This document shows positions 1 through 64,000 of a stretch of 64,000 bases of DNA, piece by piece. Location of the stretch: assembly GCF_030813715.1 (NCBI RefSeq), contig NZ_JAUSUZ010000001.1:4526001-4590000 (forward strand), given 5' to 3'. This DNA comes from Catenuloplanes indicus (GTDB taxonomy: Bacteria; Actinomycetota; Actinomycetes; Mycobacteriales; Micromonosporaceae). Made by a program: the position numbers and the translations under genes. Position 1 is the first letter of the stretch. Each line of letters begins with the position of its first letter. The notes below the pieces were generated by a model, which was not told the DNA's origin, ran no database searches, and was given only the letters and a program-made list of their open reading frames with translations.

Positions 1-654
1 CGGATTTTCCCGGGAACGAAGCTCCAGCCAGGACTCCAGGTAGTCGTCGTCGTGCTTGACCGGCGAGTTGTAGTAGCGCCGGACCGCGACACCCATCGGC
101 CGGTCGTCGCGCTTGCGGATGTTCAGCGCGAGCGGGAATCGGCCGGAGACACCGTCCGCCGCGACCACCAGCGGCGCGCGGAACTCGACCGGCTCCTTGC
201 CAGGCCCGGACTCGGCCGTCACGCCGATGATCCGGCCGTCCTCGGCGAACACCGGCCCGGTCACGTTCGTGCTGGTCCGCACGATGGCACCGGCCTCGGC
301 CGCGCGCTTGGCGAGCATCTGGTCGAAGTCGAGCCGGGTGCGGGTCAGACCGTAGTTCGGAAAGCTGGCCAGCTCCGGCCAGTCCAGCTCCAGGCGGACG
401 CCGCCGCCGATCACCCGCAGGCCCTTGTTGCGCAGCCAGCCGGCCTCTTCGGAGGTGTCGACGCCCATCTTGATCAGCTGCTTGGTCGCGCGCGGCGTGA
501 GCCCGTCGCCGCAGACCTTCTCCCGAGGGAACTCGGTCTTCTCGAGCAGTAGAACCCGAACACCGTGCTGGGCAAGGTGATATGAGGTCGCGGAGCCACC
601 CGGGCCCGCGCCCACGACGATCACGTCGGCCTGTTCGGCCACAACCTGGGTCAC
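1..654 (-). CDS. Geranylgeranyl-reductase-family FAD oxidoreductase (MenJ-like), partial
   Basis: About 218 N-terminal residues are present; the C-terminus lies beyond the window edge. The protein opens with an FAD-binding GxGxxG loop (VVGAGPGGSATSYHL), then FPREKVCGDGL, typical of geranylgeranyl reductases and related aromatic-ring hydroxylases, and a second FAD loop VVAADGVSG. Members of this family reduce isoprenoid double bonds. Lying just downstream of menG on the same strand, it could be the menaquinone side-chain reductase (MenJ); that role is inferred from context. An ATG at 660 lies only one base after the AGGAGG ribosome binding site, whereas the GTG at 654 has a 7-base spacing, so the GTG was chosen. 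Substrate uncertain. Confidence 0.8.
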   Translation of the reverse strand, partial: MTQVVAEQADVIVVGAGPGGSATSYHLAQHGVRVLLLEKTEFPREKVCGDGLTPRATKQLIKMGVDTSEEAGWLRNKGLRVIGGGVRLELDWPELASFPNYGLTRTRLDFDQMLAKRAAEAGAIVRTSTNVTGPVFAEDGRIIGVTAESGPGKEPVEFRAPLVVAADGVSGRFPLALNIRKRDDRPMGVAVRRYYNSPVKHDDDYLESWLELRSRENP

Positions 655-1668
655 GGCCATACCTCCTCGCATGTGCTAGTGAAAGACTTCACAAGCATGT
701 GCGAGGGCAGTGTATGCCTACGGCTGATCTTTGTGTGGCTTAGGCCACCCTTATTGTTTCCAACCCGTTAAAGAGATTTAGATAGATCACCCTTACGGGT
801 GACAAAATCGGCCAATCCGGCCGCAGTGCGTCCGGTTTAGACCAATTAGCGAGGCCTCGGCCACTCTCCGGCTCTTCCCGCGAATATTCCGCCATCCATC
901 CGACAGACCAACTTCAAGATCGTCGAGCGGTACGGCCGACAACCGACCCGCCGCGCCCGGCGTCCCGCCCTCGTGCCGCCCCGACCGGGGCGAGTCACCA
1001 CCGACCGGGCTCGGCAGGGCCGATGTCCGAACGCGGCAACCACCGCCCGCGAAGACGAGCGCGCCAGGCCGCTGATCGCCACGCCGGGCGTCCGATCCGC
1101 GGCCACCCGCCGCCTGCCAGGCTCGGCCATGGCGACATCCCGTCCCCGCCGCACCGCCGCCGAATTCGGCCACACCGGCGCCGAGCCCGCAGGATCCGGC
1201 CACACCGGCATCCGAGCCCGCAGGACCCGGCCACACCGGCATCCGAGCCCGCAGGACCCGGCCACACCGGCATTCGACCCCGCGGCACATCGCCGCTGGG
1301 ATCCGGGCTTGCCCGCGGCGATACCAGCGCGACCAGAGGCGTGCTCGGAAGCCGGCCCGCGACGCATCCACATTTCGCTGACGCCATGGAATCCCGCCTT
1401 CGACCGCGTTGAGCACGCGAACGCACACAGGCCAGCGATTCGGCCGACCGCGGAGGAGACTATGTCCGGAAATATCCAGTCCCGACGTCCTCCCTGTGTC
1501 GTGGGGCCGCTTCGGGAGCGAGGCGGATGGGATCAGATCGGCGGGTACGGCAGCGGGAACAGCGACGCGGGCGTCATGTTCTCCCGCTCGCCGAGGCCAC
1601 GCGGGATGCGGGGGCGGAACCGGCGCCGGGCGGGCGGTACCGCGCCGGGAGCGGCAGCATCCGCCCGC
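655..1668. other. 1-kb gene-free interval with promoter region and tandem repeats
   Basis: No convincing gene. The part next to the reductase (about 700-810) is AT-richer than its surroundings and should hold that gene's promoter. It includes a perfect 6-bp hairpin, TCACCC (787-792) and GGGTGA (797-802) with a TTAC loop. From about 900 to 1660 the sequence is GC-rich and low in complexity, and it contains a 31-bp tandem repeat. Open frames of 130-210 codons run through it on both strands, but they are arginine/proline-rich, read through a repeat whose unit is not a multiple of three, and lack domains, so they are taken as chance frames. Confidence 0.6.
1171..1280. repeat. 31-bp tandem repeat, about 3.5 copies
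   Basis: Two identical 31-bp units (1201-1231 and 1232-1262) begin CACACCGGCATCCGAGCCCG. They are flanked by a 30-bp variant copy at 1171-1200 and a decaying partial copy from 1263. The unit is not divisible by three, so the array does not encode a periodic peptide. No unique spacers separate the copies, so it is not CRISPR. It looks like a short minisatellite in noncoding DNA. Confidence 0.85.
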
Positions 1669-2361
1669 TCAGGGCTTGACGGCACGGTGCAGCGCGACGA
1701 CGCCGCCGGTGAGGTTGCGCCAGGCCACCCTCGACCAGCCGGCCCGGCCGATCCGGTCGGCGAGCGCGGCCTGGTCCGGCCAGGCGCGGATCGACTCGGC
1801 GAGGTAGACGTACGCCTCCGGGTTGCTGGAGACAGCGCGGGCCACCGTCGGCAGGGAGCGCATCAGGTACTGCATGTAGACGCTCCGGAACGGGCCGTTG
1901 ACCGGGTGGCTGAACTCGCAGACCACCAGGCGGCCGCCGGGGCGCACCACGCGGGCCAGCTCGGCCAGCGCGCGGTCCACGTCGACCACGTTGCGCAGCG
2001 CGAACGAGATGGTGGCCGCGTCGAACGTCTCGTCCGCGAACGGCAGCGCCAGTGCGTCGCCGGCCAGCAGCGGCACGTCCGGGCGTACCCGGCGGCCGGC
2101 ACGCAGCATGCCGAGCGAGAGATCCAGGCCGACCGCGAACGCGCCGGACCGGCCCAGCTCCAGCGTGGAGACGCCGGTGCCGGCGCCCACGTCGAGCACT
2201 CGCTGACCCAGCTTGAGTTGCAGCGCGTCCCGCGTGGCGCGGCGCCAGCCACGGTCCTGCCCGAACGAGAGCACCGTGTTGGTCACGTCGTAGTTACGCG
2301 CCACGCCGTCGAACATCGAGGCGACCTCGTGGGGCTGCTTGTCCAAGTCTGCGCGGCTCAC
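1669..2361 (-). CDS. menG: Demethylmenaquinone methyltransferase
   Basis: A class I SAM-dependent methyltransferase of the UbiE/MenG family, 230 residues, the usual length. It carries out the last step of menaquinone synthesis, C-methylation of demethylmenaquinone. It begins [20 protein letters not shown], the typical actinobacterial MenG N-terminus, followed by the NYDVTN motif. The SAM-binding glycine loop [12 protein letters not shown] is near residue 55, and the later motif [10 protein letters not shown] also fits the family. The GTG at 2361 was chosen over an upstream GTG at 2385 because homology starts there and the upstream codon lies inside a terminator-like hairpin. The flanking reductase and mqnC belong to the same pathway. 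Confidence 0.93.
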
Positions 2362-2384
2362 GGGTCCCACTCTGCCAGAGGGCA

Positions 2385-2423
2385 CGAAAAAGCCGCAGAC
2401 CAGGCTCGCGCGTGGTCTGCGGC
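2385..2423 (-). terminator. Rho-independent terminator ahead of menG
   Basis: An 11-bp perfect inverted repeat, GCCGCAGACCA (2392-2402) with TGGTCTGCGGC (2413-2423), is followed on the minus strand by a run of five T residues (2387-2391). It would stop minus-strand transcription arriving from the LPXTG gene. It ends only about 25 bases before the menG start, so it could also act as an attenuator in the menG leader if menG is transcribed from the interval 2424-2610. Confidence 0.75.
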
Positions 2424-2611
2424 GTTCAATCTCTATATCAACGCCTCATTGGCGGGTCAGAGCATTATCTTCGGGGCCTCCGGTAACGATGCGGACTCGG
2501 CGGGACCCCGAAATCATGACGCTCATGCGACATTTCCCGGCGGTGATACCGCAGGTAGCGGTGCAATCCGCCCACTTGCGACACTACGTCGTCGGCCGAT
2601 GACCGGAAAGC

Positions 2612-2648
2612 GACAAACGCCGCGAACCCGAGGGCCCGCGGCGTTGTC
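2612..2648 (-). terminator. Hairpin after the LPXTG gene
   Basis: Left arm GACAAACGCCGCG (2612-2624) pairs with CGCGGCGTTGTC (2637-2648) with a single bulged A. It lies 45 bases past the stop of the minus-strand surface-protein gene and is followed on that strand by a short T-rich stretch. The 190 bases between this hairpin and the next one hold no visible gene and probably contain the menG promoter. Confidence 0.6.
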
Positions 2649-2692
2649 TTTCTGTTGCCTCAGCGGTGACTCAAAGCCACCTTGTCACGACC

Positions 2693-3838
2693 TCAGAGCG
2701 CGGAGTTGCCGTCGCCCGGAGTAATCGTCACGACCTTACGACGGCGCGCCATCATGAAGACCACGGCGCCACCGACGAGCACGGCGGCACCCACGCCACC
2801 GATGATGGCGGTCTGCGGGCCGGTGACCGGCAGGCCGGGCTCGCCGCCACCGTTGCCGCCCGGCACGCTGACCAGCGCCACGAACGCGTCCTCGTGCTGG
2901 ATCGTCGTCGGCAGCTGCGGCGACGGGGAGGCCGGAGGCGTGGTTGCCGGCGGGGTGGTGGCCGGCGGGGTCGTCGCCGGCGGCGTGGTGGCCGGAGGCG
3001 TGGTCGCGGGCGGGGTCGTCGCCGGCGGCGTCGTGGCCGGAGGCGTCGTGGCCGGAGGCGTCGTGGCCGGAGGCGTGGTCACCGGCGGAGTCGTCGCCGG
3101 CGGCGTGGTGGCCGGCGGGGTCGGCTTCGGGGGCTTCGGCGGGTGACCACAGTTGTGGCCGCCGGCCCACTTGTCGTTCTGCTTGAAGCGGTCCTTGCCC
3201 TTGTCGCCGTGGCGACCGGGCGTCTTGGCGTTCGCGGCCGTCTTGTAGGAGACCGTGGTGAAGGTGCCGGCACCGGACGCGGAGAACGCGGCCGGCTGGA
3301 ACTGGGTGCCGGTGACCGCGCCCGTGTCGGCGTCCTTCTCGACACCGGTCTCGAGGTCCGCGTAGTAGGAGATCTCACCGGAGGACTTACCGCCGTCGAG
3401 CACCGGGCCCTTGGCGTCGGCCGCGATGGTGACCTCGAAGGGCACCTCCCACGCCGAGTAGATGTCGTTCTCCGGGTCCTCCTCGCCCGCCGGGACGAGC
3501 GCCCAGCCGTCGTCGAAGGTGCAGGTGACCGTCTGACCCTCGTAGGAGCAGAACTCGGCCGCGACCTGGTTCTTGAAGGACACGCTCTCCGGCAGCGTCA
3601 CCGAGAGCTTGAAGCCCGTGATGACCTCGTCACCGACGTTGGTGATCGTGGTGATCACCTCGGAGGACGCGCCCGGGGCGAGCGGAGCGCCGTCCGGCCC
3701 GGTGATGTCCTCGGTGACGATGCTGAAATCGGTGCCGCTCGGGGCGGCAAGGGCCGGGGCCGCGAAGAACCCGGTAGCGCCCGCAGCCAGCGCAGTGGCG
3801 GCACAGAGACGGGCGAAGTTCCGCGTGCGGAACGCCAT
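2693..3838 (-). CDS. LPXTG-anchored surface protein with Pro-Thr stalk
   Basis: A 381-residue exported wall protein. Residues 1-32 form a Sec signal peptide (basic MAFRTRNFAR, hydrophobic core, ending PALAA). Residues 35-200 look like one Ig-like or DUF11-type beta domain. About 12 copies of the five-residue unit TTPPA then form a rigid stalk. The sortase signal LPVTG is near residue 336, followed by a hydrophobic span and ARRRK. An unusual 13 further residues follow the basic stop-transfer patch. Function unknown; no catalytic residues are evident. The stalk is encoded by a 15-bp tandem repeat at about 2936-3122. The ATG at 3838 has a GAGGAG ribosome binding site seven bases upstream. Confidence 0.85.
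   Translation of the reverse strand: MAFRTRNFARLCAATALAAGATGFFAAPALAAPSGTDFSIVTEDITGPDGAPLAPGASSEVITTITNVGDEVITGFKLSVTLPESVSFKNQVAAEFCSYEGQTVTCTFDDGWALVPAGEEDPENDIYSAWEVPFEVTIAADAKGPVLDGGKSSGEISYYADLETGVEKDADTGAVTGTQFQPAAFSASGAGTFTTVSYKTAANAKTPGRHGDKGKDRFKQNDKWAGGHNCGHPPKPPKPTPPATTPPATTPPVTTPPATTPPATTPPATTPPATTPPATTPPATTPPATTPPATTPPATTPPASPSPQLPTTIQHEDAFVALVSVPGGNGGGEPGLPVTGPQTAIIGGVGAAVLVGGAVVFMMARRRKVVTITPGDGNSAL
2936..3122 (-). repeat. 15-bp coding tandem repeat (TTPPA stalk)
   Basis: About 12 imperfect copies of a 15-bp unit of the form GGCGTGGTGGCCGGC on the plus strand encode the TTPPA pentapeptide stalk of the LPXTG protein on the minus strand. Third-base variation between copies indicates the array is old and kept for its protein sequence. 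One unit has Val instead of Ala. Confidence 0.85.
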
Positions 3839-3846
3839 TGTTTGAC

Positions 3847-3862
3847 TCCTCGGGTACGAGGA
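3847..3862 (-). promoter_or_regulatory. Hairpin covering the ribosome binding site of the LPXTG gene
   Basis: On the minus strand TCCTCG, loop TACC and CGAGGA form a 6-bp perfect stem. The ribosome binding site GAGGAG of the LPXTG gene begins inside the 3' arm. If it folds, the stem would limit translation initiation. Whether it is regulatory is not known. Confidence 0.4.
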
Positions 3863-4170
3863 CGGTCGGGACGGAGGGACGTTAACGAAGACATATCAAT
3901 TCGTCTACTGCACAAATCGGACACCGCGCCGTGCGCTATACCACGCAGTTCCGTAAATGTCCAGATTTGGGTGATCTTAAAACGGGCTTAAGTGGACCTT
4001 TGGATCACCTGTATTTCCCTAAGATTCTCCGAACGGCAGCAGAAAAATCGGCCGAACGGGGGAACGAAAGAGCCTCTCCACCGATGAAGACGAACGCTCT
4101 CAGCAGTCGGATGATTACTCAAAGCATTCACGAACGAGAAAGTCCGCACCGCAACTACATTCGGCGAGCA
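3863..4170. other. AT-richer intergenic region, no gene
   Basis: About 300 bases that are noticeably AT-richer than the window average, between the terminator of mqnC and the LPXTG gene. The promoter of the surface-protein gene must lie here. A plus-strand 95-codon frame crosses it, but it has no ribosome binding site, runs into the mqnC terminator and has no recognisable content, so it is not called. Confidence 0.55.
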
Positions 4171-4210
4171 AAAGAAAACAGCGCGGTCCCCGAATGGGGG
4201 AACCGCGCTG
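4171..4210 (-). terminator. Rho-independent terminator of mqnC
   Basis: A strong hairpin, left arm 4179-4191 (CAGCGCGGTCCCC) and right arm 4196-4210, with a GAAT loop and one bulge. It is followed on the minus strand by TTTTCTTTTG (4169-4178). It lies 15 bases beyond the mqnC stop codon. Confidence 0.85.
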
Positions 4211-4224
4211 CGGATTGAATACGC

Positions 4225-5415
4225 TCAGTGCGCCTCGACGAGTGGCAGCGACCGGCCGGCGCCGCCGCCGGGCAGCGCGATCGACGAGAAGTGCGAGACG
4301 ACCCGGTCGTCCGTCGGGTCGTCCGCCGGCGTCCGGTGCACGGCCAGGTGGCGGTAGAGCGTGTCGCGCTGCGCCGGGATGCGGCCGGCGGACCGGATCA
4401 TCCAGATCAGGTCGTGCAGGTTCGACCGGTGCCGGGCACCGGCGGAGGAGATGACGTTCTCCTCCAGCATGATCGAACCGAGATCGTCCACGCCCATGTG
4501 CAGCGACAGCTGACCGACCTCCTTGCCGGTGGTCAGCCAGGACGCCTGCAGATGGTCCACGTTGTGGAAGAAGATCCGGGACATCGCGATGAACCGGAGG
4601 TACTCCAGCGTGGTGGCCTGTGTGCGGCCCTTGAGGTGGTTGTTCTCCGGCTGGTAGGTCCACGGGATGAACGCCCGGAAACCGCCGGTGCGGTCCTGCA
4701 CGTCCCGGATCATGGCGATGTGCTCCACCCGCTCCGCGTGCGTCTCGCCGGTGCCCATCATCATGGTCGCGGTCGACTCGATGCCGTGCCGGTGCGCGGT
4801 CTCCATGACCTCAAGCCAGCGCGCGCCGGACTCCTTGAGCGGCGCGATCGCCTTGCGCGGCCGCTCCGGCAGCATCTCCGCACCGGCACCGGCGATCGAG
4901 TCCAGCCCGGCCGCCTTGATCCGGAGGATCGCGTCCTCGATCGAGATGCCGTCGACCTTCGCCATGTGCAGGATCTCGGACGGGCCGATCGAGTGGATCA
5001 CCAGCTGCGGGTACGCCGCCTTGACCGAGGAGAACAGGTTCTCGTAGTAGTCGGTGCCGTAGTCCGGGTGGTGACCGCCCTGCAGCATCACCTGGGTGGC
5101 GCCCAGGTCGACGGCCTCGCCGCACCGGCGGAGGATCTCCTCCATCGGGTGCGACCAGCCCTCCTTGTGCTTCGGCGCGCGGAAGAACGCGCAGAACTTG
5201 CACGCGGTCACGCACACGTTGGTGTAGTTGATGTTGCGGTCGATCAGGTACGTGACGATCCCGTCCGGATAGCGCCGCCGGCGCACCGCGTCCGCGGCCT
5301 CGCCCAGCGCGTGCAGCGGAGCGTCGGTGTAGATGAGCAGCGCCTCCTCGGGCGTGATCCGCCCGCCGTCCGCGCCACGCTGCAGGATGTCGTCGATCTC
5401 CCTGTTCACCGTCAC
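4225..5415 (-). CDS. mqnC: Cyclic dehypoxanthinyl futalosine synthase (radical SAM)
   Basis: A radical-SAM enzyme of the futalosine route to menaquinone. It cyclises dehypoxanthinyl futalosine. About 396 residues. The [4Fe-4S]-binding CxxxCxxC motif is intact in NVCVTACKFCAFF (about residues 67-80), after the family phrase ADGGRITPEEALLIY. The C-terminal half keeps the MqnC phrases WTYQPENN and LDYLR-like LEYLRFIAMSR. The GTG at 5415 was chosen because a TACGCT -10 hexamer (5422-5427) sits six bases upstream and no ribosome binding site is visible, which suggests a leaderless mRNA; a GTG at 5409 is an alternative. It is followed by its own terminator. mqnA lies 9 kb away on the other strand. 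Confidence 0.94.
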   Translation of the reverse strand: MTVNREIDDILQRGADGGRITPEEALLIYTDAPLHALGEAADAVRRRRYPDGIVTYLIDRNINYTNVCVTACKFCAFFRAPKHKEGWSHPMEEILRRCGEAVDLGATQVMLQGGHHPDYGTDYYENLFSSVKAAYPQLVIHSIGPSEILHMAKVDGISIEDAILRIKAAGLDSIAGAGAEMLPERPRKAIAPLKESGARWLEVMETAHRHGIESTATMMMGTGETHAERVEHIAMIRDVQDRTGGFRAFIPWTYQPENNHLKGRTQATTLEYLRFIAMSRIFFHNVDHLQASWLTTGKEVGQLSLHMGVDDLGSIMLEENVISSAGARHRSNLHDLIWMIRSAGRIPAQRDTLYRHLAVHRTPADDPTDDRVVSHFSSIALPGGGAGRSLPLVEAH

Positions 5416-5508
5416 CCCACGAGCGTACGTCCATCGGGTCACGGCCTGCCGCGTCGCAGGTCACGATGCCGGTATCGTCGGACGGTCCACGCGAGGGAGA
5501 TAAAGCGC

Positions 5509-8442
5509 ATGCTGGTGGTGCACGGTGGCTGGCACGACGGCCGCCTCGCGCTCTGGGCCGAGGACACCGAACGGGCCCCGGCCGGCACGTCCCGCGCACG
5601 GGCCCGTCCGCACCCGTTCGCCGCGACCGCGGACGGCCTGGCCGGTGCGCTCCCGGTCGACGGCGAACCCGGCACGGCCCGCATCCACCTGCCCGGCTCG
5701 GCCCGGTGGCCGGTGCCGTCGCCGGAGAGCGGCATCGACGCCGTGGTGCGCACGCCCGCGCTCACCGTCTGGACCGTGCCGATCCTGCTGGTCCGGGCCG
5801 CACCGGCACTGGCGTTCCTGGGCACGGAGACGGACGGCACCTGGGCACCGGCGGAGACGCTGCACTACCTCGGCGCGGTGGCGGAACTGGCCCGTGACCT
5901 GGTCCGGCGCGGGCGGATGCTGCCGCAGCTGGTGCACGGCGAGGCGCGCTGGCGGGCGGTGCTCACCGGTTCGGACGCGGCGGCGTTCCGCTCCTACGCG
6001 CAGGCCATGCCGCCGGTGTGCCGCGCGTTCGGTGACGGCGAGGCGCGGGCCGACGTCGTACTGCGGCAGGCCCTTGATCTGTTGGTCGACGCGGCCGCGC
6101 GGGAGGCTTTCCCGGAGCGGCTGCTGCTCGGGCATCGGCCGGGAAGCCGCGCGCCGCTGGCCGACCGCTGGATGGTGGCGCTGACCGGCGACGACGCCGC
6201 ACTGCCGGGCGCGAAGCAGGCCGACGCCGACGCGCTCGGCACGGCGTTGACCGCGTGGTACGACGCGGCGCAGGCGGCGAACGGCCCGGCCCGGGTGAGT
6301 TTCCGGCTGGACGAGCCGGTGCAGGGCACGGACGAGTGGTGGCTGGAGTTCGCGCTGCAGTCGACGGACGATCCGGCGCACTACGTGGCCGCGGCGGACA
6401 TCTTCGACGGCGGTGCGGAGTGGCCGCGCGCGGACGAGACGCTGCTGGCCGGCCTGGGCCGTGCGGTCCGGCTGTTCCCGGCGCTCTACGAGTCGTTGCG
6501 CAAGGCCCGTCCGGACGGCATGGAGCTGGACACGGCCGGTGCGTTCGACTTCCTCAGCACGGCCGCGCCGCTGTTGCAGGCCGCCGGCTACGGCGTGCAG
6601 CTGCCGTCGTGGGCCGGCAAGCGCGGGCTCGGCCTGAAGCTGACCGCCAGGAGCAAGTCGAAGTCCGGCCCGAAGGCGGTCGCGGCACAGGGTTTCGGCA
6701 TGTCCGAGCTGGTCGACTACCGGCTGGACCTGATGGTCGGCGACGAGACGATCGACCCGGCGGAGCTGGAACAGCTGGCGCTGGCCAAGGTGCCGCTGAT
6801 CCGGGTGCGCGGCCGATGGGTGGAACTGGACGACCGGCAGCTCAAGGCGGCGCTCAAGGCGGTCGGCCGGCGGCGTGCGGGCGAGCTGACCGCGGCGGAC
6901 GTGCTGGCGCGGGTGGTCGACGGCGGCGAGCCGGAGCTGCCGCTGGTGGACGTGGACGCGGACGGCCCGCTCGGCGACCTGCTCTCCGGCGAGGCCGCGG
7001 AGCGGCTGACCCCGATCGCCACGCCGGAGGGCTTCGTGGGCACACTCCGGCCGTACCAGGAGCGGGGTCTGTCCTGGTTGTCGTTCCTGTCGAAACTGGG
7101 GCTGGGCGGGATCCTGGCCGACGACATGGGGCTCGGCAAGACCGCGCAGACGCTGTCGCTGCTGGTCGCGGAGCAGTCGGACCGGCCGACGCTGCTGATC
7201 TGCCCGATGTCGTTGGTGTCGAACTGGCGCAAGGAGGCGGAGCGCTTCGCGCCCGGCCTGTCCGTCTACGTCCACCACGGCACCGGCCGCGACCCGTCCG
7301 CGCTGGACAAGCACGACCTGGTGATCACGACGTACGGCACCGCGCTGCGTGATCTGGCGGTGTTGCAACAGACCGAATGGGAACGTGTGGTCTGTGACGA
7401 GGCGCAGGCGCTGAAGAACAGCGGCACCCGGCAGGCGCAGGCCGCGCGCGCGATCCCGGCCCGTACCCGGCTCGCGCTCTCCGGCACGCCGGTGGAGAAC
7501 CACCTGGCCGAGCTGTGGGCGCTGCTTGAGTTCTGCAACCCGGGCCTGCTCGGCACGGTCAAGCACTTCCGGTCCCGCTACCAGGAGCCGATCGAGGCGC
7601 GACAGGACGAGTACGCGTCCGCCGCGCTCAAGCGCGCGACCGGCCCGTTCATCCTCCGGCGTCTCAAGACCGACAAGTCCATCATCTCCGACCTGCCGGA
7701 GAAGCTGGAGGTCAAGGTGTGGTGCACGCTCACGCCGGAGCAGGCCACGCTGTACGCCGCGGTGGTCGAGGAGATGATGGCGACGATCTCGGCCACCACC
7801 GGCATCGAGCGGCGCGGCAACGTGCTGGCCGCGATGACCCGGCTCAAGCAGGTCTGCAATCACCCGGCGCACCTGCTCAAGGACGGCTCCGCGCTGCCCG
7901 GCCGGTCCGGCAAGCTGGACCGGCTGGAGTCGCTGTGCGCGGAGATCGTCGCGGACGGCGAGAAGGGTCTGGTCTTCACGCAGTACGCGGAGTTCGGCGC
8001 GCTGCTCCAGCCCTATCTTCAGGCGCGGCTGGACCGGCCGGTGCTCTGGCTGCACGGCGGGCTGGCCAAAGCGCGGCGGGACGAACTGGTCGAGCGGTTC
8101 CAGACCGGGGACGAGCCGACGATCTTCCTGCTGTCGCTGAAGGCGGCCGGTACCGGGCTCAACCTGACCGCGGCGAACCACGTGATCCACGTCGACCGGT
8201 GGTGGAACCCGGCGGTCGAGGACCAGGCCACGGACCGGGCGTACCGGATCGGGCAACGCAAGAACGTGCAGGTCCGCAAATTCATCTGCACCGGCACGCT
8301 GGAGGAGCGGATCGACGAGATGATCGAGCGGAAGAAGGCGCTGGCCGAGGCCGTGGTCGGCACCGGCGAGGACTGGATCACCGACCTGTCCACGGACGCG
8401 CTGCGCGACCTGTTCGCGCTCGACCCGTCGGCGGTGGCCTGA
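5509..8442 (+). CDS. SNF2-family DEAD/DEAH helicase-like ATPase
   Basis: A 977-residue SNF2/RapA-type DNA translocase. The N-terminal half (about 1-510) is the poorly characterised region found in bacterial SNF2 proteins. The ATPase core follows: Walker A DMGLGKT near residue 540, DEAQ near 630, LSGTPVENH near 660, and helicase-C motifs FLLSLKAAGTGLNL and DQATDRAYRIGQ near 905. All motor motifs are intact. An open frame continues upstream to 4228, but coding starts at the ATG at 5509, which has GAGGGAG ahead of it and lies after the divergent mqnC start. Its stop overlaps the start of the SWIM zinc-finger gene, so the two are translationally coupled and probably work together on DNA. Exact role unknown. 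Confidence 0.9.
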   Translation: MLVVHGGWHDGRLALWAEDTERAPAGTSRARARPHPFAATADGLAGALPVDGEPGTARIHLPGSARWPVPSPESGIDAVVRTPALTVWTVPILLVRAAPALAFLGTETDGTWAPAETLHYLGAVAELARDLVRRGRMLPQLVHGEARWRAVLTGSDAAAFRSYAQAMPPVCRAFGDGEARADVVLRQALDLLVDAAAREAFPERLLLGHRPGSRAPLADRWMVALTGDDAALPGAKQADADALGTALTAWYDAAQAANGPARVSFRLDEPVQGTDEWWLEFALQSTDDPAHYVAAADIFDGGAEWPRADETLLAGLGRAVRLFPALYESLRKARPDGMELDTAGAFDFLSTAAPLLQAAGYGVQLPSWAGKRGLGLKLTARSKSKSGPKAVAAQGFGMSELVDYRLDLMVGDETIDPAELEQLALAKVPLIRVRGRWVELDDRQLKAALKAVGRRRAGELTAADVLARVVDGGEPELPLVDVDADGPLGDLLSGEAAERLTPIATPEGFVGTLRPYQERGLSWLSFLSKLGLGGILADDMGLGKTAQTLSLLVAEQSDRPTLLICPMSLVSNWRKEAERFAPGLSVYVHHGTGRDPSALDKHDLVITTYGTALRDLAVLQQTEWERVVCDEAQALKNSGTRQAQAARAIPARTRLALSGTPVENHLAELWALLEFCNPGLLGTVKHFRSRYQEPIEARQDEYASAALKRATGPFILRRLKTDKSIISDLPEKLEVKVWCTLTPEQATLYAAVVEEMMATISATTGIERRGNVLAAMTRLKQVCNHPAHLLKDGSALPGRSGKLDRLESLCAEIVADGEKGLVFTQYAEFGALLQPYLQARLDRPVLWLHGGLAKARRDELVERFQTGDEPTIFLLSLKAAGTGLNLTAANHVIHVDRWWNPAVEDQATDRAYRIGQRKNVQVRKFICTGTLEERIDEMIERKKALAEAVVGTGEDWITDLSTDALRDLFALDPSAVA

Positions 8443-9278
8443 TGCCGGTCGGCCGGGACGGGTTCTTCGAGGCCGGCAAGCCGATCGCGGTGGACGGCGG
8501 GATAAGGGCGCGGTCGCAGCGCGGGAAGATCGGCGAGCAGTGGTGGTCGCGGCACTTCATCGAGATCCTGGAGGGCATCTGCGACGCCGGGCGGCTCGCG
8601 CGCGGTCGCGCCTACGCCCGCAAGGGCCAGGTGATCAGCCTGTCCGTGGCGCCGGGCACGGTCACCGCGCTCGTCCAGGGCTCGCGGCCGGACCCCTATC
8701 AGGTCACCATCGACATCGAACGGTACGGCGCGGAGCGGTGGGACGCGATCGAGGAGTCGCTGGCGTCGCAGGCGCTCTATCGCGCGAAGCTGCTGGCCGG
8801 TGAGATGCCCACGGAGATCGTCGGGGTGTTCGACGCGCTCGGCGCGCCGCTGTTCCCGGCCGAGCTGGACATGGAGTGCAGCTGCCCGGACTGGGGTTTC
8901 CCGTGCAAGCACCTGTCCGCCGCGCTCTACCTGCTGGCCGAGGCGTTCGACGACGACCCGTTCCTGGTCCTGGCGTGGCGTGGCCGTACCCGGGAGGAGC
9001 TTCTGGGTTCGCTGGGCACGGTCCCGGCCGTCGTGGATCCGCTGGCCGTCGAGCACGTGCCACTGGCCGACGCGCTGGCCGGCTTCTACGCGCCCGGCGC
9101 GTCCCCGGCCAAGCTCCGCGAGCACGGCGTGAACCGCGTCACGGCCCCGCCTGACCTGCTGCTTCGTGCGCTGGACCCGCCTGACGTGCGGGTCCGTCAT
9201 ATTCCGTTGGTGGATCTGCTGCGCGCGGCCTACCGTTCGCTTGACGGCCACGAAGGGCTATCCGAATCGGGGACTTAA
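8442..9278 (+). CDS. SWIM zinc-finger protein coupled to the SNF2 ATPase
   Basis: A 278-residue protein with one SWIM zinc finger, CSCPDWGFPCKH (CxC...CxH), at about residues 146-157. SWIM domains bind DNA or protein partners. Its ATG overlaps the TGA of the SNF2 gene (TGATG), a pairing seen widely in actinobacteria, so it is probably the partner or targeting subunit of that motor. The N-terminal 140 residues and the C-terminal 110 have no motif I recognise. There are no membrane segments or signal peptide. The stop codon overlaps a TAAGCT sequence that could be the -10 element of the next gene. Confidence 0.88.
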   Translation: MPVGRDGFFEAGKPIAVDGGIRARSQRGKIGEQWWSRHFIEILEGICDAGRLARGRAYARKGQVISLSVAPGTVTALVQGSRPDPYQVTIDIERYGAERWDAIEESLASQALYRAKLLAGEMPTEIVGVFDALGAPLFPAELDMECSCPDWGFPCKHLSAALYLLAEAFDDDPFLVLAWRGRTREELLGSLGTVPAVVDPLAVEHVPLADALAGFYAPGASPAKLREHGVNRVTAPPDLLLRALDPPDVRVRHIPLVDLLRAAYRSLDGHEGLSESGT

Positions 9279-9287
9279 GCTGCGCGA

Positions 9288-10244
9288 ATGGGGCGGGACG
9301 AGATGAGTTATCGGCGGCTTGGCGATTCAGGGCTGACCGTCTCCGCGATCGGCCTCGGGTGCAGCAGTTTCGGGCGGCGGCTGGACGCGGACGGCAGCCG
9401 CGCCGTGGTCGACGCCGCGCTCGACGCCGGCATCAACTTCTTCGACACCGCGGACGTGTACGGCGAGCCCCGCGGCATGTCCGAGCAGCTGCTCGGCGCC
9501 GCGCTCAAGGGCCGCCGGGACGACGTCGTGATCGCCACCAAGTTCGGCATGGACATGGCCGGCAGCAACGGGCAGGATTTCGGCGCCCGCGCGTCCCGCA
9601 GATACGTCACGCGCGCGGTCGAGGCGTCGCTGCGCCGGCTGGACACCGACTACATCGACCTCTACCAGCTGCACCGTCCCGACCCGGCGACGCCGATAGA
9701 GGAGACGCTGGCCGCGCTGGACGACCTGGTCCGAGCCGGCAAGGTGCGCTACCTCGGCTGCTCGAACTTCTCGGCGTGGGAGATCGCGGACGCGGCCTGG
9801 ACCGCGCGCACCGCGCACCGGACGCCGTTCATCAGCGCGCAGAACCGCTACAGCCTGCTGCACCGCGACCCGGAGGCGGAGCTGCTGCCGGCCTGCCAGC
9901 ACTTCGGGCTGGGCTTGCTGCCGTTCTTCCCCCTGGACAGCGGCCTGCTCAGCGGCAAGTACCGGCGGGACACACCGCCACCGTCCGGCGGCCGGCTCTC
10001 CGACGAACGGTACGCGGCGCTGCTCGAATCCGCGCCGTGGGACGTCATCGAGACGATCGAGAGTTTCGCCCAGGTGCGCGGCCGGACGCTGCTGGACGTG
10101 GCGATCGCCGGGCTGACGTCCCGGCGCGGCGTCTCCAGCGTGATCGCGGGCGCGACCAGCCCGGAACAGGTCCGCGCGAACGCGGCCGCCGGTGCCTGGC
10201 GCCTGACCGCGGACGACCTGGTGAAGCTGGACGCCATCCGTTAG
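9288..10244 (+). CDS. Aldo/keto reductase
   Basis: An NADPH-dependent aldo/keto reductase of the AKR barrel fold, 318 residues. Family motifs are FFDTADVYG (catalytic Asp and Tyr), the lysine strand DVVIATKFG, and DLYQLHRPD (catalytic His). RYLGCSNFSAWE and the C-terminal SVIAGATSPEQV (cofactor binding) complete the set. Substrate cannot be read from sequence. The ATG at 9288 is preceded by TAAGCT six bases upstream, compatible with a leaderless transcript; the ATG at 9303 (MSYRRLG) matches the usual family start and is the alternative. Its stop overlaps the stop of convergent paaE by three bases. Confidence 0.9.
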   Translation: MGRDEMSYRRLGDSGLTVSAIGLGCSSFGRRLDADGSRAVVDAALDAGINFFDTADVYGEPRGMSEQLLGAALKGRRDDVVIATKFGMDMAGSNGQDFGARASRRYVTRAVEASLRRLDTDYIDLYQLHRPDPATPIEETLAALDDLVRAGKVRYLGCSNFSAWEIADAAWTARTAHRTPFISAQNRYSLLHRDPEAELLPACQHFGLGLLPFFPLDSGLLSGKYRRDTPPPSGGRLSDERYAALLESAPWDVIETIESFAQVRGRTLLDVAIAGLTSRRGVSSVIAGATSPEQVRANAAAGAWRLTADDLVKLDAIR

Positions 10245-11320
10245 GCGTCGTAGTCCACCGCCACCTCGGCCGTGAGCGGGACGGCCTGGCAGGTGAGGAC
10301 GTAGCCGGCCGCGACGTCGTCCGGCTCCAGCGCGTAGTTGCGGGCCATCGCCACCTCGCCGGCGGTCACCCGGGCCCGGCAGGTCGCGCAGACACCGCCC
10401 TTGCAGGCGTAGGGCAGCTCGGCGCGGACGGCCAGCGCCGCGTCCAGCACCCGGCCGTCGCGCGGCATGGTGGTGCGCGACTCGCGGCCGTCCAGCCGCA
10501 CGGTCAGCGTGACGTCGTCCGCGTTGCCGGCCGGCGGCGCCGGGACCGCGACCGGGCCGGCGTAGAACAACTCGGTGTGCACGGCCGGCACGCCGCGGGA
10601 GCGCAGCAGCTCCTCGGCCGTCTCCACCAGCGCGGCCGGGCCGCAGAGGAACCATTCGCCGACACCGGCCGGAACCGCGGTGTCCAGCAACAGCGTCAGG
10701 CGGTCCCGGTCGAGGCGGCCGGAGAGCGCGGGTGACAGGCCCGGCTCGCGGGACAGCACGTGCAGGACCTGCAGGCGGGACGGGTAGCGGTCCTTCAGCG
10801 CGCCCAGCTCGTCGGCGAACATCACGCTCGCGGCCGCGCGGTTGCCGTAGAGCAGCGTGAACGTGCTGTGCGGCTCGGTGGCGAGCGCGGTGGCGATCAG
10901 GCTCAGCACCGGGGTGATGCCGGAGCCGGCCACGATCGCGCCGTACCGGCGGGTGCGCAGCGGGTCCAGGTTCGTGGTGAACGTGCCGAGCGGGGGCAGC
11001 ACCTCCAGCGTGGTGCCGGCGCGCAGACCGCGGACGCCGGTGCTGCTGAACGCGCCGCCCGGCACCTCCTTGACGCCGATCCGGATCGTCCCGGCCCGGT
11101 CCAGCTCCGGTGGTGTGGAGCAGATCGAGTAGGAACGGCGGACGTCCGGCGCGTACCGCACGGTCAGGTGCTGGCCGGGCCGGAACGCGAACGCCGCGCG
11201 CAGCTCCGGCGGGACCGCGAACGTGATCGTCACGGCCTCCGGGGTCAGCCGGTCGACGCGGGTCACCGGCAGCGGGTGCCAGACCGGGCGGCGGCGTGCC
11301 ACCCGTACCACCGAGGTCAT
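10241..11320 (-). CDS. paaE: Phenylacetyl-CoA epoxidase reductase subunit PaaE
   Basis: The NAD(P)H-dependent reductase that feeds electrons to the PaaABC di-iron epoxidase. A 359-residue ferredoxin-reductase-type protein: FAD-binding RSYSICS near residue 60, a nucleotide-binding domain with GSGITPVLSL, and a C-terminal plant-type 2Fe-2S ferredoxin domain with CKGGVCATC and a distal Cys (LTCQAVP). Two ATGs are possible. The one at 11326 overlaps the paaD stop (ATGA) but lies two bases after AAGGAG; the one at 11320 has the better eight-base spacing and was chosen. Last gene of paaABCDE. Confidence 0.93.
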   Translation of the reverse strand: MTSVVRVARRRPVWHPLPVTRVDRLTPEAVTITFAVPPELRAAFAFRPGQHLTVRYAPDVRRSYSICSTPPELDRAGTIRIGVKEVPGGAFSSTGVRGLRAGTTLEVLPPLGTFTTNLDPLRTRRYGAIVAGSGITPVLSLIATALATEPHSTFTLLYGNRAAASVMFADELGALKDRYPSRLQVLHVLSREPGLSPALSGRLDRDRLTLLLDTAVPAGVGEWFLCGPAALVETAEELLRSRGVPAVHTELFYAGPVAVPAPPAGNADDVTLTVRLDGRESRTTMPRDGRVLDAALAVRAELPYACKGGVCATCRARVTAGEVAMARNYALEPDDVAAGYVLTCQAVPLTAEVAVDYDA

Positions 11321-11322
11321 GG

Positions 11323-11778
11323 TCATCGCTCCTTGACCCGGGGAAACGGCTCGGCGCAGGCGCGGCAGCGCCACAGCGAGGTGCACGCGGTCGAGCCGAA
11401 CCGGCTCAGCTCCTCGGTCTCCGGCGAGCCGCACCGCGGGCAGCGCACCGAGATGGTCAGCAGCGGCCGCCTTCCCGGCGGCGCGACACCCGCCTCGGCC
11501 AGCTTGCGGCGCCCGGCCTCGGTGATCCACTCGGTGCTCCACGGCGGGTTCAGCCGGGTCTCGACCACCGCGTCCGGGAAGCCCACGCCGGCCAGTGCGC
11601 TCCGGACGTCCTCCCGGATCACGGACACCGCCGGGCAGCCGGTGTAGGTCGGCGTGATCGTCACGGTGACCCGGCCGTCCCGCTCCGTCACCGCGCGCAG
11701 GATGCCCAGCTCCGCGATGGTCACGAACGGCAGCTCCGGGTCGACGACCCCGGCGGCCGCGGTCTCGGCCGCGCTCAC
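11323..11778 (-). CDS. paaD: Phenylacetyl-CoA epoxidase assembly subunit PaaD
   Basis: A 151-residue PaaD protein. The N-terminal part is a MIP18/DUF59 domain with TGCPAVSVI, found in Fe-S assembly factors. The C-terminal part holds paired Cys motifs (CPRCG and CRAC, with an intervening Cys) for metal binding. PaaD helps mature the metal centres of the epoxidase complex. The GTG start at 11778 overlaps the paaC stop by four bases (GTGA), so translation is coupled. An upstream in-frame extension is excluded because it overlaps paaC. Confidence 0.92.
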   Translation of the reverse strand: MSAAETAAAGVVDPELPFVTIAELGILRAVTERDGRVTVTITPTYTGCPAVSVIREDVRSALAGVGFPDAVVETRLNPPWSTEWITEAGRRKLAEAGVAPPGRRPLLTISVRCPRCGSPETEELSRFGSTACTSLWRCRACAEPFPRVKER

Positions 11779-12515
11779 CAGCGCGCGCCCGGGTGTGCGC
11801 GGTGCAGCGCCTGCATCTCGTCCAGCAGCGCGGTGAGGTGCGCGGTGTGCCGGCCGGCCCGGCCGTCCAGCGCCGGTGGGGCCTCGACGCCGGCCGGGAT
11901 CCGCAGCGTGGCCGTGGCCAGCGTGCTCTCCACGATCGCGGTCCACTCCGCGGCGGCCGGGTCGCCCGCGACGCCGGGCAGGCGCCGCGCGACCGGGTCA
12001 GGGACGAAGAGTTCCCGGGTGTACGGCCAGAGCGCGTCGACCGCGTCCTGCATGCGGCGATGCGACTCCTCGGTGCCGTCGCCGAGGCGGATCGTCCACT
12101 GTGCCGCGTGATCCAGGTGGTACGCGGACTCCAACCCAGCCGTGGCCGCGATCCCGGCCAGCCGCTCGTCGCGCGACCGCGCCAGGCCGGCGTAGAGCGG
12201 GCGCTGCCAGGCCGCGAGGAACAGCAGCTTGGCGACCGTGACCGCGAAGTCGCCGTTGGGCAGCTCGACCAGCACGTGGTTGCGGAACTCGTCGGGGCCG
12301 CGCAGGAACGCCAGCGCGTCCTCGTCGCCCTCGCCGGTCAGCTCCGCCGCGTAGGACAGCAGCAGCCGGGCCGCGCCGAGCTGGTCGAGCGCGATGTTGG
12401 CCAGCGCCACGTCCTCCTCCATCTCGGGGCTGCCGGCGTAGAGCTCCCCGAGCCGCTGGGCCGCGATCAGCGCGTCGTCGCCCAGGCCCAATGCGTAACG
12501 GGCCACGTCGTTCAC
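11775..12515 (-). CDS. paaC: Phenylacetyl-CoA epoxidase structural subunit PaaC
   Basis: A 246-residue all-helical ferritin-like protein, paralogous to PaaA but without the catalytic role, that scaffolds the epoxidase. Family phrases are YALGLGDDALI at the N-terminus, EEDVALANIALDQLG, and AYHLDHAAQW. It starts with GTG at 12515, overlapping the paaB stop by four bases (GTGA). Confidence 0.94.
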   Translation of the reverse strand: MNDVARYALGLGDDALIAAQRLGELYAGSPEMEEDVALANIALDQLGAARLLLSYAAELTGEGDEDALAFLRGPDEFRNHVLVELPNGDFAVTVAKLLFLAAWQRPLYAGLARSRDERLAGIAATAGLESAYHLDHAAQWTIRLGDGTEESHRRMQDAVDALWPYTRELFVPDPVARRLPGVAGDPAAAEWTAIVESTLATATLRIPAGVEAPPALDGRAGRHTAHLTALLDEMQALHRAHPGARW

Positions 12516-12781
12516 AGGTGCGGCGCTCCGTCCGGGACCGAGTAGTACGTGGGGTGGCGGTAGGGCTTGTCCGGCGCCGGGTCCAGCGCGTCCCCGGACG
12601 CGACGATCGCGGTGCTCGGCACGACCCAGACGGAGACCCCCTCCTGCCGGCGCGTGTAGAGGTCACGCGCGTTGCGCAGCGCCATCGCGGCGTCCGGCGC
12701 GTGCAGGCTACCGGCGTGCGTGTGCGACAGGCCGCGCCGCGGGCGCACGAACACCTCCCACAGCGGCCAGTCCGCGCTCAT
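12512..12781 (-). CDS. paaB: Phenylacetyl-CoA epoxidase subunit PaaB
   Basis: A small subunit of 89 residues (family length 90-100) that bridges the PaaA-PaaC heterodimers. It has the characteristic opening [20 protein letters not shown] and the motif [17 protein letters not shown]. The ATG at 12781 overlaps the paaA stop (ATGA), with AGGCGGG just upstream. Confidence 0.94.
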
Positions 12782-13716
12782 CCCGCCTGCTTCCGTGCGT
12801 AGGCCACGGCCGCCTCGCGGACCCAGGCGCCGTCGTCGTGCGCGGCGCGGCGGTGGGCCATCCGCTCCTCGTTGCACGGGCCGTTGCCGCTGATCACCCG
12901 GCTCAGTTCGTCGAAGTCGGGCGGCGTGAAGTCGTGGGCGTCGCGGTCCGGGTTCCAGCGCAGGCCGTCGTCCGGGATGCGCAGGCCGAGCACGGCCGCC
13001 TGGGGTACGCACATGTCCACGAACCGCTGGCGCAGCTCGTCGTTGGAGAAGCGCTTGATCTTCCACTGGATCGAGCGGGCGGAATGGGTGGAGTCCGCGT
13101 CCGGCGGGCCGAACATCGCCAGCGACGGGTACCACCACCGGTCCAGCGCGTCCTGCGCCATCGCGTGCTGCTCCGCCGTGCCGTGCGCCAGCGTGTGCAG
13201 CAGCTCGTAGCCCTGGCGCTGGTGGAACGACTCCTCCTTGCAGATGCGCACCATGGCCCGCGCGTACGGCCCGTAGGAGCAGCGGCAGAGCGGCACCTGG
13301 TTGACGATCGCGGCGCCGTCCACGAGCCAGCCGATCGCGCCGATGTCGGCCCAGCTCAGCGTGGGGTAGTTGAAGATCGAGCTGTACTTCTGCCGCTTGG
13401 TCAGCAGCGCGTCGACCAGCTCGTCGCGGGTGATGCCGAGCGTCTCGGCGGCGGCGTAGAGATAGAGCCCGTGGCCGGCCTCGTCCTGCACCTTGGCCAG
13501 CAGGATGGCCTTGCGCTTCAGGCTCGGCGCCCGGGTGATCCAGGAGCCCTCCGGCTGCATGCCGATGATCTCGGAGTGGGCGTGCTGGGCGATCTGGCGG
13601 ATCAGCCCCTTGCGGTACGCCTCCGGCATCCAGTCGGTCGGCTCGATCTTTTCCTCGGCCGCGACCAGGGCGTCGAAGCGTTCCTCGTGGGTCAGCTCAT
13701 CGATGCCGTCCATCAT
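12778..13716 (-). CDS. paaA: Phenylacetyl-CoA 1,2-epoxidase catalytic subunit PaaA
   Basis: The catalytic di-iron oxygenase subunit, 312 residues, that converts phenylacetyl-CoA to its ring 1,2-epoxide in aerobic phenylacetate breakdown. Carboxylate-bridged iron ligands are visible in two ExxH motifs, QDEAGH (near residue 100) and KEESFH (near 160). First gene of a five-gene operon with every junction overlapping by a few bases. Two adjacent ATG codons (13716 and 13713) are possible starts. No paaK ligase, paaZ/G/J or regulator is adjacent, so the rest of the pathway must be encoded elsewhere. Confidence 0.95.
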
Positions 13717-13809
13717 CTGAGTGTTACACCGGCTGCGGCACCACGCAATAGACTGTCACATGCGGCGCTTAGGGGGTTTTAACCGTTTTATGGGATAAGA
13801 TCCCCCGCT
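13717..13809. promoter_or_regulatory. Divergent promoter region, paa operon and serine hydrolase
   Basis: A 93-base divergent interval, AT-rich for this genome in its right half. For the plus-strand gene a TAAGAT hexamer (13796-13801) lies eight bases before the GTG at 13810, consistent with a leaderless mRNA. It is flanked by a small dyad, GGGAT (13792-13796) and ATCCC (13800-13804). No known paa regulator site was recognised. Confidence 0.5.
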
Positions 13810-14727
13810 GTGGGGAAGCGACGGGCCGCATCGCGGCGGGCCAGCCGGATGATCGTGCCCGCGACCGTGCTGGCGGTGCTCGCGGCCGGGGCCGGCATCG
13901 CGCGGGTGGTGACGCTCTCCGACGGCGCCCAGGCGGCGGTCCCGATCTGGCACGCGCCCGCGACCGCACCGCCGCGCATCCTGGAGAAGGGCGGCGTCCC
14001 GCCGCTGTCGCCGCGCGTGCTGGAGACCGGGCCGGTGTTCCCGGTGCGCCCGGCCGCGGTGCGCGTCGCCGGTGACGCGTGGTGGTCCTGGGCGCTGCTC
14101 GACCACCGCACCGGCACGCTCTCCGGCTCGCCCAACCTCGGCGAGACCAGCGGCACCGCGTCGCTGATCAAGGCCTGGATCGGCGCGGACTTCCTGCGGC
14201 GCGCGGACGAGGCCGGCCGGCGCCCCGGCGACCGTCGCATGCGTCAACTGCGGATCATGCTGCGGGACAGCGACAACGAGGCAGCGGAGGTGCTCTGGGC
14301 CGCGGTCGGGCAGTCCGAGTCCATTCGGCGGCTGCGGCAGGTCTGCCAGCTGATCGACGGCGGACCGTACCGGCAGATGTGGAGCAACACCCGGCTCTCG
14401 GCCCGCGACGTGGTGCTGCTCGGCCGGTGCATCGCGGACGGCCGCGCGGCCGGGCCCACCTGGACGCCGTGGCTGCTGCGCGAGATGCGGGCGGTACGCG
14501 GCGTCGGCGACTTCGGGATCCGCAAGGCGTTCCCCGAGGCGGTGCGGTCCGGCATCGCGATCAAGAACGGCTGGGTGGTGCGGGAGGCGCTCGGCGAGTG
14601 GCACGTGAACTGCCTCGCGATCGGCGACGGCTGGAGCATCGGCGTGCTGACCCGCTACCCGGCCGCCCGGGGCTACGCCTACGGCGCCGCGATCTGCCGC
14701 AAGATCGGCCGCCAGCTGCGCGCCTGA
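13810..14727 (+). CDS. Secreted SxxK serine hydrolase, class A beta-lactamase-like fold
   Basis: A 305-residue exported protein with the three active-site motifs of the penicillin-binding/beta-lactamase superfamily. These are S118-L-I-K121 (SxxK), S154-D-N156 (SDN) and K252-N-G254 in place of KTG. A single N-terminal hydrophobic span (about residues 14-31, after KRRAASRRASRM) is a signal anchor. The spacing SDN to KNG fits class A enzymes, but the usual Omega-loop ExxxN could not be identified with confidence, so antibiotic hydrolysis is not claimed; it may be a peptidoglycan peptidase-like or esterase-like protein. The GTG start at 13810 appears leaderless. It is not in an operon with mqnA. 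Confidence 0.7.
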   Translation: MGKRRAASRRASRMIVPATVLAVLAAGAGIARVVTLSDGAQAAVPIWHAPATAPPRILEKGGVPPLSPRVLETGPVFPVRPAAVRVAGDAWWSWALLDHRTGTLSGSPNLGETSGTASLIKAWIGADFLRRADEAGRRPGDRRMRQLRIMLRDSDNEAAEVLWAAVGQSESIRRLRQVCQLIDGGPYRQMWSNTRLSARDVVLLGRCIADGRAAGPTWTPWLLREMRAVRGVGDFGIRKAFPEAVRSGIAIKNGWVVREALGEWHVNCLAIGDGWSIGVLTRYPAARGYAYGAAICRKIGRQLRA

Positions 14728-15705
<978 letters not shown>

Positions 15706-15718
15706 CGCGCCAGGTTCG

Positions 15719-16174
15719 CTACCGCTTGAGGCGGGCGACGACCTCGGTGTCCTCGGTCTCGCCCGTCTCGGCGAAGCCCACGCTGGCGTACGCACGGCGG
15801 GCCGCCTCGTTGGCCGGCTCGTAGGAGAGCGCGAAGCCGGTCACCTGCGGCTCGCCGGCCAGTACCTTTTCCATCAGCGCGGCGATCGCGGCGCGGCCCA
15901 GGCCGGTGCCCTGCCGCTCCGCGTCGATGATCACGCCGCCGATCCAGGCCGCGTCGTCCGCCGGGTCGATCGTCCACATCAGGAAGCCGACGATCTCGCC
16001 GTCCGCGCTGATCGCGAGCGGTCGCCAGCCGGCGTCGCCGTACTGGCAGAGCGCGAGGTAGTAGGTGGGCGGTGCAACCCATTCCCGCTGGTGCGGGGCC
16101 ACGGTCAGGCCGGCGACGGCTCGCCAGTTGCCGGAGTCGACCGGTACGAGGGAGATCTTCGACATGCGGGGCAT
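15719..16174 (-). CDS. GNAT-family N-acetyltransferase
   Basis: A 151-residue acetyltransferase of the GNAT fold. The acetyl-CoA pyrophosphate loop RQGTGLGRAAI is near residue 80, preceded by the strand IGGVIID and followed by the late motif NEAARRAYASVGFAETG. The substrate is unknown. The start at 16174 (MPRMSK) has AGGCGG nine bases upstream. Convergent with mqnA, 13 bases apart, with no clear terminator. Confidence 0.85.
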   Translation of the reverse strand: MPRMSKISLVPVDSGNWRAVAGLTVAPHQREWVAPPTYYLALCQYGDAGWRPLAISADGEIVGFLMWTIDPADDAAWIGGVIIDAERQGTGLGRAAIAALMEKVLAGEPQVTGFALSYEPANEAARRAYASVGFAETGETEDTEVVARLKR

Positions 16175-16293
16175 GGTGCCAGTCCGCCTGCTGTTGATCT
16201 CCGCGGGGTTCGCCCACGGCGACCACGACGGCACCGGAAGCCCGCGGGAGCACCGGAACGCGACCCCGCCGGAAGCGGGCAGGGCAAAGACCG

Positions 16294-17385
16294 TCAGCTC
16301 TTGACCTTGGTCTTTTCCGGCTCCGCCGTGATCAGGTGTGGCTGCGACGCCCGGTGTGACGCCGGGGGTGCGGCGAGGCCGCCGAGCAGCGCGCCGAGCG
16401 CCGCGGTGATCACCACGATGCCGGTGATCATTTCGAGCGGCCAGCGCAAGCCCGCGTCGAGGTGCAGGCCGAGCAGCATGCCGGTCCAGACCAGACCGAT
16501 GTAGACCGCGCCTGCGATCGGCAGCCGCAGCGGCGCGCGAGGACCGCGTACCGCGTCCAGCCAGACGACGATCACGTCGGCGAGCAGCGCGGCGAGCACC
16601 GCGACGAGCGAGCCGAACGCCATCGGCGCCGGGAACTCGAACATCAGCATCCCGAACAGGACCATGGCCGCGACGATCGCGGCGCCGGCGCCGTGCGTGG
16701 GGCGGCGGCGGTGCGCCAGCAGGAACGGGATCGCGATGATCGGCGTGGTGAAGACGTACGCGTCCACTCCGAGCAGCGCGACCGCGCCGCCGGCCGCGTC
16801 CAGGCCACCGTTCGACGCGGCGTTGCCCGGCACGAACTCCCTGGTCGGCGCGTCGGACAGGAACGCGTTGGAGTGACTGAGCAGGATCGTGGTGAGCGCG
16901 GTGGCAAGCGCGAGCGCGGCGACACCGGTGACCGTGCGCAGGCCGTGCTCCGCGGTGGCCCACCAGGCGCGCACCGGGCTGCCGGCCAGCAGGATCGCGC
17001 CGATCACGAGCAGCAGGTGGCTCGGGCTGAACTGGGCGTTGAGGCCGACCTCGATGCCGATCGTCTCGTGCCAGATCATGTCGCCCAGGCCACCGGCGCC
17101 GAAGACCAGCACGCCCAGCGCGCCCGCGCGGTAGCCCGCGGGCCAGCCGTCCCGCCACCAGCGCGGCGCCTCCGCCCGGACGCGGTAGGCCAGCCAGAAC
17201 GTCCAGGCGGCGAGCCCGGCGAAACCGGCGTAGATCAGGCCGTGCCACGGCGTGAAGAACGTCTCCAGCGTGGACGGCAGGTTGGAGTGCGCCCAGCCGT
17301 CCGTGATGCCACCGGCCACCAGGACCGTCGTCAGCACGACGGTGACCAGATCTTCCCGGGCCGTGGTCCCTCGTATGCCGGTCAT
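16294..17385 (-). CDS. Polytopic membrane protein with conserved-looking histidines
   Basis: A 363-residue integral membrane protein with about eight to nine hydrophobic spans and no signal peptide. I do not recognise the family. Histidines sit next to aromatic or acidic residues at the ends of the predicted helices: DGWAHS, FTPWHG, DMIWHETIG and SPSHLLL, all in the N-terminal third. This pattern resembles metal- or heme-binding membrane proteins, but that is inference only. The C-terminal 25 residues are hydrophilic and lysine-rich. GTG at 17388 directly precedes the ATG at 17385; either may be used. There is no obvious partner gene. Confidence 0.7.
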   Translation of the reverse strand: MTGIRGTTAREDLVTVVLTTVLVAGGITDGWAHSNLPSTLETFFTPWHGLIYAGFAGLAAWTFWLAYRVRAEAPRWWRDGWPAGYRAGALGVLVFGAGGLGDMIWHETIGIEVGLNAQFSPSHLLLVIGAILLAGSPVRAWWATAEHGLRTVTGVAALALATALTTILLSHSNAFLSDAPTREFVPGNAASNGGLDAAGGAVALLGVDAYVFTTPIIAIPFLLAHRRRPTHGAGAAIVAAMVLFGMLMFEFPAPMAFGSLVAVLAALLADVIVVWLDAVRGPRAPLRLPIAGAVYIGLVWTGMLLGLHLDAGLRWPLEMITGIVVITAALGALLGGLAAPPASHRASQPHLITAEPEKTKVKS

Positions 17386-17495
17386 CACGTCACCCGCCCC
17401 GATCGTCCGCTACGGCACCTGATCGTCCCCCGGCGGCCACGTCATCGACGACCACCGTTTCAGGAACCGGGAACCACGACATTTGGGTACGGGTG

Positions 17496-18716
17496 TCAGG
17501 TCGCGGCCAGGACGGGCGCGACCGGCCGGCGCTCCCGGTGGATCGCGCGCACGATCGGCGCCGCGACCAGCGCGCAGACCAGGGCCCCGGCCGTGCCGAG
17601 CGCGAAGACCAGCGTGCGCGGGGCCAGCGCCTCGAGCATGAAGCCGGCCAGCGCGTACCCGGTCAGGCTCGCGCCCTGCACCCAGCCGACCAGGATCGCG
17701 AACGCGCGCCCGTGCGATGCGGCCGGCACCCGGCGCGCGACCAGCACGTTCTGCTGCACGTTCAGTCCGCCGTTGAAGAAGCCGCCGACCAGGTAGAGCG
17801 GCGCCACCCAGACGACGGCCGGGAAGACCGCCATCGCCGCGATGGCCAGGCAGGTGCCGGCGAGCGTGCACAGCGTGCCGTAGACCAGCGCGCCGTCGTC
17901 CCGCATCCGGCGCACCACCCGCGCGGTCACCCACGTGCCGGCCAGCAGGCCGGCGGCCCACAGCGCTTCGATCAGCCCGTATGCGGTGGTGGACGCGTGC
18001 AGCGTCTCGCGCAGGTAGAAGATGGCGACCACGTTGATCGCGCCGACGCCGAGCACGACGCCCGAGATCGCCACCGTGATCGCGCCGAGCAGCGGGTCAC
18101 GCCAGTAGCGGAACGGCGGCGTCGAAGGCGCTTCCCGCGCCGGGCTGCCGTCCGCGCGGCCCCGGCGCGTGCGGATCAGCAGCCCGGCCGCGGCCAGCCC
18201 GAGGAACATCACGGCGACCAGCAGCAGCGGCACCCGCGCGCCGAACTGCCCGACCAGCACACCGGCCAGCACCGGCGCGGCCAGCGCACCGATCGACGTC
18301 GCGGTCTGGCTGAGCGCCATGGCCCGCGGCAGATCCTCGCGGCCCACCATGGCCGGCAGCAGCGCCGCCAGGGCCGGCTGGGTCAGCGCCAGACCGCAGG
18401 CGATCACCGTCACCAACGCGATGATCAGCAGCGGCGTGCCGACGAACGACAGCAGCGTGCAGACCGCCGCCTGCGCCAGCCCCACCCCGGCAAGCAGCCA
18501 ACGGCTGTCCACCCGGTCGACGACCCGACCGGTCAGCGGCGCCAGCAGCACCAGCGGCAGCACGCCCGCCAGCATCAGCCCGGACACCGCGAAGCCGCCT
18601 GCCCCCGCCGACTGCAACGTCAACGCGAGTGTCGTCGCCGCCATCAGGTCCCCCGCCACCGACAGCCCGCGCGCCCCGGCCGCCAGATGAACATCCCGCG
18701 CAGACGTGAAAGACAT
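17496..18716 (-). CDS. MFS transporter, enterobactin/macrolide exporter type
   Basis: A 406-residue major facilitator protein with about 12 hydrophobic helices. Visible are the loop 2-3 motif GRVVDRVDSRWLL and the inter-domain cytoplasmic loop around residue 200 (RTRRGRADGSPAREAP). The sequence type is that of small-molecule exporters; substrate unknown. The ATG at 18716 was chosen over an upstream in-frame ATG (18752) because the promoter elements overlap the longer form. It lies 117 bases downstream of an ArsR-type regulator on the same strand, which probably controls it. Confidence 0.85.
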   Translation of the reverse strand: MSFTSARDVHLAAGARGLSVAGDLMAATTLALTLQSAGAGGFAVSGLMLAGVLPLVLLAPLTGRVVDRVDSRWLLAGVGLAQAAVCTLLSFVGTPLLIIALVTVIACGLALTQPALAALLPAMVGREDLPRAMALSQTATSIGALAAPVLAGVLVGQFGARVPLLLVAVMFLGLAAAGLLIRTRRGRADGSPAREAPSTPPFRYWRDPLLGAITVAISGVVLGVGAINVVAIFYLRETLHASTTAYGLIEALWAAGLLAGTWVTARVVRRMRDDGALVYGTLCTLAGTCLAIAAMAVFPAVVWVAPLYLVGGFFNGGLNVQQNVLVARRVPAASHGRAFAILVGWVQGASLTGYALAGFMLEALAPRTLVFALGTAGALVCALVAAPIVRAIHRERRPVAPVLAAT

Positions 18717-18752
18717 ACTTCGAAAGTAACGCTTCACAAATGGCGCGCGCAA
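18717..18752 (-). promoter_or_regulatory. Leaderless promoter of the MFS gene with candidate operator
   Basis: On the minus strand, -35 TTGCGC (18747-18752), an 18-base spacer and -10 TACTTT (18723-18728) place the transcript start at or next to the ATG at 18716. The near-palindrome ACTTTCGAAGT straddles the -10 element and is a candidate site for the neighbouring ArsR-type regulator. The operator assignment is inferred. Confidence 0.5.
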
Positions 18753-18833
18753 GGTACCGCGGAAGGCCGGGTGCCGATCGGAAGCCCGGGGGCAGGCGAT
18801 GTGGCCGCGCTCGGTGGGCGGCCGGGCGGACGG

Positions 18834-19427
18834 TCAGTCCGTGACGTCCTGCGGGGTGGCGGCGTAGTGAATGACGACGGTGCGGGCGTCGGACGGGGGG
18901 TCGGTGCGGCTACGGCGGCGGTAGGGGTCTATCAGGTCCATGATGGCCTGGTTCACCTTGAGAGCCTCGTCCGGCGTCATCGTGCAGACGATGCTGCTGA
19001 GCTGGCCGACGTTGTACCACTCGGGCGGCGCCAGGTGCGCGGTCCGGGCGTAGGCGCGAATCCGCTCGAAGTCCCGCTGCAGATAGGCGTCGATCAACGC
19101 AATCTCCGCGGCCCGGGTGTCGTCGGACGCGTCCTGGCCGGGGTCGATGCTGAACGACGGCAGCACCGCCCGCCACAGCCGCTCGCGCCCGTCGCCCCGG
19201 CTCGGCGCCGCCTCGACCATGCCCGCCTTCGCCAGCGCGCGCAGGTGGTAGCTGGTCGCGCTCGGCGACAGCCCGGCCACCTCCGCGCACGACGTCGCGG
19301 TCACCGACTCCCCGGTCGAGCCGAGGTGCTCCATGATGGCCAGCCGCGCGGGGTGCGCCAGCGCCCGCATGACCCGCGGGTCCGAGATCGTCACCCGCTG
19401 CGACCCGCGCCGCTCCGCGTCGGTCAT
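18834..19427 (-). CDS. ArsR-type winged-helix transcriptional regulator
   Basis: A 197-residue regulator with an N-terminal winged helix-turn-helix: RVMRALAHPARLAIMEHLG, then LSPSATSYHLRALAKAGMVE as recognition helix and wing (about residues 18-85). It has no metal-binding Cys pair of the classic ArsR sensors. The C-terminal 110 residues (beginning LPSFSID) are a helical effector or dimer region. The ATG at 19427 has a strong GGGAGGGG site. It precedes the MFS exporter gene on the same strand, suggesting local control of export. Confidence 0.85.
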   Translation of the reverse strand: MTDAERRGSQRVTISDPRVMRALAHPARLAIMEHLGSTGESVTATSCAEVAGLSPSATSYHLRALAKAGMVEAAPSRGDGRERLWRAVLPSFSIDPGQDASDDTRAAEIALIDAYLQRDFERIRAYARTAHLAPPEWYNVGQLSSIVCTMTPDEALKVNQAIMDLIDPYRRRSRTDPPSDARTVVIHYAATPQDVTD

Positions 19428-19659
19428 CAGCACCCCTCCCTCAGCCACCCCGATCATCCCAGCCGCATGCCGGCGTCCGACCCTGCGGGTCTCGTCATGC
19501 CGTAATTCGGTGGAGTAGGGGAGTGTGGGGGCGTAAGGTGGATGGCCGCTTGACGGCCGGGGTGGATGGCACCGGAGCGGACGTCCCACGCGCCGGGCCC
19601 GGAGGTGACGGGCTACGGATACGCGAGCGAGCAGCGGCGAAGATGCGTGAGGATGCAGC

Positions 19660-21636
19660 GTGTCCGCAGATCTTGAAGTTGAGTTGACGGCCGAACGGCA
19701 GCACCTGAGCGCGTCCCGGTCCGCGTTGCGGCGCATGCGGGAGCATGCGGAGGCATTGTTCGCCACCGGTGACAAGGTGGCCGGGGATTCGTACACGGCG
19801 GAGCAGCTGGGCCGGCACATGGCGCGGCGGGTGCTGGAGCTGGCCGACGACCCGTCCACGCCGTTGTTCTTCGGGCGGCTGGACTTCGGCGCCGGGGAGC
19901 ACGCGGGGCACGACTACCACGTGGGGCGCCGGCACGTCACGGACGAGGCCGGCGAGCCGATGGTGCTGGACTGGCGGGCGCCGATCTCGCGCTCGTTCTA
20001 CCGGGCCAGCGTGAAGGATCCGCAGGGTGTGGCGGTGCGGCGGCGGTTCGGATTCGTCGAGGGCGCGATCACGTCGTTCGAGGACGAGCACCTGGATCGC
20101 GGCGAGGAGCTGGGCACCGCGTCGAAGATCCTGACGCAGGAGATCGAGCGGCCGCGCGTCGGGCCGATGCGGGACATCGTGGCGACGATCCAGCCGGAGC
20201 AGGACGAGCTGGTCCGCGCGGACCTGGCCGACTCGCTCTGCGTGCAGGGCGCCCCGGGCACCGGTAAGACCGCGGTGGGGCTGCACCGGGCCGCGTACCT
20301 GCTGTATCTGCACCGGGAGCGGTTGCGCCGCTCCGGCGTGCTGATCGTGGGGCCGAACCGGGCGTTCCTCGGCTACATCGCGGCGGTGCTGCCCGCGCTG
20401 GGCGAGGTGGAGGTCGCGCAGAGCACGGTCGAGGACCTGATCGCGCGCCTGCCGGTCCGCGGGGAGGACACGGTCGAGGCCGCGGTCGTCAAGCACGACG
20501 TGCGGATGGCACAGGTGCTGCACCGCGCGGTCTGGTCGCACGTCGGCAAGCCGAGCGCGCCGATGACCGTGCCGGACGGCTCGTACCGCTGGCGGATCGG
20601 CGAGGAGCCGTTGCGCCGGGTGGTGGACGAGGCGCGGCGTGAGGGCCTGCCGTACGCAGTGGGCCGCGAGCGGGTCCGGGCCCGGGTGGTGTCGCTGCTG
20701 CTGCGCCAGTCGGAGGCACGCCGGGGCGACTCGCCGCCGGAGTCGTGGCAGCGCCGGATGGCGAAGGCGAGGCCGGTGACCGAGTTCCTGGACGAGGTGT
20801 GGCCGGCGCTGACCCCGGAGGGCCTGCTGCACCGGCTGCTGACCGACCGCGAGGCGCTGCGCGAGCACGCGGACGGCCTGCTCACCGACGACGAGCAGGA
20901 AGCGATCATCCAGCCGAAGCCGGCCAAGACGGCCAAGAGCACGAAGTGGACCGGCGCCGACACGGTCCTGATGGACGAGATCGCCGGGCTGCTGGACCGG
21001 ATGCCGAGCTTCGGGCACGTGGTGCTGGACGAGGCGCAGGATCTCTCCCCGATGCAGTGCCGGGCGATCGCGCGCCGCAGCGAGCACGGGTCGATCACGC
21101 TGCTCGGCGACCTGGCGCAGGGCACCGCGCCGTGGGCGTCCGCGGACTGGGCGGTGTCGCTTGCGCACCTGGGCAAGCCGGGCGCACCGGTGGTGCCGCT
21201 GACCGTCGGCTTCCGGGTGCCGGCCGTGGTGGTCGAGCTGGCCAATCGCCTGCTGCCGGCACTGCGGGTGAACGTCCCACCGGCCGAGTCGCTGCGGCGG
21301 GACGGCTCCCTGGTCGTACGCGCGACGTCCGATCTTGAATTTGATCTTGATCGTGAGGTGCGGGCCGCGCTGGAGCACGAGGGGTCGGTGGCGGTGATCG
21401 CGGCGGACGCGGCGGTGGACGGCCTGCGGGCGAAACTCAAACTTAACGACCGGGTCGAGATCGTCCCCGCCTCGATCGTCAAGGGACTCGAGTACGACCA
21501 CGTGATCGTCATCGAGCCTGCTGAGATCGTCGACGCGGAACCACGGGGATTGAACAGGCTCTATGTAGTGCTGACCCGCGCGGTCTCTCGCCTCACTGTC
21601 ATTCACGCTGTTCCGCTGCCGGAGCCGCTGACCTGA
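19660..21636 (+). CDS. HelR/HelD-like UvrD-superfamily RNA polymerase motor
   Basis: A 658-residue superfamily 1 ATPase of the HelD/HelR type. An N-terminal coiled-coil-like helical arm (about 1-60) is followed by a split UvrD-like motor with Walker A GAPGTGKTAVG near residue 201, VLDEAQDLSPMQ near 455, GDLAQGTAPW near 482 and a C-terminal VLTRAVSRL. The family detaches stalled RNA polymerase from DNA, and HelR members give rifamycin tolerance. The protein is somewhat shorter than the 700-750 residues of studied members. The GTG start at 19660 has GAGGA six bases before it. No clear rifamycin-associated element was found in the 230-base upstream region. Confidence 0.8.
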   Translation: MSADLEVELTAERQHLSASRSALRRMREHAEALFATGDKVAGDSYTAEQLGRHMARRVLELADDPSTPLFFGRLDFGAGEHAGHDYHVGRRHVTDEAGEPMVLDWRAPISRSFYRASVKDPQGVAVRRRFGFVEGAITSFEDEHLDRGEELGTASKILTQEIERPRVGPMRDIVATIQPEQDELVRADLADSLCVQGAPGTGKTAVGLHRAAYLLYLHRERLRRSGVLIVGPNRAFLGYIAAVLPALGEVEVAQSTVEDLIARLPVRGEDTVEAAVVKHDVRMAQVLHRAVWSHVGKPSAPMTVPDGSYRWRIGEEPLRRVVDEARREGLPYAVGRERVRARVVSLLLRQSEARRGDSPPESWQRRMAKARPVTEFLDEVWPALTPEGLLHRLLTDREALREHADGLLTDDEQEAIIQPKPAKTAKSTKWTGADTVLMDEIAGLLDRMPSFGHVVLDEAQDLSPMQCRAIARRSEHGSITLLGDLAQGTAPWASADWAVSLAHLGKPGAPVVPLTVGFRVPAVVVELANRLLPALRVNVPPAESLRRDGSLVVRATSDLEFDLDREVRAALEHEGSVAVIAADAAVDGLRAKLKLNDRVEIVPASIVKGLEYDHVIVIEPAEIVDAEPRGLNRLYVVLTRAVSRLTVIHAVPLPEPLT

Positions 21637-21676
21637 GCGATGGTTTAGGGAGCGAGCCCCAGCGAGAGGACGAACC

Positions 21677-23479
21677 ATGACACTCCCCCGCAACGGCTAC
21701 CTCCCGATCGAGGAGCACGGCGTCGTCGGCGACCTGCGGACCATCGCGCTGGTCGGCACGGACGGCACCATCGACTGGTACTGCCCGGCCCGCTTCGACG
21801 CGCCGTCCCTCTTCGCCTCCCTGCTCGACTCCCGGAAGGGCGGCTACTTCTCGATACACAGCCGGGCGTCGGCCCGTCCGAAACAGCTCTACCTGCCCGA
21901 GACGAACATCCTGGTCACCCGCTTCGTCGGTGCGGAGGCGGTCGGCGAGGTGATCGATTTCATGGTCCCGGAGACGTCGGAGACCGCGGCCGCGCGCGAC
22001 CTGCTGGTCCGCCGGGCGCGCGCGGTCCGCGGCCGGGCCACGTTCGAGCTGGCATGCCATCCCGCGTTCGACTACGGCCGGGTGTCGCACCAGGTCGAGC
22101 TGGTGACCGGCGTGGGCGCGGTCTTCACCTCCGGGGCCGGCCGGTTCGTGCTGCGCACCAGCGTGCCACTGAAGATCGAGGAGAACGGCGTCGGCGCCAC
22201 GTTCACGCTGGACGAGGGCGAGACCGTGGAGATCCAGCTGGAGTGGAAGGGCGAGGTGCGCCCGCTGATCGAGGGCGAGAACGAGGACCTGTTCGTGCGC
22301 ACCTCGGACTTCTGGCAGCGGTGGCTGAGCCAGTGCAAGTACCGCGGGCGCTGGCGGGAGACCGTGCAGCGTTCCGCGCTCGCGCTGAAGCTGCTGGTCT
22401 ACCACCCGACCGGCGCGCTGGTGGCGGCGCCGACCACGTCGCTGCCGGAGGAACTGGGCGGCATCCGGAACTGGGACTACCGGTACGCATGGCTGCGCGA
22501 CGCCGCGTTCACCATCTACGCGCTGATGCGGCTGGGCTTCCTGGAGGAGGCGGCCGCGTTCATGGACTGGGTGCAGAAACGCTGCGAGGAAGCGGACCGG
22601 GACCGGGAACGTGACCTCATGATCATGTACGCGGTGGACGGCAGCCCGGAGATCCCCGAGTTCACGCTCGACCATCTGGAGGGCTACCGCGGTTCCGCGC
22701 CGGTCCGGATCGGCAACAACGCGGTCAACCAGCGGCAGATCGACGTGTACGGCGAGCTGATGGACTCGGTCTACCTCTACAACCGCGAGGTGCCGATCTC
22801 GTACGACCTGTGGATTCACCTCTCCAAGCGGCTCGACTGGCTGGCCAGCCACTGGCAGGAGCCGGACGAGGGCATCTGGGAGATCCGCGGCCCGCGGCAG
22901 CGGTTCACCTACTCCGCGCTGATGACCTGGGTGGCGTACGACCGGGCCTGCCGGGTGGCCCGGGACCGCGGCCTGCCGGCACCGATCGAGCGGTGGCGCA
23001 AGCTCGGCAACCAGGCGTACCGGTTCGTGCAGAACTCCTGCTGGGACCGGGACATCGGCGCCTACGTGATGCACCCGGGCAGCAAGCTGCTGGACGCGTC
23101 CGTGCTGGTCATGCCGCTGGTCAAGTTCTCCGGCCCGACCGATCCGCGGTTCCTGTCCACGCTGGACCGGATCTCGTCCGAGCTGGCCTCGGACAGCCTG
23201 GTCCACCGGTACGCGCACACCGGCCACGACGGGCTGGCCGGCCAGGAGGGCACGTTCAACCTCTGCTCGTTCTGGTACGTCGAGGCGCTCACCCGAGCCG
23301 GCCGGGTCCGCGAGGCCCGGATGATCTTCGAGAAGATGCTGACGTACGCAAACCACGTCGGCCTGTTCGCGGAGGAGATCGGCCCGTCCGGCGAGCAGCT
23401 GGGCAACTTCCCGCAGGCGTTCACGCACCTCGCGCTGATCTCCGCGGCCGTCAACCTGGACGCCGCGCTGGACCGGTAG
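21677..23479 (+). CDS. Glycoside hydrolase family 15 protein (trehalase/glucoamylase type)
   Basis: A 600-residue cytoplasmic GH15 enzyme. It starts with the trehalase-like N-terminal domain (GYLPIEEHGVVGDLRTIALV, then GTIDWYCPARFDAPSLFASL). The (alpha/alpha)6 barrel follows with NWDYRYAWLRDAAFTIYAL near residue 265 and the late motif GEQLGNFPQAFTH near 575. Actinobacterial members commonly hydrolyse trehalose; glucoamylase activity cannot be excluded. GAGAGGACG precedes the ATG at 21677. It ends in a strong bidirectional hairpin shared with the convergent FAD oxidoreductase. Confidence 0.9.
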   Translation: MTLPRNGYLPIEEHGVVGDLRTIALVGTDGTIDWYCPARFDAPSLFASLLDSRKGGYFSIHSRASARPKQLYLPETNILVTRFVGAEAVGEVIDFMVPETSETAAARDLLVRRARAVRGRATFELACHPAFDYGRVSHQVELVTGVGAVFTSGAGRFVLRTSVPLKIEENGVGATFTLDEGETVEIQLEWKGEVRPLIEGENEDLFVRTSDFWQRWLSQCKYRGRWRETVQRSALALKLLVYHPTGALVAAPTTSLPEELGGIRNWDYRYAWLRDAAFTIYALMRLGFLEEAAAFMDWVQKRCEEADRDRERDLMIMYAVDGSPEIPEFTLDHLEGYRGSAPVRIGNNAVNQRQIDVYGELMDSVYLYNREVPISYDLWIHLSKRLDWLASHWQEPDEGIWEIRGPRQRFTYSALMTWVAYDRACRVARDRGLPAPIERWRKLGNQAYRFVQNSCWDRDIGAYVMHPGSKLLDASVLVMPLVKFSGPTDPRFLSTLDRISSELASDSLVHRYAHTGHDGLAGQEGTFNLCSFWYVEALTRAGRVREARMIFEKMLTYANHVGLFAEEIGPSGEQLGNFPQAFTHLALISAAVNLDAALDR

Positions 23480-23487
23480 CCGACGCC

Positions 23488-23517
23488 GAAGACGCCGGCC
23501 CGGCGGCCGGCGTCTTC
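23488..23517. terminator. Bidirectional hairpin between GH15 and FAD oxidoreductase genes
   Basis: A 12-bp perfect stem, GAAGACGCCGGC (23488-23499) and GCCGGCGTCTTC (23506-23517), with a 6-base loop. It sits between two convergent genes, 8 bases after one stop and 6 before the other. There is no T-run on either side. Confidence 0.75.
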
Positions 23518-23523
23518 CACGGG

Positions 23524-24705
23524 TCAGGCGCTCATGATCCGGCCGACGTTCTCCGGCGAGAGGTACTCGCCGATCGGTGTGCTGCCCTGGAGCGCGCCGA
23601 AGAAGCGCGTGCTCTCCGCCGGGTCGGACGCGATCTTCGCGAACAGCGCGGCCTGCTCCGGCGGTGGCGGTTCCATCGAGGCCAGGCCCACGGTCATCTG
23701 CAGGTACGGCAGGAAGCGCTCGTCGCGGACGGTCTGGTACTCCGCGAGCGCGTCCGCCATCGGCCGCTCCCCGGTCAGGCCCGCGTGCACGGCCGCGGCC
23801 AGCCACTCCGCCGACAGGAACGCGTCCATGATGCCGGCCGCCATGCACGGGTCCTTGTGGTAGCCGGCGTCGCCGACCAGGGCCCAGCCGTCGCCGTATG
23901 CCTCGCGCAGGAAGTTGGGCACGTCCGCGGTGCCGCGGATCCGCTCGGTGCGCGCGCCGTTCGCCACCCGCTCGGCCAGGCCGGGCACGCGTGCGATCGC
24001 GGCCGCGTAGTTGCCCTCGACGTCCGCGCGGAAGTCCGGGAAGTCCGCGATCGGGCAGGCCACGAACACCACCGCGGTACCGTCGTTGGTCGGGAACACC
24101 ACCACCGTACGGTCGCCGAGGTTGTAGATCTCCGCGCCGTCCCGCGAGACGCCGGTGTAGTACGCGTAGTAGCCCGCGGTGAGCGCCGGCGTGTCCGCGT
24201 AGGCCTTCGCCCCGACCGCCTTCGCGACCGTGGAGTGCAGGCCGTCCGCGCCGATCACGATGCGGGCCCGCGCGACCGCGCCGTCCCGGGTGCGCACACC
24301 GGTGACCGTGCCGTCCTCGATCAGGACCTCCGCCACGCCGGTGCCGGTGCGCACCTCCGCACCGGCGTCCCGGGCCGCGCCGACCAGGATCTCGTCCAGC
24401 GCGGTGCGGCGCACGCAGTACGGGGACGTGGCGCCCTCGAACGGCGGCGGCTGGCCGACGATCGCGAACGGCCCGAAGTCCATGGTGAACGTCGTGTGCG
24501 GGGGCGCACCGGTCGCGACCACCGCGTCGTGCAGGCCCCACCGCTTGAGCGCGGCCATCGCGGGAACGTGCATCAGGTGCGTCGACAGGGTGTCGCTCGG
24601 GAACGTGGCCTTGTCCAGGAGAAGAACGCTGTGCCCCTGACGGGCCAGCAACATGGCGGTCGGCGAGCCCGCGGTGCGCGCGCCGACGACGATCGCGTCA
24701 TACAT
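23524..24705 (-). CDS. FAD-dependent oxidoreductase, geranylgeranyl-reductase/monooxygenase type
   Basis: A 393-residue flavoprotein with a Rossmann FAD loop at the very N-terminus (AIVVGARTAGSPTAMLLA; note GARTAGS in place of GAGPAGS). Also present are RRTALDEILVGAA, the second FAD motif VIGADGLHSTVA near residue 160, and LVGDAGYHKDP near 275, a GD motif of group A flavoprotein hydroxylases. It may hydroxylate or reduce a small lipophilic substrate; unknown. It stands alone, divergent from the following gene, with no biosynthetic neighbours. Confidence 0.85.
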   Translation of the reverse strand: MYDAIVVGARTAGSPTAMLLARQGHSVLLLDKATFPSDTLSTHLMHVPAMAALKRWGLHDAVVATGAPPHTTFTMDFGPFAIVGQPPPFEGATSPYCVRRTALDEILVGAARDAGAEVRTGTGVAEVLIEDGTVTGVRTRDGAVARARIVIGADGLHSTVAKAVGAKAYADTPALTAGYYAYYTGVSRDGAEIYNLGDRTVVVFPTNDGTAVVFVACPIADFPDFRADVEGNYAAAIARVPGLAERVANGARTERIRGTADVPNFLREAYGDGWALVGDAGYHKDPCMAAGIMDAFLSAEWLAAAVHAGLTGERPMADALAEYQTVRDERFLPYLQMTVGLASMEPPPPEQAALFAKIASDPAESTRFFGALQGSTPIGEYLSPENVGRIMSA

Positions 24706-24791
24706 GATCCCACCGTGGTGGACCGCGACCGGTGCGTCAACGAGGTGACCGGCTGTCCGTTCGGCCGATGTTTCGTGGCACCTTTATACAC

Positions 24792-26048
24792 ATGGAGATC
24801 ACCACTGTTGACCTCGACGCGCCCCCGCAGCTGTGGGCGCGGTGGGTCGCGCAGGCGGCCGCGCTCGCGACGATCGGATACCGGGACGTGTACTGGATCG
24901 ACGCTGCCGGCGCGCATCACGACGATCACGGTGGCAACTGGTCCCGCCTCGTCCTGATCGACGGCGACCGGGCGGTGCTCTTCGGCTACGACCACGAGTA
25001 CAGCCGGACCGTCGACCACAGCCCGCCGATCGACGTGCTGGCCGACGCGCCGGAGTGGCTGCCCTGGCCGGATCTGACCACGGCCGCGAACGTCAACCAG
25101 CTCGGGTACGCCTACTGGTACGACAAGGCCTGGCACCGTGTCGCCTACCCGCACGACCTGGGCGACGACGGCCTGCTGGCCACGGTCCGCGAGGTGATCG
25201 ACGACGAGCAGGCGCTGCTGGCGCTGCGCGAGATCGTCTTCGAGTGGGGCCGGCACGGTCCCGCCGACTCGGCGCGGGAGCGCGCGTCCGTGGACGCGGC
25301 CGCGGACCGGCTGCTGGCCGCCGCATACGCGCGCACCGTGGACGAGACCGTGCTGTGGAACCTGCTCGGCCGGATCAGCGCCGTGCGGCCGGACCCGCGC
25401 GCCGGGGTCGCCGCGGCCGCACGGGGCGGCGGCGTCCCGGGCAGCACCGCGCCGTTCGCGCCGGCGGTGGCCGCGCGGCCGGTTCGCCGCCGGGTCCGCG
25501 CGCTCAGCGACGAACAGCACCAGCAGCTGGTCTGGACCGCGATGCGGCAGGCCCAGGAGCTGGACCGGCCGGACGAGACCACCTACCCGGCGCCGCCGGA
25601 GCTGACCGCGCTGGTCACCTGGGCGCGCGACCGGGCGCCGCGCGGGGACGGGCGCTGCTCGGTGCTGTTCCAGCTGGAGATCGACGGTTCCAGCGAGCAG
25701 CCCGGCGAGTTCCCGCCCGCGACCCGCGAGGGCGAGAACTCGTGGACGGCGTACCGGGAGGCGAACGACCTGGCCCGCGCACTGTGGACGGCCGAGGACT
25801 CCGGCGGCCGCGGGCGGTGGCTGTTCGTGCGGGTGGAGACGAGCGCGACCGAGTTCCGCGTCGAACGGCGCTGGGACTCCTGGCCGGAGTGGTGGGAGTA
25901 CGACGGCATCACCGGACCGTGGCTGGACCAGCTGAACGCGGAGATGACGCACCGGTCGCCGCACTGGCGCCCGGACTGGGCCGTGCTGCTCGACACCGAG
26001 GTCGCCTGGAGCGGCCCGCCGGACCGCTACGCCCACCTGCTCAACTGA
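24792..26048 (+). CDS. Protein of unknown function, 418 aa
   Basis: I do not recognise this protein. It is soluble, Trp- and Asp-rich, with no signal peptide or membrane span. It opens MEITTVDLDAPPQLWARWV and contains DVYWIDAAGAHHDDHGGNW and LFGYDHEYSRT, reading like a nuclease-tolerance or SMI1/KNR4-like surface, but no specific motif supports this. A mid-protein linker (about 210-250) is rich in Ala, Gly and Pro and separates two halves. The ATG at 24792 is preceded within a few bases by TTTATACAC, so the mRNA may be leaderless. Divergent from the FAD oxidoreductase gene and convergent with btuD, four bases apart. Confidence 0.7.
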   Translation: MEITTVDLDAPPQLWARWVAQAAALATIGYRDVYWIDAAGAHHDDHGGNWSRLVLIDGDRAVLFGYDHEYSRTVDHSPPIDVLADAPEWLPWPDLTTAANVNQLGYAYWYDKAWHRVAYPHDLGDDGLLATVREVIDDEQALLALREIVFEWGRHGPADSARERASVDAAADRLLAAAYARTVDETVLWNLLGRISAVRPDPRAGVAAAARGGGVPGSTAPFAPAVAARPVRRRVRALSDEQHQQLVWTAMRQAQELDRPDETTYPAPPELTALVTWARDRAPRGDGRCSVLFQLEIDGSSEQPGEFPPATREGENSWTAYREANDLARALWTAEDSGGRGRWLFVRVETSATEFRVERRWDSWPEWWEYDGITGPWLDQLNAEMTHRSPHWRPDWAVLLDTEVAWSGPPDRYAHLLN

Positions 26049-26052
26049 CCGC

Positions 26053-26814
26053 TCAGCGCACCGGAACCACCAGGGGTCCGTGCTCCCCGGGCAGGACACG
26101 GACCCGGGCCCGGTAATGCGTGGCCAGCAGCGGCTCGGTCAGCACCTCGGCCGGGGTGCCCACCGCCGCCACCCGGCCGGCCGCGAGCAGCACCATCCGG
26201 TCCGCGTACTCGCCCGCGATCGACAGGTCGTGCATGGTGGCGACCACGGTCAGCCCGCGGTCCCGGCGCAGCCGGTCGACCAGGTCCAGGACGTCCTGCT
26301 GGTGGCCGATGTCGAGCGCGCTGGTCGGCTCGTCGAGCAGCAGCAGCGGTGCGCGCTGGGCGAGCGCGCGGGCCAGGAACGCACGCTGCCGCTCGCCGCC
26401 GGAGAGCGTGGTCAACGACCGGTCCGCGAATTCGGTCAGGTCCAGGCTGTGGATCTCCTCGTCGGCCACGGCCAGGTCGGCGGCCGACTCCCGGCCGAGC
26501 GCCGGCACGTACGGGGTGCGGCCGAGCAGCACGTACTCCCGGACGGTCATGCCGGGCGGGACCGCCGGGCTCTGCGCGACCGTGGCGACCTGCCGGGCCC
26601 GCTCCCGCCGCCGCAACGCGGTGACCTCGGCACCGGCCAGCGAGATCGCGCCGGTGAACGGCACCAGGCCGGTCAGCGCGCGCAGCAGCGTCGACTTGCC
26701 CGCGCCGTTCGGCCCGATGATCGTCACCCACTCGCCGGGCGCCACGTCGAGGTCGACGCCGTCCAGCACGGTCGCGCCGCCGAGCGCCACCCGCAGGCCC
26801 CGCACCGTGATCAC
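26053..26814 (-). CDS. btuD: ABC transporter ATPase, cobalamin/iron-siderophore type
   Basis: A 253-residue FecE/BtuD-type ATPase with Walker A GPNGAGKST near residue 35, a Q-loop (VAQSP), signature LSGGERQR near 138 and Walker B LLLLDEPTSALD near 155. It powers import by the membrane pair encoded upstream. The GTG at 26814 overlaps the permease stop by four bases. The gene order substrate-binding protein, permease, ATPase follows a cobalamin riboswitch, which points to vitamin B12 or another corrinoid as substrate. Confidence 0.85.
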   Translation of the reverse strand: MITVRGLRVALGGATVLDGVDLDVAPGEWVTIIGPNGAGKSTLLRALTGLVPFTGAISLAGAEVTALRRRERARQVATVAQSPAVPPGMTVREYVLLGRTPYVPALGRESAADLAVADEEIHSLDLTEFADRSLTTLSGGERQRAFLARALAQRAPLLLLDEPTSALDIGHQQDVLDLVDRLRRDRGLTVVATMHDLSIAGEYADRMVLLAAGRVAAVGTPAEVLTEPLLATHYRARVRVLPGEHGPLVVPVR

Positions 26815-27827
26815 AGTGCCACCCGCCGGTGGGTGCGCAGCACCAGCACGAAGAACGGCGCCCCGAACAACGCGGTGATCACACCGATCGGCACCTCGGC
26901 CGGTGCCACCGCGGTGCGCGCGATCAGGTCGGCCAGCATCAGGAACGCGGCGCCGAACAGCATCGACAGCGGCAGGATCGCCCGGTACGACGCACCGGCC
27001 AGCAGCCGGACCGTGTGCGGCACGATCACGCCGACGAAGCCGATCAGCCCGGAGACCGAGACCGCCGCGGCGGTGCCCAGCGACGCGGCCGCGACCAGGA
27101 TCAGCCGGGAGCGCCGTGGGTGCAGGCCCAGCCCGGCCGCCTCCTCGTCACCGACCGTGAGCACGTCCAGCTCGCGCCGGTGCAGCAGCACCACGACCGA
27201 GGTGACCAGCACGTACGGCAGCAGCATGCGCACGTCCGACCAGCCGCCGGTGGCGAGCCGGCCGAGCAGCCAGGAGTAGATCTCCCGCAGGTCGTCCGCG
27301 TGCCGCTGCATCAGCCAGGTCTGCCCGGCCTCCAGGAACGCGGCCACCGCGACGCCCGCGAGGATCAGCGCGGCCGGCGATCGCTCCCGGCCACCGGCCG
27401 CGCCGAGCAGATAGGTCAGCCCGATCGCGGCCAGCGCGCCGGTGAACGCGGCGGCCGGGAGCAGCGCGCGCGGGCCGTCCAGCGCGATCACCGCGGTGGC
27501 GGCCAGCCCGGCACCGGCCGCCACGCCCAGCAGGTACGGGTCGGCCAGCGGGTTGCGGAACACGCCCTGGTAGGCGGCGCCGGCCAGGGCCAGCATCGCG
27601 CCGACCAGCAGGCCCAGCACCACGCGCGGCAAGCGCAAGCGCAGCAGCACCGCGACCTCGCGCTCGTCCAGGCCGCTCTCGAGCCGTATCCCTGGAATGA
27701 GGTTGAGCATCTCCGCCGCGACCGCGACGGGCGGCAGCGGGACCGGACCGAACGCGAGACCCGCCACCCCGGCCAGGACCACGGCGAGCGGGCCGGTCAG
27801 CCACCACAGCGGCCGCAGCCGAGTCAC
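26811..27827 (-). CDS. btuC: FecCD/BtuC-type ABC permease
   Basis: A 338-residue permease with about ten membrane helices. Family motifs are RLPRVVLGLLVGAMLALAGA, the phrase QGVFRNPLADPYLLG, and the ATPase-contact region GLIGFVGVIVPHTVRLL near residue 255. The GTG at 27827 overlaps the stop of the binding-protein gene (GTGA). A BtuC role is inferred from the riboswitch rather than from the sequence itself, since heme and siderophore permeases look the same. Confidence 0.87.
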   Translation of the reverse strand: MTRLRPLWWLTGPLAVVLAGVAGLAFGPVPLPPVAVAAEMLNLIPGIRLESGLDEREVAVLLRLRLPRVVLGLLVGAMLALAGAAYQGVFRNPLADPYLLGVAAGAGLAATAVIALDGPRALLPAAAFTGALAAIGLTYLLGAAGGRERSPAALILAGVAVAAFLEAGQTWLMQRHADDLREIYSWLLGRLATGGWSDVRMLLPYVLVTSVVVLLHRRELDVLTVGDEEAAGLGLHPRRSRLILVAAASLGTAAAVSVSGLIGFVGVIVPHTVRLLAGASYRAILPLSMLFGAAFLMLADLIARTAVAPAEVPIGVITALFGAPFFVLVLRTHRRVAL

Positions 27828-28744
27828 GCCGGGACCTTGGCCACCGCGTCCGTGACCGCGCGGACCAGGTCGACGACGCGCGGGCCCCAGCGGGACGCGA
27901 CGTCGTCGTCGAGCGCCACGATCTGCTTCGTCCGCACCGCGGTCATCGTGTCCCAGCCGGGCCGGGCCGCGACGGTCGCGGCGCTCTGCGCGCAGCAGGT
28001 GACGTCGGCCAGGAAGATCAGGTCTGGGTTCGCCTTCACCAGGAACTCCTGGTTGAGCTGTGGGTATCCGCCGGCGGCCGCGTTCGCGTCGGCCGGGTCG
28101 GCCACGTTGGTCAGCCCGGCTCGGCCGAGCAGCGCGCCGACGAACGTGGTGGAGGTCGCCGAGTACAGCTCCGGGCCGAGCTCGTAGTAGTAGGTCAGCG
28201 GCTCGGCGCGCTGCGGCAGGTCCGCGACCAGCTTGTCGATCTCCGTGCCGACCTGGGTGACCAGCGCGTCCGCCGGGTGCCCGGTCAGCGTGCCCAGCTC
28301 GCGCCACTGGCGGAACGCGTCGTCCAGCGAGGTCGCGGCCGGGGCGAGGTAGACCGGGATCCTCAGCGTGGTGAGCGCCTTGACGATGCCGTTGATGTCG
28401 TTCGCGATGACCACCAGGTCCGGTGACTGCGCGGAGATCGCCTCCGCGTTCGGCTGGAAGCCGGACAGGTCCGTCACCGGCACACCGGACGGGTAGTCGG
28501 ACTGGTCGTCGACCGCGACCACCTGCGGCCCGGCGCCGATCGCGAACAGCACCTCGGTGGCGGTCGGCGACAGCGAGACGATCCGGTCCGGCCGCTCGCC
28601 GAGCGTGACGCCACCGACCGTGACCGGGAAGGCGCCGCTCGGTGCCGATGCGGCCGGCGGTGTCGGCTCGTCCGGGCTCGCACATCCGCTCGCCAGGGTT
28701 ACAACGGCAAAAATCGCTGCGAGGGTACGACGTCCGCGCGCCAC
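27824..28744 (-). CDS. btuF: Corrinoid-binding lipoprotein of the ABC importer
   Basis: A 306-residue type III substrate-binding lipoprotein. The lipobox LASGC is near residue 20, after a short hydrophobic signal. Two lobes joined by a long helix are indicated by RIVSLSPTATEVLFAIGAG and the C-terminal WDTMTAVRTKQIVAL. An internal CC pair (DVTCCAQSA) is unusual. The start is the second of two GTG codons (28744), five bases after GGAGGT; the first lies inside the binding site. Part of that GGAGGT site is locked in the hairpin of the cobalamin riboswitch. Confidence 0.88.
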   Translation of the reverse strand: MARGRRTLAAIFAVVTLASGCASPDEPTPPAASAPSGAFPVTVGGVTLGERPDRIVSLSPTATEVLFAIGAGPQVVAVDDQSDYPSGVPVTDLSGFQPNAEAISAQSPDLVVIANDINGIVKALTTLRIPVYLAPAATSLDDAFRQWRELGTLTGHPADALVTQVGTEIDKLVADLPQRAEPLTYYYELGPELYSATSTTFVGALLGRAGLTNVADPADANAAAGGYPQLNQEFLVKANPDLIFLADVTCCAQSAATVAARPGWDTMTAVRTKQIVALDDDVASRWGPRVVDLVRAVTDAVAKVPA

Positions 28745-28748
28745 GGCC

Positions 28749-28905
28749 ACCTCCGGTTCGACGGCGAACCGGCACGCGTCGTCGCGACGCGCCCCGGTCC
28801 GCGGGGGCGATGATCGCAACCGTGCACCGCAGGCGACCTGGCTTTCACAGTTGCGGGACAGCGCCGGATTCACACCGGACTTCGCTGCGGGAACGGTTCC
28901 TACCC
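28749..28905 (-). promoter_or_regulatory. Cobalamin riboswitch controlling btuFCD
   Basis: On the minus strand the aptamer (about 28816-28905) shows the conserved core GAAGTCCGGTGTGAATCCGG, then GTCCCGCAACTGT, and the B12 box AGCCAGGTCGCCTGC (28829-28843). Its P1 helix pairs AACCGT with ACGGTT. Downstream is a perfect 8-bp hairpin, CGAACCGG (28765-28772 on the plus strand) with CCGGTTCG (28753-28760), whose 3' arm contains the first two bases of the GGAGGT ribosome binding site (28749-28754). This suggests translational control of btuF. A TAGCGT hexamer at 28909-28914 could be the -10 element. Confidence 0.93.
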
Positions 28906-28917
28906 CAGACGCTAGTG

Positions 28918-28945
28918 CAGGCCCCGGCCGATCGACCGGGGCCTG
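28918..28945 (-). terminator. Hairpin terminator after the M14 peptidase gene
   Basis: A 10-bp perfect stem, CAGGCCCCGG (28918-28927) and CCGGGGCCTG (28936-28945), 20 bases beyond the peptidase stop codon and just upstream of the riboswitch. There is no T-run. It separates the peptidase transcript from btuFCD on the same strand. Confidence 0.65.
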
Positions 28946-28964
28946 CGTCAACTGTGACCGGGAA

Positions 28965-30266
28965 CTAGCAGTACGTGGCCTGCTTGCCGATGATCCGGTA
29001 CGGGCAGTCGGAGTACTCCGCGAGCAGCAGCACCGCGGTCCGGTTGACCGAGGTCTGTGCCGGGATCACCTCGTCGGGCGGGTAGAAGCCGCCGCCGCTG
29101 CCGCTGGACCCCGGGTACATCTCGAACGTGTAGGCGAAGATCTTGTGCGTCGCCCACATCCAGTCGAGGCTGTCCCCGTCCGTGATGTAGAGGTCGCTGG
29201 ACTGCTCCGGCGTGTACCCGTTCAGGTTCGCCATCTGCGTGCCGAGCGTCGCGAACGTGTTGTACTGGTCCGCGTTCATGCCGGCCGCCGTGTTCGCCGT
29301 GGTGTAGCCGTACGGCCAGAGCACCAGCTTCGAGTACGTGTGCCAGTCGATGTTCGTCTTGATCTGCTGGACGCCGCCGACCACCCTGCTGTTGACGAAG
29401 TCGCGCAGCGCCCGGGTCTCCGGCGCGGAGAACGCGGACGGCCCGCGGTAGGTCGCCGACGACGTGGAGCCGGACGAGCCGCCGCAGCAGCCCCAGTTGT
29501 AGCCCCAGTTGCGGTTCAGGTCGGTGCCCACGTTGGACGAGCCGCTGTTCGGCTGACGGTTCTTGCGCCAGGAACGGTACGACCCGGTGGCGATGTCGTA
29601 CTCGCTGCCATCCGGGTTGACGGTCGGCACGATCCAGATTTCGCGCGAGTTGACGATGTTCGTGATCCGGGAGTCCGTGCCGTAATTGTCGGTGAACAGG
29701 TTGAGCAGGTAGATCGCCATCTCGACGGTCAGGTGCTCGCGCGCGTGCTGCTGGTGGTTGAACAGGATCTCCGGCTCGTTCTCGTCCGTCGCCACGTTGT
29801 CCGAGATCTTGATGACCGGCAGGTCGCGGCCCTCGTACGACCGGCCGATGCTGCTCTTCCGGGCGATCGCCGGGTGGTCCGAGACCACCTGGTTGATCAC
29901 CGCGGTCATCTCCGCGTAGTTGTGGTAGTTCGAGTCGGCCGACGGGAAGTCCAGCGTGCCGAAGTCGCTCGCGGACGGCGCGGCCACGGCCTGCACCTGG
30001 AAGCCGAGCGCGCGGATCGACTTCAGCTCGCCCGCGGTGGCCGAGACGGTCACGACACCGTGCTCCTGCACCGCGTCGATGGCCGCGCCGGTGCGGGCGA
30101 TCGCGTTGCGCGCGTCGGCCGTGCGCACGCCGGAGACGGTGTACTGGGTGATCTGGCCGGTGTCGTGCGGTTCCGCCGGGCGCGCGGTCGCGGGTCCGGT
30201 CGAGGTGACCAGCAACGCCAGGGCGGCGGCGGCCGCCACGGCGAGGCGGATGCGGGAGGTGGACAC
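28965..30266 (-). CDS. Secreted zinc carboxypeptidase, M14 family
   Basis: A 433-residue exported metallocarboxypeptidase. The Sec signal peptide is residues 1-30 ([16 protein letters not shown], ending ATARP). A propeptide-like region runs to about residue 110, followed by the M14 catalytic domain. The zinc ligands are all present: HAREH (HxxE) near residue 170, H in NIDWHTYS near 308, and the catalytic Glu in TFEMYPG near 385. Substrate-binding NPDG and DLNRNW are also intact. Paired Cys residues (GCCGG) may form disulfides. The GTG at 30266 has AGGAGG seven bases upstream. It degrades extracellular peptides. Confidence 0.93.
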
Positions 30267-30376
30267 GATTGAGCCTCCTGGGGGTGGGGAGGTGCGTCGG
30301 CACACTCCACCACCCGCGGCGTGATCAGCTCAATATGCTTCGATATCCCAAAGCGATCATCCCGCCGGTGACATGG

Positions 30377-30640
30377 TCAGCTCTTCGCGACCGGTTCTTC
30401 CTCTTCACCGGCGAGCGCGGCCCGGAGGCGGGCACGCTCGGCCTTCCGCTTGTCCGCACGTGCGGCCAGCGCGTTCGCCATCTCGTCCCGCCACTGGCCG
30501 AGCAGGAAGAACGAGGCGATCGCGGAGAGCAGCACCGCCGCGATCAACTTGAGGAAGATGTCCAGGTCGACGAACCACAGTGCCGCCAGGAACGCCAGGA
30601 AGAGACCGATCCGGCCGGCCGTGTACTTGATCGCGGCCAC
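30377..30640 (-). CDS. DUF4229 small membrane protein
   Basis: An 87-residue protein with two closely spaced hydrophobic helices (about 10-25 and 29-47) and a charged C-terminal tail (ARADKRKAERARLR, then GEEEEP). It matches actinobacterial DUF4229 proteins, which I recall lying near menaquinone genes. Function unknown. It follows the MqnE-like gene by 52 bases on the same strand and is probably cotranscribed with it. The GTG start at 30640 has GAGG nearby. Confidence 0.8.
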   Translation of the reverse strand: MAAIKYTAGRIGLFLAFLAALWFVDLDIFLKLIAAVLLSAIASFFLLGQWRDEMANALAARADKRKAERARLRAALAGEEEEPVAKS

Positions 30641-30692
30641 AGCGCCTCACCTCTCCAGCCGGGAAACCACAACCATCAGAGGGTACGACAGA

Positions 30693-31358
30693 TCAGGCCC
30701 ACACCCGCTGCGGTACGGCCCGGCGGTCGGCGAGCGGGACCGGGGCGTCGTGCTCGCGGACCACGCCGAAGGACGCGTCCCGCTCGACCGGCCGCAGCCC
30801 GGCGTCCCAGATCAGCTCCAGCAGCTCCTCGCCCGCGTCCAGTTCGACCGCGCGCTTGTCCGCGTTGCGCCACCGCTGCTCCGGGGCGTTCTCGTCGTCC
30901 TTCGCGCCGGACGGGATGCCGGCCAGGTCGTCCGCGCCGTAGTTGAGCAGCAGCTGGACCAGTGCCGGGCCGTGCGAGGCGTAGTCGGCGGTGAGGTGCA
31001 CGGCCGGGTCGAGCAGCAGGCGGACCACCGCGAACGTGCGCAGCGCCTCGGCCGGCGCACCGTCCTCTTTGACGAGCGTGACGGACGACGGTCGGAGATC
31101 TTCACGGAGATTTAGCACCGCGTCCACCAGGTGCGCGGCGGGGTCCTCCGCCCGGCCGTACCGGATCTCGTGGGCGTCGATGGAACGATCGGCCGCGAAC
31201 GTCACCCGGTCGGCGTACGACTCGGCCCGGCGGTGGTGGGCCAACCTGCCCAGCCAGGCGAGTTCATCCGTGCCGAAGAGGGCAATTCCGTCATCTCGGG
31301 TGAGCCGTTCCCCGGCGTGGACCTTCTGCTCCAGCGTGCGCTTCAACCCGGAATCCAT
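30693..31358 (-). CDS. MqnE-like protein lacking the radical-SAM core
   Basis: A 221-residue protein whose two ends look like aminodeoxyfutalosine synthase (MqnE). The N-terminus, MDSGLKRTLEQKVHAGERLT followed by DDGIALFGTDELAWLGRLAH, matches the MqnE start. The C-terminus, from ALRTFAVVRLLL through GADDL to LIWDAGLRPVERD, matches the MqnE end. The central part of about 200 residues with the CxxxCxxC cluster motif is missing, and there is no Cys in the protein at all. It therefore cannot be a radical-SAM enzyme. The ATG at 31358 follows TACGCT by six bases (leaderless). It may be a regulatory or structural paralogue, or a decayed but in-frame copy. The homology call is from memory of the family, not a search. 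Confidence 0.65.
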   Translation of the reverse strand: MDSGLKRTLEQKVHAGERLTRDDGIALFGTDELAWLGRLAHHRRAESYADRVTFAADRSIDAHEIRYGRAEDPAAHLVDAVLNLREDLRPSSVTLVKEDGAPAEALRTFAVVRLLLDPAVHLTADYASHGPALVQLLLNYGADDLAGIPSGAKDDENAPEQRWRNADKRAVELDAGEELLELIWDAGLRPVERDASFGVVREHDAPVPLADRRAVPQRVWA

Positions 31359-31598
31359 GCTCAGAGCGTACGTGGCCGGAATCTGAACGACCGCCCGGCT
31401 GCAACCGATCTCACGTCGTGGCCCCGCGGCGTTGTTTCCGATTTATCCGTTCAAATCGCTCGAATCTCAGGGAGTTCACAGCGTCGGATAGTCATTGACC
31501 GATCGACACCTCGTGGGAGTGTGAGGTAGACCCTTAGGGGGAACGGGTCGAGCCGGTGCCGTCCATAATGATCGTCCGGCGAGCACGTGGGGATTGGT

Positions 31599-33155
31599 AT
31601 GGGTCAGTACACGCATGTGGGACGTCACCGCGCGGCACCGTCTCCGTTGGTGCGCCCGGTGATCTTCACCGCCGTGGTGAGCGCCACGCTGGCCGCGGTG
31701 ATCAGCTCTCCGGCGTACGCGGCACCCCCCATCCCCGGCGTGCCGAACAGCGGCTCACGCCCGGCCGCGACCGGCTCGCTGACCCTGCCCCGCGCACCCG
31801 GCGTCACCACACCCGGCGGCAGCACCACCCAGCCCCCCTCGCTCACCGGCAACCCGGTGGCCACCCAGCTCGAGGCCAAGCAGACCGAGCTGAACCAGGC
31901 CGGTCAGCGCACGCTGGCGCTGGAGGAGCAGCTCACCACGGCCACCGCCGCGGTCGCCGTGGCCGAGCAGAAGGTGGTGTCCGCGAGCGCGGTGCTGGCC
32001 GCGGCCGAGACCGCGCGGGACACCGCGGCCGCCGAGACGCTCAAGGAGGAGGCGGCCCTCCCGCCCGAGGTCTTCAACTCCGACCTGTACAAGATCGGTT
32101 CGCTCTGGCGGGTGCCGCGCGAGACCGACGACACCGCGGGCAGCCTCGCCGCCGACCTGACCCGCGCCCAGGACGCCGCGATCGCCGCGGTCACCGAGCG
32201 GGACGCCGCGCTCGCCGCCGAGGCCGAGCTGCGCACCCAGCTGACCGCCGGGCAGGCCGCGCTCAAGGCGCTCGAGGCCGAGCTGCTCAAGATCCGCGAG
32301 CAGAACGAGGACCAGCTCACCGCGATAGCGGCCCAGCAGGACGCGGCCGAGGCCGCTCTCGGCGCCGACTATCTCGACAACTCCACCACCGAGGGCATGG
32401 TCGCCCACCCGAAGGCGCTGAAGGCGCTCGAGTTCGCGATGGCCCAGCGCGGCAAGTGGTACGAGTGGGCGGCCGAGGGCCCGGACACGTACGACTGCTC
32501 CGGCCTGATGTGGGACGCGTACCGCAGCGTCGGCTACCAGCTCCCCCGCGTCGCCAACGACCAGTACTACGCGACCCGCGGCAAGACCGTGTCGAAGTCC
32601 GCGCTGCTGCCCGGCGACCTGATCTTCTTCAGCACCAGCAACCGGTGGAGCGACGTCTACCACGTCGGCATGTACGTCGGCGAGGGCAAGATGGTCAACG
32701 CGCCGACCATCGGCGAAGTGGTCAAGGTGCAGTCGATCCAGTGGTCGCGGTTCTTCGCCGCGACCCGGGTCTTCGGCGCGGTGGAGGGCCCGGCCAAGGC
32801 CGGCGGTACGCCGAAGCCCGCACCCACGCCGAAGCCGCAGCCGTCCCCGACGCCGCCGAAGACGGTTTCACCGACGCCCACGCCGACGAACAGCGGTTCA
32901 CCGTCGCCGTCGCCGACCGGCTCCGGATCGCCCTCTCCGTCGCCGACCGGATCGCCCACGCCCTCGCCGACCACGCCCAGCCCGAGCCCGACCACGCCGC
33001 CGACGCCGCCGGACCCGCCGTCCCCGACGCCGACCGCGGCGTCGTCCGGCGCGCCCGCCAACCCGCCGTCCGGCAGCACATCTGCCAGCGCATCCTCCGC
33101 CAGCAGCGCCTCCGGAAGTGCCTCCGCGGGGGCTTCCGCGTCCGCCAACGGCTGA
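31599..33155 (+). CDS. Secreted NlpC/P60 (C40) peptidoglycan hydrolase
   Basis: A 518-residue secreted endopeptidase. A long signal peptide (to about residue 44, ending SSPAYAAP) is followed by a linker and an Ala/Glu-rich coiled coil (about 90-265). The NlpC/P60 domain carries the catalytic Cys in [12 protein letters not shown] near 306 and the His in YHVGMYVG near 353. A low-complexity Pro/Ser/Thr tail of about 125 residues ends ASANG. The domain order is that of RipA-like cell-wall hydrolases cleaving stem peptides, with the coiled coil as autoinhibitory or recruiting arm. The ATG at 31599 was chosen (GGGGA five bases upstream); a GTG at 31587 is the alternative. Confidence 0.9.
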
Positions 33156-33229
33156 CCCCCGGGTCGGCTTTCCCGTGACTCGCGGGTATGGCACGTTTTA
33201 TGCGAGGGTGGAACGTGGGAGGCGATGTC

Positions 33230-35353
33230 ATGAGCGAGGATCGGGTGGAGGGTGCGGACGCACCCGGGGACACCCCGGCGGTGGCACGCGCCCAGGTGGG
33301 ACGCGCCTCCGTGACCGGCGGGACCGCGGGTGACCTCGGCGGTCTCGGCGTCCTGCCGTCCCGGCAGCCGGCCGAGGGCCGCACCTACCGGGCCGGTGAC
33401 TACGGCACACCCGCGGATGGCCCGGCTCCCACGCTGAAACCGGCGGAGGGCTCGATCACGCCCGCGCCGGTGCTGTCCTTCACCACGCCACCGCCGGAGA
33501 ACCCGGATCCCGCGGAGGCCGCCGGTGACCGGCCCGCCGGTGCGGAGCCGTCGGCCGGCGGGGCTTCCGCCTGGTCGAACTTCGCGATGCCGAAGCGGGA
33601 GACGGCCGACGCCTCACTCAACGCGGCGGTCGCCACCGCGCAGAGCGAGCCGGCACCGATCGCGGAGCCGTCACCGGCCGTCGCGTCGTCACCGGCCGCG
33701 CTTGCGCCGGAGACCGCGGCGGCGGCGCCCGTCGTGCCCGCGCCGATCTCGGCGGGTGCGGGGTCGGCCGCGTACGGCGGGCCGGCGATGAGCACGAGCA
33801 CGCCGGCGGCGCCGGCGGCGCCGCCGCTGGGAGTGCAGTCGGCGGCGTGGCCGAGTTCGCTCGCGTTCGGCGGTGCCGAACCCGAGCCGGCGTCCTCCGC
33901 CCCTATCTCGTCGCCGCCAACGTCGTCGTCTCCGGTCTCGTCCGCTGCGGTCTCGTCTGCTCCGGTCTCGTCCGCTTCGGCGTCGCCGGTCTTCGGCAGC
34001 GCCTCGGTTTCGGCGCCACCGTTCGGTGGGGCGCCGGTGTCGTCCCTGGCGCCCTCCGCGTTCGGTGACGCTCCGGTCTCGGCGCCGCCGGTCTCCAGCG
34101 CGCCGCCGGCCTTCGGGTCGTCCTCGGATCCCGGCAGCGGAGCACCGGCCTCGGCGCCGCCCGTCTCGTCCGCGCCACCGGCCTTCGGCGACTCGTCGTC
34201 GGCGTTCGGAGTGCCCGTCTCGGCGCCGCCGGTCTCCAGCGCGCCGCCCGCGTCCGTGACGCCGGTCTCCAGTGGCGCGTCCGTGTCCGCGCCGCCGGTG
34301 ACGAGTGGGCCGCCCGCGTTCCGGGCCGCGTCGCCCACGTCCTACGGCCGGCCGGCCGCCACGCCCGCGGCGGTGCAGCCGGACTACACGCTGCCGGACT
34401 CCACGCCCGCGGCGGTGCAGCCGGACTACTCGCTGCCCGCGCAGCGCTCCGGTGCCACCGCTCCGGCCGAGCCGACCCGGGCGCGTGCGTCCGTGCCCGG
34501 GCTTAACCGGATCACGCCGGGTGCCGGCGGTGTCGTGGGCTCGGCGAGCTCGGGCACCGGTTATCCGCGCGTCTACCGGGCCGGTGCGCCGGGTGCGACC
34601 GAGCCGGATCCGATCGAGCCGCCGGAGCCGGCCGAGCCGCCCGCACCGCCGGAGCCGCCGCAGCCGGCCGAGCCGCCCGCGCCGGGTCCCGGTCCGGCGC
34701 CCACGCCGTTCCCGGACCCGAACCGTCCCGGTCCGGCGCCCGGACCACAGCCGGGTCCGCCCGTACCGACGCCGCCCGCTCCTCCGGCGCCGCCGCCCGG
34801 CCCGCCGTTCCCGTCGCCGTCCCCGGTGCCGCCGTTCCCGCCTCCCCCCGCGGGCGGGACCACCTGGTCGTCCGCGTCCGCCGCGGGCACGCCGGGCCGG
34901 GCCGGCGTGCCCGCGGCAGCGCTGCCGCCGTGGCCGGCCTCCGAGGTCGCTCAGCCCGGCCGTCAGTGGCCGCCGCGGGACGAGTCCCCGGTGACGCCGG
35001 TGGTGCGTGGCCTCTCGCCGGACAGCGCGGACGACCCGCACGGCGTGGCCGCGTCCGCGGAGTACCACCAGTGGGCGCGCGGTCAGCGCCGCGAATCCGG
35101 CACGGTCTACTCGCCACCGGCCCGGAGCGGGGAGCCGGTGTCCCGTGGCGTTCCGGTCAATCCGGCGATCGAGAACACAGGGTCGCTGACTGGGCACATC
35201 CTGTCGCCGCAGCGGTGGAACGACAATTCCGACTCCGGCAATTCCACCCGAGTGATGGTCATCCTGGCGAGCGTCGCGATCGCGATCATCGTCGTCGGCA
35301 TCATCGCGTCGATCGTGGTCGGTGACCAGCTCAGAGACCTGTTCGGCCAGTAA
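33230..35353 (+). CDS. Large disordered protein with C-terminal membrane anchor
   Basis: A 707-residue protein of unknown function. Nearly all of it is low complexity: an Ala/Pro/Ser/Val-rich region (about 110-370) with several copies of a SAPPVSSAPPAFG-like unit, then a proline-rich stretch (about 460-550) of the form PEPPQPAEPPAP. The only membrane span is the hydrophobic helix MVILASVAIAIIVVGIIASIVV, which leaves just about ten residues after it. There is no signal peptide, so the long disordered part should be cytoplasmic with the protein anchored at its tail. The ATG at 33230 has GGGAGG eight bases upstream. It follows the NlpC/P60 gene by 74 bases. Confidence 0.75.
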   Translation: MSEDRVEGADAPGDTPAVARAQVGRASVTGGTAGDLGGLGVLPSRQPAEGRTYRAGDYGTPADGPAPTLKPAEGSITPAPVLSFTTPPPENPDPAEAAGDRPAGAEPSAGGASAWSNFAMPKRETADASLNAAVATAQSEPAPIAEPSPAVASSPAALAPETAAAAPVVPAPISAGAGSAAYGGPAMSTSTPAAPAAPPLGVQSAAWPSSLAFGGAEPEPASSAPISSPPTSSSPVSSAAVSSAPVSSASASPVFGSASVSAPPFGGAPVSSLAPSAFGDAPVSAPPVSSAPPAFGSSSDPGSGAPASAPPVSSAPPAFGDSSSAFGVPVSAPPVSSAPPASVTPVSSGASVSAPPVTSGPPAFRAASPTSYGRPAATPAAVQPDYTLPDSTPAAVQPDYSLPAQRSGATAPAEPTRARASVPGLNRITPGAGGVVGSASSGTGYPRVYRAGAPGATEPDPIEPPEPAEPPAPPEPPQPAEPPAPGPGPAPTPFPDPNRPGPAPGPQPGPPVPTPPAPPAPPPGPPFPSPSPVPPFPPPPAGGTTWSSASAAGTPGRAGVPAAALPPWPASEVAQPGRQWPPRDESPVTPVVRGLSPDSADDPHGVAASAEYHQWARGQRRESGTVYSPPARSGEPVSRGVPVNPAIENTGSLTGHILSPQRWNDNSDSGNSTRVMVILASVAIAIIVVGIIASIVVGDQLRDLFGQ

Positions 35354-35585
35354 CCCACGGAACAAAACGGACGTTACGCCAATCGGGTAACACAGTGAGC
35401 CCCGCCACTACGGGCCGGGAATGCCCCCGGCGCATCGCTGGTTGACGGGTAGGCTGTCATTCATCATTCGTTTCCGGTGGGCGTTTTCAGCGCCTGCCGG
35501 AGGGCGTTCTTGCAGGGCATTCGCGGCGACTCCCCTCGCCGCGGCGGGGCCACTTAGCGAGCATGCGCCCCGTTGAGAGGTTTCT
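35354..35585 (+). promoter_or_regulatory. Leader region of the DEAD-box helicase gene
   Basis: A 232-base intergenic region with several possible stems, for example CCTGCCGGAGGGCGTTCTTGC near 35503-35523 and CCTCGCCGCGGCGGGG near 35535-35550. Cold-induced RNA helicases often have long structured leaders; whether this one is regulated that way is inferred. GAGAGG (35575-35580) is the ribosome binding site. Confidence 0.4.
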
Positions 35586-37208
35586 TTGACGACTTTCGTT
35601 GACCCCAGCACGTTCCCGTCCCTCTTCGACTCGTCCGCGGACCCTTCCGCCGAGTCCGCTCCCGCCGCCGAGGCGGAGAGCACCCCCGAGGTCACCTTCG
35701 AGGACCTCGGCCTCCCCAACCGCCTGGTGCGCGCGCTCGCGCGTGAGGGCATCACCGCTCCGTTCGAGATCCAGGCCGCGACCGTCCCCGACGCGCTGGC
35801 CGGCCGGGACGTGCTCGGCCGTGGCCAGACCGGCTCCGGCAAGACGCTGGCGTTCGGCCTTCCGGTGCTGGCCCGCGTCGCCATGGGCGGCCGCGCCGAG
35901 CCGCACCACCCGAAGGCGCTGATCCTGGTGCCGACGCGCGAGCTCGCCATGCAGGTGGCAGACGCGCTGATGCCGCTCGGCAAGCCGCTGGGCGTATTCA
36001 TCAAGACCGCGGTCGGCGGCGTGCCGTACGATCGGCAGATCGACTCGCTCCGCCGGGGCGTCGAGATCATCGTGGCCACGCCGGGCCGGCTCGGCGACCT
36101 GATCAACCGCGGCGTCTGCAACCTGGACAAGGTGGAGATCACGGTCCTGGACGAGGCGGACCAGATGGCCGACATGGGCTTCCTGCCCGAGGTCACCGAG
36201 CTGCTGTCGAAGACCCCGGCGGACAGCCAGCGGCTGCTCTTCTCGGCCACGCTCGACAAGGACGTGGACACGCTGGTCAAGCGGTTCATGACCGACCCGG
36301 TCACGCACTCGACCGCACCGCCGGTCGCGACCGTCTCGACCATGGATCACCACATGCTGCTGATCCCGCCGCAGGACAAGTTCCCGGTGACCGCGTCGAT
36401 CGCCGCCCGCAAGGGCCGGACCATCATCTTCGCGCGTACGCAGATGGGCGTGGACCGGCTCGTCGAGCAGCTCGCGGTCGTCGGCGTCCGGGCCGGTGCG
36501 CTGCACGGCGGCAAGACGCAGCGGGCGCGTACCCGCACGCTGGCGGAGTTCAAGGAGGGCCGGACGAACGTGCTGGTCGCCACGGACGTCGCCGCCCGCG
36601 GCATCCACGTCGACGGCATCTCACTGGTGCTGCACGTCGATCCGCCGAAGGACCCGAAGGACTACCTGCACCGGGCCGGTCGCACCGCCCGGGCCGGCGA
36701 GTCCGGTGCGGTCGCCACGCTGGTCCTGCCGAAGCAGCGCCGCACCACGCTCGGCATGCTGGAGAAGGCCGGCGTCAGCCCCGCGCAGACCCGCGTCCGC
36801 GCCGGTGACGCCGCGCTGACCGAGCTGGTCGGCGCGCAGGAGCCGTCCGGCGTCCCGGTCGTGGAGGAGCCCGAGCCGCCGCGCCGTTCCGAGGGCGGCC
36901 GCGGCCGTCGCTTCGGCGGCGGCGGCGACCGCGGCCCGCGCCGCTTCGACGGCGAGCGTCCGCGCCGCTTCGACGGCCCTCGCGAGGACCGTCCGCGCCG
37001 CTTCGACGGCCCCCGCGAGGACCGTCCGCGCCGCTTCGACGGCCCCCGCGAGGGTGGCCAGGCCACCGGCAGCGGCGACCACCGCTTCACCGGCGACCGC
37101 CGCCCGAACTGGCGTGCCCGCGACGAGCGTCCCCGCGACGACCGCCCGCGCGACGACCGCCCCAGCGGCGGCGAGCGCCCGCACCGCCGCCCGGCGCGCA
37201 CGCACTGA
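35586..37208 (+). CDS. DEAD-box RNA helicase with RGG-like basic tail
   Basis: A 540-residue ATP-dependent RNA helicase. All core motifs are present: Q-motif region ITAPFEIQAAT, motif I GQTGSGKT, PTRELA, motif II DEAD (VLDEADQM), motif III SAT, and motif VI HRAGRTARAG. Residues from about 435 form an Arg/Gly/Asp-rich tail with three to four copies of an 11-residue unit PRRFDGPREDR, suited to RNA binding. It resembles RhlE/CsdA types that unwind RNA in ribosome assembly and cold response. The start is TTG at 35586, five bases after GAGAGG; no ATG or GTG lies nearby in frame. A 16-bp terminator follows. Confidence 0.92.
   Translation: MTTFVDPSTFPSLFDSSADPSAESAPAAEAESTPEVTFEDLGLPNRLVRALAREGITAPFEIQAATVPDALAGRDVLGRGQTGSGKTLAFGLPVLARVAMGGRAEPHHPKALILVPTRELAMQVADALMPLGKPLGVFIKTAVGGVPYDRQIDSLRRGVEIIVATPGRLGDLINRGVCNLDKVEITVLDEADQMADMGFLPEVTELLSKTPADSQRLLFSATLDKDVDTLVKRFMTDPVTHSTAPPVATVSTMDHHMLLIPPQDKFPVTASIAARKGRTIIFARTQMGVDRLVEQLAVVGVRAGALHGGKTQRARTRTLAEFKEGRTNVLVATDVAARGIHVDGISLVLHVDPPKDPKDYLHRAGRTARAGESGAVATLVLPKQRRTTLGMLEKAGVSPAQTRVRAGDAALTELVGAQEPSGVPVVEEPEPPRRSEGGRGRRFGGGGDRGPRRFDGERPRRFDGPREDRPRRFDGPREDRPRRFDGPREGGQATGSGDHRFTGDRRPNWRARDERPRDDRPRDDRPSGGERPHRRPARTH
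36945..37055 (+). repeat. 33-bp coding repeat in helicase tail
   Basis: Three to four near-identical 33-bp units, each reading CGCCGCTTCGACGGC and then CCTCGCGAGGACCGTC with only a base or two changed. They encode the PRRFDGPREDR repeats of the DEAD-box helicase tail. The high nucleotide identity suggests recent expansion, so copy number may differ between strains. Confidence 0.8.
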
Positions 37209-37220
37209 CACAGCACCACA

Positions 37221-37256
37221 GCGAAGGCCGTCACCCGAGGGGGTGACGGCCTTCGC
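37221..37256 (+). terminator. Strong terminator after the DEAD-box helicase
   Basis: A 16-bp perfect stem, left arm 37221-37236 (GCGAAGGCCGTCACCC), loop GAGG, right arm 37241-37256. It begins 12 bases after the stop codon. There is no downstream T-run, but a stem of this strength is typical of actinobacterial intrinsic terminators. Confidence 0.85.
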
Positions 37257-37578
37257 CGCATTCCGGGCCCCGCAATCCTCCACCGCGCGTTCTCGCCTGC
37301 GGCGGGCTCGGCTGCGGGAGCGCGTCGGCCGCACCGGGGCGGAAGCGTCATATTGCCGGTCTCCGCGCGACGTCCGGTGCCACCTCGTCCGCGGCACGAG
37401 CCCCAGCCGCGGCAAGGTGCACAGCGTTGTTCTTGGTCTGGAAACTACGGCGAGCCTATTCGGCGAGTTCGCGCAGGCCTCAGCGGTTCGATAGCGACTC
37501 CAGCGACGCGGCTGACCGGCGCGAGATCTCATACTCGCAGGACGCGGGCCGGGACCGGCTCCGCCGCGGCATCCGGAG
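37257..37578. other. Intergenic interval between convergent genes, nothing recognised
   Basis: About 320 bases between the terminators of two convergent genes. Short frames on both strands are Arg/Ser-rich, have no ribosome binding site and resemble nothing known. No RNA gene or repeat was seen. Confidence 0.6.
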
Positions 37579-37607
37579 CGGCGCGCGCCCGCGGTGGGCG
37601 CGCGCCG
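37579..37607 (-). terminator. Terminator after the cysteine desulfhydrase-like gene
   Basis: A 12-bp perfect GC stem, CGGCGCGCGCCC (37579-37590), loop GCGGT, GGGCGCGCGCCG (37596-37607). It lies 17 bases past the stop of the minus-strand gene. Confidence 0.75.
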
Positions 37608-37623
37608 GAGCGAGCGGACGGTG

Positions 37624-38718
37624 TCAGGGGTTGGTCCAGGTGCCGGAGGCCAGGAAGTCGCGGATAGTGGTCAGGTGCGGGGTCAGGTCGAGGTTCTGTT
37701 CGGTGACCCAGCTGTCGGAGAAGTAGGTGTCGGCGTAGCGTTCGCCGCCGTCGCAGAGGAGGGTGACGACGGAGCCGGCCTGGCCGGTGGCGCGCATCTC
37801 GGCGATGAGTGTGAACGCGCCCCACAGGTTGGTGCCGGTGGAGCCGCCGACGCGGCGGCCGAGGACGGCGCTGGCGGCGCGCATGGCGGCCAGGGAGGCG
37901 GCGTCGGGGACGGCGAGCATGCGGTCGACGACGGCGGGCTGGAAGCTCGGCTCGACACGGGGGCGGCCGATGCCCTCGATGCGGGAGCCGCGGCCGGTTT
38001 CGACGGTCCAGTCGGCGTCGCGGTAGGCCGGGAAGAACGCGGAGTTCTCCACGTCGACCACGCAGACGCGGGTGTCGTGGCGGCGGTAACGGACGTACCG
38101 CCCGAGTGTGGCGCTGGTGCCGCCGGTGCCGGCGCCGGTGACGAACCAGGCCGGGATCGGGTGGCGTTCCAGGGCCATCTGGGCGTAGATCGACTCGGCG
38201 ATGTTGTTGTTGCCGCGCCAGTCGGTGGCGCGCTCGGCGTACGTGAACTGGTCCATGAAGTGGCCGCCGAGGTCGTCGGCGAGACGGCGGGCCTCGATGG
38301 ACGCGGCGGCCGGGTTCTCCACCAGGTGACATTTGCCGCCCTGGAACTCGATCAGGCTGATCTTCTCGGCGGACGTGGTGGCCGGCATGACCGCGATGAA
38401 CGGCAGGCCGAGCATGCGCGCGAAGTACGCCTCGGAGACCGCGGTGGAGCCGGAGGACGCCTCGACGATCGTGGTCTGCGGGCCGATCCAGCCGTTGCAG
38501 AGGCCGTAGAGGAAGAGGGAGCGGGCCAGGCGGTGCTTGAGCGAGCCGGTGGGGTGCACCGACTCGTCCTTGAGGTAGAGGTCGATGCCCCACTCGGGCG
38601 GCAGCGGGAACGGCAGCAGGTGGGTGTCGGCGGAGCGGTTCGCGTCCGCCTCGACCTTGCCGATCGCCTCGGTGACCCAGAGCCGCGCCGGTTCGTCAGA
38701 GCGCGCGTAGGACGTCAT
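37624..38718 (-). CDS. PLP-dependent cysteine synthase-family enzyme (Cds1-like desulfhydrase)
   Basis: A 364-residue fold-type II PLP enzyme. The PLP lysine is in [11 protein letters not shown] near residue 61. The phosphate-binding or substrate loops are seen as [15 protein letters not shown] and [12 protein letters not shown]. It is longer than ordinary CysK and has the [18 protein letters not shown] form of the mycobacterial Cds1 group, which breaks cysteine to pyruvate, ammonia and sulfide. Activity is inferred from family resemblance. Its ATG (38718) overlaps the stop of an Lrp-type regulator (ATGA), so the two are coupled and amino-acid-responsive control is likely. Confidence 0.78.
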
Positions 38719-39164
38719 CGGACCACCGGCTGTGGACGGTGCTCCCACTTGGTGGAGAGCGCGATCGCGGTGCGCGTGCTGGCCACGCCGGGGACCCGGC
38801 CGATGCGCACGACGATCTGCTCCAGCTCGGCTATCGTGCCGACCCGCACCTTGATCTGGAACGACTCAAGACCGGCCATGAAGTAGCAGTCCTCGATCTC
38901 CGGCATCTCGCGCAGCGCGGCGCCGACGTCGTCGGTGTCACCGCCGGAGTCCTGCACGATGCCGATGAAGGCGGTGACGCCGAGCCCGACGGCCTCCGGG
39001 TCCACCTCGGCCTGGTAGCCGCGCAGGACGCCGTTCGACTCCAGCTTGCCGACGCGCTCGTGCACGGCGGGGGCGGAGAGGCCGACCTGGCGGGCCAGCT
39101 CCGCGTACGAGATGCGCGCGTTGCCGCGCAACAGCTCCACGATTTTCAGGTCAGTTGTATCCAC
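38715..39164 (-). CDS. Lrp/AsnC-family transcriptional regulator
   Basis: A 149-residue feast/famine regulator. The N-terminal helix-turn-helix is [21 protein letters not shown] (about 18-38). The C-terminal RAM ligand-binding domain shows GVTAFIGIV, then [18 protein letters not shown]. It is translationally coupled to a cysteine-degrading enzyme and probably senses cysteine or a related amino acid; mycobacterial and enterobacterial cysteine desulfhydrase genes have similar partners. The GTG at 39164 has no ribosome binding site, but TATTGT lies nine bases upstream, so a leaderless transcript is likely. Confidence 0.9.
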
Positions 39165-39388
39165 GGTGCGTTAACAATATCGCCCTCGACCGCGCACGGC
39201 GATCCGTCGTAAATCAGAACTAAGCTCGCAGATAGTACCGCCGAACGGCTCAACCAGTGCGTTTTCCACGTTCTCCGGACACGCTACGCGGGCGGTGCTT
39301 CAATGGCCGTACGTCCCTAGAGTGCTTCGGTGTGGACACGGAACGTAATCAATAATCCCCGAAGCATCGATCGACGCTAGGAGGGGTC
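39165..39388. promoter_or_regulatory. Divergent promoter region, lrp-type gene and bldC
   Basis: A 224-base divergent region. For the Lrp gene TATTGT (complement of 39174-39179) serves as a -10 candidate. For bldC the plus-strand leader ends CTAGGAGGGGTC before GTG. AT-rich TAACAATAT and TCAATAATC stretches are the probable promoter cores. No operator is assigned. Confidence 0.45.
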
Positions 39389-39652
39389 GTGGACACTGGA
39401 GATCGTCTGCTGACGCCGGGCGAGGTGGCTGCGCTGTTCCGCGTCGACCCGAAGACGGTCACTCGCTGGGCGGCCGCCGGCCGGATCGGCAGCATCAGGA
39501 CCCCGGGCGGGCATCGCCGCTTCCGGGAGTCCGAGGTGCGTCAGTTACTCGAGGGTGAGGGCGCCCTGGAGGAGCTGAACAAGGACCTGCCGCCGGAACC
39601 GAACGGCGGCAACGGTGGCCCCGGCGGCTACCACCCGCCGTCGCTCAACTGA
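39389..39652 (+). CDS. bldC: Developmental regulator BldC (MerR-type HTH)
   Basis: An 87-residue single-domain MerR-type DNA-binding protein: LLTPGEVAALFRVDPKTVTR, then GRIGSIRTPGGHRRFRESEV (about residues 7-53). This sequence is nearly invariant among actinomycetes. BldC binds cooperatively to direct repeats and controls the timing of differentiation. It has a Gly/Pro/Asn-rich tail of 25 residues, longer than the Streptomyces form. The GTG start has AGGAGGGG four bases before it. The last eight bases overlap the 3' end of convergent ubiX. Confidence 0.95.
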   Translation: MDTGDRLLTPGEVAALFRVDPKTVTRWAAAGRIGSIRTPGGHRRFRESEVRQLLEGEGALEELNKDLPPEPNGGNGGPGGYHPPSLN

Positions 39653-40274
39653 GCCGGCTCTGTGCGTTGAGCTCGCCGGTCCACCGGCGGAAGAGCGTGT
39701 GCGGTACGCCGAGCGCGTCCAGCACCTTGCCCGCCACGAAGTCGACGAGCTGCTGTGCCGAGGCTTCCGCGCCGGCCCCGTAGAACCCGGGGCTGGCCGG
39801 GAGCACCACCGCGCCCGCGTCGTGCAGTGCGATCAGGTGTTCCAGGTGTGACCTGGTCACCGGCGTCTCGCGCGGCACCACGACGACGCGGCGGCGCTCC
39901 TTGAGGGAGACCTCGGCCGCGCGCTGCAGCAGGTCCTTGGAGAGGCCGATGGCGATGCCGGCGCAGGCCGCGGTCGACGCGGGGACAACGACCAGACCAC
40001 GCACCGGGTACGAGCCGCTGCTCGGGCCGGCCGCGAGGTCGCCGGCCGGCCAGTGCACGACGTCACCCGGCGCGGTGCCGAGCCACGCGGCCAGGTCGTC
40101 CTTCCAGTGCGCGTCCCGGAACGGGCGGCCGGTCTCGTCCAGGATGGTCAGCCGGGCGGCCCGGGAGACGATCAGATCGACCGGCTCGCCGGCCTCGAAC
40201 AGCGCGCGGAGCACGGCGGCGGCGTACGGCGTCCCGGACGCCCCCGAGACGCCGACCACCCACGGACTACGCAC
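39645..40274 (-). CDS. ubiX: Flavin prenyltransferase UbiX
   Basis: A 209-residue enzyme that prenylates FMN to make prFMN, the cofactor of UbiD decarboxylases. It has the FMN-binding GVSGASGTPYA at the N-terminus, VVVPASTAACAGIAIGLS near residue 100 and VVVPRETPVTRSHL near 135, all family signatures. The GTG at 40274 overlaps the mqnP stop by eight bases. It is placed with mqnP and ubiD, which need the same pathway; the cofactor made here serves the adjacent UbiD. Confidence 0.94.
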   Translation of the reverse strand: MRSPWVVGVSGASGTPYAAAVLRALFEAGEPVDLIVSRAARLTILDETGRPFRDAHWKDDLAAWLGTAPGDVVHWPAGDLAAGPSSGSYPVRGLVVVPASTAACAGIAIGLSKDLLQRAAEVSLKERRRVVVVPRETPVTRSHLEHLIALHDAGAVVLPASPGFYGAGAEASAQQLVDFVAGKVLDALGVPHTLFRRWTGELNAQSRLS

Positions 40275-41163
40275 GGAGTCCCTGCAGGATCACGAGGTCC
40301 AGCAGCGCGAACGCGAAGAGCGCGACCGCGATCAGGCCGTTCGCGGTGAAGAACGCGCGGTTGACCCGGGACAGGTCGTCCGGGCGCACGATCCGGTGCT
40401 CGTAGACCAGCACACCGGCGATCCCGGCCAGGCCGAGCCACCAGAGCCAGCCGTACCCGGTGAGGTAGCCGAACGCGGCGTAGAGCGCGACCGTCAGCAC
40501 GTGCGTGGCCGCGGCGATCCGCAGCGCACCGGCGACGCCGTGCTTGACCGGGACCGAGCCGACGCCGATCTGCCGGTCGATGTCCACGTCCTGGCAGGCG
40601 TAGATGCAGTCGAACCCGCCGATCCAGGTGCCGACCGCGAGGCCGAGCACCATCGCCTCCCAGGACCATTCACCGGTCACGCCGATCCACGCCCCGACCG
40701 GGGCCACGGCCTGCGCCGCGCCGAGGAAGACCTGCGGGTAGTTGGTGAAGCGTTTGGCGTACGAGTAGATGACCAGCGCGAAGAGCGCCAGCGGGGCGAG
40801 GAGCAGGCAGAGCAGGTTCAGCGCCGCGGCCGAGGCGAAGAAGATCACCAACGAGATGATCAGGCCGGCCCAGGCCACGCGCATCGAGATCGCGCCGGTG
40901 ACCAGCTCGCGGTTGGCGGTGCGCGGGTTCTGCGCGTCGATCCGCACGTCGATGATCCGGTTGGCGGCCATCGCCACGGTGCGGGCGGAAACCATCGCGA
41001 CCGTGATCAGCCCGAGCGTGCCCCACTGAACGTTCGGCGACAGCGTGCGCATGGCGGTCAGCGCCGCCAGGTAGGCGAACGGCAACGCGAAGATCGAGTG
41101 CTCGATCATCACCAGCCGCAGGAAGCCCTTGACCGGGTTCGGCCGGGCTACGGTGTCGGTCAC
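40267..41163 (-). CDS. mqnP: Menaquinone biosynthesis prenyltransferase MqnP (UbiA family)
   Basis: A 298-residue membrane prenyltransferase with about eight to nine helices. The two Asp-rich prenyl-diphosphate sites are NRIIDVRIDAQNPRTANREL (about 69-88) and a later DVDIDRQIG (about 190-198). In futalosine-pathway bacteria this protein attaches the polyprenyl chain to the dihydroxynaphthoate-type acid. The GTG start (41163) overlaps the ubiD stop (GTGA), making ubiD-mqnP-ubiX one coupled unit. Confidence 0.92.
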   Translation of the reverse strand: MTDTVARPNPVKGFLRLVMIEHSIFALPFAYLAALTAMRTLSPNVQWGTLGLITVAMVSARTVAMAANRIIDVRIDAQNPRTANRELVTGAISMRVAWAGLIISLVIFFASAAALNLLCLLLAPLALFALVIYSYAKRFTNYPQVFLGAAQAVAPVGAWIGVTGEWSWEAMVLGLAVGTWIGGFDCIYACQDVDIDRQIGVGSVPVKHGVAGALRIAAATHVLTVALYAAFGYLTGYGWLWWLGLAGIAGVLVYEHRIVRPDDLSRVNRAFFTANGLIAVALFAFALLDLVILQGLRA

Positions 41164-42608
41164 AGGCCGTACTCCTTCCAGCGCTTGGTGACCTTCTGCA
41201 CGATCTCCGGGGACATGACCATGCTCTCCGGCCAGCCGCGGGTGTAGCCCTCGGACGGCAGCTTGCGGGTCGCGTCGACGCCGGCCTTGCCGCCCCAGAA
41301 CTGCTGGTAGGACGAGTGGTCGAGGTGGTCCACTGGGCCCTCGGTGAGCAGCAGGTCGCGCGAGTAGTCGACGTTGCCGAACGCGCGGAACGCGACCTCG
41401 GAGTAGTCGTGCACGTCGCAGTCCTCGTCCACCACGATGATCAGCTTGGTCAGCGACATCATGTGCGCGCCCCAGATCGCGTTCATCACCTTCTGCGCGT
41501 GCTTGGGGTAGCGCTTCCGGATCGAGACGATCGCGGCGTTGTGGAACACGCCCTCGGCCGGCAGGTCGTAGTCGACGATGTCCGGGATCATGAAGCGCAG
41601 CAGCGGCGCGAAGATCCGCTCGGTGGCCTTGCCCAGCCCGTGGTCCTCCTGCGGCGGCTGGGACGTGACGATCGAGTGGTAGACCGGGTCGCGCTGCATG
41701 GTCATGCACTCGATGTGCAGCACCGGGAACGGCTCGACCGGCGTGTAGAAGCCGGTGTGGTCGCCGAACGGGCCCTCCGGCATCCGCTCGCCGGGCTCGA
41801 GGTAGCCCTCCAGCACGATCTGCGCGTTCGCCGGGACCTGCAGCGGCACGGTCACGCAGTCGACCATCTCGACCCGCTCGTTGCGCAGGAAGCCGGCGAA
41901 CAGGTACTCGTCGATGTCGGCCGGCAGCGGCGCGGAGGCGGAGTAGCAGACCGCCGGGTCCGCGCCGATCGCGATCGCCACCGGCAGCCGCTGGCCGAGT
42001 TGCTCCGCGACCGCGTGGTGTGCGGTGGAGTTCTTGTGAATCTGCCAGTGCATGCCGAGCGTGTTGTGCGAGTGCTGCTGCAACCGGTAGAGGCCGAGAT
42101 TGCGCTTGCCGTTCTCCGGGTGCTTGGTGTGGGTCAGCCCGAAGTTGTGGAAGATCCCGCCGTCGCCGGGCCAGATCTGCAGGCCGGGCAGCCGGTTCAG
42201 GTCGACCTGGTCGCCCTTGTAGACGACCTCCTGGCAGGGGGCGGACTTCAGCTTCTTCGGCGGCATGGACTTCAGCTGCAAGACCTTGCCGATGCCGTCG
42301 CGGATGCCGGACCAGCCGACCGGCAGTTCCGGCTTGAGCATGTTGCCGATCCGCTCGCCGATCTCGTCGAGCGAGCCGACACCCAGCGCCCGTGCGGTGC
42401 GCTCCTCCGTGCCGAAGAGGTTGATCGCCACCGGCATGTCGCCGCGGGTGGGCCGCTCGAAGAGCAGAGCAGGGCCATGAGCCTTGACCGTACGGTTGAC
42501 GATCTCGCTCATCTCGAGGGTGGGGTCGACCGGCGCGCTGACCCGGCGGAGATCACCGGTCTTCTCCAGCGCGGCGAGGAAGTCCTTCAGGTCCGTGAAC
42601 GCCGCCAT
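41160..42608 (-). CDS. UbiD-family decarboxylase for menaquinone (MqnL-like)
   Basis: A 482-residue prFMN-dependent decarboxylase. Family hallmarks include RRVSAPVDPTLEMSEIVNRT at the N-terminus, LPGLQIWPGDGG near 128, EGPFGDHTGFYTP near 284 and ECMTMQRDPVYHS near 305. With UbiX and MqnP it carries out the late decarboxylation in the futalosine-derived route; gene names in use are mqnL/mqnM or ubiD. The ATG at 42608 was chosen; the open frame upstream runs into the divergent gene. No ribosome binding site is evident. Confidence 0.92.
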   Translation of the reverse strand: MAAFTDLKDFLAALEKTGDLRRVSAPVDPTLEMSEIVNRTVKAHGPALLFERPTRGDMPVAINLFGTEERTARALGVGSLDEIGERIGNMLKPELPVGWSGIRDGIGKVLQLKSMPPKKLKSAPCQEVVYKGDQVDLNRLPGLQIWPGDGGIFHNFGLTHTKHPENGKRNLGLYRLQQHSHNTLGMHWQIHKNSTAHHAVAEQLGQRLPVAIAIGADPAVCYSASAPLPADIDEYLFAGFLRNERVEMVDCVTVPLQVPANAQIVLEGYLEPGERMPEGPFGDHTGFYTPVEPFPVLHIECMTMQRDPVYHSIVTSQPPQEDHGLGKATERIFAPLLRFMIPDIVDYDLPAEGVFHNAAIVSIRKRYPKHAQKVMNAIWGAHMMSLTKLIIVVDEDCDVHDYSEVAFRAFGNVDYSRDLLLTEGPVDHLDHSSYQQFWGGKAGVDATRKLPSEGYTRGWPESMVMSPEIVQKVTKRWKEYGL

Positions 42609-42722
42609 GATGACCAGTCTTGCGCACTCGCCGGAATCGGTTGCGCGGGCGGTCCGATAACTGGTCGATCGCCACACAATCACGGTGCGTATCCGAATGA
42701 TTACAACGTAGTTTGTTCTGAT

Positions 42723-43403
42723 ATGCGGGGACTGGCGGCTTTGATGGTTCTGGCGACGGTCACACCGCCGCTTCCGGCGCAGGACCGGATGTCCGGCTAC
42801 CACCACCTCGGCGCCACCACGATCGGCGAGTTCCACGGCGCGTCCGCGCGGCTCACCGTGGTCGACCCGGAGGTACGGGCCGGCACGCACGACTTCGTCG
42901 CGGCCCGGCTGCTGGCCAAGCGGGAGACCGCGGACGGCGGCGTGGAGTGGCTGGAGGCGGGCTGGGCGGAGACCGGGTGGGGCGGCGACGGGCGGCAGCG
43001 GCTCTACACGTACGACAGCGTGTCCACGGCCTGGCGCTTCCACGACGCGATCCGGCTGGAGCCCGGCGACGAGGTCTGGATCGACCTGCGCACCGGTCCG
43101 GAGGGCATGTGGCAGGCGTGGGCGTGGTGGAACGGCGACTGGCACCTGCTGGCCGAGAAGCACGTGCCGATCGGCGCCACCGGACGGATGGAGCAGTACG
43201 TCGAGATCTACCACGACGACAGCGAAGGCCCGATGCACGTGCCGCACGCGGAGATCGACTACGCGCGGGTGCGGCTCGGCCCGGACGGTCCGGACGTGCC
43301 GTGGACGCCGGAGACCGCGCCCAGCACGACCGGCGAGGGCGACGACGGCTACTGCGTGGAGTGGCAGTCCCGCTTCACGTTCTGGTCCGCGGGGACGTGC
43401 TGA
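42723..43403 (+). CDS. Small secreted protein of unknown function
   Basis: A 226-residue protein with a short signal peptide (MRGLAALMVLATVTPPLPAQ). The mature part is rich in Trp, Asp and Gly and suggests a beta-sandwich (ARLTVVDPEV, WAWWNGDWHLLAEKH, VEIYHDDSEG). Two Cys residues lie in the last 16 positions (GYCVEW and AGTC). I do not recognise a family. TAGTTT lies eight bases before the ATG, so it may be leaderless. Divergent from ubiD and convergent with ccsB, one base apart. Confidence 0.7.
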   Translation: MRGLAALMVLATVTPPLPAQDRMSGYHHLGATTIGEFHGASARLTVVDPEVRAGTHDFVAARLLAKRETADGGVEWLEAGWAETGWGGDGRQRLYTYDSVSTAWRFHDAIRLEPGDEVWIDLRTGPEGMWQAWAWWNGDWHLLAEKHVPIGATGRMEQYVEIYHDDSEGPMHVPHAEIDYARVRLGPDGPDVPWTPETAPSTTGEGDDGYCVEWQSRFTFWSAGTC

Positions 43404-43404
43404 C

Positions 43405-44373
43405 TCAGACTCCGGCGTACGAGTGCAGGCCGCCGAAGAACAGATTCACGCCGAACAGGTTCATCAGCATGGTGAGGAAGCCGACGATCGCGATCCAGGT
43501 CGCCACGTTCCGGCGCACGCTGGGCGTGGCGCGGGCGTGCAGGTAACCGGCGTAGACGATCCAGGAGATGAACGCCCAGACCTCCTTCGGGTCCCAGCCC
43601 CAGTAGCGGCCCCAGGACGCCTCCGCCCAGATCGGGCCCGCGATCAGCGCGCCGAACGTCCAGATCGGGAACGCGAACGCGTGCAGCCGGAACGTCAGCC
43701 GCTCCAGCGCGGCCGCGTTCGGCACGTTCTTCGCCAGCGAGTACGGGAAGCTGCGCTTGCCCTTCTCGTACCCGTTGCGCATCAGGTAGAGCGCGGCCGG
43801 GACGACGCCGAGCAGGAAGATGCCGGACGAGGTGGACACGGCCGCGATGTGGATGATGAACCAGGCCGAGTCCAGCGCCGGGACCAGCGGGCCGACCGGC
43901 GTGTACGCCACCATGCCGGCCACGCCGAGCAGCAGCACCTGGAACAGCGCCACGAACAGGCCGAGGTGCCGCAGGCCGGGCCACCGGACCAGCACCACGA
44001 ACCAGGCCGCGATGCCGATGAACGTGGCCGAGAGGATGAACTCGTACATGTTGCCCCACGGCACCCGGTCGGCCGCGATGCCGCGGGTGACCAGCGTGCC
44101 GATGTGTGCGAGCGCGGCGAGCACGGTGACGCCCACGGCCGCCCAGCCGATCAGGCCGTTACTCCTCGCCGGGACCGGCTCGGACACGGACTCGATCGGG
44201 GCCGCTTCCTTGACGACCGGGCCGCCGGCCATGACCAGCTCGCGCTCCGGACGCATCGCGGCGCGGCCGATGTGGCTCCGGGTGCCGAACGCGTACTCCG
44301 CCGCGTGGCAGATCATCGCCACCAGGTAGGCCAGGACGGTCACCACCAGCAGCTGATCGGATAGCTCAGCCAT
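43405..44373 (-). CDS. ccsB: Cytochrome c biogenesis protein CcsB/CcsA-type
   Basis: A 322-residue membrane protein of system II cytochrome c maturation, which carries and attaches heme to apocytochromes outside the membrane together with ResB. It has about eight helices. The tryptophan-rich WWD-type heme-handling loop is WGRYWGWDPKEVWAFISW near residue 255, followed by HARATP. The ATG at 44373 overlaps the resB stop (TGATG), with AAGGGA upstream. Last gene of the hemL-ccs operon. Confidence 0.93.
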   Translation of the reverse strand: MAELSDQLLVVTVLAYLVAMICHAAEYAFGTRSHIGRAAMRPERELVMAGGPVVKEAAPIESVSEPVPARSNGLIGWAAVGVTVLAALAHIGTLVTRGIAADRVPWGNMYEFILSATFIGIAAWFVVLVRWPGLRHLGLFVALFQVLLLGVAGMVAYTPVGPLVPALDSAWFIIHIAAVSTSSGIFLLGVVPAALYLMRNGYEKGKRSFPYSLAKNVPNAAALERLTFRLHAFAFPIWTFGALIAGPIWAEASWGRYWGWDPKEVWAFISWIVYAGYLHARATPSVRRNVATWIAIVGFLTMLMNLFGVNLFFGGLHSYAGV

Positions 44374-45989
44374 CACACGGTCCCTTCAGCGGTGTCCCCC
44401 GCCGTGCCACCGCCCGGCCTGGTCGCGGCGACCAGCTGGGCGAACTCATCGGCGAAGCCGGGATAGTCGGTGCGCGGCAGCCCACCGGCCTCCATCAAAC
44501 TACTACGTCCCGTCGTGGACGATTCTCCCAGGTCGCCGGGCGTGATACGGAAGAACACGCGGCGTCGCTTGCCGTAGAGCGACAGCGTCAGTCCGATCAG
44601 GCCGAGCACGCTGCTGACCAGCACGAAGAGCTGGCCGGGGTCGCTGCGGACGGAGATCGTGGCGTACTCGCGGGTGCCGACGAAGGTGACCGTGCTGCCG
44701 TCGTCCAGCGTCCACGACTCGCCCGGCTTGAGCAGCTTGGCCTCGCCGATCTGGGTCAGCTTGCCGCGGTCGATCTGCCCCTGGTTGATCGAGTAGACCG
44801 AGTTCGGGATGCCGGCGTCCTCGCCCAGGTTGCCGCGGTAGGCCAGCAGCGTCAGGCCCGGGTTGTTCTCGGCCGGGTGGACCGAGATCGTGACCAGCCC
44901 CTCGGCCGGCATGGTCGGTGCGTAGATGCCCTGGAAGCCGACCTGCAGATCGTCCTGGCGCTGCCCGGTGGCCGGGTCCACGTTGGCGTCCGGGAACTTG
45001 GCGACGCCCTCGCTGGTCTGGTTCAGGTCGGTGGAGAGGAACGGGCTGACCCGCTCCTGGGTGACGCCGTACCGGTCGGTGTACCGGATGACCGGCGCGT
45101 AGCCGTGGCCGAGCAGGTAGACGCTCGCGCCGTCGAGCCGCAGCGGCGAGTTGACCGCGAACCGCTCGCTCCGCGAACCGCCGTTCTCCTCCACCGTGGC
45201 CGTGGCCTGGAAGGACTCCGGCATGCCGGTGTCCAGGAAGCGTGCCTGGAAGTCGGTCAGCTCCAGGCAGAACGGCGGCAGGTCGGCGTCGTCGACGCGC
45301 GGGCCGAGGCCGCTCTCGTCGAACTGCGGCACGCTGTTGCAGAACGCGGTGTCCGGGCCGGCGACCAGGATGCGGTTGCCGTGCCAGCCGTACCAGCTGC
45401 CGAACGCCACACCGGCCAGCACGCACAGCAGCGCGGTGTGAAAGACCAGGTTGCCCGTCTCCTTCAGGTGGCCCTTCTCCGCGCTGACCGTCCACCCGCC
45501 GCCGGCCTGCTCCCGGGCGACCGCGCGCCACCGGGCCGTCCGCAGCATCGCGCGGATCCGTTCGGCCGCCTCCGCGGGCGTACCGTCGACCTCCTCGGCC
45601 GGGACGGACGCGGCCAGCCGGTCCAGCCGGCGCGGCGCCTCCGGCGGCGTCATCCGGACCGCGCGCCAGTGCTCGCGGATCCGCGGGATGATGCAGCCGA
45701 TCAGCGACGTGAACAGCAACACGTAGATCGCCGAGAACCAGACCGACGCGTACGCGTCGAAGGCACCCAGTTTGTCGAGCGTGGGCGCCAGGTCCGGGTG
45801 GTCCCGGAAGTAGTCGGACACGCCCTGCGCGCTCACCGCGCGCTGCGGCAGCACCGAGCCGGGGATGGACGCGATCGCCAGCAGGAACAGCAGCGTCAGC
45901 GCGGTCCGCATGCTGGTCAGCTGCCGCCACGAGTTGCGCAGCAGCGCCAGCACCGGGTTCGGGCGTGGCGGCGTCTCGACAGCACTCAC
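44373..45989 (-). CDS. resB: Cytochrome c biogenesis protein ResB
   Basis: A 538-residue system II protein. There are three N-terminal membrane helices (SMRTALTLLFLLAIASIPGS, a second near 85 and a third near 185). A large extracytoplasmic domain of about 250 residues holds several short hydrophobic strands, and a final helix precedes GKRRRVFFRITPG. Partner of CcsB in holding heme. The GTG at 45989 overlaps the ccdA stop (GTGA). Confidence 0.93.
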   Translation of the reverse strand: MSAVETPPRPNPVLALLRNSWRQLTSMRTALTLLFLLAIASIPGSVLPQRAVSAQGVSDYFRDHPDLAPTLDKLGAFDAYASVWFSAIYVLLFTSLIGCIIPRIREHWRAVRMTPPEAPRRLDRLAASVPAEEVDGTPAEAAERIRAMLRTARWRAVAREQAGGGWTVSAEKGHLKETGNLVFHTALLCVLAGVAFGSWYGWHGNRILVAGPDTAFCNSVPQFDESGLGPRVDDADLPPFCLELTDFQARFLDTGMPESFQATATVEENGGSRSERFAVNSPLRLDGASVYLLGHGYAPVIRYTDRYGVTQERVSPFLSTDLNQTSEGVAKFPDANVDPATGQRQDDLQVGFQGIYAPTMPAEGLVTISVHPAENNPGLTLLAYRGNLGEDAGIPNSVYSINQGQIDRGKLTQIGEAKLLKPGESWTLDDGSTVTFVGTREYATISVRSDPGQLFVLVSSVLGLIGLTLSLYGKRRRVFFRITPGDLGESSTTGRSSLMEAGGLPRTDYPGFADEFAQLVAATRPGGGTAGDTAEGTV

Positions 45990-46774
45990 AGCAACACGTC
46001 TCCGACACCCACGGTGGTCAGCAGCCAGATGAGGAACTGGTTCCAGGCGCCGGTGACCAGCGCGACGCCGACCAGGACCAGCATGCCGCCGCCGATCCGG
46101 GTCACCCACTGGCCGTGCCGCCGCAGCGTCGTGAAGACGCCGAGCAGGTGCCGGAACCCCAAACCGAAGATCAAGAACGGAATGCCCAGGCCCAGGCTGT
46201 ACGCGATGCCGAGCACCGCGGCGCGGTCGGCCTGGCCGGTCGCGGCGGAGAGCGCCATCACCGAGCCGAGTGTCGGGCCGATGCACGGCGTCCAGGAGAG
46301 CGCGAAGATCGCCCCGAAGATCGGTGCGCCGATCAGGCCGGCGTCCGGCAGCCGGTTGATCCGGAACTCGCGCTGCAGGCCGGGGATCAGGCCCATGAAG
46401 GACAGCCCGAGCACGATGATCAGCGCACCGGCACCGATCTCCAGCGGCCGCTGGTGCTCCAGCATCAGCCGGCCGACGTTCGCCACCAGCACGGTGCTGA
46501 GCGTGAAGACCGTGGTGAACCCGGCGATGAACAGAACGGTGCCGGCGAGCACGCGGCCGCGTACCCACGTCGTGGTTCTGGTTCTGGTGTCGCCCGGCGT
46601 GCTGCCCGGCGTCTCCAGATCGGCGCCGGTCAGGCCGGTGATGAACGACAGATAGCCGGGGACCAGCGGCAGCACGCACGGGGAGAGGAAGCTGACCAGG
46701 CCGGCCAGCGTCGCGGCCAGGATCGCCAGGACGAGCGGGCCGCTCGCCGCCGTGTCCGCGAACGTGTCAGCCAT
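45986..46774 (-). CDS. ccdA: Cytochrome c biogenesis membrane thiol carrier CcdA
   Basis: A 262-residue DsbD/CcdA protein with six helices that moves reducing equivalents across the membrane. Its redox Cys pair is visible in FLSPCVLPLVPGY (helix 1) and SWTPCIGPTLG (helix 4). It supplies electrons to the TlpA-type thioredoxin encoded just upstream, keeping apocytochrome cysteines reduced. The ATG at 46774 overlaps the tlpA end by eight bases. Confidence 0.95.
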   Translation of the reverse strand: MADTFADTAASGPLVLAILAATLAGLVSFLSPCVLPLVPGYLSFITGLTGADLETPGSTPGDTRTRTTTWVRGRVLAGTVLFIAGFTTVFTLSTVLVANVGRLMLEHQRPLEIGAGALIIVLGLSFMGLIPGLQREFRINRLPDAGLIGAPIFGAIFALSWTPCIGPTLGSVMALSAATGQADRAAVLGIAYSLGLGIPFLIFGLGFRHLLGVFTTLRRHGQWVTRIGGGMLVLVGVALVTGAWNQFLIWLLTTVGVGDVLL

Positions 46775-47342
46775 TCTCCGCGGCCACCCTCTGCACCAGC
46801 GGTGTCAGCTCGCTGGCCAGCACCGACCGCCGGATCACCAGCGCGATCCGGCCCTCGCGGTCCAGGATCACGGTGGACGGCGTGGCGCCCGGCGGGATGT
46901 CGAAGTCCAGGCCCAGCCGGTTCGCCGGGTCGAACAGGCTCGGGTACGTGACCCGCCCGCGCTCGAACGCGATCGCGGCGTCCCGGTCGTCGCGGTTGTT
47001 GATGCCGAGGAACTCGACGCCGCTCGCCTTGGTGGTCTGGTACGTCTGCTCCAGCTCCTTGGCCTCGGCGCGGCACGGCGAGCACCAGGAACCCCAGAAG
47101 TTGACCACCACGACCTTGCCCCGGGCCGAGGCGAGGTCGTAGCGCGAGCCGTCCAGCAGCTCACCGGCGGCCTCGGGCGCGTCCGGCCGCTCACCGGCGG
47201 CGCACTCGATCACGCCGTTCGCCCCGGTGGCGCAGGCCTCGGTCCAGTCGCCGCGACCGGCGAGCAGACCGCCGGCCACCGCGCCGGCGACCAGCAGCGC
47301 GACGCCCACGACGATCGCCTTCGGCCTGGTGAGCGCTGCCAT
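46767..47342 (-). CDS. TlpA/ResA-type membrane-anchored thioredoxin
   Basis: A 191-residue thiol-disulfide protein with an N-terminal membrane anchor (residues 10-29) and a thioredoxin domain with active site WCSPC near residue 85, preceded by VVVNFWGS. The cis-Pro region is PPGATPSTVILD. Two extra Cys residues (EACATG, ECAAGE) after the anchor may form a structural disulfide. It reduces apocytochrome c for heme attachment. The ATG (47342) lies two bases after the preceding stop. Confidence 0.93.
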   Translation of the reverse strand: MAALTRPKAIVVGVALLVAGAVAGGLLAGRGDWTEACATGANGVIECAAGERPDAPEAAGELLDGSRYDLASARGKVVVVNFWGSWCSPCRAEAKELEQTYQTTKASGVEFLGINNRDDRDAAIAFERGRVTYPSLFDPANRLGLDFDIPPGATPSTVILDREGRIALVIRRSVLASELTPLVQRVAAENG

Positions 47343-47344
47343 GG

Positions 47345-47995
47345 TCAGGCCCCCTTGGCCGTCCGGGCGGTGGGTGACATCGCGATCAGGTGTGCGGCCG
47401 GCTCGGAGTACATGACGCCGACGATCTTGGCGCCCTCGAAGTGGAACGAGGTGAGGCTGGCCAGGCCGCACTGGCGTTTGCGCGGGTCGTGCCAGAGGCG
47501 CTTGCGCTCCACGTGGTTGCGCAGCGTCCAGATCGGCAGCTGGTGCGAGACGCAGAGCGCCTCGTGCCCCTCGGCCTCGACGCGCGCGGCCTCCAGCGCC
47601 GCGTACATCCGCTTCGCGATCAGCGTGTACGCCTCGCCCCAGGACGGCGTCACCGGGTCCCGCATCACCCACCAGTTCCGCGGGTCGCGGAGCGAGCCGT
47701 CGCCGACCGAGACGCGCTTGCCCTCGAACCAGTTCGCGCTCTCGATCAGCCGGTCGTCCACCGCGATCGGCAGCCCGAACTGCGCCGCGATCGGCTCGGC
47801 CGTCTGCTGCGCGCGCTCGAGCGGGCTGGCCACCACGTGCGTGATGTCCCGCTCCGCGACGGCCTGCGCCGCCGCCTTCGCCATCTGGACGCCGAGCTCG
47901 GAGAGGTGGTAACCGGGGAGCCGGCCGTAGAGGATCTTCTCCGGGTTGTGCACCTCACCGTGCCGCAGCACGTGCACGACGGTCTTGCTCGTCAC
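47345..47995 (-). CDS. Histidine phosphatase (phosphoglycerate mutase-like)
   Basis: A 216-residue histidine phosphatase with the catalytic LRHGEVHNP near residue 10 and SPLERAQQTAEPIA near 57, and the second catalytic His in CVSHQLPIW near 149. The substrate is unknown. Homologues lie between hemL and the ccs genes in many actinobacteria, so a role linked to heme or cytochrome supply is possible but unproven. The GTG at 47995 has GGGGG ahead and is three bases from hemL. Confidence 0.88.
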   Translation of the reverse strand: MTSKTVVHVLRHGEVHNPEKILYGRLPGYHLSELGVQMAKAAAQAVAERDITHVVASPLERAQQTAEPIAAQFGLPIAVDDRLIESANWFEGKRVSVGDGSLRDPRNWWVMRDPVTPSWGEAYTLIAKRMYAALEAARVEAEGHEALCVSHQLPIWTLRNHVERKRLWHDPRKRQCGLASLTSFHFEGAKIVGVMYSEPAAHLIAMSPTARTAKGA

Positions 47996-47998
47996 GCC

Positions 47999-49309
47999 TT
48001 ACCCCCTTTGGCTCGCCGCGGCCGCACGAGCGGCCCGCGGGAGCGCCGCAGCGATGATCTCCAGTGCCTCGTCGTCGATCGCGGTCGACACGAACCAGGA
48101 CTCGAACGCGCTGGGCGGCAGGTACACGCCGAGCGCGAGCATCTCGTGGAAGAACGCCTTGAACGCCCCGGCGTCCTGCTGCTTCGCGGACGCGTAGTCG
48201 GTGACCTCGGCGTCCGTGAAGAAGATCGAGAACATGCTGCCGGCCGTGGACAGCCGGTGCGGCACCCCGGCCTCGGCCAGCGCCTTCGTGGCCAGCTCAC
48301 CGATCGTGGCCGCGGTCGCGTTCAGCGTCGCGTAGACCGCGTCGTCCGCGAGCCGCAGCGTGGTCAGACCGGCCGCGCAGGCCAGCGGGTTCCCGGAGAG
48401 CGTGCCGGCCTGGTAGACCGGGCCGGCCGGGGCCAGCCGATCCATCACCTCGCGGCGACCGCCGAACGCGGCCGCGGGCAGGCCACCGCCCATCACCTTG
48501 CCGTAGGTGAACAGGTCGGCCGCGACCGGGTCGAGGCCGGTCCAGCCGTTGCGGGAGAGCCGGAAGCCGGTCATCACCTCGTCGACGATGAGCAGTGCTT
48601 GATTTCGGTGAGCGATGTCCGCGAGTGCGCGGTTGAAGCCGTCGTGCGGCCGGACCACGCCCATGTTGCCCGGCGCGGCCTCCGTGATGATCGCGGCGAT
48701 GTCCGGGTTCTGCGCGAAGGCCTCTTCCACGGCGGCGAGGTCGTTGTAGGGCACCACGATCGTCTCGGCCGCGCTCGCGCCGGTCACGCCGGGTGAGTCC
48801 GGGAGCGCCAGCGTGGCGACGCCGGAACCGGCCGCGGCCAGCAGCGCGTCCACGTGGCCGTGGTAGCAGCCGGCGAACTTGACGATCTTCGACCGGCCGG
48901 TGAAGCCGCGAGCCAGCCGGATCGCCGACATGGTGGCCTCGGTGCCGGAGTTGACCAGGCGGATCGCGTCCACGCCGGTGCGCGCGACCATCTCCTCGGC
49001 CAGCTCGACCTCGCCGGGGGTGGGTGTGCCGAAGCTGGTGCCCTTCGCGGCCGCGGCCTGCACCGCCGCGATCACCTCGGGGTGCGCGTGACCGAGGATC
49101 AGCGGGCCCCAGGAGCAGACCAGGTCGACGTAGCGCCGGCCGTCCGCGTCGAACATCCACGGGCCCTCACCGCGGACCATGAACCGCGGCGTGCCACCGA
49201 CCGCGCGGAATGCACGCACGGGCGAGTTGACCCCGCCCGGCACGATGGCCTTGGCACGGTCGAACAGGGCCTCGGAGGCGGGTGCCTCGGCAATATGTGA
49301 GTCGCTCAC
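47999..49309 (-). CDS. hemL: Glutamate-1-semialdehyde 2,1-aminomutase
   Basis: A 436-residue fold-type I PLP enzyme that makes 5-aminolevulinate in the C5 heme pathway. Visible are [12 protein letters not shown] at the N-terminus, [20 protein letters not shown] near 119, YHGHVDALL near 148, and the PLP lysine in [11 protein letters not shown] near 267. It heads an operon with the histidine phosphatase and cytochrome c maturation genes, linking heme supply with its use. The GTG at 49309 begins [11 protein letters not shown]. Confidence 0.95.
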
Positions 49310-49462
49310 GGTTCGCCCATTCTGTCAGCGCCCGGCGCAACCCGGGCAACCACCCCTGACCAGGAGTTGTCCGCGTCACCGGGCGCCGTGGCAGGACCTG
49401 CCGACACCCCCGGACGGGTTTCTCAACAGGCTAGCGAGACCAGATCGCGATAGGCTGATCGC

Positions 49463-49786
49463 GTGGAGCGTCCGGAGTTGTCCATCGCACTACAGCGGAC
49501 CCCCGGCGAAGTCGTGCTCAAGCTCGCCGGGGAAATCGACATGCTCACGGTGAACAAGCTATCGAGCATTGTGAATGAAATGGTGTCCGACCCCCCGCCG
49601 CGGATCATCCTCGACATGGGCGGCATCACATTTTGCGACTCCCAGGGCCTCGGCACGCTGGTCGTGCTGTCGCGAAAGGCGTCGTTCGCCCAGAGCGTTC
49701 TCATCCTCACCAACGTCGGCGACTTCCTCCTCCGCGTCCTCGACATCACCGGGCTGCGGTCCGCGCTGATGATCCAGGCCTCATAG
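49463..49786 (+). CDS. STAS-domain anti-anti-sigma factor
   Basis: A 107-residue single STAS domain of the RsbV/SpoIIAA type. The phosphorylatable Ser is in FCDSQGLGTLVVL near residue 58. Such proteins bind anti-sigma kinases when dephosphorylated by a SpoIIE-type phosphatase; a candidate phosphatase with its own RsbW-like domain is encoded at 55-57 kb. The GTG at 49463 follows TAGGCT by six bases and has no ribosome binding site, so the mRNA is probably leaderless. No adjacent anti-sigma or sigma gene. Confidence 0.9.
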   Translation: MERPELSIALQRTPGEVVLKLAGEIDMLTVNKLSSIVNEMVSDPPPRIILDMGGITFCDSQGLGTLVVLSRKASFAQSVLILTNVGDFLLRVLDITGLRSALMIQAS

Positions 49787-49788
49787 GC

Positions 49789-49830
49789 GAACGAAAACCG
49801 GCCGGCCGCGCGGCCGGCCGGTTTTCGTTC
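49789..49830. terminator. 19-bp perfect hairpin between STAS and response regulator genes
   Basis: Left arm 49789-49807 (GAACGAAAACCGGCCGGCC) pairs perfectly with 49812-49830 around a 4-base loop. It has A-rich and T-rich ends on both sides, so it can stop transcripts in either direction. It begins three bases after the STAS stop codon. Confidence 0.92.
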
Positions 49831-49934
49831 TGGTACCCACGGACGTGCAGGGAGGCCGCCCGCGGCCGACCGGTGCCCGCGGGAGCATGCGGAACCCGGC
49901 CCGCCGGAAGCGGGAATATCTGCATTTGTGGCCT

Positions 49935-50488
49935 TCAGCTGCCCCAGCGGGCCTTTTCCAGGACACGGACGGCGCGGGCGACGGCCTCGGGGTCGGCGGA
50001 GCCGTCGCGAAGCAGGTTGAGCGACTCGTCGACGGCCTCGGTGAGCGAGGCCCACTGGGACTCGCGCTCGCGGACGGTCTCGGCCTGGAGCTGGAGCTGG
50101 CGGTTCTTGGACCAGAGGTCGACGAAGACGGAGACCTTGGCGCGCAGCACCCAGGGGTCGAGCGGCTTGGTCAGGTAGTCGACGGCGCCGACGGAGTAAC
50201 CACGGACCGCGAGGTGGGAGTCGCGGTCGGCGGCGGTGAGGAAGATGATCGGGACGTGCCGGGTGCGCTCGCGGCGCTTGATGTGGCCGGCCGTCTCGAA
50301 ACCGTCCATGTCGGGCATCTGCGCGTCGAGCAGGATGACCGCGAAGTCCTCCCGCATCAGCTGCTTCAGCGCGGCCTCGCCGCTCTCCACGGCCACCGGG
50401 TGCACCGCGATGCCCTGCAGGATCGCCTCCAGGGCCAGCAGGTTCTCCCGGCGGTCGTCGACCAGCAGGGCCTTCGCCACGTCCGTCA

Positions 50489-50489
<1 letters not shown>
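49935..50489 (-). CDS. Response regulator with C-terminal coiled coil
   Basis: A 184-residue protein. The receiver domain (1-125) has the acidic pair VDD, the phosphoacceptor Asp in LLDAQMPDMDG near residue 55, T in FLTAADRD and K in DYLTKPLD. The remaining 60 residues are helical (LWSKNRQLQLQAETVRERES), with no DNA-binding or enzymatic output. Its ATG overlaps the stop of the hybrid kinase gene (TGATG), so it is the direct partner and may act through protein contacts. Confidence 0.9.
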
Positions 50490-54916
<4,427 letters not shown>

Positions 54917-55068
54917 GGAAAGGTCCTCGCAAGCTCGCGGTTCGGGGCTTATCCGGGCGTCTTACCACGCGGATCGCGGGGTCGACCATGTCATCATTGC
55001 GCCTTTCACCCATCAGGTGCGAGCGTCCAGCTTGGTGAGGGCCCACCTTTCAGTGGAGGATGCAAGCT

Positions 55069-57129
55069 GTGTCAGCCGAGGCCAGTGTCGGGCCGGACAG
55101 TGTCCGGCAGGAGCACGTACGCCGGGTGAGACTGCCCGCAGACCGCCGTACCCCGGCCGCGGCGCGGGCGGTCGTGCGCGCGGTCCTCAGCGAGGGCGGC
55201 CTGGACGAGCTGCTCAACGAGGCGTTGCTGCTGACCACCGAGCTGTCCACGAACGCGGTCGTGCACGCGCGGACCGAGCTGGAGATAGAGGTCGTCGCGG
55301 ACGGGCACGGGCTCACGGTCACGGTGACCGACTTCGCGGCCGGGCAACTGGAGACGCTGACCGCGCGTCCACGTACCGAAGAAACTGATATTTCGGAAGT
55401 GTCCGAGCGGGGCCGCGGGCTGCTGCTCGTCGATCACTTCTCCAGCCGCTGGGGCACCACCCACCTTCGCCACGGCAAGGGCGTCTGGTTCCGCCTCGAC
55501 CGCAAGATCCCCACGGCCGCCGGGCCGACCGGTGACCGGCTGCCGGAGATCGGGCCGCCGCCGGAGAGCACCGGCGCGGCGCCCAGCGCGAAGGCACTGG
55601 CCACGCTGTTGCAGTCGGCGCCGGACCCGTACGGCGACGACGCGCTCGGCGACTTCGCCACCGACCTGCTCGCCCGGGTCTGCGAGCTGGTCGGCGCGGC
55701 CGGCGGCGTGGTCCGGCTGAACCGCGGCGACGGCGGGGGTCAGCAGCAGCTCGCCCGGTACGGCCGCGCACCCCGCGCCGACGTGCCCACCGTGCGCGTG
55801 CCGTTGACCGTGCACCGGCCGTACAGCGGCGAACTCGAACTCGACGCCGCGCCGTCCGGATATGCCGCGCCGCTGGCCACGCTGGTCGCGGAACGCCTGT
55901 CACTGCACCTGGAGAACGACCGGCTGCGCCGCGCCGACCTGCGCCGGCAGACCTGGCTGACGTTCCTGGCCGAGGCCAGCGAACTGCTCGCGCAGTCGCT
56001 CGACGTCGAGCTGACGATGGCGCTCATCCCGCAGCTGGTCGTGCCGCGGCTGGGCCAGTGGTGCGCGGTGCACACCACGGACGAGTGGGGCCGGCTGGAG
56101 CTGGCCACCGCGATCCATGCGGACGAGTCCGCACTCCCCCAGCTGCACGCCGCGCTCAAGGAGAGCGGGCCGGACTCCGCGCTGGCCCGGCTGCGCGAGG
56201 TCTCCCGCACCGGCGGCCAGGCGCCGCTCGGCGCGCCCACGGACGGCATCGCGCTGCCGTTGATCGCGCGCGGCCAGGCACTCGGCACGCTCGCGGTCGG
56301 CCGGCACAATCGCCAGCGGCACGACCCGGACGAGATCGCGGTGCTCGAGGACGTGGCCCGCCGCGCCGGTCTCGCCATCGACAACGCGCGCATCCACGAC
56401 GAACGCCGTCGGGTCGCACGCACGCTCCAGCAGTCGCTGCTGCCACCGGTGCTGCCGGTCGTGCCCGGCATCGGCTTCGCGGCCGAGTACGTACCGACCG
56501 GCTCGGACATCGAGGTCGGCGGCGACTTCTACGACGTGATGCCGCTGCCGGACGGCCGCTGGCTGGTCGTGGTCGGCGACGTCTCCGGCAAGGGAGTCCA
56601 GGCCGCGGCCGTGACCGGCCTGGTCCGCGACGTGATCCGGGTGCTGGCCCGGGACGGCAAGCCGCTGCCCGAGGTGCTCGCCCGCCTCAACGACACGCTG
56701 GTCGAACGGGGCGGCGGCCGCTACTGCACGCTCGCGCTGGCTGCGGTCGGCCGGTCCACCGACGGGCTGCTGGACACCACGCTCTACCTGGCCGGCCACG
56801 ACCGGCCGGTGCTGATCCGCGCGGACGGGCGGGCCACGTTCGTCGGCACCGGCGGTACCGCGCTCGGCCTGATCGACGCGATCGCGTCACCGGCCACCGA
56901 GGTGCAGATCCGCCGGGGCGACGCGCTGGTCTTCTACACGGACGGCGTCACCGAACGCCGGCGCGGCCGTGAGCTCTTCGGACCGGAACGGCTGCGGACC
57001 GCGTCCGGACCGCTGGCCGGGTACTCGGCGGACGTGATCGCGGCCCGCCTGCGTTCCACCGCGATCGGGTTCTCGATAGACCCACCACGCGACGACATCG
57101 CCATCCTGGTGCTGCGCAACGATCCATAG
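55069..57129 (+). CDS. RsbW-like ATPase plus GAF plus SpoIIE-type phosphatase
   Basis: A 686-residue regulator of partner-switching signalling. Residues about 20-145 are an RsbW/HATPase_c2 domain with the N-box LLTTELSTNAVVHA and G-box ERGRGLLLVD. A linker is followed by GAF-type regions (about 175-440), the second with WLTFLAEASELLAQ. The PP2C/SpoIIE phosphatase then has GGDFYDVMPLPDGRW, GDVSGKG, and TDGVTERR near 630, with metal-binding Asp residues in place. The GTG at 55069 has GGAGGA eight bases upstream; the ATG at 55060 overlaps that site. Divergent from the hybrid kinase, so coregulation and a shared stimulus are possible. Confidence 0.92.
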   Translation: MSAEASVGPDSVRQEHVRRVRLPADRRTPAAARAVVRAVLSEGGLDELLNEALLLTTELSTNAVVHARTELEIEVVADGHGLTVTVTDFAAGQLETLTARPRTEETDISEVSERGRGLLLVDHFSSRWGTTHLRHGKGVWFRLDRKIPTAAGPTGDRLPEIGPPPESTGAAPSAKALATLLQSAPDPYGDDALGDFATDLLARVCELVGAAGGVVRLNRGDGGGQQQLARYGRAPRADVPTVRVPLTVHRPYSGELELDAAPSGYAAPLATLVAERLSLHLENDRLRRADLRRQTWLTFLAEASELLAQSLDVELTMALIPQLVVPRLGQWCAVHTTDEWGRLELATAIHADESALPQLHAALKESGPDSALARLREVSRTGGQAPLGAPTDGIALPLIARGQALGTLAVGRHNRQRHDPDEIAVLEDVARRAGLAIDNARIHDERRRVARTLQQSLLPPVLPVVPGIGFAAEYVPTGSDIEVGGDFYDVMPLPDGRWLVVVGDVSGKGVQAAAVTGLVRDVIRVLARDGKPLPEVLARLNDTLVERGGGRYCTLALAAVGRSTDGLLDTTLYLAGHDRPVLIRADGRATFVGTGGTALGLIDAIASPATEVQIRRGDALVFYTDGVTERRRGRELFGPERLRTASGPLAGYSADVIAARLRSTAIGFSIDPPRDDIAILVLRNDP

Positions 57130-57163
57130 AGGACCGTTGCGTGTGGACGGTACAAACGTCGTC

Positions 57164-58708
57164 ATGCGCTTAACAGCACGGAGAGCATCGATTCCTCTGC
57201 TCGCGGTAATGGCGGTACTGGTGGGCGCCACGCCCGCCTCGGCGGCCTCGAGCACGCTGTCGCTGACGTCGATCTCGTTCGGCAGCACACAGGTAGACGC
57301 GTCGAACGGCGACGTCACGCCACTGACCTGGACCGTCACGGACAGCAACACGGATTCCTACGGGCCGTCCGGCACGGTAACGCTGCGACAGCGCGGCGAC
57401 GGGCCGGGAGAGTTCGTCGGCCTGAGCCACCGGATCACGTTCCAGTTCGGTGACCAGGGGCACTACGCGGTGGCCCGGCACGTGTCCGGACCGGCGACCG
57501 CGTCGACGTACGTGTACGACTTCGCCCCACCCCGCCATTCCGCGACCGGCACGGCCGAGTGGGTGGTGACCTCGGTCGAGGTGACGACGATCGGCGCGAC
57601 GCTGACCGTCACCGACGGCCTGCCGTCATTGACCGCGACCACGCTGGTGGACGACGTCGCGCCGACGCTGCAGCACATTTCGCTGACCGGCATACCGGAC
57701 GGGCGCGAGCCGTACGTCTTCGCCGGCACGGGTGCGCTGCGCGTCAGCCTCAGCCCGGTCGACTATCCGTCCGGCATCTCACACGCGGTCGTGACGTTCA
57801 CCGGCCCGGGCGGGCAGACCATCAACGGTGAGGCACGGGTCGAGACGATCCCGGGATCCGGCACGTGGTGCGGCGAGACCAGCACCAGCGGCCTGTTCCA
57901 GCCGCACTGCACCGCACTGGTGCACGTACCGGCGGGCGCACCCTCGGGTGTGTGGCACCTCACGTCCGTGGCCCTGACCGACAATTCCGGCAACACAGGC
58001 GTGATCACGGATGGGCTGGACGTCCCGTCGGTCACCGTCACGTCGAACGAATCGCTCAGCGTCCGCGCGTTCACCGCTACGCCGAACCCGGTCAACAACT
58101 GGCACGGTGACACCTGGACCACGCTGACGCTCGCGGTCGACGGCGCTCAGGGCGGCGTCAGCCTGGTGCAGAGCGACTTTCAGGTGGGGTCGTGCCAAGA
58201 CGTCTCGGCGACGCCGACGGTCAACTCCGACGACACCGTCAGCGTCCCGGTCCGGATGCGGCAGGGCGCGGAGGAGTGCATCTTCGTCTCGCTGGCCGTG
58301 GTGGACGGCGCAGGCAACGTCGCGCTCTACGGCCCCGGCTACCAGGCGCCCGCCATCGGTCTGACCATCGAGCGCCTGCCGAACACGACCCCACCGGTCG
58401 CGAGCGACCTGTCCTGGGAGCGACAGACGTTCGCCGCGTCCGAGACCGGCGCGTCGCTGGTGCTCACCATGGCGATCACCGCACCGGTCGCGCCGGTCAA
58501 TACCTCCGGCCTCTACCTGGTGCTGCCGAACGGCCACGAGCTCCCGCTGAACGGTAGTCACGAGCCTGGTGACGGAACACTGACCATCCGTGCCGGCCTG
58601 CCGAGCGGGCTCGCGCCGGGCACCTACCCGGTCCGGCTCTACATCCAAGACGCGGGCTGGCTCCGCAGCGACTACGCAGCGCCCGACATCACGGTCATCG
58701 CCGGCTGA
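57164..58708 (+). CDS. Secreted protein with repeated Ig-like segments, unknown function
   Basis: A 514-residue exported protein: signal peptide LTARRASIPLLAVMAVLVGA then TPASA, and a mature region of beta-rich Thr/Val/Gly segments. Repeated phrases such as TLQHISLTGIPDG, VTFTGPGG and HLTSVALTDNSGN suggest three to four Ig-like modules of about 110 residues. Two Cys pairs are visible (TWCGET with PHCTA, and GSCQD with EECIF), fitting disulfides. No catalytic motif or wall anchor. Possible starts are the ATG at 57164 (signal peptide fits best), GTG at 57143 or TTG at 57137. Confidence 0.75.
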   Translation: MRLTARRASIPLLAVMAVLVGATPASAASSTLSLTSISFGSTQVDASNGDVTPLTWTVTDSNTDSYGPSGTVTLRQRGDGPGEFVGLSHRITFQFGDQGHYAVARHVSGPATASTYVYDFAPPRHSATGTAEWVVTSVEVTTIGATLTVTDGLPSLTATTLVDDVAPTLQHISLTGIPDGREPYVFAGTGALRVSLSPVDYPSGISHAVVTFTGPGGQTINGEARVETIPGSGTWCGETSTSGLFQPHCTALVHVPAGAPSGVWHLTSVALTDNSGNTGVITDGLDVPSVTVTSNESLSVRAFTATPNPVNNWHGDTWTTLTLAVDGAQGGVSLVQSDFQVGSCQDVSATPTVNSDDTVSVPVRMRQGAEECIFVSLAVVDGAGNVALYGPGYQAPAIGLTIERLPNTTPPVASDLSWERQTFAASETGASLVLTMAITAPVAPVNTSGLYLVLPNGHELPLNGSHEPGDGTLTIRAGLPSGLAPGTYPVRLYIQDAGWLRSDYAAPDITVIAG

Positions 58709-58720
58709 CCCGCGGCCCGG

Positions 58721-59986
58721 TCACGGTCCGCAGGGGTTGACGGCAGCGCGGACCGTGGCCGGGGCGGAGAGGACGGTGCAGGTGCCGTCGCGGGCCAGGA
58801 GGATGCCGCGGAGTGCGTCGAGGATGGCGGAGACGCGGGCGGGGGTGAGTGTGGCGGGGAGGGCGGCGTGGATGACGCCGACGCCGGCGCGGCCGCGGAC
58901 CGGGACCGCGGCGCCGACGGCGTCGCGGAGCGCGTAGACCGCGGCGTGCAGGTCGGCCGGGGGCAGGTCGATGCGCAGGCCGACCTCGCCGGCGTCGAAC
59001 GGGGCCCGGCCCCACCAGACCGGCGGTGTGCTCTCCGGGCGGGCGTCGCCGCCGAGCAGGTCGACCAGGACCGCGGCGCGGACGCCGACCGGTGCGGGGT
59101 CGCCCTCCAGCAGCATGGAGAGCGTGCCGGCCGTCTCGCGGACGGCGCGCTGCCGCGGGATGCCGGCGGGACGGCCGGCAGGCAGGTCGATCTCGATCGC
59201 GTCCGGGTGCACGGCCGAGCTACGGATGCCGAGGATCAGGTCGCGGGCCTCGGACGGGTTGGCCAGCGTGCGGGAGACCCAGAGCCGTGCGCCGGGCCGG
59301 GGCAGCACGCGGAGCGTGGCGGACGTGATGATGCCGGGCAGCGGGTCGGCGCAGCCGGCCAAGCGGGCGGGCCGGCGCGGGAAGCCGCCGAGCAGCCCGG
59401 CCGGGATGCCCTCGACCTGGCCGGGGAACCCACCGGCGTCGCCGAACTCGCGCACCGCGTCGCCGGTGAGCTGCAGCAGCTCGCCCTCGATGGTGAGGCA
59501 GCGCAGGTGCAGGATCTGTTCGCGCGGTGAGCCCCAGCGGTGGCGGAGCGGGCCGGTCTCGTCCGCCGCGAGCACGCCGCCGATGGTCGGGCCGGCGGAT
59601 GGCGGGTCGATGGCGAGCCGGCGGTTGACGCCGGCCAGCACGGTCTGCACCGAGCGCAGTGGCGTACCGGCGCCGACCTCGACCAGCAGGTCCGGCTCGG
59701 CGTGGCGGCGCAGACCAGCCAGGCGGCCGGTGTCCAGCACCAGGTCGAGGCCGTGCGGCGGCACGCTCCAGTCGAGCTTCGAACCGGCGCCGCGCGCGGT
59801 GAGAGTGAGGCCGGCGCGCGCCGCGACGCGCAGCACCTCGGCGGCGCCCTGGGTGTGCGGTGGCGCGGCGACCCAGTGGGGCTGGGTGCCGGCGACGGCG
59901 TCGGCGGGGCCGCCGGGCCGGGCGAACTGCGGGCCGCAGATCTCCATCAGGCGACGCAGGATCGCGTCGTCGGCGCTCGATCCCAT
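58721..59986 (-). CDS. FAD-binding oxidoreductase, GlcE-like (PCMH fold)
   Basis: A 421-residue flavoprotein of the PCMH/VAO type. The FAD-binding half shows LTARGAGSKLDWS near residue 62, a pyrophosphate loop PPSAGPTIGGVLAADETGP near 125 and GSPREQILHLRCLTIEGE. The sequence most resembles glycolate oxidase subunit GlcE, but the partner genes glcD and glcF are not adjacent. Substrate unknown. The ATG at 59986 has AGGGGA eight bases upstream. Convergent with the secreted protein and divergent from the S9 peptidase. Confidence 0.85.
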   Translation of the reverse strand: MGSSADDAILRRLMEICGPQFARPGGPADAVAGTQPHWVAAPPHTQGAAEVLRVAARAGLTLTARGAGSKLDWSVPPHGLDLVLDTGRLAGLRRHAEPDLLVEVGAGTPLRSVQTVLAGVNRRLAIDPPSAGPTIGGVLAADETGPLRHRWGSPREQILHLRCLTIEGELLQLTGDAVREFGDAGGFPGQVEGIPAGLLGGFPRRPARLAGCADPLPGIITSATLRVLPRPGARLWVSRTLANPSEARDLILGIRSSAVHPDAIEIDLPAGRPAGIPRQRAVRETAGTLSMLLEGDPAPVGVRAAVLVDLLGGDARPESTPPVWWGRAPFDAGEVGLRIDLPPADLHAAVYALRDAVGAAVPVRGRAGVGVIHAALPATLTPARVSAILDALRGILLARDGTCTVLSAPATVRAAVNPCGP

Positions 59987-60109
59987 GATTGTTTTCCCCT
60001 GTCCGCAACGACCCCCAGTCGACAACGGCGGCTTATCGTACACATGTTCGAACACGGTTGTGCAAGTCCTCAGGCGACAGCCGGTACGGCGCCGGTAACG
60101 TGGGGAGGC
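59987..60109. promoter_or_regulatory. Divergent promoter region with TGTTCGAACA palindrome
   Basis: A 123-base divergent region. TGTTCGAACA (60045-60054) is a perfect 10-bp palindrome between the two start sites, a candidate operator of unknown regulator. TAACGT (60096-60101) lies eight bases before the GTG of the S9 peptidase and could be its -10 element. Confidence 0.45.
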
Positions 60110-62209
60110 GTGACCACCGAGACGCCTGCCCACGCCCGACCGCCGATCGCAAAGCGGGTGCCGACCGAGCGCACCCACCACGGCGACACGGTCGTGGACC
60201 CATACGCCTGGCTGACCGCGAAGGACGATCCGGAGACGATCGCCTACCTCACCGCGGAGAACGAGTACACGGACGCGGTCACCGCGCACCTGGCCGGCCT
60301 GCGGGACAAGATCTTCAACGAGATCAAGGAGCGGACACAGGAGACGGACCTCTCCGTACCCTCCCGCAAGGGTGACTACTGGTACTACTCCCGCACGGTC
60401 GAGGGCAGCCAGTACGGCATCCACTGCCGGCGTGCGGTCGCGCCCGGCGAGACGGACCCGCCGATCCCGGCCGACGGTGCGCCACTGGCCGGCGAGGAGG
60501 TGCTGCTGGACGGCAACGTGCTGGCCGAGGGGCACGACTTCTTCGCGCTCGGCACGTTCGACGTGAGCCCGGACGGGCGGCGCCTGGCGTACTCGGTGGA
60601 CTTCGCCGGTGACGAGCGGTTCACGCTGCACGTCAAGGACCTGACCACCGGCGAGGTGCTGCCGGACGCGGTGCCCGAGGTGTCCTACGGCAGCGCCTGG
60701 TCCGCGGACGGCTCGGTGCTGTTCTACCTGACCGTGGACGACGCCTGGCGGCCGTACCGGGTGTGGCGGCACGTGATCGGCACGCCGACGGCCGACGACG
60801 CGATCGTGTTCGAGGAGCCGGACGAGCGGTTCTGGGTCGGCGTGGGCCTGACCCGGTCGGAGAAGTTCGTCCTGGTCGAGGCGAGCAGCAAGATCACCAG
60901 TGAGGTACGGGCAATCCCGGCGCACGCGCCGCTCAGCGAACCGGTCCTGATCGCGCCGCGCCGGCAGGGCGTGGAGTACTCCGTCGAGCACCACGGGCAC
61001 CGGTTCCTGATCCTGCACAACGACGGCGCGGAGGACTTCGCGCTGGCGTACACGTCGGCGGACAACCCGGGCGACTGGGTGCCGCTGATCCCGCACGAGC
61101 CGGGCACCCGGCTGGAGTCGGTCGACGCGTTCACCCACCACCTGGTGGTGTCGCTGCGCAAGAACGGGCTGACCGGCGTGCGCGTGCTGCCGATCGGCGG
61201 CACGGACAGCTACGACCTGGAGTTCCCGGAGCCGCTCTACGACGTCGGCCTGTCCGGCAACCCGGAGTACGACACGAACTCGATCCGGCTGCACTACACC
61301 TCGTTCGTCACGCCGAACTCGGTCTACGACTACGACCTGGTGACCCGCGCGCTGACGTTGCGCAAGCGGCAGCCGGTGCTGGGCGACTTCGACCCGGACG
61401 GGTACGAGCAGCACCGGGACTGGGCGCTCGCGGAAGACGGCACCCGGGTGCCGATCTCGCTGGTGTTCCGCAAGGGCGTGGCCCGGGACGGCCGGGCCCC
61501 GCTGGTCCTCTACGGCTACGGATCGTACGAGTCCAGCATGGACCCGTACTTCTCGATCGCCCGGCTGTCGCTGCTGGACCGCGGCGTCATCTTCGCGGTC
61601 GCGCACGTGCGCGGCGGCGGTGAGATGGGCCGCCGGTGGTACGAGGACGGCAAGCTGCTGGCGAAGAAGAACACGTTCACCGACTTCGTCGCGGCCGCGC
61701 GGCACGTGACCAAGGCCGGGTGGACGTCCGCCGACCGGATCGTGGCGCGCGGCGGCTCGGCCGGTGGCCTGCTGATGGGCGCGATCGCGAACCTGGCGCC
61801 GGACGCGTTCACCGGCGTGGTGGCCGAGGTGCCGTTCGTGGACGCACTGAACTCGATCCTCGACCCGTCGCTGCCGCTCACCGTGATCGAGTGGGAGGAG
61901 TGGGGCAACCCGCTCGAATCGGCCGAGGTGTACCAGTACATGAAGTCGTACACACCGTACGAGAACGTGACCGCGCAGGCGTACCCGCAGATCCTCGCGA
62001 TGACCGGGATCAACGACACGCGCGTGCTCTACCACGAGCCGGCCAAGTGGATCGCCCGGCTGCGGCACGTGGTACCGGACGGGACATTCCTGCTCAAGAC
62101 GGAGATGGGCGCGGGTCACGGCGGCCCTAGCGGCCGCTACGACGCGTGGAAGGAAGAGGCATTCGTGCTCTCCTGGATCCTCGACCGGCTGGGCCGCGCC
62201 ACGGTCTGA
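60110..62209 (+). CDS. S9A prolyl oligopeptidase-family peptidase (oligopeptidase B-like)
   Basis: A 699-residue cytoplasmic serine peptidase that cleaves short peptides. It has an N-terminal helical cap and seven-bladed propeller (about 1-420: DPYAWL, FDVSPDGRRLAYSVDF, SAWSADGSVLFYLT), then an alpha/beta hydrolase domain. The triad is visible: Ser in ARGGSAGGLLMGA near 549, Asp in TGINDTRVLYHEP near 635 and His in GAGHGGPSGRY near 668. PtrB-type sequence features such as HVRGGGEMGRRWYEDGK are present. The start is GTG at 60110, preceded by TAACGT; it probably lacks a leader. Confidence 0.92.
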   Translation: MTTETPAHARPPIAKRVPTERTHHGDTVVDPYAWLTAKDDPETIAYLTAENEYTDAVTAHLAGLRDKIFNEIKERTQETDLSVPSRKGDYWYYSRTVEGSQYGIHCRRAVAPGETDPPIPADGAPLAGEEVLLDGNVLAEGHDFFALGTFDVSPDGRRLAYSVDFAGDERFTLHVKDLTTGEVLPDAVPEVSYGSAWSADGSVLFYLTVDDAWRPYRVWRHVIGTPTADDAIVFEEPDERFWVGVGLTRSEKFVLVEASSKITSEVRAIPAHAPLSEPVLIAPRRQGVEYSVEHHGHRFLILHNDGAEDFALAYTSADNPGDWVPLIPHEPGTRLESVDAFTHHLVVSLRKNGLTGVRVLPIGGTDSYDLEFPEPLYDVGLSGNPEYDTNSIRLHYTSFVTPNSVYDYDLVTRALTLRKRQPVLGDFDPDGYEQHRDWALAEDGTRVPISLVFRKGVARDGRAPLVLYGYGSYESSMDPYFSIARLSLLDRGVIFAVAHVRGGGEMGRRWYEDGKLLAKKNTFTDFVAAARHVTKAGWTSADRIVARGGSAGGLLMGAIANLAPDAFTGVVAEVPFVDALNSILDPSLPLTVIEWEEWGNPLESAEVYQYMKSYTPYENVTAQAYPQILAMTGINDTRVLYHEPAKWIARLRHVVPDGTFLLKTEMGAGHGGPSGRYDAWKEEAFVLSWILDRLGRATV

Positions 62210-62214
62210 CGTCC

Positions 62215-62250
62215 GCGGACCGGCCAGGTCCCCTGACCCGGCCGGTCCGC
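62215..62250. terminator. Bidirectional hairpin between S9 peptidase and ABC exporter genes
   Basis: A 16-bp stem with a single G-U-type mismatch, left arm 62215-62230 and right arm 62235-62250, separated by CCCT. It lies between two convergent genes, 5 bases from each end. Confidence 0.82.
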
Positions 62251-62254
62251 GTCG

Positions 62255-63802
62255 TCAGGCGGCCCGCAGCTCCTCGACCGCGGTGCTGCCGCGCAGGAAG
62301 AGCAGGCTGATCCCGATCGTGGCCAGCACCGCCAGCAGCGCGCCGCCGATCAGGAGCAGAAGACCCGGCACGGGTACGGGCACCGCCTGCACGATCGGCC
62401 CGACGTCGACCGTACGCAGGAACGGCGCGCTCGCGACCGGGTCGCTGCAGATCGGGCCGTCGGCCGTGCAGATCGTGCCCTGGATGCCGCCCGACCGGAT
62501 CTCCGTCCCGAGGCTGCGCGTGACCAGCCAGCCGGACAGCCCCGCGATCAGCACCGCCGGTACGGCCGGGACGAACACCTGCCACACCACCGAACGGGCG
62601 ATCACGCCGCGCGGCACCCCGGTCGCGACCAGCGATGCGTAGGTGCGGCGGCGGGACACCAGACCGTCCGCGGCCGCGATCAGCAGCGCCAGCGCCGTGA
62701 TGGCGACGGCGACGGCGACGGCGAGATCCACCAGGTCCATCGCGTTGAGGTAGAAGCCGTCCTGGTGCGGTCCGGACAGCGCCGGCTCGCCGGTCACCGC
62801 GGTCCAGCGCAGGTCCACGGCCGACTTCGCGTCGGCCAGAGCCTGGAAGCGGGCCCGGAAGCCGGCCGACACGCCGCCGACCAGCACGCAGGCCAGCAGC
62901 GCGGCGAGCACCCGGCTGCCGCTCCACGGGTCGGCCATCAGCCGCGCACCGGCCAGCAGCGTGGACGGCGCCCGGCCCCACCGGCGCATCGCCACGCCCA
63001 CCAGGTACGCGATCGCCCCGGTCCCGGCGATCACGGACACCGCCATGACCAGTGGGACCACGACGAAGACCAGGTAGACGAACCAGTCCTCGACGGTCTT
63101 CGCACGCTCCCCGAACCACGCGGTGAGCGGCGCGAAGCCGAGGAACAGCGCGAGCCCGACCGCCAGGACCGGCCCGGGCCACGTGTGCGGTGTCCGGTGC
63201 CGGGTCGCCTGACGGGCCACGCCGAACGGGGTCACCCGCACCCGGCGCAACAACAGCGCGGCCACCAGCATCGCGGCCACCGGCAGCGCCACGCAGATCG
63301 CCACGATCGCCCAGGCGGGCGGCAGCACGTCCGTGGGCAGCCACAGCTCGCCGCGCGCGTTCCGCCGGTCCAGCAGCCGGTGCCCGCCGAGGAAGACGGC
63401 CAGGCCGGTAAGCGTGCCGATCAGCGTGGCCAGGCCGGTCTCCACGGCGATCACCGCGAGCGTCTGCCCGGGCGTGGCACCGGCGAGCCGGAACACGGCC
63501 AGCCGCCGGTCCCGGGCCGGTGCGCCGAGCCGTGAGCACTGCGCGGCCAGTGCCAGCACCGGGATGCAGAGCAGCAGCAGCGCGATCGCCACGCCCGGGC
63601 GCAGGCCCGGCTGCTGCATCAGATCCGACCGGTACTGGACGGACAGGCCGTCGCCGGTGTCCGGTGTGCGGATGGCCAGCACGGTCACGGCGCAGAGCAC
63701 GGCCACCGAGGCGAGCGCCGCGCTGACCGCGGTCAGCGTCACCCGCAGCGTGTCGGTGCGGGTGCCGGCCAAGGCCAGGCGCAGCGCGGTGCCGGGGCTC
63801 AC
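62255..63802 (-). CDS. FtsX-type ABC exporter permease
   Basis: A 515-residue permease with two FtsX-like halves and about eight to ten membrane helices, including RLAVFRLAGATPGQTL (intracellular coupling helix type) and the second-half RRRTYASLVATGVPRG. An extracytoplasmic segment near residue 420-455 contains a Cys pair (TICTADGPICSDP). It forms an exporter with the ATPase encoded just upstream; such systems export lipids, peptides or macrolides, or respond to antimicrobial peptides. The GTG at 63802 overlaps the ATPase stop (GTGA). Confidence 0.87.
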   Translation of the reverse strand: MSPGTALRLALAGTRTDTLRVTLTAVSAALASVAVLCAVTVLAIRTPDTGDGLSVQYRSDLMQQPGLRPGVAIALLLLCIPVLALAAQCSRLGAPARDRRLAVFRLAGATPGQTLAVIAVETGLATLIGTLTGLAVFLGGHRLLDRRNARGELWLPTDVLPPAWAIVAICVALPVAAMLVAALLLRRVRVTPFGVARQATRHRTPHTWPGPVLAVGLALFLGFAPLTAWFGERAKTVEDWFVYLVFVVVPLVMAVSVIAGTGAIAYLVGVAMRRWGRAPSTLLAGARLMADPWSGSRVLAALLACVLVGGVSAGFRARFQALADAKSAVDLRWTAVTGEPALSGPHQDGFYLNAMDLVDLAVAVAVAITALALLIAAADGLVSRRRTYASLVATGVPRGVIARSVVWQVFVPAVPAVLIAGLSGWLVTRSLGTEIRSGGIQGTICTADGPICSDPVASAPFLRTVDVGPIVQAVPVPVPGLLLLIGGALLAVLATIGISLLFLRGSTAVEELRAA

Positions 63803-64000
63803 CGGGCGGCCGCCATCGCCGCGGTGACGATCTCACCGTCGCGCATGACGAGCTCCCGGTCCGCGTAGCCGGCGATCCGCGGCTCGTGCGTGACCAGCAC
63901 GACCGTGGTGTCCTGCGCGCGGGCCAGCCGGACCAGGTGGCCCATCACCTGCTCACCGGCGAGCGTGTCCAGCGCGCCGGTCGGCTCGTCCGCGAACAGC
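63799..64000 (-). CDS. ABC exporter ATPase, partial (C-terminal 66 residues)
   Basis: The end of a MacB/LolD-type ATPase; the rest lies beyond the window. The Walker B and D-loop region FADEPTGALDTLAG is at the very edge, followed by the switch His in VLVTHEPRIAGYADREL and the ending MRDGEIVTAAMAAAR. It is translationally coupled to the FtsX-type permease. Confidence 0.9.
   Translation of the reverse strand, partial: LFADEPTGALDTLAGEQVMGHLVRLARAQDTTVVLVTHEPRIAGYADRELVMRDGEIVTAAMAAAR

Follow-up and report, generated by a model that had tools for sequence, protein, structure and literature searches.

A core-less remnant of the radical-SAM enzyme MqnE persists under purifying selection at the mqnE locus of Catenuloplanes and other Micromonosporaceae

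MqnE, the aminofutalosine (aminodeoxyfutalosine) synthase modelled by TIGR03700 and represented by the structure PDB 6xi9, belongs to the same radical-SAM family as MqnC and CofH, the latter corresponding to the C-terminal half of FbiC. In other bacteria the futalosine pathway to menaquinone (vitamin K2) has drawn discussion as a target for drugs. Pseudoenzymes are catalytically dead relatives of enzymes that are retained for binding or scaffolding. The part of PMC4746308 available to us, which deals with quinone pathways, predicts a replacement for MqnD (mqnZ) and none for MqnE; the situation described there resembles the present one in that one missing step implies another enzyme. We found no description of a core-less MqnE in the listed titles and abstract openings of the MqnE and futalosine literature.

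The window analysed here is a stretch of 64,000 nucleotides from Catenuloplanes indicus. Its minus strand carries, at positions 30693-31358 (stop codon included), an open reading frame of 221 amino acids that starts with ATG, has no internal stop and encodes no cysteine, and thus no CxxxCxxC motif. The best family match is NCBIfam TIGR03700 (E = 8.4e-22), in two stretches, one per end: residues 101-198 align with profile positions 260-349, the better stretch, and the second covers profile positions 2-57. Profile positions of about 58-259, the TIM-barrel core, are unmatched, and the score of 77.5 bits does not reach the curated cut-off of 434.55. The MqnE structure 6xi9 (E = 5.3e-11) matches the identical two ends (query residues 8-57 and 103-204). 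Secondary matches were to MqnC (TIGR03699, E = 3.4e-13) and CofH (TIGR03551, E = 1e-4); MqnC and FbiC each have a gene of their own here, and their CxxxCxxC motifs are present. The remnant shares with MqnE the orthologous locus, the N-terminal part, the C-terminal region and the tail, both terminal regions being specific to the family, and it lacks the DGSVVEYKITHD stretch of MqnE as well as the cluster motif and the core. It is therefore an MqnE by descent and not a member of the enzyme family, three of whose defining features are absent.

Alignment with an intact MqnE of 389 amino acids shows that the remnant keeps residues 1 to about 56, a STMLYGHIEEPRHRVDHVLRLRE-like piece and the C-terminal residues, about 115 in number, and that positions of about 57-213 and a short stretch past alpha6 are missing. 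The N-terminal part (residues 1-57, LTRDDGIALF to DELAWLGRLAHHRR; 31188-31358, minus strand) corresponds to profile positions 2-57 and is conserved across remnants. The next stretch (residues 58-87; 31098-31187, minus strand) holds the junction and the sole part of the core that is left, in which AHEIRYGRAEDPAAHLVDAVLNLRE of the remnant aligns with STMLYGHIEEPRHRVDHVLRLRE of intact MqnE; in the usual naming of the fold this piece is beta6/alpha6. The C-terminal part (residues 102-221; 30696-31055, minus strand) runs from PAEALRTFAV through QLLLNYGADDL and LIWDAGLRPVERD to RRAVPQRVWA, and covers profile positions 260-349. Its tail, RRAxPQxVW, is retained in the remnants and has counterparts in intact actinobacterial MqnEs, including those of other families of the order. 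An AlphaFold model built from 3 sequences only had a pLDDT of 39.0 and a pTM of 0.29, values too low to support a stable fold. The initial annotation had described an intact, cysteine-free frame with MqnE-like ends, the loss of the radical-SAM core and a break at the start of the cluster-binding loop, and the analysis agrees on each point, the break falling immediately ahead of HLNLTNVCSASCAYCSF. It had also described about 200 residues as swapped for a short bridge; that 'bridge' is MqnE's own beta6/alpha6 piece, and the loss amounts to about 157-170 residues.

The remnant sits at the mqnE locus, as first proposed, because it is followed by a DUF4229 gene (30377-30640, minus strand; PF14012, E = 2.8e-13) and faces a divergent NlpC/P60 gene (31605-33155, plus strand, start codon unsettled; PF00877, E = 8.3e-24), as intact mqnE is in related genomes. 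BLAST clustering of the ORFs around mqnE placed an NlpC/P60 cluster at 22 of 22 loci and a DUF4229-like cluster at 21, and in a second neighbourhood clustering both lay beside mqnE in 12 of 12 genomes. A leaderless promoter had also been suggested. The promoter-like -10 element TACGCT (31365-31370, minus strand) spans positions -12 to -7 relative to the ATG, and TANNNT occurs at -12 in all five Catenuloplanes genomes, a placement consistent with a leaderless promoter; as a motif match it is not proof of transcription. By a motif count without a control for chance, TANNNT lies upstream of 30 of 34 mqnE or remnant genes, with none within 60 bases in the other four; it stands at -13 in five of six genomes of genus g47 and in two intact genes, and at -28 to -57 in most others.

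The host genome (9.25 Mb, 2 contigs) has a completeness rating of 100%. A six-frame search with TIGR03700 (E <= 0.001) detected only MqnC, two FbiC stretches and the remnant, and no second MqnE. A working MqnE had been expected elsewhere in the genome and the stub had been called a paralogue; we find instead that it is the orthologue, no other MqnE having turned up in that search. Genes for MqnA, MqnB, MqnC and MqnD were all identified. Within the window, mqnA (14878-15648, plus strand, the stretch matched by PF02621) and mqnC (4348-5382, minus strand, the stretch matched by TIGR03700, CxxxCxxC intact) are intact, as had been stated, and a UbiE/COQ5-family methyltransferase (1669-2445, minus strand; PF01209, E = 1.7e-56) possibly carries out the last menaquinone step.

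MqnE scored over the cut-off in 121 of 150 Micromonosporaceae genomes and below it in 29. Two of the latter were incomplete (G009, 69%; G077, 82%) and were dropped, leaving 27, the least complete being G107 (89%). These comprise every sampled genome of genera g1 (5), g2 (1), g12 (4), g21 (1), g47 (6) and g51 (1), and part of g5 (2 of 5), g45 (2 of 14) and g48 (5 of 7). We read the chains of 25 of them (all except G015 and G102); all 25 are open frames, as the search required, and copies with a frameshift may have escaped it. In eighteen the core is gone entirely or almost so. Three lack CxxxCxxC with more of the core left: G024 has lost the CxxxCxxC loop and little more, G135 is without its CxxxCxxC, and in G108 the loss takes in roughly a third to a half of the core. 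A short chain in G084 (L291) keeps CPQRCAFC without the barrel. The chains of G051, G095 and G119 are full-length and divergent with CxxxCxxC present, and these MqnEs may still be active.

Each of the five Catenuloplanes genomes sampled, and each of the six from g47, keeps a remnant. A name search of genome contigs returned three loci, the same remnant in Catenuloplanes japonicus (NZ_JNXY01000005.1) and two intact MqnEs of Pseudofrankia. Across the class, 54 of 246 genomes (three of them Micromonosporaceae) had MqnE over the cut-off; besides the host genome, two had an MqnC-like match without MqnE. One of these, G231 (family f30), carries an MqnE chain without CxxxCxxC, which is a loss outside Micromonosporaceae; the other, G310, is fragmented (560 contigs) and showed no remnant at E <= 0.01. 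Separately, G033, a genome of another family, encodes an MqnE remnant of about 70 residues (L127:3787-4155, plus strand) that consists of the N part and a short tail only; its MenD and MqnB are over the cut-off and it has no PF02621 gene. Two MqnE matches over the cut-off were found in each of G063, G098, G121 and G130 (g60) and in G179 (f30), perhaps reflecting a second naphthoquinone pathway.

Genes for the other early steps of the futalosine pathway are retained. Two PF02621 genes per genome, which we took as MqnA and MqnD, are present in 22 of 22 below-cut-off genomes of the family and 7 of 7 of a second set, and in three intact genomes of each set. Of 31 genomes, all but G050 had MqnB above the cut-off. 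All 20 remnant genomes compared encode MqnC with CxxxCxxC, and the 19 copies besides that of the window are 76-98.5% identical to it. The G050 MqnB (G050:C1:3917271-3917883) is split into two pieces in different open frames, as is one PF02621 gene of G094 (G094:C257:31695-32539), each by a frameshift or a sequencing error.

On a tree of MqnA plus MqnC (29 rows, 20 labelled remnant, including the unread G015 and G102), a single clade of remnant genomes was rejected (AU p = 0.00174). The remnant state requires 4 changes; bootstrap trees need between 3 and 5, and the well-supported branches impose 2. Such counts are blind to loss versus regain. Genera g5, g45 and g48 each include both intact genomes and genomes with a remnant or degenerate gene. 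We read this as repeated loss of the MqnE core, rather than regain, since the remnants all lie at the same locus.

The remnant ends are under purifying selection that is weaker than on intact genes, and the core has been released. In ten remnant pairs, Nei-Gojobori dN/dS was 0.15-0.43, with upper 95% bootstrap limits of at most 0.63, compared with 0.05 and 0.08 for intact mqnE in two pairs by the same method. Both ends together gave 0.12-0.52 over all 22 remnant pairs. Core values were 0.01-0.10 in nine intact pairs and 0.40-1.04 in ten pairs among five degenerate g48 genes, indicating relaxation; the N parts (0.16-0.48) and C parts (0.26-0.67) of those five genes overlap this range, so that core and ends differ in degree. 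A few short remnant regions with few changes approach 1 (N part of G000/G003, 1.02, and of G087/G068, 0.86; middle piece of G155/G093, 1.08). Retention was scored in seven core-less lineages at positions where 18 or more of 19 intact chains share one residue (G012 and G021 were left out of this and the selection analysis). The mean fraction kept by the remnants was 0.68 for the N part (37 such positions), 0.54 for the C part (87), 0.22 for the beta6-7 part (50) and 0.02 for the core (126). Losses in the C part concentrate largely in KCFWVM and DGSVVEYKITHDADSYGTP, which probably line the active site. Of the two outcomes that the initial annotation had named as telling against it, neither was found: the protein resembles the MqnE profile at both ends, and it is neither confined to this strain nor free of constraint, yet selection is weaker than on intact mqnE. 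Its suggested dN/dS test returned purifying selection, which argues for the non-catalytic job it had proposed.

The MqnE remnant is real, recurrent and under selection, and is probably a pseudoenzyme. It resembles other pseudoenzymes in having lost its catalytic residues while the gene stays under selection, and differs from them in missing most of the fold and in having no active paralogue that we could find in the genome. Because the core is gone from the only MqnE gene while the other early pathway genes are in place, another enzyme probably carries out the MqnE step, and because what is left is still under purifying selection, it probably has a second job. We therefore favour, at somewhat better than even odds, the reading that the remnant is kept for a non-catalytic job and that its step of the futalosine pathway has passed to another, putative enzyme. 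What the mqnE orthologue has lost, in frame, is the barrel that binds the iron-sulfur cluster and the substrate; its N-terminal helices and beta6/alpha6 piece remain, as do its C-terminal region and tail. By this reading aminofutalosine would now come from an enzyme unrecognisable as MqnE. What remains would be the non-catalytic docking part of MqnE, retained for holding a partner. Candidates for that partner are one of the neighbouring Mqn enzymes, the small protein of the DUF4229 family and the new enzyme itself. The docking role may predate the losses, as the same parts were kept each time and are present in intact actinobacterial MqnEs.

The retained ends could instead be those of a slowly decaying pseudogene: a replacement arose, and mqnE erodes from the middle outwards, its ends persisting because time was short or because in-frame deletions are milder. 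Such decay would account for the weaker constraint compared with intact genes, for the few regions with dN/dS near 1, for a graded series of erosion in g48, for the nearly complete G024 gene that lacks its cluster loop and for the N part and short tail left in G033, a MenD genome. We nevertheless consider it rather unlikely, given that the upper limits stay below 1 in all ten bootstrapped pairs, that identical parts persist in lineages not forming one clade, and that no Catenuloplanes or g47 genome sampled has lost the remnant; the 25 chains read are also open frames, though open frames were sought. That MqnC took over the MqnE reaction, with the remnant assisting it, seems improbable to us. 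In G008 and the four g12 genomes no full-length member of the MqnE/MqnC/CofH family other than MqnC was found (E <= 0.001), and in G008, G054 and g12 MqnC is more divergent (76-80% identity to that of the window, against 83-88% in intact genomes), the g12 proteins changing 27-30 of 285 columns that are invariant in seven intact genomes. However, a single column of the MqnC alignment (A to S) tracks the remnant state, which makes such a takeover unlikely, and MqnC in nine other remnant genomes outside Catenuloplanes is 83.9-89% identical, as in intact genomes.

We regard as very improbable that the classical Men route supplies menaquinone, or that none is made, with the mqn genes serving something else. 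Catenuloplanes is described in chemotaxonomy as making menaquinone. Against this explanation stand the retained pair of PF02621 genes, MqnB and MqnC, and the distribution of MenD. No MenD over the cut-off was found in the 22 below-cut-off genomes of the family that were searched; the best match in the host genome scored 56 bits against 244.2, and G033 was the only one of 26 genomes to have it, in a search set without G084, G095, G108, G119, G135, G231 and G310 (the last two also lay outside the MqnB search). A split enzyme, with the missing core encoded elsewhere and joining the remnant, is scarcely credible: nothing beyond the gap itself speaks for it, the six-frame TIGR03700 search detected no free core in the genome, and none of the six radical-SAM genes without a counterpart in G013, described below, has a match to an MqnE model at E <= 1e-10 among the matches listed.

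The host genome has 20 PF04055 matches, three of which are MqnC and the two halves of FbiC. Of the other 17 radical-SAM genes, the intact genome G013 carries orthologues of 11 (58-88% identity) and of none of the remaining six. The six encode a PflA, two FxsB-family proteins and an MSMEG_0568-family protein (over the cut-off), and a MoaA-like and a twitch-domain-like protein (both below the cut-off, the latter judged on 25 of 38 families). None resembles MqnE, and the census yielded no candidate for the new enzyme. An ancestral replacement shared with intact genomes would escape the comparison with G013; a comparison with G127 used 8 of 33 matches, and absence from that genome is uninformative.

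Neighbourhood clustering likewise pointed to no replacement enzyme or partner: it revealed no cluster present in every remnant genome examined and absent from intact ones, whether around mqnE (22 loci), mqnE-mqnA-mqnC (12 genomes) or mqnB-mqnD (19 genomes). A cluster of 149-aa ORFs near mqnB-mqnD occurs only in the remnant or degenerate genomes G005, G008, G024, G050, G051, G093, G107 and G155, and two clusters near mqnE-mqnA-mqnC only in G000, G001, G004, G093 and G155; the compared stretches end at unequal distances, which allows for edge effects, and part of the clusters may consist of antisense shadow ORFs. About 6.6 kb separate mqnD from mqnB in G155 and G093 (L261, L262), genes that are adjacent in G013, and several ORFs in this gap cluster with ORFs of the intact genome G048.

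More tentatively, and with rather less than even confidence, we suggest that actinomycetes hold an unrecognised aminofutalosine synthase, non-homologous to MqnE, and that this enzyme has repeatedly removed the need for MqnE catalysis, the remnant being a docking or activating subunit either of it or of the Mqn enzymes that remain. The findings locate a single missing step in a respiratory-quinone pathway: across a sizeable part of one family of actinomycetes, something else would have to do the chemistry of MqnE. Genera g48, g45 and g5, which have both states, offer ready pairs for a whole-genome hunt for the new enzyme, and the remnant itself would reveal the parts of MqnE that serve a purpose beyond catalysis.

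We also identified, in G093 and G155, a CofH-like protein from which the CxxxCxxC loop is cleanly missing (L122:5544-6545, plus strand, and a reverse frame of L123). The two copies are 81% identical, with a dN/dS of 0.25 (one pair), and the loss is of the same kind as that of MqnE in the same genomes. Elsewhere, G155 has a CofG-like ORF with CxxxCxxC, near ORFs that resemble FbiA and FbiB by eye.
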